Position numbers and translations under genes: made by a program. A model generated the notes under the pieces. That model was given only the letters and a program-made list of their open reading frames with translations. It was not told where the DNA came from and ran no database searches. This document shows, in pieces, positions 1-23,874 of a DNA stretch of 23,874 bases (position 1 is the first letter of the stretch; each line of letters opens with the position of its first letter). The stretch lies in NCBI GenBank assembly GCA_024644775.1, contig JAHEHB010000024.1, positions 1 to 23,874 on the forward strand. Reading direction: 5' to 3'. The stretch comes from Deltaproteobacteria bacterium (GTDB lineage Bacteria; Desulfobacterota; Desulfobacteria; Desulfobacterales; SURF-15).

Positions 1-753
1 ATTCTAGTGATCAAAGGAGTCTCTATTGAGGTTCCGGAAGGCGGTATTGTGGCGCTTCTGGGAGCCAATGGGGCCGGTAAGAGCACGACCTTAAAGGCAG
101 TCTCCGGTCTATTGAAACATGAAGACGGAGAGGTTACCGACGGGTCGATCGAATTCATGGGCGAGCGCATCGACAAACTAGGTCCTGAAAAGATCGCCAA
201 GATGGGTATTGTTCAGGTTATCGAGGGCCGCCGCGTATTTGAACATCTCACGGTGGAGCAGAACCTGAAAGTTGGTGCGCACATGAAAAAGCACGGCCGT
301 TCTTATAAAGACGGCTTGGAGATGGTCTATCACTATTTTCCGCGGTTAAAAGAAAAACGCAATGAGACTGCGGGATTTATTAGTGGTGGAGAACAGCAGA
401 TGACGGTTGTGGGACGTGCCTTGATGACAAGTCCCAAGCTGATTCTGTTGGATGAGCCCTCCATGGGACTGGCTCCGCTTCTGATCCATGAGATTTTCAA
501 TATTATTACCCTGCTCAACCGCGAAGAGAAAATCTCAATTCTTTTGGTGGAACAGAATGCCAAACTTGCCCTCAATGTTGCGCCCCATGCCTGTGTGCTG
601 GAAAACGGGCGCATTGTCATGGATGACACTGCTGAGAAGCTGCGGGAGAATCCGGACATCAAGGATTTCTATCTGGGTATGACCGATTTTGGGAGGAGGA
701 AAAGTTTTCGCGATGTCAAGCATTATAAGCGAAGAAAACGGTGGGTTACCTAA
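1..753 (+). CDS. livF: LivF-type ABC transporter ATPase, 5' end outside window
   Basis: ATP-hydrolysing subunit of a branched-chain amino acid/carboxylate-type (HAAT/Liv) importer, acting at the inner face of the cytoplasmic membrane. The reading frame is open from base 1, and the GTG at 7 falls inside the conserved strand before 'KGVS', so the true start (roughly 15-20 codons earlier) is upstream. Visible motifs are Walker A GANGAGKST (nt 61-87), the ABC signature ISGGEQQ (around nt 380-400) and Walker B LILLDEPSMGLAP (around nt 442-480), followed by the LVEQN switch region. The C-terminus carries a basic tail rich in Arg and Lys (FRDVKHYKRRKRW). I believe this tail is common in Liv ATPases of acyl-CoA-degrading Deltaproteobacteria-like genomes, but that is from memory. 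It probably ends a liv operon lying upstream. The substrate could equally be an aromatic or fatty acid, given the neighbouring acyl-CoA ligase. Confidence 0.93.
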   Translation: MLVIKGVSIEVPEGGIVALLGANGAGKSTTLKAVSGLLKHEDGEVTDGSIEFMGERIDKLGPEKIAKMGIVQVIEGRRVFEHLTVEQNLKVGAHMKKHGRSYKDGLEMVYHYFPRLKEKRNETAGFISGGEQQMTVVGRALMTSPKLILLDEPSMGLAPLLIHEIFNIITLLNREEKISILLVEQNAKLALNVAPHACVLENGRIVMDDTAEKLRENPDIKDFYLGMTDFGRRKSFRDVKHYKRRKRWVT

Positions 754-779
754 ACCCTTAAATGGAATGAGAGGGAAAT

Positions 780-1373
780 ATGCAAAAAAATGCGATATTA
801 CGAATTTGTTTGAGTGTCCTGGTTATTGCCGTTCTGATGACCGGCTGCGTAGCCATGCAGAAACCGAGTGAGAGTAATTTCAAGAGCCCGACTATTACGC
901 TGAGCCATGTGGAATTGGAGCATTATTTCGGCTGGTGGTTTTACGGTGCCAAGGTGAAGCCCGACAAAGGCAAGGCCGGCAATAACGGCGCACCATTGGA
1001 CTACGCCTTCATTTTTGAAATCACAAATCCCAACAATTATCCGGTAATGTTGGAGGGTTTCAGCTTTTCAGTTGCCTTTGAAGAGTTCGGACTTAACAGG
1101 GTTATTGCCCCCGAGACCATGTGGATACCCGCTGGTAAGACCAATCAGATGCGGATACACGCTTTATTCGATGTCAGGCCGGTACAAATGAGCCTGCTGG
1201 TGACCGGCGGATTTAAGTTGAAAGAAAAAGGGATTAGCTTCTGGGATCAACTCGAAAAATGGTGGACCGGAGCACCGGATTTTTCATTTCCGCTCAATGT
1301 AAATGAGGGGTCGGCGGTATTCAAGGCCGACGGTCTGACCAGAGTAGTACCTTTCAACGCTACATTTCCTTGA
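780..1373 (+). CDS. LEA14-like (LEA type 2 / WHy domain) lipoprotein
   Basis: 197-residue predicted lipoprotein. A hydrophobic signal segment (residues 5-20) leads to the lipobox LMTGC with the lipidated Cys at position 23. The mature part starts the beta-rich LEA2/WHy fold at about residue 37. Its typical signature is 'FIFEITNPNNYPVMLEGFSFSVAF' split over residues 78-100, followed by a 'PAGKT' turn and further strands. Proteins of this family sit in the periplasm or on the outer membrane; no enzymatic role is known. It begins 26 bp after livF behind a purine-rich GAGAGGG, so it may be cotranscribed with livF. A conserved Trp-rich stretch (FGWWFYG) and 'FWDQLEKWW' suggest membrane or partner contact, which is inference. 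Function unknown. Confidence 0.8.
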   Translation: MQKNAILRICLSVLVIAVLMTGCVAMQKPSESNFKSPTITLSHVELEHYFGWWFYGAKVKPDKGKAGNNGAPLDYAFIFEITNPNNYPVMLEGFSFSVAFEEFGLNRVIAPETMWIPAGKTNQMRIHALFDVRPVQMSLLVTGGFKLKEKGISFWDQLEKWWTGAPDFSFPLNVNEGSAVFKADGLTRVVPFNATFP

Positions 1374-1414
1374 GAAAAGCGTCGCTGACAGTGGTTTTTT
1401 TGGTTTTCAAGATA

Positions 1415-1471
1415 ACTCTCAGTGCCTGGCCTTTTCGCTATCGCCAACGGTAAAGGGCAGACACTGAGAGT
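1415..1471. repeat. Long imperfect hairpin in intergenic region
   Basis: A perfect 10-bp arm ACTCTCAGTG (1415-1424) pairs with CACTGAGAGT (1462-1471). Inside it CTG/CAG and CCTTT/AAAGG continue the stem with single mismatches, giving about 18 bp around a loop of about 17 nt. No T-run follows on either strand, so it does not look like a classical intrinsic terminator. It may be a REP-like palindrome or an mRNA 3'-end stabiliser after the lipoprotein gene. Confidence 0.6.
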
Positions 1472-1481
1472 GAACCTGTAT

Positions 1482-1512
1482 CTGCCAGACAACGCGTTTT
1501 ATTTTATATAAT
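1482..1512 (+). promoter_or_regulatory. Candidate sigma-70 promoter for the acyl-CoA ligase gene
   Basis: A perfect -10 hexamer TATAAT lies at 1507-1512. The best -35 is CTGCCA (1482-1487, 4 of 6 to TTGACA) with a long 19-bp spacer, so the assignment is weak on that side. It lies about 70 bp before the ligase start and after the 1415-1471 hairpin, which would separate the ligase unit from the livF unit. Confidence 0.4.
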
Positions 1513-1580
1513 GGGCCTGTTTTCCAAGTTTAATCGGAAACACCGGACCGAGAGGGAAAGTTTGTACGAGGTTAATTTTT

Positions 1581-3101
1581 ATGGGACTGTATGACTATAC
1601 TTTTTACGATCTCATTAACCGCAATGCCGTATGCTTCAACCGCCGGCCGGCCTGGTGTGAAGTCGACGACGACCGCCGGTTGACCTTTACCGAATTCAAA
1701 GAAAAGGTAGATCGATTGGCGAAGGGGTTGCTGAAGATCGGCCTGAAAAGGGGCGATCGGCTGGGTGTTTTCGGTAAAAACTGCCTCGAATACTTTTTGC
1801 TTTACGGCGCGGCGGCCGCCACCGGTGCCGTTGTTCTGCCCGTCAACTGGCGACTTTCAGCTGAAGAAGCGTTGTTTAATTTAGATGATGGTGCACCTGA
1901 AATTCTTTTTGTCGATCCTGAATATCAGGATATGATTGGAGAGATTAACAATAAGCTTTCATCGGTGAAGAAATTATTCAATCTCAAACCTCCGGGGGGC
2001 GATTTCTCCGATTTTGAGGCCTTGCTGGACAATGACGGCAAGTTCGAGCCGGTGGATGTGTCCGCGGATGACGGGGCCGTCATAATCCATACGGCGGCGG
2101 TGACGGGAAGACCTCGGGGCGCATTGCTAAGCCAAAGAAACATGATCTGTTCAAATATTCATCTGAGTCAGGGTATGCATATTCAAGCAGACGATGTTCA
2201 TTTGAACCTTCTGCCTCTTTTTCATGTGGCCGGTCTTTTCATGACGACCATGAGTTTTCATGTGGGGGCGCTAAATATCAACATGAGTCGATTTGACGCC
2301 TCTCAGGCTGCAGAACTCATTCGGGATAAACAGGTTTCGGTGCTCTTCGATTTTGCACCTGTGCTTTCATCCATTATTGAGGTTCAGGAATCAAAGAGGA
2401 TAAATATAAAATCACTCAGGGCGATAGCTGGAATCGATGGCGCGCCTACCATTGAAAAATACCAGGATATTACCGGCGGAACGTTTTACAGCGTGTACGG
2501 ACAGACAGAGGTGTCCGGATTCGCGACCCTTGGTCCCTACAACGACAGACCCGGTTCAGCAGGCAAAATGCTTCAGTTGACAAATGTCCGGTTGGTTGAC
2601 GATAAAGATAGAAAGGTGCCGGAAGGAGGGATTGGGGAAATCGTCGTCCAAGGCCCCAATGTGTTCACAGGCTATTGGGATTTACCGGATGATACCGCTC
2701 AGACGTTTCGCGGGGGCTGGCATCATACCGGTGATCTGGGCCGCTTTGATACAGACGGATTTCTCTGGTATGAAGGCAGGAAAGCGGATAAGGAACTCAT
2801 TAAACCGGGTGGTGAAAATGTCTACCCGATGGAAGTGGAACGCGTTATTTTAGAGCACCCGAGTGTAGACAAGGCAGTGGTATTTGGGGTACCCGATCCG
2901 AAGTGGAAAGAGGGCATTAAAGCCGTATGCCGGCTAAAGCCCGGGAAGCAGCTCGATTCCGAGGCGCTGATTCGGTTTGTGGGTGACCGAATTGCCCGTT
3001 ATAAGAAACCGCAATATGTTGAATTTATTTCTGATTTTCCGATTCTTTCCGACGGTTCGCCGGATAGAGCCAAGATCAAAGAACGCTATGGAGGGGGATA
3101 G
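1581..3101 (+). CDS. AMP-forming acyl-CoA synthetase (class I adenylate-forming) with non-canonical motifs
   Basis: 506-residue ANL-superfamily ligase expected to activate a carboxylate to its CoA thioester using ATP. The N-terminal domain covers about 1-400 and the mobile C-terminal domain about 401-506. Recognisable motifs: YGQTE (306-310, A5), HHTGDLG (381-387, A7) and GRKADKELIKPGGENVYP (399-416, hinge and A8). Two motifs deviate. The phosphate loop, normally (Y)TSGTTGxPKG, reads HTAAVTGRPRG (170-180). At the C-terminus the catalytic A10 Lys of 'SGK' is replaced: the text is SDGSPDRAKIK, with Ser493 at the Lys position. Substrate cannot be read from sequence; fatty or aromatic acid is plausible. 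The start is the ATG at 1581; the upstream GAGG is weak. It could be a specialised or impaired ligase. The family assignment is secure, the activity less so. Confidence 0.88.
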   Translation: MGLYDYTFYDLINRNAVCFNRRPAWCEVDDDRRLTFTEFKEKVDRLAKGLLKIGLKRGDRLGVFGKNCLEYFLLYGAAAATGAVVLPVNWRLSAEEALFNLDDGAPEILFVDPEYQDMIGEINNKLSSVKKLFNLKPPGGDFSDFEALLDNDGKFEPVDVSADDGAVIIHTAAVTGRPRGALLSQRNMICSNIHLSQGMHIQADDVHLNLLPLFHVAGLFMTTMSFHVGALNINMSRFDASQAAELIRDKQVSVLFDFAPVLSSIIEVQESKRINIKSLRAIAGIDGAPTIEKYQDITGGTFYSVYGQTEVSGFATLGPYNDRPGSAGKMLQLTNVRLVDDKDRKVPEGGIGEIVVQGPNVFTGYWDLPDDTAQTFRGGWHHTGDLGRFDTDGFLWYEGRKADKELIKPGGENVYPMEVERVILEHPSVDKAVVFGVPDPKWKEGIKAVCRLKPGKQLDSEALIRFVGDRIARYKKPQYVEFISDFPILSDGSPDRAKIKERYGGG

Positions 3102-3191
3102 GATTTTCGATTTTTGATTTTGGAATGGATCGAGATAGTTAAAAGCGGGACAAGTGGAATGGGTTAAAACCATTTAAAAAGGGAGCAAAGT

Positions 3192-3677
3192 ATGGTCCGT
3201 ACGGAGATTAATCTTTTCTTAAAGAACGTTCCGGGGGAGCTGGGCAAATTTTCATCATTGTTAGGCACCTCCGGAATCAACATTGATGCGCTCACCATTC
3301 AGGATGCTTCCGCCTATGTACAGAAGCTGTTTGAAGCCAGAGGGAGGTCATTGAAACGAGTAGCATCGGTGGCGAGCTATAACTCCATGCGGAAAGACTC
3401 CGCCGAATTCGCTTTAATTCGCTTTCTGGCCGATGATACCGATAAAGCTGTCGATATTCTTTCGAAAAACGACTATCTGTTTGACATCATGCCGGTGATT
3501 GCCATTGAATTGGAGAATAAAGCCGGAGAACTGGCAAGTGTTGCATCCAAATTCGGAGAAGAAGGCCTCAATATCAACTATGTCTATGGTTCTGTATCTT
3601 CACCGGATGAAAAATGTCTCTTCGTTTTCTGCCCCGAAGATATCGAGCAAGCATCACAGATCTTTAAGGATTACTAA
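3192..3677 (+). CDS. Tandem ACT-domain protein
   Basis: 161 residues holding two ACT folds and nothing else. ACT1 starts at residue 4 (INLFLKNVPGELGKFSSLL, then GINIDALTI) and contains an insertion of about 30 residues (about 41-70). ACT2 starts at about 102 (IAIELENKAGELASVASKF, then GLNINYVYGS). The pattern 'PGEL...L...GINI' is the ligand-binding loop of ACT domains, which usually sense amino acids or small metabolites. Free-standing double-ACT proteins often regulate or partner enzymes encoded nearby. It follows the acyl-CoA ligase and lies 19 bp before the TIM-barrel gene, suggesting one operon. A GGGAG Shine-Dalgarno lies at 3181-3185. The ligand and the partner are unknown. Confidence 0.85.
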   Translation: MVRTEINLFLKNVPGELGKFSSLLGTSGINIDALTIQDASAYVQKLFEARGRSLKRVASVASYNSMRKDSAEFALIRFLADDTDKAVDILSKNDYLFDIMPVIAIELENKAGELASVASKFGEEGLNINYVYGSVSSPDEKCLFVFCPEDIEQASQIFKDY

Positions 3678-3696
3678 CCGGAAAGGCCAACGGCTT

Positions 3697-4614
3697 ATGT
3701 TTGAAAAACTAGGGATCGTAACGAATATCTGGGCCGAGCGTTTAGAGCGTGGCGATCGATTTGAAGATCTTTTGACGCTGTTTTATAAAAACGGTTTTGA
3801 ACATATGGAGATTAGAGATGGAGATTATCTCCGCCAGTCGGGATTCGGAGAATTCCTCCACCATATCGAGGCGGCAATGACGCGATACACAGACGCTGAG
3901 TGGAAAGCGATTTGTGAGGACATCGCTGTATCTCAGCCTTCTTCTAATTTGATCAAAGCGGAAGATCACGCGGTGTTTGGCCATGCCAAAGAACTTTTTA
4001 AATCGGCCACAGGGATCGTTTTTAGTTATGCCATGGCCTATCCGTGGCACGTTCTGCCGGATACTATTGAAGTGGACAATCAGCGAATTGCGCGAGCAAA
4101 GAAATTGGCGTATTTTTTTTGCCCGAATCAGGCACGATTACGGCTGGTAGATCCTGAGTTTAGCGGAGAGGTGGATACCTCCGCAACGATTGTAAATTTA
4201 AAAAGATATGGAGGGGTGCTGCCGAACTATTCGCTAATCCTTGCGGTGGAAAATGCACAACTGACCGCGCCCCTTACGCTGAATCTGGCGGCACAAGGCG
4301 GCGTATTGTTAGCCTATGATGAGGCGAACACATTCAAAACCGATGGCACTTCATTGACCCCACCGGCGGACTTTTGGAATGCCGTTCGTATGGATCTCCT
4401 TACTTCCGTTCATCTTAAACAGAAGACATCCGATGGTGTTACAACTCAAATAAACGATGGTTATGTTGATTTTAAGGCAATCTTAAAACGTTTGAAAAAA
4501 GATGGCTACAGCGGAGATTTGTTGCTGGAAAATGCCCCCACAGACGAACCGCTTCACGATGCCGTCAAAAGCCGGGAGTATTTGCTATCGATCAGCGAAA
4601 TCCAAAATAATTAG
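3697..4614 (+). CDS. Sugar-phosphate isomerase/epimerase-like TIM barrel (AP endonuclease 2 superfamily)
   Basis: 305 residues starting at the ATG at 3697, preceded by GGAAAGG. The frame is open further upstream, but that part overlaps the ACT gene and has no coding logic. The protein has the xylose-isomerase-like metal-site pattern on successive barrel strands: Glu185 (ILAVEN), Asp208 (LAYDEANTF), His239 (TSVHLKQ) and Glu279 (LLLENA). Other signs are the N-terminal 'FEHMEIRDGDYL' strand and the late 'YSGDLLLENAPTDEP' strand. The family includes isomerases, epimerases, dehydratases and endonucleases, so the reaction is unknown. It probably shares a transcript with the ACT protein 19 bp upstream. 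It lacks a signal peptide and should be cytosolic. Confidence 0.8.
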   Translation: MFEKLGIVTNIWAERLERGDRFEDLLTLFYKNGFEHMEIRDGDYLRQSGFGEFLHHIEAAMTRYTDAEWKAICEDIAVSQPSSNLIKAEDHAVFGHAKELFKSATGIVFSYAMAYPWHVLPDTIEVDNQRIARAKKLAYFFCPNQARLRLVDPEFSGEVDTSATIVNLKRYGGVLPNYSLILAVENAQLTAPLTLNLAAQGGVLLAYDEANTFKTDGTSLTPPADFWNAVRMDLLTSVHLKQKTSDGVTTQINDGYVDFKAILKRLKKDGYSGDLLLENAPTDEPLHDAVKSREYLLSISEIQNN

Positions 4615-4746
4615 CCACAGATTCACCCTATTTAATAGGGCTATCAAGTAAGTTCCCGATGTCAGTGCTGCGGTAAAATCGAGTTTTACGAGACAAGAAT
4701 GCAAAGGATTTAACAGATATAACAAGTGAGCTAAAGTGAACTAAAG

Positions 4747-4778
4747 TGATCCGCCGGAGGTTCGCCTTGGGCGGATCA
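4747..4778. repeat. UUCG-tetraloop hairpin
   Basis: TGATCCGCC (4747-4755) pairs perfectly with GGCGGATCA (4770-4778). An inner AGG/CCT stem is capped by TTCG (4761-4764), a very stable RNA tetraloop on the + strand. No long T-run follows, so it is a structural repeat or processing signal more than a canonical terminator. Confidence 0.65.
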
Positions 4779-4805
4779 ATTATTTAAAAGGCTTGACCGC
4801 AAAGG

Positions 4806-4856
4806 CACAAAGACACTAAGTAAATATATATTTTTTTGTGGCCTTGTGTCTTTGTG
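4806..4856. repeat. Dispersed-type palindrome CACAAAGACAC ... GTGTCTTTGTG
   Basis: Perfect 11-bp inverted arms at 4806-4816 and 4846-4856 surround an AT-rich spacer containing TAAATATATATTTTTTT. The 'CAAAGRCRCAAAG' style of sequence recurs between genes in many bacterial genomes; I recognise it from general knowledge and cannot count copies here. The right arm is followed by GGCT and a run of A. Confidence 0.55.
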
Positions 4857-4999
4857 GCTAAAAAAAAATTCTTCCACAAAATGCGCAATATTCAATAAAG
4901 GGATCGCGCGACAACGCCTACTTCAATAAGGCACTGTAAATCATCTTTAACTTTAAACACGCAGCGATTTTTTCAAAGCGAGGCCCTTGCAGGGGCAAT

Positions 5000-5032
5000 C
5001 AAAGTCGAGCCCTCTGGATCTGGATTCTTTAC
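5000..5032 (+). repeat. Copy 1 of a window-internal intergenic repeat
   Basis: This 33-bp stretch matches 8900-8932 at about 27 of 33 aligned positions by eye. The shared core is GCCCTCTGGA, with CAAAG before it and TCTTTAC after it. Both copies are preceded by a small G/C hairpin (here GCCC...GGGC near 4983-4996). This copy is the more degraded, because its own internal stem no longer pairs well. Confidence 0.5.
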
Positions 5033-5111
5033 GATTATTCTGTGTCTGTGATTGTCTGCGTGAGTCTGCGGCTAAACAATCCTTAGCTAAATCAGAAAAG
5101 GAGTTATTATA

Positions 5112-6059
5112 GTGAAACCGGAAGATATCAAGAACGTTGTTGTGATCGGAACCGGCATGATGGGCCCGGGTATCGCGTACACGATGGCATCTGTGGGATG
5201 CACCGTCACGATATGGGGCAGAACCGATGAGAGCATGGAAAGGGGCATAAATTCCTGCCGGAACATTATCAAGACGCTGTCGGAAGAAAAGATCATCACG
5301 GGTGACGAAGGCACCGAGGCACTGGCAAGAATAACCGGCAGCACTCATTTGGATAACGCCGTGGCCAAGTCGGATCTCATCACCGAATCCATTGTCGAAG
5401 ACGTGGAAGTTAAAAAGCAATTATTTGCCCGCGTCGAAAATGCTTGCCCATCCCATACAATTATGACATCAAATACCTCCGGACTGCCTGCGACGCAAAT
5501 TGCCGGGGCGCTTAAAAGCCCCGAAAGGTTCGCTGTCACACATTTCTGGAATCCCCCACACCTCATGCCCCTTGTGGATGTCGTAAAAGGTGAAAAAACG
5601 TCGAATGAAACGATCGACACGTTGGTTACATTATTGACGCAGGCCGGGAAAAAACCGGTGGTTGTTCTAAAAGATACCCCGGGGCAGCTGGGCAACCGCC
5701 TGTTCCATGCACTGGTCCGGGAAGGGATCTATATCGTTCAGCAAGGCATTGCATCGGTTGAAGACGTGGATACCGCGATATCGAATGGATTTGGCAGACG
5801 TACCCCGGTATACGGGGCTCTGGAGCACCAAGATGTTGTTGGCTTAGATATGGTATATGCTATTCAAAGCTATATGTGCGAGGCGCTTTGTAATGAAACC
5901 AAACCTGCTGGATTCTTTAAGGATCTGGTGACATCCGACAATTTGGGGGCAAAATCCGGTAAAGGATTTTACGACTGGTCAAAACGGGATGTGAATCAGA
6001 CAATCGAACGAAGGGATAAATTTCTGATTGAATTGCTCAAGGCAGAGAGAAAAAAATAA
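5112..6059 (+). CDS. 3-hydroxyacyl-CoA dehydrogenase family protein (NAD-binding)
   Basis: 315 residues, starting at a GTG at 5112 with AAAAGGAG about nine bases upstream. It has a Rossmann motif GTGMMGPG (13-20), SNTSG (120-124), the catalytic-His segment THFWNPPHLMPLVDVV with His144, and PGQLGNRLF with Asn195. A C-terminal helical domain follows, ending in GAKSGKGFYDW. It should oxidise a 3-hydroxyacyl-CoA or related hydroxy acid with NAD+. Two departures from classical HADs are visible: the Glu paired with the catalytic His is Asp156 (His+12), and the second Ser of SNTSS is Gly124. It resembles the lambda-crystallin/carnitine-dehydrogenase side of the family as much as 3-hydroxybutyryl-CoA dehydrogenase, so the substrate is uncertain. 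It lies 21 bp before the SDR gene and is probably cotranscribed with it. Confidence 0.85.
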   Translation: MKPEDIKNVVVIGTGMMGPGIAYTMASVGCTVTIWGRTDESMERGINSCRNIIKTLSEEKIITGDEGTEALARITGSTHLDNAVAKSDLITESIVEDVEVKKQLFARVENACPSHTIMTSNTSGLPATQIAGALKSPERFAVTHFWNPPHLMPLVDVVKGEKTSNETIDTLVTLLTQAGKKPVVVLKDTPGQLGNRLFHALVREGIYIVQQGIASVEDVDTAISNGFGRRTPVYGALEHQDVVGLDMVYAIQSYMCEALCNETKPAGFFKDLVTSDNLGAKSGKGFYDWSKRDVNQTIERRDKFLIELLKAERKK

Positions 6060-6080
6060 TTTTCAATTAAAGAGGTGAAC

Positions 6081-6791
6081 ATGAGACTCAAAGATCAGAC
6101 GGCTATTATTACCGGCGCAGGGCGCGGGATCGGACATGCAACGGCGTTGGCATTTGCTCAAAACGGTGCAAACCTCTTGTTGGCTGCCAAAACCGACTCA
6201 GAGATCGAGGCGGTGGCCAAAGAATGCCAGGCACTGGGGGTTACAGCGATTGCGGTGCCCACCGATGTCACCCAGAAGACACAGGTGGAGGCTATGGCAG
6301 CGGCAGCTTACGAGCGGTTCGGGAAGGTCGATATTCTGGTGAACAATGCGGGTGTGGCCATTCACAATCCCATCCCGAAGATCCGGGAGGAAGATTTCGA
6401 TCTTAATTACCAGGTGAATATGAAAGGGGTGTTTCTCTGTACACAGGCGGTTTTCAACCAGATGTGCGAACAGGGTCGCGGACATATCATAAATGTGGCG
6501 TCGATGGCGGGAAAGCAGGGCAACCCGAATTTTGGCGCCTATGCAGCATCGAAGTTTTCCGTGGTCGGGTTTACCCAGACAACGGAGGCCGAAGGCCGAC
6601 CCTATGGTGTGAAGGCGTCGGTGGTCTGTCCAGGGCCGGTCGATACAAAAATGCGCCGGGATAACCACCCGGATGATGTGCTGGAGCATCTGACGACACC
6701 CGATGAGATTGCAGATGCCATTTTGTTTCTGGTGTGCCAGTCGCCCAGAGTGCACACGCTGGAGATGATTGTGAAGACACCGCTGATGTAA
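6081..6791 (+). CDS. Short-chain dehydrogenase/reductase (SDR)
   Basis: 236 residues. I take the ATG at 6081 with AGAGG at 6071-6075; a GTG two codons earlier overlaps that ribosome site. It is a classical SDR with the complete catalytic set: TGAGRGIG (11-18), NNAG (88-91), Asn113, Ser141 (INVASMAG), Tyr154 and Lys158 (AYAASK). 'CPGPVDTKM' follows. It should carry out NAD(P)-dependent alcohol/ketone interconversion, for example on a 3-oxoacyl or hydroxyacyl thioester. At 236 residues it is slightly shorter than the usual 245-255, with a compact C-terminus. The neighbouring 3-hydroxyacyl-CoA dehydrogenase supports a role in acyl-CoA or ring-derived acid oxidation. The substrate cannot be assigned. 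Confidence 0.9.
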   Translation: MRLKDQTAIITGAGRGIGHATALAFAQNGANLLLAAKTDSEIEAVAKECQALGVTAIAVPTDVTQKTQVEAMAAAAYERFGKVDILVNNAGVAIHNPIPKIREEDFDLNYQVNMKGVFLCTQAVFNQMCEQGRGHIINVASMAGKQGNPNFGAYAASKFSVVGFTQTTEAEGRPYGVKASVVCPGPVDTKMRRDNHPDDVLEHLTTPDEIADAILFLVCQSPRVHTLEMIVKTPLM

Positions 6792-6820
6792 AAGACGGAT
6801 AAGAGGACCCGTTACCTAAG

Positions 6821-6868
6821 GGGATGAAAATCATGCATAACGTGGCTCCTGTCTTTCATCCCATTTTT
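6821..6868 (+). terminator. Candidate intrinsic terminator after the SDR gene
   Basis: GGGATGAAA (6821-6829) pairs perfectly with TTTCATCCC (6854-6862) and is followed by ATTTTT (6863-6868). The 24-nt loop is larger than usual. It sits between the convergent SDR and acyl-CoA dehydrogenase genes and is oriented to stop + strand transcription. Confidence 0.55.
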
Positions 6869-6943
6869 ATGCCGTTAAATCAGCTTTTTGATGTGGAGAG
6901 GATATTTCCGACCTGCGATTCAACGGCTTTCAAGTTTTTGCGG

Positions 6944-8098
6944 TCAGGGTTTGCGTTTGTCTTTGAAAATGTGGTTGGAAATTACAACTCGCTGGATCTC
7001 GGAAGTCCCTTCATAGATGGTAAAGACTCTCGCATCTCTATAGAAGCGCTCCACAGAATAATCTTTGATAAACCCATAGCCTCCGTGAATTTGAAGTGCT
7101 TTTGATGTAACCCGGTTTACCATCTCTGAGGCATACAATTTTGCCATCGAAGCCTGAATCGTAAATGTTTCTCCTCTGTCCTTTCTGATTGCAGTGGCGA
7201 GGGTCAGTTGGCGGGCCGCTTCGATTTCGGTTGCCATATCGGCAATCATCCAACGTAACCCTTGAAATTTCGAAATTAATTGACCGAATTGATTTCGCTG
7301 TTTGGCGTATTTTACGGATGCATCCAATGCCGCTTGAGCAACACCGATGGACTGAGCAGCGATACCGATCCGCCCTCCATCCAAACAGCTCATGGCGATC
7401 TTAAAACCGTCTCCTTCCTCACCAAGCCTGTCTTCGACAGGAACACGGCAGTCTTCGAATAATAGATCGGTGGTGTCCGATGCACAGAGTCCCATTTTGT
7501 TTTCCGGATTTCCGACGACAAACCCTGCGGCCCCTTTTTTTATGATAAACGCACTGATTCCCTTGTGTCTTTTGCTTTCGTCTGTTTTCGCAGTGACAAC
7601 GACAATTCTGGAATTCTTTCCAGAGGTGATGAATCGTTTCGTACCGTTTAAAATATAAAATTTACCCTCCCGCACTGCGGATGTCGATTGACTGACCGGG
7701 TCCGACCCCGCATGGGGCTCGGTCAATGCAAATGCGCCAAGGATATCTCCAGAGGCCAGCGGTTTTAGGAATCTTTGTTTCTGATCCTCAGTACCGTATC
7801 GATAGATACTTTCACAGACGATGGAATTTTGAACCGACATTACCACGGCAGTAGAAGCGCATGCATGCGCCACTTCAGCAAGGGCAAGCACATAGCTCAC
7901 GGTGTCTGCTCCCTCTCCTCCGTATTTCGGAGGAATCATCATTCCCATGAAGCCCAGCTCTCCCATCTTTTTTAGATTCTCGGCTGGAAATTCACCGCTG
8001 CGATCTCGTTCCATGGCCGTCGGCGCAAGCACCTTTCTTGAAAACTCTCTGGCCATGGTCTGAATCATGAGTTGTTCATCTGTGAGGTTAAATGTCAT
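6944..8098 (-). CDS. Acyl-CoA dehydrogenase (short-chain/butyryl-CoA type)
   Basis: 384 residues from the ATG at 8098 (MTFNLTDEQLM, the usual family start; GGAA about eight bases upstream). A frame extension to 8155 only adds a low-complexity Phe/Tyr leader and is rejected. It is an FAD enzyme introducing a 2,3-double bond in an acyl-CoA. Visible are the FAD/substrate loop FALTEPHAGSDP, 'RFITSGKNSRIVVVTAKT', the dimer segment KYAKQRNQFGQ, QIHGGYGF and the catalytic base Glu363 in IYEGTSEIQR. The Glu position matches short- and medium-chain enzymes, not the isovaleryl/long-chain type. It follows the XRE-cupin gene on the minus strand, so it is probably cotranscribed. Together with thiolase and 3-hydroxybutyryl-CoA dehydrogenase upstream it would serve butyryl-CoA oxidation. 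The exact chain specificity is inference. Confidence 0.92.
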   Translation of the reverse strand: MTFNLTDEQLMIQTMAREFSRKVLAPTAMERDRSGEFPAENLKKMGELGFMGMMIPPKYGGEGADTVSYVLALAEVAHACASTAVVMSVQNSIVCESIYRYGTEDQKQRFLKPLASGDILGAFALTEPHAGSDPVSQSTSAVREGKFYILNGTKRFITSGKNSRIVVVTAKTDESKRHKGISAFIIKKGAAGFVVGNPENKMGLCASDTTDLLFEDCRVPVEDRLGEEGDGFKIAMSCLDGGRIGIAAQSIGVAQAALDASVKYAKQRNQFGQLISKFQGLRWMIADMATEIEAARQLTLATAIRKDRGETFTIQASMAKLYASEMVNRVTSKALQIHGGYGFIKDYSVERFYRDARVFTIYEGTSEIQRVVISNHIFKDKRKP

Positions 8099-8159
8099 AG
8101 ACAGTTCCGTTTTATATTTTCGATTTGCATAAAAGAACAGAAAAAAATATGTCAATAAT

Positions 8160-8711
8160 TTAGGGGCCGTAGATGACGACGAGTAATTCTGTTTTTTGTT
8201 TTCCGATGTTTCTCATTTTGTGCCGGACACCGGAATTAAAATGAAGGGAGTCACCGGTCGCCAGTTTGTTGACGTGTTCGCCCACAGTCACTTCGATTTT
8301 CCCGGACAACACATATACAAACTCTTCCCCCTCATGTAAATAACCGACCCCTGTGTGCTCCTTCATCGCATCGACGGTGACACGAAACCCTTTCAGGTGT
8401 TTATTTTCCGCCCCGGGTGTCAAGGTTGTATAGGCATAGTTTTCCGTGCGTTTGGTGTATGCTTTAATACGCTGGTTTAGGTTGGCTTCCTGCTCCCGTA
8501 AGAAAAAACCGGATTCTAAATCCAACGCTCTGGAGATGGTCAAAAGTGTACCCACCGGAGGGATTTCTTTGCCCGCCTCGATTTTTTTAAGGTAGTCAAT
8601 TGAATATCCGGTTTCGTTGGCCATCCAGTCGAGGGTCAATTTTTTTTGTTCCCTGACCTTTTTGATTTGCTTTCCCACGGGTTCGATGGTGTCTGCTTTT
8701 TTTCTCGCCAT
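8160..8711 (-). CDS. XRE-family HTH transcriptional regulator with C-terminal cupin
   Basis: 183 residues. A lambda-repressor-like helix-turn-helix occupies residues 12-66 (IKKVREQKKLTLDWMANETG, then IDYLKKIEAGKEIPPVGTL). A single cupin_2 barrel occupies about 112-182, with HEGEEFVYVLSGKIEV and GDSLHFNSGVRHKM as its two cupin motifs. It is likely a dimeric repressor or activator that senses a small molecule in the cupin pocket. Its ATG at 8711 is preceded by AAAGGAGT. That ribosome site overlaps one end of a 32-bp palindrome (8721-8752), which suggests autoregulation. The acyl-CoA dehydrogenase gene starts about 60 bp downstream. A paralogue of the same architecture lies at 18045-18683. The effector is unknown; an acyl-CoA is an attractive guess. 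Confidence 0.9.
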   Translation of the reverse strand: MARKKADTIEPVGKQIKKVREQKKLTLDWMANETGYSIDYLKKIEAGKEIPPVGTLLTISRALDLESGFFLREQEANLNQRIKAYTKRTENYAYTTLTPGAENKHLKGFRVTVDAMKEHTGVGYLHEGEEFVYVLSGKIEVTVGEHVNKLATGDSLHFNSGVRHKMRNIGKQKTELLVVIYGP

Positions 8712-8720
8712 AGTGACTCC

Positions 8721-8752
8721 TTTAAAAAATGGGATGCATCCTATTTTTTAAA
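8721..8752. promoter_or_regulatory. 32-bp near-perfect palindrome, putative operator of the XRE-cupin gene
   Basis: TTTAAAAAAT (8721-8730) and ATTTTTTAAA (8743-8752) are perfect inverted arms flanking the 10-bp palindrome GGATGCATCC (8732-8741). Only the pair 8731/8742 breaks the symmetry. It ends about ten bases from the start codon and overlaps the Shine-Dalgarno, so protein binding or an mRNA hairpin could block expression. The symmetry fits a dimeric regulator; autoregulation is inference. Confidence 0.6.
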
Positions 8753-8785
8753 CCGTAGATCAACTCTCGTGTTTTAGGGTTTGTT

Positions 8786-8817
8786 AAAAATCGAAAACCT
8801 GGTCTTCAAGGCCAGGT
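8786..8817 (-). terminator. Candidate intrinsic terminator for the icmF-thiolase-hbd unit
   Basis: Read on the minus strand, ACCTGG and CCAGGT (8812-8817 and 8797-8802) form a stem with a short inner extension, followed directly by TTTTCGATTTTT. It lies between hbd (ending at 8937) and the XRE-cupin gene (starting at 8711), dividing the minus-strand genes into two transcription units. Confidence 0.55.
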
Positions 8818-8880
8818 CAGAGATGATCGGCTTTGCCATAGATCAAATCTTATCACTGCTGGTAAACGTTACCATGCATA

Positions 8881-8932
8881 TCACCCCTCCGGGGTGAACC
8901 AAAGCCGGGCCCTCTGGACCCGAATCTTTACT
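8881..8932. repeat. Double-hairpin intergenic repeat, copy 2
   Basis: Two compact hairpins stand side by side: TCACCCC-TCC-GGGGTGA (8881-8897) and CGGGCCC-TCT-GGACCCG (8906-8922, one non-Watson-Crick pair). The 8900-8932 part resembles 5000-5032. No T-run follows in either direction. It sits just beyond the hbd stop codon and may protect or process the 3' end of that message. Confidence 0.55.
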
Positions 8933-8936
8933 AAAA

Positions 8937-9785
8937 TTAATACTCATAAAACCCACGTCCTGTTTTTTTACCAAGCCAACCGGCTTCCACATATTTTCGC
9001 AGGAGGGGACAGGGTCTGTATTTGGAGTCCTTGAACCCCTCATAAAGCGTTTCCATGATGGCCAAACAGGTATCTAATCCGATGAGATCCGCCAGTTGCA
9101 GCGGTCCCATGGGGTGATTCATGCCAAGCTTCATCACGGTGTCAATATTTTCTCGTGTGCCGACCCCGTGGTACAGGCAGTAGACCGCTTCATTGATCAT
9201 GGGTAACAGGATTCGGTTGGCAATAAAGCCGGGGAAGTCGTTTGCTTCTGCAGGCGTTTTCCCGAATTTTTGCGCAAGCTCCCAGGTTGTTTGGAACGTT
9301 TCCTCAGAGGTCGCAAGTCCACGGATGACTTCAACCAGCTTCATAATAGGAACCGGATTCATAAAATGCATCCCGATGACCTTGTCCGGGCGCTTTGTTT
9401 GAGCGGCAATTCTTCCGATGGGAATGGAAGATGTGTTTGTGGCAAGGATAACCTGAGGCCGGCAGACGGTGTCTAAATCGTTTAAGATTTTAAATTTGAT
9501 GGGTTCATTTTCTGTTGCCGCTTCCACAACAAAATCAACCGAGGCCATATCTTTGATTTCCACACTGGTTTTAATTCGCCCTAAAACCGTATTCTTTTCC
9601 GCTTCGGTCATTCTTCCCTTTTCGACTCCGCGGTTTAGTAGTTTTGTGATGGTCGCCAATCCGCGTTCGACAAACCGTGTCTCGATGTCGTTCATCACGA
9701 CGTTTAGGCCGCTCACGGCGGCTACCTGGGCAATTCCGTTTCCCATCTGACCGGCACCGACCACACCCAATGTTTTGATTTCCAT
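8937..9785 (-). CDS. hbd: 3-hydroxybutyryl-CoA dehydrogenase
   Basis: 282 residues, the standard length for Hbd/PaaH enzymes. It oxidises (S)-3-hydroxybutyryl-CoA to acetoacetyl-CoA with NAD(P). Rossmann motif GAGQMGNG (10-17); catalytic His140 in GMHFMNPVPIMKLVEVI with its partner Glu152 at the canonical +12 spacing; Asn117 and Ser119-Ser120 in ATNTSSI; Asn in FPGFIANRILLP; C-terminal substrate domain ending GRGFYEY. The ATG at 9785 has AAAAAGGAG upstream. It lies 91 bp downstream of the thiolase gene. The pair catalyses the last two steps of butyryl-CoA oxidation. Unlike the relative at 5112-6059, all catalytic residues are canonical. Confidence 0.95.
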   Translation of the reverse strand: MEIKTLGVVGAGQMGNGIAQVAAVSGLNVVMNDIETRFVERGLATITKLLNRGVEKGRMTEAEKNTVLGRIKTSVEIKDMASVDFVVEAATENEPIKFKILNDLDTVCRPQVILATNTSSIPIGRIAAQTKRPDKVIGMHFMNPVPIMKLVEVIRGLATSEETFQTTWELAQKFGKTPAEANDFPGFIANRILLPMINEAVYCLYHGVGTRENIDTVMKLGMNHPMGPLQLADLIGLDTCLAIMETLYEGFKDSKYRPCPLLRKYVEAGWLGKKTGRGFYEY

Positions 9786-9876
9786 GGTAATCTCCTTTTT
9801 ATGTGGCTATGATTTCAGGGTTCTGATTTCAGATCTCGTTGAATAGTTTACTGGTTAACTATATCTGAATTTGGAA

Positions 9877-11055
9877 CTAGGGGCGTTTCACCACCATTGC
9901 CACCGCCTCTCCGCCACCGAGGCAAAGTGACGCAAGACCGACCTTTTTTTCCTGTTTTATCATTTCGTGCAACAGGGTCGCCAGCACACGACACCCGCTG
10001 GCTCCGATGGGATGTCCCAACGCGACGCTCCCTCCATTTACGTTGACGGTGGCAGGGTCTAATTCAAGTTCCTGCAATACCGCAACCGTTGAACCACTGA
10101 ATGCCTCGTTAATCTCATATAAATCGACATCAGATGTGTCGATACCTTCTTTTTTAAGACATTTCGGAATCGCCCAAATGGGCGCCACGAGTACGTATTT
10201 CATGTCGATTCCATAAGATGCTTGTGCGCCGATGGTCGCAAGGATTCGGCATCCAAGGGATTCGGCCTTTTCTCTTGACATTACAACTGCAGCTGCCGCG
10301 CCGTCACTGATAATGGACGAATTGCCGGCAGTGGCGACACCGTTTTCTTTAAAGGCCGGTTTCATTTTAGAAAGCGTTTCATAGGTTGTCTCTCTCGGGC
10401 ACTCATCGGTATCGAAGCTGGTGGGATCCCCCTTTCGTTGCGGCGCCATGACCGGTGTGATTTCTTCTTTGAATCGGCCGGTTCGAATGGCAGAAAAAGC
10501 GCGTTTGTAGGATTCCGCAGCAAATTGATCCTGAGCTTCCCGACTGACACGGTATTTTTCGGAACAAAGCTCATTTGAGATACCCATATGAAAATCGTTT
10601 ACAATATCCCATAGTCCATCGTGAACCATGTGATCCTGCATAGGCGCAGGGCCCATGCGATAACCGAACCGCGCTTTCTCCAGGTAATAGGGTGTCATGC
10701 TCATGTTTTCCATACCGCCGGCGACCACAACGTCCGCATCTCCCAGCTGGATGGCCTGGGCGGCAAGCATTACGGATTTTAATCCGGAGCCGCATACCTT
10801 ATTTACCGTGAAACACTCTGCTTCCCAGGGCAAACCCGCCATTACAGCGGCCTGTTTTGCCGGGTTCTGGCCATAACCGCAAGGGAGCACGATGCCCATG
10901 ATGACTTCATTGACATCTCCTTTCTTGATGCCGGCTTGTTCAATGGCAGATTCGATGACAATGGCTCCCAGTTTTGTTGCACCAATGCTACTCAGTGATC
11001 CGTTGAAACTGCCCAACGGGGTTCGTACCGCACTTACAATTACTGCTTCTCGCAT
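9877..11055 (-). CDS. thlA: Acetyl-CoA C-acetyltransferase (thiolase II)
   Basis: 392 residues. It cleaves acetoacetyl-CoA with CoA to two acetyl-CoA, or the reverse. The catalytic triad is complete and in the classical places: Cys88 ([10 protein letters not shown]), His348 ([11 protein letters not shown]) and Cys378 (SLCLGGGEA). NEAFS replaces the commoner NEAFA. The GGMENMS motif is also present. The gene begins 15 bp after the icmF stop with AAGGAG, so translation is probably linked to icmF. The length and the short-chain motifs favour a biosynthetic/degradative acetoacetyl-CoA thiolase over a long-chain FadA-type enzyme. Located between icmF and hbd, it completes a butyryl-CoA to acetyl-CoA path. 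Confidence 0.95.
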
Positions 11056-11070
11056 GTGTTATCTCCTTAT

Positions 11071-14000
11071 TTACATATTCCGCCGATACTTTCCGCCAAC
11101 TTCAAAAAGGGCCTGCGTAATTTGGCCCAGAGTGCAAACCCGAACGGTATCCATCAACTCTGCAAAAATGTTTTCGCCGGACAGCGCGACTTTCTGAAGG
11201 TGTTTCAGCGCGTCCGGTGACCGGTTTTTATTTCGTTTTTTTAATTCATTCAGCCGTCTTAACTGGGATTGTTTCTCCTGTTCGGTTGCCCGGGTCAGTT
11301 CAACGGACTCACTGAGTTCTTCGCCGGTCGCATCGGGATCTCGAAACGTGTTTACACCAATAATAGGGATCTGTCCATCGTGCTTCAGCGATTCGTAAAA
11401 GATCGATTCTTCCTGAATGCTGCTTCTCTGATACCCGGTTTCCATGGCACCTAATACACCACCGCGTTCATTTATCCGATCAAATTCCATAAGAACGGCT
11501 TCTTCAACGAGTTGGGTTAACTCTTCCACAATATAGCTGCCCTGGTTCATATTTTCGTTTTTTGCGGGTCCCCACTCACGATTAATGATAAGCTGAATCG
11601 ATAGCGCGCGCCTCACCGATTCGCGGCTTGGTGTGGTAATGGCTTCATCGAACGCATTCGTGTGTAGACTATTGCAGTTGTCGTATACGGCACAGAGAGC
11701 CTGCAGCGTTGTTCTTATATCGTTGAATTGAATGTCCTGACTGTGAAGGGATCGGCCCGATGTTTGAATATGATACTTTAACATTTGAGATCTTTCGTCA
11801 CCACCGTATTTTTCCCGCATTGCAACTGCCCATATACGGCGTGCGACCCTTCCAATCACCGTATACTCGGGATCCATTCCATTTGAGAAGAAAAAAGACA
11901 GATTCGGAGCAAAACTGTCAATCGTCATCCCACGGGATAGGTAATATTCGACGTATGTAAATCCGTTGGCCAGCGTAAAGGCGAGTTGTGTAATCGGGTT
12001 GGCACCCGCCTCTGCGATATGATAGCCGGATATGGATACAGAATAAAAGTTGCGGATATCATTTTCGATGAAATATTCTTGGATATCTCCCATCATTTTC
12101 AACGAAAAATCGATGGAAAAGATACACGTATTTTGCCCCTGATCCTCTTTGAGAATATCTGCTTGTACGGTTCCACGAACGGTAGACAATACCATGGATC
12201 GAATGTTGTTTTTTTCTTCCTCTGCGGGATTTCTTCCATTCTCGGTTTTAAACCGATCGAATTGCTGATCGATGGCCGCATTTAGAAACATGGCAAGGAT
12301 AATCGGAGCCGGACCATTGATGGTCATAGAAACCGACGTATTGGGCGCACACAGATCAAACCCGCCATATAAGGTTTTCATATCATCCAGTGTGCAGATG
12401 CTAACACCCGAGGTGCCGACCTTTCCATAAATGTCCGGGCGACTATCCGGGTCGTAACCGTACAATGTCACGGAATCAAAAGCCGTGGACAATCGCTTGG
12501 CCTCAGAATCGGCAGACAGCAGTTTAAATCGATTGTTTGTTCTCGCAGCATCCCCTTCGCCGGCAAACATTCGTGTGGGGGTTTCATCTATCCGTTTCAA
12601 TGGAAATACACCGGCTGTAAAGGGGAATCGGCCCGGAACATTTTCTTTTCGTAACCATTTATAAATCTCTCCAGGATCTTTGAACTTGGGAAGTGCGATT
12701 TTGGGAACTTTTGTGTGCGACAGAGATTCCGAAAAAAGCGGTACTCGGATCTGGTGATCTCTTACCTGGTAAATCAGCTCGTCTTTATTGTATATTGATT
12801 GAATATCTTTCCACTCTTTCAGAATCTGTTGGGTCTCTGCATCTAAAGCCGTTTCTGCTTTGGCGCATTCTTTTTTCAATCGTTCGATCAGAACGGTCGT
12901 ATCCTGTGTCTCATTTGAATCGATTGCCTTCAACGCTTCATTCAAATGCCAGAATTGCCGGACGGCTTCTGCCTGGGTTTCCGTGTGATGATCGTATTGG
13001 CGAATCGTTTCCGTAATTTCCGATAGGTAACGTACACTTGTGGGTGGGATAACAATTGTCTTCGATGTTGAGGTCTTTCGGTGCGGTTTTGCCAGTTTGG
13101 AATTAAAGTTTACGCCCGTTTTTTCGGCGATGGTTTCCAGAACGGCATGATAAAGGGCCGTAACACCGTCGTCATTAAACTTAGATGCCATCGTTCCGAA
13201 TACCGGCATGTCTTCCAGCGCCGTGTTGTAGGCCCTCCGGTTTCGTTGAAGCTGTTTCCGAACATCCCGAACCGCATCTTCACCGCCCCTTTTTTCAAAC
13301 TTGTTTACAGCAACAAGATCCGCGTAATCGAGCATATCAATTTTTTCAAGCTGGGATGCCGCACCAAATTCACTGGTCATGACATAGATCGAAGCATCGG
13401 AAATATCGGTAATGGTGGAATCTCCTTGCCCAATGCCGGCTGTCTCTGCGATGATGAGACCGAATCCGGCGGCTTTTAGCACTTCAATGGCGTCGGTCAT
13501 CGCCTCCGATATTTCCGTTCTGGATTGGCGCGTGGCCAGAGAGCGCATGTAAACTCGATGGCTTCCGATTGCATTCATGCGTATTCGATCACCCAGCAGG
13601 GCGCCACCGGTTTTTCGCCGAGAGGGATCACAGCTGACAATAGCGATGGTTATGCCTTTTAGATCAAGCCGCAGGCGCACGATCAGTTCATCGGTCAGAG
13701 ACGATTTCCCGGAACCACCGGGACCGGTAATTCCCAATACCGGTGTTATTCGATTTTCAACCTTTTTTTGAAGCTCGGTTCGAAGGGCTTCAATATATCC
13801 ATCTCCACTGATTTTTCTCTGTTCGACGGCGGTGATCAGATTCGCCACCAACCGTTTATTTTCCGGTTCCAGGTTGCTTTGATCGTAGGTGTTTTTGTTT
13901 ATTGTGGAAAAATCCAGCAGCCGGACCATGTGATTTATGATTCCTTGGAGACCGTATCTGGCTCCATCTTCCGGGGTGTAAATCTTGGCAATACCGTATG

Positions 14001-14346
14001 CTTCCAATTCTTTGATTTCGCTTGAAATAATAACACCGCCGCCACCACCGAATACTTTGACATGGGAGGCGTTTCTTTCAGCAAGCAAGTCTATGATATA
14101 TTTAAAGAACTCTACATGACCGCCCTGATAGCTCGATACCGCCGCGCCTTGGGCATCCTCTTCCACGGCAGCATTTACGATTTCTTCTGCCGATCGATTA
14201 TGCCCTAAATGTATGACTTCGACACCCGTATCCTGCAGTATTCTTCGCATGATGTTTATGGAGGCATCATGACCGTCAAACAGAGAAGTTGCCGTCACCA
14301 CACGGATAGGATGCTTCGGCCGGTAGACTTTCACTTCAGTGTTCAT
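11071..14346 (-). CDS. icmF: Fused isobutyryl-CoA mutase IcmF (B12 domain - G3E GTPase - mutase)
   Basis: 1091 residues from the ATG at 14346 (AAGGAGG upstream); an in-frame ATG at 14403 lacks such a site. Adenosylcobalamin enzyme interconverting isobutyryl-CoA and n-butyryl-CoA, with its own chaperone GTPase. Domains: B12-binding 13-140, with axial ligand His26 in LFDGHDAS and FGGGGGV at 99-105; MeaB-like GTPase about 200-415, with P-loop GPGGSGKSS (208-216, Lys214) and TAGIGQGD (302-309); linker about 420-560; mutase TIM barrel about 570-1091, including [14 protein letters not shown] and [13 protein letters not shown]. The residues that separate mutases read Phe594 (RMFAGEG) and Gln738 ([10 protein letters not shown]). 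Methylmalonyl-CoA mutase has Tyr and Arg there, so isobutyryl/butyryl specificity is supported. The GTPase base motif reads NKFE (348-351) rather than NKxD. First gene of the icmF-thlA-hbd unit. Confidence 0.96.
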
Positions 14347-14437
14347 GGTTCCTCCTTTTTCAGTATTGTGACATTCAAATGAGGATGACTCGAGAAATGG
14401 CAACGCGACGTGCCTTTTTTCAGGATTCGAATCATTT

Positions 14438-14467
14438 TATTTATCTTGTAATACGTTTTTATGTCAA
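14438..14467 (-). promoter_or_regulatory. Candidate promoter of icmF
   Basis: On the minus strand a perfect -35 TTGACA (14462-14467) is followed after 18 bp by TAAATA (14438-14443), a poor -10 with 3 of 6 matches. It reads toward icmF, about 90 bp from its start. Its -35 box lies 22 bp from the -35 of the divergent promoter for the acyl-CoA dehydrogenase, so one regulator bound between them could control both. Confidence 0.45.
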
Positions 14468-14489
14468 GCGCACCAAAAATCGAAATCTG

Positions 14490-14517
14490 TTGACAAAATT
14501 AAAAGGATTTATATAAC
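14490..14517 (+). promoter_or_regulatory. Strong sigma-70 promoter for the divergent acyl-CoA dehydrogenase operon
   Basis: TTGACA (14490-14495, perfect) - 16 bp - TATAAC (14512-14517, 5 of 6). Transcription should start near 14524. That is downstream of an in-frame ATG at 14520, which argues against using that ATG and in favour of the TTG at 14589. Confidence 0.7.
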
Positions 14518-14575
14518 TTATGAAAAAAGGTATGTCTATCCGATCAAAACCCGATGCATCCACGGTTATTAATAG

Positions 14576-14584
14576 AAAGGAGGT
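14576..14584 (+). promoter_or_regulatory. Shine-Dalgarno deciding a TTG start
   Basis: AAAGGAGGT, a near-perfect anti-16S match, ends four bases before TTG 14589. Neither upstream ATG (14520, 14532) has a comparable site. It sets the start of the following acyl-CoA dehydrogenase. Confidence 0.75.
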
Positions 14585-14588
14585 ATTC

Positions 14589-15737
14589 TTGGATTTTGAT
14601 CTGACAAAAGAACAGGAAATGATTCGGAAAGAGGTGCGTAATTTTGCTGAAAGTGAGATCGTTCCGGTAGCGGCTGAGCTGGATGAAACCGAAACATTTT
14701 CGGTCGACCTTACGAAAAAAATGGGAGAGATCGGTCTTTTTGGCATGTTTGTTTCAGAAGTGTATGACGGCCAGGGACTGGATTATCTTTCCTATATTAT
14801 AGGGGTGGAAGAAATCGCTCGGGTTGATGGTTCCCAGGCTGCAACCATCGCAGCAGGAAATTCTCTTGGAATCGGCCCCATTTATTATTACGGCACAGAG
14901 GCGCAGAAACGAAAATACTTACCAAAACTATGCGCGGGAGAAGGAATTTGGGGATTTGGGTTAACCGAGCCAACAGCCGGCTCCGATGCCGGTGGCAGCA
15001 AAACGACTGCGGTTCAAGACAGTAATGAATGGGTATTGAACGGTTCAAAAATTTTCATCACCAATGCAGCCAGCGAGATGTCTTTGGGGGTAACGGTGCA
15101 GGCAATCACCGGGACGTTACCGAATGGGAAACCGGAATATACCTGTTTTATCGTGGAAAATGACACCCCGGGCTTCAAGGCGATTGCCATGAAAGGCAAA
15201 ATGATGTGGCGGTCTTCAGATACGGCCCAACTCTTTTTTGATGATGTGAGGATATCGAAGGAGAATATTCTGGGACAAAGAGGCGATGGATTCCATCAAA
15301 TGCTGGCAACGCTCGATGGCGGAAGGCTTTCCATTGCCGCCATGGGTCTCGGTGGTGCTCAAGGCGCCTATGAGGCGGCCTTGAGATACTCGAAACAGAG
15401 AGTTCAGTTTGGACAACCCATCTGTAAATTTCAGGCCGTGGCGTTTAAACTGGCGGATTGTGCGCTTGAAATCGAATGCGCTAGAAACCTGATTTACAAA
15501 GCCTGCTGGCTACGAGACCAAAAACGGCCGTTTGAAAAAGAAGCGGCGATGGCAAAACTCTACTGCTCTGAAACCATGGGACGAGTCGTCAATCACGCGG
15601 TACAGATCCACGGCGGGTATGGCTTGATGAAAGACTATCATGTTGAGCGGTTTTATCGAGATCAGAAATTGCTCGATATTGGAGAAGGTACTTCGGAAGT
15701 ACAACGAATTGTAATCTCACGGTATATTGGATGTTGA
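14589..15737 (+). CDS. Acyl-CoA dehydrogenase (short/branched-chain type), TTG start
   Basis: 382 residues from TTG 14589, giving (M)DFDLTKEQEMIRKEV, the normal family N-terminus. FAD-dependent 2,3-desaturation of an acyl-CoA. Motifs: FGLTEPTAGSDAGG, KIFITNAA, KMMWRSSDTAQLFFDDV, KQRVQFGQPI, QIHGGYGLMKDYHVERFYRD and the catalytic base Glu366 in DIGEGTSEVQR. Compared with the minus-strand paralogue at 6944-8098, it has the WRxSDT loop and the IGEGT ending. Those are seen in several branched-chain and glutaryl-CoA-related groups, so isobutyryl-, 2-methylbutyryl- or another substrate is possible; sequence alone does not decide. It is divergent from icmF across a shared promoter region and is followed by the enoyl-CoA hydratase and lyase genes. 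Confidence 0.9.
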   Translation: MDFDLTKEQEMIRKEVRNFAESEIVPVAAELDETETFSVDLTKKMGEIGLFGMFVSEVYDGQGLDYLSYIIGVEEIARVDGSQAATIAAGNSLGIGPIYYYGTEAQKRKYLPKLCAGEGIWGFGLTEPTAGSDAGGSKTTAVQDSNEWVLNGSKIFITNAASEMSLGVTVQAITGTLPNGKPEYTCFIVENDTPGFKAIAMKGKMMWRSSDTAQLFFDDVRISKENILGQRGDGFHQMLATLDGGRLSIAAMGLGGAQGAYEAALRYSKQRVQFGQPICKFQAVAFKLADCALEIECARNLIYKACWLRDQKRPFEKEAAMAKLYCSETMGRVVNHAVQIHGGYGLMKDYHVERFYRDQKLLDIGEGTSEVQRIVISRYIGC

Positions 15738-15861
15738 AATTGATTGTTGACGATCGACTATTGTCTATCGTTAATATCGAGTAATGGAATGCCTCTACCC
15801 CGCAGATGAACGTTTCTGCATTTCAATATTTTACACAAGCATCAATTCATAGGGGGTTGAT

Positions 15862-16644
15862 ATGAGCGAAAAGGTACTGTTGGTTGAAGAAAAGGATAAT
15901 CTGTCTATTCTGACTCTCAATCGTCCGGGTGTAATGAACGCTTTTAATTTCGAATTGCTCCACGCCCTTAAACAGGAAATTGATTCGATTCGGTTCAAAT
16001 CAGACATTCGGGTTGTGATCATCACAGGAGCAGGGGAGAAGGCGTTTAGCGCAGGGGCTGATTTAAAAGAGCGCAGAACCCTTTCAGATATCCAGGTCAA
16101 AGAATACATTTTTACCATTCGAAATTTGTTTAGCTCCATTGAGCGATTGAACAAACCGGTAATTGCGGCGATAAACGGCCTTGCTTTGGGGGGAGGCAAT
16201 GAACTTGTGTTGGCTTGTGATATTCGCATCGCCTCCTCGAAAGCATCGATGGGGCAGCCGGAGACACGACTGGCCATCATACCCGGTGCCGGCGGCACTC
16301 AGCGGCTGCCGAGACTTATCGGCCGGGGAAAGGCAAAAGAACTTATCTTTACCGGTCGTCGCGTGGGAGCTGAAGAGGCCTTTCAAATCGGCTTAGTGAA
16401 TAAAATCTGTGAACCAGAGCAACTCATAAACGAAAGCAAAAATATGGCAGCCTTGATTTGTGAGGCGGGTCCCGTTGCCATTGAACAAGCGAAATATGCC
16501 ATTAATTATGGGCTGGAGACCGATCTTCATACAGGTCTTGCCATCGAATCCAATGCATATTGGGTCACCATTCCCACCGAGGATCGGCTGGAAGCGCTTG
16601 CAGCGTTTCGCGAGAAGCGAAAACCGATTTTCAAAGGCAGGTAA
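15862..16644 (+). CDS. Enoyl-CoA hydratase, AUH (3-methylglutaconyl-CoA hydratase)-like
   Basis: 260-residue crotonase-fold enzyme. Oxyanion-hole segments are AFSAGADLKE (61-70) and GLALGGGNE (107-114). Both catalytic Glu are present: Glu114 (GGGNELVLACD) and Glu134 (GQPETRLAIIPGAGG). The C-terminal run with VAIEQAKYAIN, TGLAIESNAYW, IPTEDRLEALAAF and EKRKPIFKGR closely follows AUH proteins, which hydrate 3-methylglutaconyl-CoA to HMG-CoA in leucine breakdown. It could still hydrate crotonyl-CoA. GGGGGT precedes the ATG. The 124-bp gap upstream contains a small ACGAT/ATCGT hairpin. The HMG-CoA-lyase-like gene follows after 98 bp, supporting an HMG-CoA route. No methylcrotonyl-CoA carboxylase is visible in the window. 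Confidence 0.9.
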   Translation: MSEKVLLVEEKDNLSILTLNRPGVMNAFNFELLHALKQEIDSIRFKSDIRVVIITGAGEKAFSAGADLKERRTLSDIQVKEYIFTIRNLFSSIERLNKPVIAAINGLALGGGNELVLACDIRIASSKASMGQPETRLAIIPGAGGTQRLPRLIGRGKAKELIFTGRRVGAEEAFQIGLVNKICEPEQLINESKNMAALICEAGPVAIEQAKYAINYGLETDLHTGLAIESNAYWVTIPTEDRLEALAAFREKRKPIFKGR

Positions 16645-16742
16645 TGGAATGCAGCAGCATTGGTTTGTTTCTGTAAGATTTTAGTTTGAAAAGGAATTAT
16701 TTTGTTAAGCGCAGTATGCAATGTTCCCAAAGGAGGCGTTAA

Positions 16743-17762
16743 ATGACACAACTAACCTACCCCAAAAATGTGGTACTCGGTGATATTACTGTTAGGGATG
16801 GTTTTCAGCATGAAGAAAAGTTCATTCCAACTGATGCAAAATTATGGGTTGCTGAGCAGTTAATTCTTGCGGGATTTAAACGAATAGAGGTTACCAACTT
16901 TGGAAATCCTAAAGGAATGCCGCAATTTAAAGATGCAGATCAACTCATGCAACGTTTATATAAAAGTAAAAAAGTAGGAAACCTTCTAAAAGATATAGAA
17001 ATTACGGCGGTTACCATAAGGGAAAGAGCGGTAGATCGGGCCATACAGGCCCGAAAAGACGGCTGGGGACCGGACCGAATTCTCTTTATGGTTTCTACCA
17101 GTGAGTCCCATCATAAAACCAACTCAGGTTTATCTTTGGAGGAATACTGGAAAATGTGTGAAACCTATATCCCTAAAGCACACGAAGTGGGCATGAAGGT
17201 TTGCGGAACGGTCAGCACTATTTGGGGATGCCCCATCGAGGGCCCAACTGAACTAAAAAAAGCCGTGGAATTTACCCAAAGATGGCTGGGTATTGGTGCA
17301 GACGATATTGAACACGCCGACCATGATGGGTCCGCGCCTCCCAACAAAGTGTACGAGTATTTTTCTATGATCCTCGATGCAATTCCGGATCCGTCAAAAC
17401 ATATCGCCCATTTCCATATGACCCGTGGATGGGGGCTTGCGAATGTGTTGGCAGCTCTTCAGGCAGGAATCACGCATTTTGAATCGACGTTGGGGGGAAC
17501 CGGCGGGCAACCGGCTAATTTTGTGGACGGGGTACCCGTCGCCGGAACCGGTGAGTATTATTACACCGATCCAACGATAACCGGACTGGTTTCCACTGAA
17601 GATATGGTGGTGATGATGGATGAAATGGGAATTGATACAGAGGTGGATGTTGACAAAATTCTTCGGATTGGGCGAATGATGGAAAGGATTACCGGCCGGC
17701 GGCTCCGCTCGGAAACCGCCCATACCGGAAGGATTCCAAAAGAGTTGACCGGGCGGGGGTAG
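16743..17762 (+). CDS. Divergent HMG-CoA lyase-like DRE-TIM metallolyase
   Basis: 339 residues with a strong AAAGGAGG site. The fold is clear from the first-strand motif GDITVRDGFQHEE (Arg18-Asp19, the DRE/metal pair), IEVTNFGNP, the DDIEHADHDG strand, the metal His pair His223-x-His225 (AHFHMTRGWG) and FESTLGGTGG. HMG-CoA lyases place a catalytic Cys in GLGGCP; here the segment reads GTGGQP with Gln256. The metal-binding Asn of SGNLATED aligns with Leu282 in TGLVSTEDMV. A stretch of about 20 residues (260-280: NFVDGVPVAGTG, then YYYTDP) is inserted between the two. It is therefore a lyase/aldolase relative whose reaction may differ from HMG-CoA cleavage, even though it follows an AUH-like hydratase. 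The family is sure, the reaction is open. Confidence 0.85.
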   Translation: MTQLTYPKNVVLGDITVRDGFQHEEKFIPTDAKLWVAEQLILAGFKRIEVTNFGNPKGMPQFKDADQLMQRLYKSKKVGNLLKDIEITAVTIRERAVDRAIQARKDGWGPDRILFMVSTSESHHKTNSGLSLEEYWKMCETYIPKAHEVGMKVCGTVSTIWGCPIEGPTELKKAVEFTQRWLGIGADDIEHADHDGSAPPNKVYEYFSMILDAIPDPSKHIAHFHMTRGWGLANVLAALQAGITHFESTLGGTGGQPANFVDGVPVAGTGEYYYTDPTITGLVSTEDMVVMMDEMGIDTEVDVDKILRIGRMMERITGRRLRSETAHTGRIPKELTGRG

Positions 17763-17850
17763 TATTCCACCTCAATTGAGCGTTTCAAATTTTAAAAAGG
17801 TTTTTTGCCTTATTTTCAATGAATACTGTCGATTTTTGTTTTTAAAATTT

Positions 17851-17944
17851 GAATATCGAATATCGAACAAGGAATTTGGAACCGCAGAAGTGATAGTAAA
17901 CTTCGAAATTCGACATTCCTTGTTCAGCATTCTGCGGTTCAAAA
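17851..17944. repeat. Dispersed repeat with two interleaved 11-bp inverted pairs
   Basis: Arm A GAACAAGGAAT (17865-17875) pairs with A' ATTCCTTGTTC (17915-17925). Arm B GAACCGCAGAA (17879-17889) pairs with B' TTCTGCGGTTC (17930-17940). The order is A-B-A'-B', so the two stems cannot both form as simple nested hairpins. A third short pair GAAGT/ACTTC lies inside. The flanks hold GAATATCGAATATCGAAC. From memory, such 'ATATCGAACAAGGAAT' elements are scattered between genes in related bacteria; copy number cannot be checked here. It fills most of the 279-bp gap before the second XRE-cupin gene. Confidence 0.65.
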
Positions 17945-18044
17945 ATATTAATAAATTTCAAAATATTACAAAATGAGAGAAATGAATTCTTAGGATGAAC
18001 CAGTAAGCGTCTGATTGAGAAGCGGTTGGAATGAGGAGTCTATG

Positions 18045-18683
18045 ATGGAAAAGAAAGGCGATGTTCCCCATATTAATGTCGATTTTTTTGAAGATCTTAC
18101 CGGTACCATTGCAAGAGAAAAAGAAACGGGTCTGGAAGATATCGGCCAGCGAGTCCGGAGCCTGAGAGAGCAGAAGGGCTTGTCGCTTGGCGCGCTTTCG
18201 AAATTGACTGGTTTTGAAATTGAATTTCTATCCGGCATTGAGAACAATCAAGTTAAACCCCAGCTTGGCACCCTTATAAAATTATCTAAAGCCTTGGACA
18301 GTGCCTTCAGTCGTCTTCTTTCAGGCACCGGTGAAAAGCTTTATTCAGTGACCCGTAAAGAAGAACAAAAAATTGTTTCCCGTTCTACGTCCCGCAAGGG
18401 TCAAAAGCAGATGTACACCTACAAGAGTCTCGCACCGGAAGTAAAGGGTCGCCACATGGAGGCTCTTATTGTTCAACTGGAAGAAACGCCTGAAGAAGAG
18501 ACTTCCGTTCATGAGGGAGAGGAATTTATATATGTGTTAAACGGTGTGGTGGTACTGAATATAGGAGATGACGTTTTTAATCTTAATCCGGGAGACAGTG
18601 CCTATTACTTATCCACGACACCGCATTTAATTACCGCAGAAGGTGGTAATGCAACGATTCTGGCTGTGCTTTATGAAGGATAG
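18045..18683 (+). CDS. XRE-family HTH regulator with C-terminal cupin (second copy)
   Basis: 212 residues from the ATG at 18045, placed six bases after GAGGAG; the overlapping ATG at 18042 would be too close to that site but is not excluded. An N-terminal tail of about 30 residues (KGDVPHINVDFFEDLTG) precedes the HTH (about 33-88: IGQRVRSLREQKGLSLGALS, IENNQVKPQLGTLIKLSKAL). A linker and a cupin_2 barrel (about 135-210: HEGEEFIYVLNGVVVLNIG, NPGDSAYYLSTTPHLI) complete it. The layout matches the regulator at 8160-8711 but with a longer N-terminus. It lies directly after the lyase gene and is convergent with mlaC. It probably controls the acyl-CoA genes; the ligand is unknown. Confidence 0.88.
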   Translation: MEKKGDVPHINVDFFEDLTGTIAREKETGLEDIGQRVRSLREQKGLSLGALSKLTGFEIEFLSGIENNQVKPQLGTLIKLSKALDSAFSRLLSGTGEKLYSVTRKEEQKIVSRSTSRKGQKQMYTYKSLAPEVKGRHMEALIVQLEETPEEETSVHEGEEFIYVLNGVVVLNIGDDVFNLNPGDSAYYLSTTPHLITAEGGNATILAVLYEG

Positions 18684-18761
18684 CCAATAGAGGTTACATT
18701 AATCGGTTCAGGGTTCAACGTTCTGGGTAAAAAAACCCAAACGACTTATATGAGGGAATAG

Positions 18762-19499
18762 CTATCGGCTCGCATAAGCTTTTATTTCGTCGGAATCCAA
18801 CCAGAGCAACACAAAAAATTTTTTAATCAGAATCTGCCACGCATATTTACTTCTATTATAAATTCCTTTGAAGTTTATCGGCGCTTTTGAAGAGGTTTTA
18901 CTTTTTTGCTTCTCAAGCTTTGTTTTTAACCTCTCTATGAGCTGATCGGGTGTTTCTTTCATCAGAATCTGTTTAAACTGGGTTCGATAGTTTTTGACCA
19001 GGCTCACCCCTTCGATTCTCACATCGTAAATTCGCCACGTATTTTTCCGCATCCGCATTCGATACTCTACGGGAACTTCAATGCTATTTTCCCGAATAAT
19101 TTTGGTTTTAACGATCGCCTTGTTTTCGGAGATCATTTCCTGGGCTTGATAAACGATTTTTTCGTTCCGAAACTCCCCCTGTATCCTATCAATATACGTG
19201 TTGCTCAGAAATCGTGAAAATACATCTGTAAATTTGTTTTGCTGCTCCGGGGTTAATTTTTTCCAGCTTCTTGCTAACGTCCGTATGGAAATTTCCCGAA
19301 AGTCGAAAACGTTCTGTGTGATCTGCCATATTTTTTCCCTTTGAGTCGATTTTTTTGCCGTATCCTTGTATTGAGGATCTTTGAGAGTGCGGATTACTTC
19401 ATCAATGGGCTCCCGCAGCGCATCCATCGGTTGAGTACTGTGGGCGATATAAGGGATACTAAACAACAGTAAAAAACAGATTATTTGAATTCGTTTCAT
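18762..19499 (-). CDS. mlaC: MlaC-type periplasmic phospholipid-binding protein
   Basis: 245 residues. Signal peptide about 1-22 (hydrophobic IICFLLLFSIPYIAHS), then the MlaC/Ttg2D fold. Characteristic segments are QITQNVFDFREISIRTLARSWKKLTPEQQNKF, FLSNTYIDRI, VEYRMRMRKNTWRIYDVRIEGVSLVKNYRTQF. MlaC shuttles phospholipid between the outer-membrane MlaA complex and the inner-membrane MlaFED complex. It is last in the mlaEFDC set, 30 bp after mlaD. The C-terminus is extended by about 40 residues (KLEKQKSKTSSKAPINFKG, then a hydrophobic WQILIKKFFVLLWL helix) beyond the usual MlaC end. That extension might anchor the protein to the membrane, which is inference. It converges with the XRE-cupin gene, leaving a 78-bp gap with only a weak GGGT/ACCC hairpin. 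Confidence 0.9.
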   Translation of the reverse strand: MKRIQIICFLLLFSIPYIAHSTQPMDALREPIDEVIRTLKDPQYKDTAKKSTQREKIWQITQNVFDFREISIRTLARSWKKLTPEQQNKFTDVFSRFLSNTYIDRIQGEFRNEKIVYQAQEMISENKAIVKTKIIRENSIEVPVEYRMRMRKNTWRIYDVRIEGVSLVKNYRTQFKQILMKETPDQLIERLKTKLEKQKSKTSSKAPINFKGIYNRSKYAWQILIKKFFVLLWLDSDEIKAYASR

Positions 19500-19529
19500 G
19501 GCGCCGTTTCCTTTATTGATCGGTTCTAA

Positions 19530-19976
19530 TCACACTTTGCCAAATACATATTTGCTGATAAGTTCTTCTAAATCGATGGCTGGTTCTGTTTCGGTAATAA
19601 AATCACCGGGCTTAAGCACGTCATCTGATCCGCCGGGTGACAATTTTATATATTTGTCTCCAATTAGTCCAGCTGTTTTGATCGACGCAATAACATCGTC
19701 TTTTAATTCAATTCCCTTTAGAATTTTGAGCGTAACAACCGCCTCCAGTTTGTCACGATCCAGTGATATGGCATCCACTTTTCCAACACGAACCCCTGCC
19801 ATTTCCACTTGGGTTCCCGGCACCAGCCCGGATACAGACTGAAACCGTGCATGGAGGGGATAGTAACCTTCGTCAAACCATCCCAGCTCTCCTAACTGAA
19901 TCGATAGATAACCGATACAAATGATACCGATTAGCACAAACACGCCAATCCATAATTCAATGGACGATCTTTTCAT
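19530..19976 (-). CDS. mlaD: MlaD, MCE-domain inner-membrane protein
   Basis: 148 residues. An N-terminal transmembrane helix (about 9-27, LWIGVFVLIGIICIGYLSI) is followed by one MCE domain (about 38-114: YPLHARFQSVSGLVPGTQVEMAG, VRVGKVDAISL, GDKYIKLSPGG). A short amphipathic tail (DLEELISKYVFG) ends the protein. It forms the periplasmic hexameric ring on MlaE that passes lipid to or from MlaC. It lies 8 bp after mlaF and is clearly in the same operon. It is shorter than the enterobacterial protein (about 180) because the C-terminal tail is reduced. Confidence 0.93.
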   Translation of the reverse strand: MKRSSIELWIGVFVLIGIICIGYLSIQLGELGWFDEGYYPLHARFQSVSGLVPGTQVEMAGVRVGKVDAISLDRDKLEAVVTLKILKGIELKDDVIASIKTAGLIGDKYIKLSPGGSDDVLKPGDFITETEPAIDLEELISKYVFGKV

Positions 19977-19984
19977 TCTACCTC

Positions 19985-21196
19985 CTAACTGAAACTGAAT
20001 TCAGCGAATGTGTTTTGTGTCGATTCCGCTAATTCAAGCAATTCTTCTAACCGGCTATCCACCGTTGCTTCTGCAAACCCCGCGCTTACGGAAAAATAAA
20101 AGTCCGGATAGGGTTCCCTATCAATTATCTCATCGCACTTCAATTCCTGCGCCAATTTTGAACAGATCTGATGTGCTTGATCCGTATTCGTATTGGGAAG
20201 AAGCAGCATGAGTGTGTTAAAACCATATTTAACGCAAGTATCTGTAATTCTTGTTTTTTTTTGTACTTGATCCGCAAGGCTTTTCAGTACAGTCATCCCG
20301 ACGGCGTGTCCTGCGGTTTCATTGATTTTATCCAAATTGTCCAGCCTTAAGACGATTATCGAAAACGGAAGTTGTCGACGTGACAGCCATGCCAACCCTT
20401 CTTTGAACCGTTTTTCACTTTGCGGATGGGGCGTCATACCGGTTAACGCGTCCTGACGGCTCTCAAGGCCACGAACAAATTCTTGAATCACCGGGTCAGA
20501 TGATTGACGGATCTGTTCGGGACTTCCTTCAAAGTGAATCCGGCCATCATTTAACATGGCGATGCGCTGTGAAATATAAAATATATCAGGGATCTCGTGG
20601 CTTACCACGACGCCTGTAAATCCGAACTTTTTTTGAAAGTCAGAAATCAGGTGATGAACAGCGCTCTTGCGAATTGGATCCAGCCCCGTGGTGGGTTCAT
20701 CAAACAAAACAATTTCAGGGTCGGTAACCAATGCTCTGGCCAGGGCCACCCGTTTTCGCATCCCACCTGAAAGCTGAGAGGGATACTTATCATCGATTTG
20801 TTCGATATCTAGCTGTTCCATGCGGTCACCGGCGAGTTTTCGGATATCGGGATCCGGCAACGTTGTTCGTTCTTTCAGGGGAAGCGCAATATTCTCGTAG
20901 ACCGTCATGGAATCAAAAAGAGCGGTGCCCTGAAACATATAGCTGATTTTGCGTTTCAAAGCTTTTCTTTCTTTTTTTTTCATCTCTGAAAGCGGGCGGC
21001 CGTCAAACAGCACGGCTCCGGAATCCGGTTCCAGAAGGCCGATAATATGCTTGAGTAGAACACTCTTTCCGACGCCACTTTTTCCGATTATGGTTGTAAT
21101 TTCACCTCGATAGATACCAAGATTCGTATTGTTTAAAACCTGTAGGTTTCCGAATTGTTTTGACACGTTTTCCAACTGAATGATCGGTTGTTTCAT
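19985..21196 (-). CDS. mlaF: MlaF ATPase fused to a degenerate GGDEF-like domain
   Basis: 403 residues, about 140 longer than ordinary MlaF. Residues 1-247 are a complete ABC ATPase: Walker A GKSGVGKS (38-45), Q-loop FQG (88-90), signature LSGGM (142-146), Walker B IVLFDEP (162-168) and His200. It energises lipid transfer by MlaE/MlaD. Residues 249-403 look like a GGDEF domain: DALTGM (249-254), a KINETAGHAVG strand-helix (290-300), YGFNTLMLLLP (324-334), FSVSAGFAEA (368-377) and a LLELAESTQNTF C-terminal helix. The active site is dead by sequence: the metal Asp is Arg284, GGDEF reads G-F-N-T-L (325-329) and the GD Asp is Met301. The inhibitory-site motif RxxD is kept as R316-I-T-D319, five residues before the GGDEF position, so c-di-GMP binding is plausible. 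There is no clear Shine-Dalgarno at the ATG at 21196, only 6 bp after mlaE, suggesting translational coupling. Confidence 0.93.
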   Translation of the reverse strand: MKQPIIQLENVSKQFGNLQVLNNTNLGIYRGEITTIIGKSGVGKSVLLKHIIGLLEPDSGAVLFDGRPLSEMKKKERKALKRKISYMFQGTALFDSMTVYENIALPLKERTTLPDPDIRKLAGDRMEQLDIEQIDDKYPSQLSGGMRKRVALARALVTDPEIVLFDEPTTGLDPIRKSAVHHLISDFQKKFGFTGVVVSHEIPDIFYISQRIAMLNDGRIHFEGSPEQIRQSSDPVIQEFVRGLESRQDALTGMTPHPQSEKRFKEGLAWLSRRQLPFSIIVLRLDNLDKINETAGHAVGMTVLKSLADQVQKKTRITDTCVKYGFNTLMLLLPNTNTDQAHQICSKLAQELKCDEIIDREPYPDFYFSVSAGFAEATVDSRLEELLELAESTQNTFAEFSFS

Positions 21197-21202
21197 GATT
21201 AT

Positions 21203-22006
21203 TTACAATAAAAAGGAGGTCAATATATAGTCGGCTATCAGTACCACAACACACGAACTCACCACCGCTGATGTGGTGGAAAGACTCACCCCTTTGGCTC
21301 CAAAACCTTCCGTACGTGTATGGGTGTAGAATCCCTGGTAACAGCAAATGGTTGCGACGAGAAGTGAAAAAACAATTGATTTGATAAACCCGCCGTTTAT
21401 ATCTTCCATTAAAACACTCGTTTCCAACCGGGAAAAGTAAAGCCCCGGATTAATGTCAAGCAGAAGCGATCCTGTCACAAACCCGCCTAATATACCGATA
21501 ACATCAAATATTGCGGTAAGAATTGGAAAACTGAAGAGTGATGCGGCCATGCGAGGGCTCACGAGAAACCGGGTGGGATTGATATCCATGGTTTCCAGTG
21601 CATCGATTTGTTCGGAAATCCGCATGATGCCGATTTCTGCTGCCATGGCCGACCCTGCTCTTCCAATAACCATTATCGCTGTCAGCACCGGACCCAATTC
21701 ACGTATTAAAGTAAGCGCAACAGCCGCACCGAGCAACCCCTCAGAGCCGAATTGCGCTAATGTGTAATATCCCTGAAGCCCCAAAACCATTCCCGAGAAT
21801 GCGCCGGTTAGACAGATAACCAGTAATGACTTTGCACCAATGAAAAACACTTGGTGTAGAATTTTATTGGTTTGAAACGGAAGAGAAAAAATGAGAAAAA
21901 AGCCTTTGAAAAAAAAGATTGCAACTTTCCCGAGTTCTTGGATGAATGTAAGCGTCCATCTACCCAATGCTGACAACGGAGTTATTACTACCGAATCCAG
22001 TACCAT
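21203..22006 (-). CDS. mlaE: MlaE, phospholipid ABC transporter permease
   Basis: 267 residues. An N-terminal amphipathic region is followed by about five membrane helices. The family hallmark is IRELGPVLTAIMVIGRAGSAMAAEIG (about 101-126), then RISEQIDALETMDINPTRFLVSPRMAA, the coupling segment that contacts MlaF. It is the inner-membrane channel of the Mla retrograde phospholipid transporter and first gene of mlaE-F-D-C. The ATG at 22006 has only a weak AGAAG upstream. A sigma-70-like promoter lies at 22068-22097, giving a leader of about 55 bases. Confidence 0.94.
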   Translation of the reverse strand: MVLDSVVITPLSALGRWTLTFIQELGKVAIFFFKGFFLIFSLPFQTNKILHQVFFIGAKSLLVICLTGAFSGMVLGLQGYYTLAQFGSEGLLGAAVALTLIRELGPVLTAIMVIGRAGSAMAAEIGIMRISEQIDALETMDINPTRFLVSPRMAASLFSFPILTAIFDVIGILGGFVTGSLLLDINPGLYFSRLETSVLMEDINGGFIKSIVFSLLVATICCYQGFYTHTRTEGFGAKGVSLSTTSAVVSSCVVVLIADYILTSFLL

Positions 22007-22067
22007 TGCATATCTTCTAAATAAAGTGTCATAGGAATTTGTGTACTAACGGTTTCTATCGAATTCA

Positions 22068-22097
22068 AGGATAAAGAGAAACGGTGCATTTTGTCAA
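22068..22097 (-). promoter_or_regulatory. Sigma-70-like promoter of mlaEFDC
   Basis: On the minus strand a perfect TTGACA (22092-22097) is followed by an 18-bp spacer and TATCCT (22068-22073, 4 of 6). It is correctly oriented for mlaE. It implies that mlaEFDC is transcribed independently of the mlaA unit upstream. Confidence 0.6.
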
Positions 22098-22293
22098 GGG
22101 AGAAATGGCGGGAGTCGGGTTTCAGCCGATAGGGAGGATCACAGCATCCGTCAGAATAGGGTCGATACAGTGATCGACTCCATGGATCTCGTATATGAAA
22201 CTTAACGGTACGATAATCCATAGAAAGGTAGTCAGACTATCCCGGAGTATTGAGGTACTCAGAAATCTCAAATTCCAAGCACCAAATTCTTTA

Positions 22294-22390
22294 CCCTGTT
22301 AAATAATCCAATTCATGGCCTTACTGTATCGGTTAAAGAGATTACACTGAAGACCTGCGCAGCGAATCACCACAAGACGATTTAACAGGG
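22294..22390. repeat. Inverted repeat CCCTGTTAAAT ... ATTTAACAGGG
   Basis: Perfect 11-bp arms (22294-22304 and 22380-22390) enclose 75 bp of less AT-rich sequence. That segment contains AAGACCTGCGCAGCGAATC and has no reading frame. It lies within the larger AT-rich repeat region. A small structured RNA or a degenerate miniature element are both possible; there is no direct evidence for either. Confidence 0.55.
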
Positions 22391-22657
22391 CAGGTAAATT
22401 TCAAATTACAATATTCAATGACCCAAACATACAATTCAAATTGAGATCATATTTGCAATGGTTTTATGCAATGCTTTAACGAACAATTTTAGCGAACTGG
22501 CACATTCTTTTTTCGAGATTATATTCGCGTTTTGGGATTTTGAATTTTTGTCATTGTGATTTTTTTGTTATTTGTTATTTGTGATTTGGAATTTTAAGCC
22601 GAAGCTCAAAAGTTTCCTGTTCGATCAAACTGGTCGTTTTGTTGGCCAGCGGCGGCG

Positions 22658-22685
22658 CTGAACACTGAAACCTGAACGCTGAACA
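22658..22685 (+). repeat. Four-unit 7-bp tandem repeat CTGAAYR-like
   Basis: CTGAACA, CTGAAAC, CTGAACG and CTGAACA follow each other without gaps. This 'CTGAAC' type of short tandem occurs at the edges of intergenic repeats in some bacteria (general knowledge). It lies 31 bp before the start of the 140-residue gene. Confidence 0.6.
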
Positions 22686-22716
22686 CTCTTACTTACTAAC
22701 AGGTGGAGCGATTTTT

Positions 22717-23139
22717 ATGCTAATCTACGACGACATATTTACCTGGGAAGGGTGGGGCGGTAAGCTCCGGCTTGCGAGTGGGCAATGTCGGCTGCGGATT
22801 TTTGATCTCGAAAAGAGCCAACACAAAGGGTTAACACACGTGCGGCCCATCGTCGCTATCGTGGCCGATGTTCCTGAAAGCCGAATGTCGGTGCGGAGCT
22901 GTTCAGGTCATATCGCCACCATGGTGACACAAACCTTCGGTATCGCTCCAACGCAAATGTTGTTTGTGGAACACTATCCGGCTGTGATTTATGGGAAAAA
23001 GGGTGAAAAAGTTATTCCAGAAAGATTCGACGCGGTGGCGTTCAAATGGTATGGCGATAAAGCCTTTCAACCAAAATGGCGAACGCTGAATCCCCCGATA
23101 CGGGATATACTAAAAAAAATGTTGGAAGCGTCCTCCTAG
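22717..23139 (+). CDS. Conserved-looking protein of unknown function, 140 residues
   Basis: Starts at the ATG at 22717 with AGGTGGAG (22701-22708) at proper distance. I do not recognise a characterised family. The protein is soluble, without a signal peptide or membrane helix. It is Trp/aromatic-rich at the start (YDDIFTWEGWGGKLRL), has a CRLRIFDL strand, a hydrophobic VRPIVAIVADVPE strand and a SCSGHIATMVTQTF helix. Later segments are FVEHYPAVIYG, IPERFDAVAFKWYG and PKWRTLNPPIRD. The mixed alpha/beta pattern and the polar conserved-type residues (His/Tyr/Trp/Arg) look like a real folded domain. It lies on the strand opposite to the Mla genes and splits mlaA from mlaE. Its stop codon overlaps that of the convergent secreted-protein gene. 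Confidence 0.75.
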   Translation: MLIYDDIFTWEGWGGKLRLASGQCRLRIFDLEKSQHKGLTHVRPIVAIVADVPESRMSVRSCSGHIATMVTQTFGIAPTQMLFVEHYPAVIYGKKGEKVIPERFDAVAFKWYGDKAFQPKWRTLNPPIRDILKKMLEASS

Positions 23140-23705
23140 AATTCCAGGAGCGGGGCAAGAATGGGTTTTTTATCCTTTTCGATGGGGAAAAAGCGATATC
23201 TTTGGTCGAGGTATTTTTCTTGCTGAATCTCGTTTACCTGGTTGGACACGGGGGTATAGTAAAACGACAGCTTCATAACGCCGTCTGTTATGTAATGTTT
23301 TAATTTGATTTTTATTTTCTTATATTTCCAACTATAAATCCTTTGTTCGTTTTTTATGGTCAACGAGAGTTTGGGTTCTCCGTATCTGTCGGATAGATGT
23401 TGTCTGATTTTTCCGAATACTTCCAAGGATTCAATGTGGATATATACGGCAAAAAATCGGTCGGAATGGGATCCATAAATGACGTCTGAAACGGTCGTAT
23501 CTTCAACGGTGTAGACTTTTTTGAGGTTTCTGTAATAGGTGACATTTGCTTTGGTTTCCAATTCTTGAAACCCTTCTTGCGAGTCGAGTTTTATGCCCCA
23601 TTTTATTCCCAAAAAATCATCCCGCAGATCGGCAGCATTCGACGCCTCTATGAAAAAGACCGATAGAAATATAAAAAAGATTGTCAGCGCAACTCGCCTT
23701 TTCAT
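23136..23705 (-). CDS. Small secreted (periplasmic) protein downstream of mlaA
   Basis: 189 residues with a clear signal peptide (MKRR, then ALTIFFIFLSVFFIEASNA; cleavage probably before residue 25). The mature part is beta-rich: FLGIKWGIKLD, VTYYRNLKKVYTVED, SDRFFAVYIHIESLEVFGKIRQHLSDRYGEP, YSWKYKKIKIKLKHYI, MKLSFYYTP. The 'F.GI.WG' opening and the 'L...YGEP' segment recur in uncharacterised exported proteins of sulfate-reducer-type genomes, as far as I recall. It starts 18 bp after the mlaA stop with GGAGAA upstream, so it is probably in the mlaA operon and may act in the periplasm with that system. The function is unknown. Confidence 0.78.
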   Translation of the reverse strand: MKRRVALTIFFIFLSVFFIEASNAADLRDDFLGIKWGIKLDSQEGFQELETKANVTYYRNLKKVYTVEDTTVSDVIYGSHSDRFFAVYIHIESLEVFGKIRQHLSDRYGEPKLSLTIKNEQRIYSWKYKKIKIKLKHYITDGVMKLSFYYTPVSNQVNEIQQEKYLDQRYRFFPIEKDKKPILAPLLEF

Positions 23706-23723
23706 GATAAGGTATTTCTCCGT

Positions 23724-23874
23724 TTATTCTTCAATCCTTTTATTGCGATTCTGAACGTAAGCATTTCTGATTGAAATATAAGGATCGATGGCCGCTTCCT
23801 TGATCGCTTCATAATCTCCAATCCGAAATGAGGATTTATTCACAAGATCAACCGACCAAACTCCGATGGTAACC
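23724..23874 (-). CDS. mlaA: MlaA (VacJ) lipoprotein, C-terminal 49 codons only
   Basis: Partial gene running off the window end; the open frame was read by hand from 23873 down to the TAA at 23724-23726. The tail contains ...DYEAIKEAAIDPYISIRNAY... and QNRNKRIEE. The 'DPY.xxRxAYxQxR' ending is characteristic of MlaA/VacJ, the outer-membrane donut that removes phospholipid from the outer leaflet and hands it to MlaC. The presence of mlaA upstream of mlaEFDC, on the same strand, supports a complete Mla pathway here. The identification rests on a short C-terminal stretch, so it is good but not final. Confidence 0.82.
   Translation of the reverse strand, partial: VTIGVWSVDLVNKSSFRIGDYEAIKEAAIDPYISIRNAYVQNRNKRIEE

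Follow-up and report, generated by a model that had tools for sequence, protein, structure and literature searches.

Could the ATPase of a phospholipid-transporting Mla system itself be a receptor for the second messenger c-di-GMP? The question is raised by a gene on a 23,874-nucleotide stretch of Desulfobacterota DNA (contig JAHEHB010000024.1; the whole stretch is called the window below), in which a MlaF-like ABC ATPase carries a degenerate GGDEF domain at its C-terminus. The gene, its parts and its operon neighbors are as follows:

19985..21196, minus strand: MlaF-like ABC ATPase and degenerate GGDEF domain in one chain of 403 aa
20465..21196, minus strand: MlaF-like nucleotide-binding domain (NBD), residues ~1-244, with Walker A K44, Q89, G144, D166/E167 and H200 present
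19988..20455, minus strand: degenerate GGDEF domain, residues 248-403 (Pfam match 248-392)
20240..20251, minus strand: I-site motif R316-I-T-D319
20210..20224, minus strand: GFNTL, residues 325-329, where the GGDEF signature is expected
20156..20158, minus strand: K347, 31 residues past R316, the third basic position of the I-site
21203..22006, minus strand: MlaE permease (PF02405, E 3.3e-78; TIGR00056 over cut-off)
19530..19976, minus strand: MlaD (TIGR04430, 162.9 bits, cut-off 135)
18762..19499, minus strand: MlaC (PF05494, E 2.4e-46)

The fusion of a MlaF-type ATPase to a GGDEF domain is a real observation. The sequence-only reading had assigned the C-terminal residues to the GGDEF fold, and this was borne out: the domain scored 67.3 bits against PF00990 (gathering cut-off 23.8) and was recognized as a GGDEF fold when modeled alone, which was done because the best 50 fold matches of the full-length model were ABC proteins. 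The best fold matches of the NBD were the MlaF structures of E. coli, A. baumannii and P. aeruginosa MlaFEDB, with OpuA chains also among the matches. We call the protein MlaF-like because it scored 198 bits against the NCBIfam MlaF equivalog NF008809, below the cut-off of 441. The proposed fusion to an Mla-type ATPase likewise held, within an mla operon whose MlaE, MlaD and MlaC genes adjoin the fusion gene on the same strand. The NBD alignment stops at about residue 245, and the GGDEF domain starts where the C-terminal extension of E. coli MlaF (residues 247-269) starts.

The window also encodes, at 11071-14403 on the minus strand, a 1110-aa ORF with B12-binding, MeaB GTPase and methylmalonyl-CoA mutase-type domains on a single polypeptide, which we take to resemble the fused mutase IcmF. 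Two HTH-cupin regulators (8160-8711, minus strand; 18015-18683, plus strand) lie amid a gene cluster that encodes acyl-CoA dehydrogenase, thiolase, enoyl-CoA hydratase, 3-hydroxyacyl-CoA dehydrogenase and HMGL-like products. Three ORFs have no significant Pfam match (780-1373, plus strand, 197 aa; 22717-23139, plus strand, 140 aa; 23136-23705, minus strand, 189 aa).

Judged by its residues, the GGDEF domain is catalytically dead: R284 occupies the position of the metal-binding Asp, M301 that of the GD Asp and GFNTL that of the signature, a combination that does not fit a diguanylate cyclase. These losses had been noted in the sequence-only reading together with an intact RxxD at I-site spacing, and both points stood, R316 and D319 lying five residues ahead of the signature position and aligning with the I-site mutations of DgcR. 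At the third basic position, K347 here and R395/R402 in PelD, ordinary GGDEF relatives have R (47/66) or K (10/66), and the work on PelD concerned Arg. In PelD of B. cereus, a change of R363, D366 or R395 abolished measurable c-di-GMP binding, according to the accessible part of the report (PMC7112168), and by analogy these residues are taken as counterparts of R316, D319 and K347.

Other fused MlaF proteins were found when sought, 24 database proteins having an architecture identical to that of the window protein. Across these 25 sequences, R316, D319 and C321 are invariant (25/25). Position 347 holds Lys 23 times, Arg once and Ala once; the D1 site is occupied by R, T, Q, C or A, and GFNTL- or GLNRI-type sequences stand in place of the signature. 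Of 389 genomes of one order, 95 gave matches to a domain alignment (E<=1e-25), and 94 of these were verified as fused from fetched loci; two short-frame matches (G076:C4, 142 aa, and G049:C124, 238 aa) were left out of these loci. All 116 domain ORFs from the fetched loci also hold the ATPase. The gene order is MlaE, MlaF-GGDEF, MlaD, MlaC at 60 of the 116 and MlaE, MlaF-GGDEF, MlaD at 22 more, the other fused loci lying at contig ends, being rearranged or having undetected neighbors. The 127 distinct proteins that we aligned came from loci (102) and from the database (25); two of them (L081, L082) belong to a second group, F2, and 125 to F1, the window protein's own lineage of MlaF-GGDEF fusions in Desulfobacterota. 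The alignment retains P0014, which is apparently chimeric, with an NBD unlike that of P0015 and a nearly identical C-terminal domain; three later F1 proteins stand outside the 125, two with RxxD (L218, L219) and one with E at 316 (L221).

No F1 protein has Asp at D1 (284) or GD (301), and none has a GG-type signature (0/125). D319 is present in 125/125 and R316 in 91/125 (otherwise Y 15, N 4, S 4, G 4, D 3, A 3 and T 1), with a basic residue (K or R) at 347 in 104 and all three I-site residues, R, D and K or R, in 77. By parsimony counts over the 127 aligned proteins (125 F1, two F2), no column among the 147 of the domain changes less often than D319 (rank 1), and R316 ranks 18, with 14 changes against a domain median of 33, whereas the catalytic positions change more (26 at D1, 24 and 21 at signature positions 327 and 328) and column 347 is average (rank 80/147). 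RxxD is thus better kept than the active site in F1, yet R316 is not universal: the state R316 or not-R changes at least nine times by parsimony on the 127-protein tree, at least four of these changes being forced by starred branches. The expected conservation of RxxD among homologs therefore stood for the 25 nearest sequences and failed further out, in part of F1 and in all examined members of F2 and a third group, F3. In a comparison of independent pairs, a basic residue at 347 showed no association with R316 (median p 1), and no joint loss of R316 and K347 was found; with only four pairs on starred branches, this comparison has little power.

Among the ordinary GGDEF domains nearest the family, RxxD occurs in 64 of 66, a baseline biased by having been taken from those nearest proteins. 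Because RxxD is the rule there, its presence alone reflects inheritance, and F1 may simply not yet have lost it. The informative point is instead what these alignments indicate to be a selective retention of RxxD in F1.

The proteins examined from both other fused groups lack the I-site. F2, a paralogous Mla system, forms one clade on the ATPase tree (100, starred) and includes L081:6863-8119 and L198-L217; of the 20 F2 genes fetched, 16 have detected Mla neighbors. Neither I-site residue remains in 22/22 F2 locus proteins or in 110/110 F2 database proteins longer than 380 aa, among 120 listed of 594 over threshold, the two sets overlapping. F3 comprises six distant MlaF-GGDEF fusions (L226-L231) from a phylum-wide sample in which 25 of 395 genomes had a match (26 matches, 9 of partial coverage left out); all six lack both residues and all six lie in MlaE-F-D-C operons. 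Among the three groups, the I-site is, from these comparisons, retained in F1 alone. Since F2 and F3 keep a recognizable GGDEF domain without either residue, D319 is not needed for folding, and the domain has a use independent of the I-site. An F1 copy is also carried by 11 of 17 genomes with fetched F2 loci and, with G007 and G004, by 13 genomes in all, and has Tyr at 316 in 11 of them and Arg in two; as these genomes are mostly one clade, this co-occurrence is not an independent association.

That use might be purely structural. The dead GGDEF domain would then only dimerize, or contact a protein, on behalf of the NBD pair, replacing the E. coli extension and/or MlaB, and RxxD in F1 would be a remnant or would serve protein contacts. 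We regard this as a real contender, at rather less than even odds. It would fit the I-site-free domains of F2 and F3, the repeated loss of R316 in F1 and the prevalence of RxxD in the nearest ordinary GGDEF domains, and the E. coli system offers a precedent: in the accessible part of PMC7367683, the 247-269 tail of MlaF grips the partner MlaF, the complex purified without this tail lacks both MlaF and MlaB, and forced GCN4 dimerization largely rescues MlaF lacking the extension.

The distribution of MlaB, the STAS subunit, bears on the same explanation. No STAS match was found among the window ORFs scanned, some small ORFs lying outside that scan, and ten small ORFs around the window's mla operon have no Pfam match, hence no STAS_2. 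Among relatives, 20 of them fused and 20 unfused, a search with PF13466 alone put the nearest STAS_2 match on an mla contig about 85 kb off, many of these contigs being short and several ending near the operon. The lack of a nearby match at the fused loci would suit a replacement of MlaB, but the 20 unfused operons, whose MlaF tails are short, likewise lack one. A clamp is thus dispensable in some Mla systems, and an either-or trade of the GGDEF domain for MlaB is unsupported. The scaffold explanation also sits less well with residues 316 and 319 being slow in F1 as opposed to lost in F2 and F3.

A different ligand or partner, such as a nucleotide or a partner protein, could instead be sensed through the element that replaces the active-site hairpin in F1, D-x-C-x-R-x-x-x-(N/D)-(K/R), in the region of residues 316-329 (window 20210-20251, minus strand). 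Its positions are well conserved in F1 (C321 120/125, R323 116/125, N or D at 327 116/125, K or R at 328 101/125), ordinary GGDEF relatives having mostly V, I, L, A or F at 321 (C in 6/66), and F2 keeps R323 in 110/110 and N327 in 98/110, among 120 listed of 594. However, R323 is constant in ordinary GGDEF domains too (45/45), which makes some of this conservation structural, and we consider a different ligand unlikely.

One branch (99, starred) separates the fused domains (37 F1, 22 F2) from 45 ordinary GGDEF domains, which fits a single capture of the domain without proving it. Both the domain tree, with 37 of the 125 F1 proteins, and the ATPase tree, with 46, were built quickly and leave many forks open. 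There are 20 unfused MlaF genes flanked by mla neighbors (MlaC undetected in one, L195); these genes, whose tails run about 2-20 residues past the ATPase match, nest among the fused ones, so the domain appears to have been lost several times; fused and unfused states change nine times on the ATPase tree, with at least three changes forced by starred branches. Because it has been lost, the domain is accessory or regulatory.

These losses, together with a median of 33 changes per column in the GGDEF domain versus 14 in the NBD, would also suit a degenerating passenger without function. Yet an open frame and the domain are kept in 125 F1, 110 F2 (among 120 listed of 594) and 6 F3 proteins, with conserved sites and mla context, and an assembly or frame artefact, the other half of this explanation, is ruled out by the 24 database relatives and the 116/116 fused domain ORFs. 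We consider it very improbable.

A pattern-limited scan of species representatives gave 135 stretches encoding a relative, of which 80 loci were kept and 55 left out. Eighteen of the 80 (L001-L018) are fused, and their titles name Desulfobacterales, Desulfobacteraceae, Deltaproteobacteria or genera of Desulfobacterota. Within the same scan, none of the 71 GGDEF ORFs at the other 62 loci holds an NBD, giving no case of the fusion outside Desulfobacterota. Viral contigs yielded no relative; 17 plasmid records matched, none covering 80% of the query, and the five shown cover about 3%, in ABC genes.

The messenger itself is probably available in fused genomes. GGDEF matches (E<=1e-10) occur in 65 of 66 genomes searched, and at least three in 45/45 verified fused genomes, the fused domain possibly being counted; G176, which is not a verified fused genome, is outside the 45. 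The counts of 0 (G112) and 1 (G180) both come from unfused genomes. No difference in GGDEF gene density was seen between 20 fused genomes of the R type and 20 unfused ones (p 0.21), or between the R type and 22 fused genomes of the non-R type (p 0.90), which gives no support to loss of the domain following a poor c-di-GMP network.

We favor, at a probability of roughly 45%, the explanation that a dead GGDEF domain was captured by the Mla ATPase as a dimerizing clamp and is gated by c-di-GMP in those F1 members that retain the I-site. ABC NBDs work as pairs, which would bring two fused GGDEF domains near each other, and the GGDEF pair would form an accessory dimerizing clamp on the NBDs. In PleD-type enzymes, two GGDEF domains are linked by dimeric c-di-GMP at the I-site. 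Where an F1 member retains the I-site, as the window protein does, c-di-GMP would bind R316 and D319 (perhaps also K347) and cross-link or re-orient both domains in a similar way, a step that may gate the ATPase cycle or the assembly of the NBDs on MlaE and place Mla phospholipid traffic under c-di-GMP control. Precedents for such a mechanism are the GCN4 rescue of E. coli MlaF and the c-di-AMP gating of the CBS-bearing ATPase OpuA/BusAA. As to direction, our guess is that the NBDs would be locked and transport slowed. In F2, F3 and R316-less F1 proteins, the domain would work without c-di-GMP or through an altered site.

The narrower proposal, in which the ATPase subunit is itself the receptor, I-site cross-linking of MlaF-fused GGDEF domains gates Mla traffic and the paralogous F2 is c-di-GMP-blind through loss of the I-site, is tentative, falling a little short of even odds. 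An accessory dimerizing domain that is also c-di-GMP-gated in I-site-bearing F1 is the simplest model covering the data, and its c-di-GMP step is the part that we infer. Against that step stand the repeated loss of R316, Lys as the third residue in a column of average rate, the lack of association between positions 347 and 316, the similar GGDEF gene densities, the domains of F2 and F3 without an I-site and the prevalence of RxxD in ordinary GGDEF domains. If the domain does bind c-di-GMP, it would give the messenger a direct input into a lipid-transporting ABC ATPase, comparable to the action of c-di-AMP on OpuA though with a different messenger, fold and cargo, Mla systems would gain a regulatory signal, and envelope lipid homeostasis would be tied to the biofilm and motility messenger in Desulfobacterota, with F1, F2 and F3 as natural I-site-plus and I-site-minus versions.

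The sequence-only reading knew of no system that couples MlaF to such a domain, and none of the titles listed from the literature searched, which covered few subscription papers and preprints, concerns such a fusion; the accessible main text of two c-di-GMP reviews (PMC12564702, PMC8846402) lacks the term 'ABC transporter'. Databases annotate both Pfam domains and name some of the proteins 'phospholipid/cholesterol/gamma-HCH transport system ATP-binding protein'. As far as we searched, the architecture is visible in databases but undiscussed.

The window locus resembles those of the MlaFEDB systems of E. coli, A. baumannii and P. aeruginosa in having a MlaF-like NBD with MlaE, MlaD and MlaC genes. 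E. coli MlaF, in contrast, has an extension of about 25 aa and binds MlaB (accessible part of PMC7367683), whereas here there is a GGDEF domain and no MlaB gene was seen nearby. The ammonium transporter-GGDEF fusion (PDB 8qj3, 8qj4, 8qpf) similarly has a GGDEF match on a transporter chain, but the chain is a named ammonium transporter and not an ABC ATPase. OpuA/BusAA and OpuCA also carry a second-messenger-type domain on an ABC ATPase subunit, the CBS-bearing ATPase of OpuA/BusAA being gated by c-di-AMP; these differ in using a CBS domain and c-di-AMP for osmolyte import in lactic acid bacteria, and c-di-AMP binding is shown there whereas c-di-GMP binding is predicted here (accessible part of PMC10243994). 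PelD and PopA share with the fusion a dead GGDEF domain with an intact RxxD, and binding by PelD needs the R, the D and a downstream R (PMC7112168, and PMC12564702 for PopA, in their accessible parts). PelD, however, controls a polysaccharide system, while the domain described here sits at the C-terminus of an ABC ATPase, has Lys as its third residue and has lost the Arg in part of its family.
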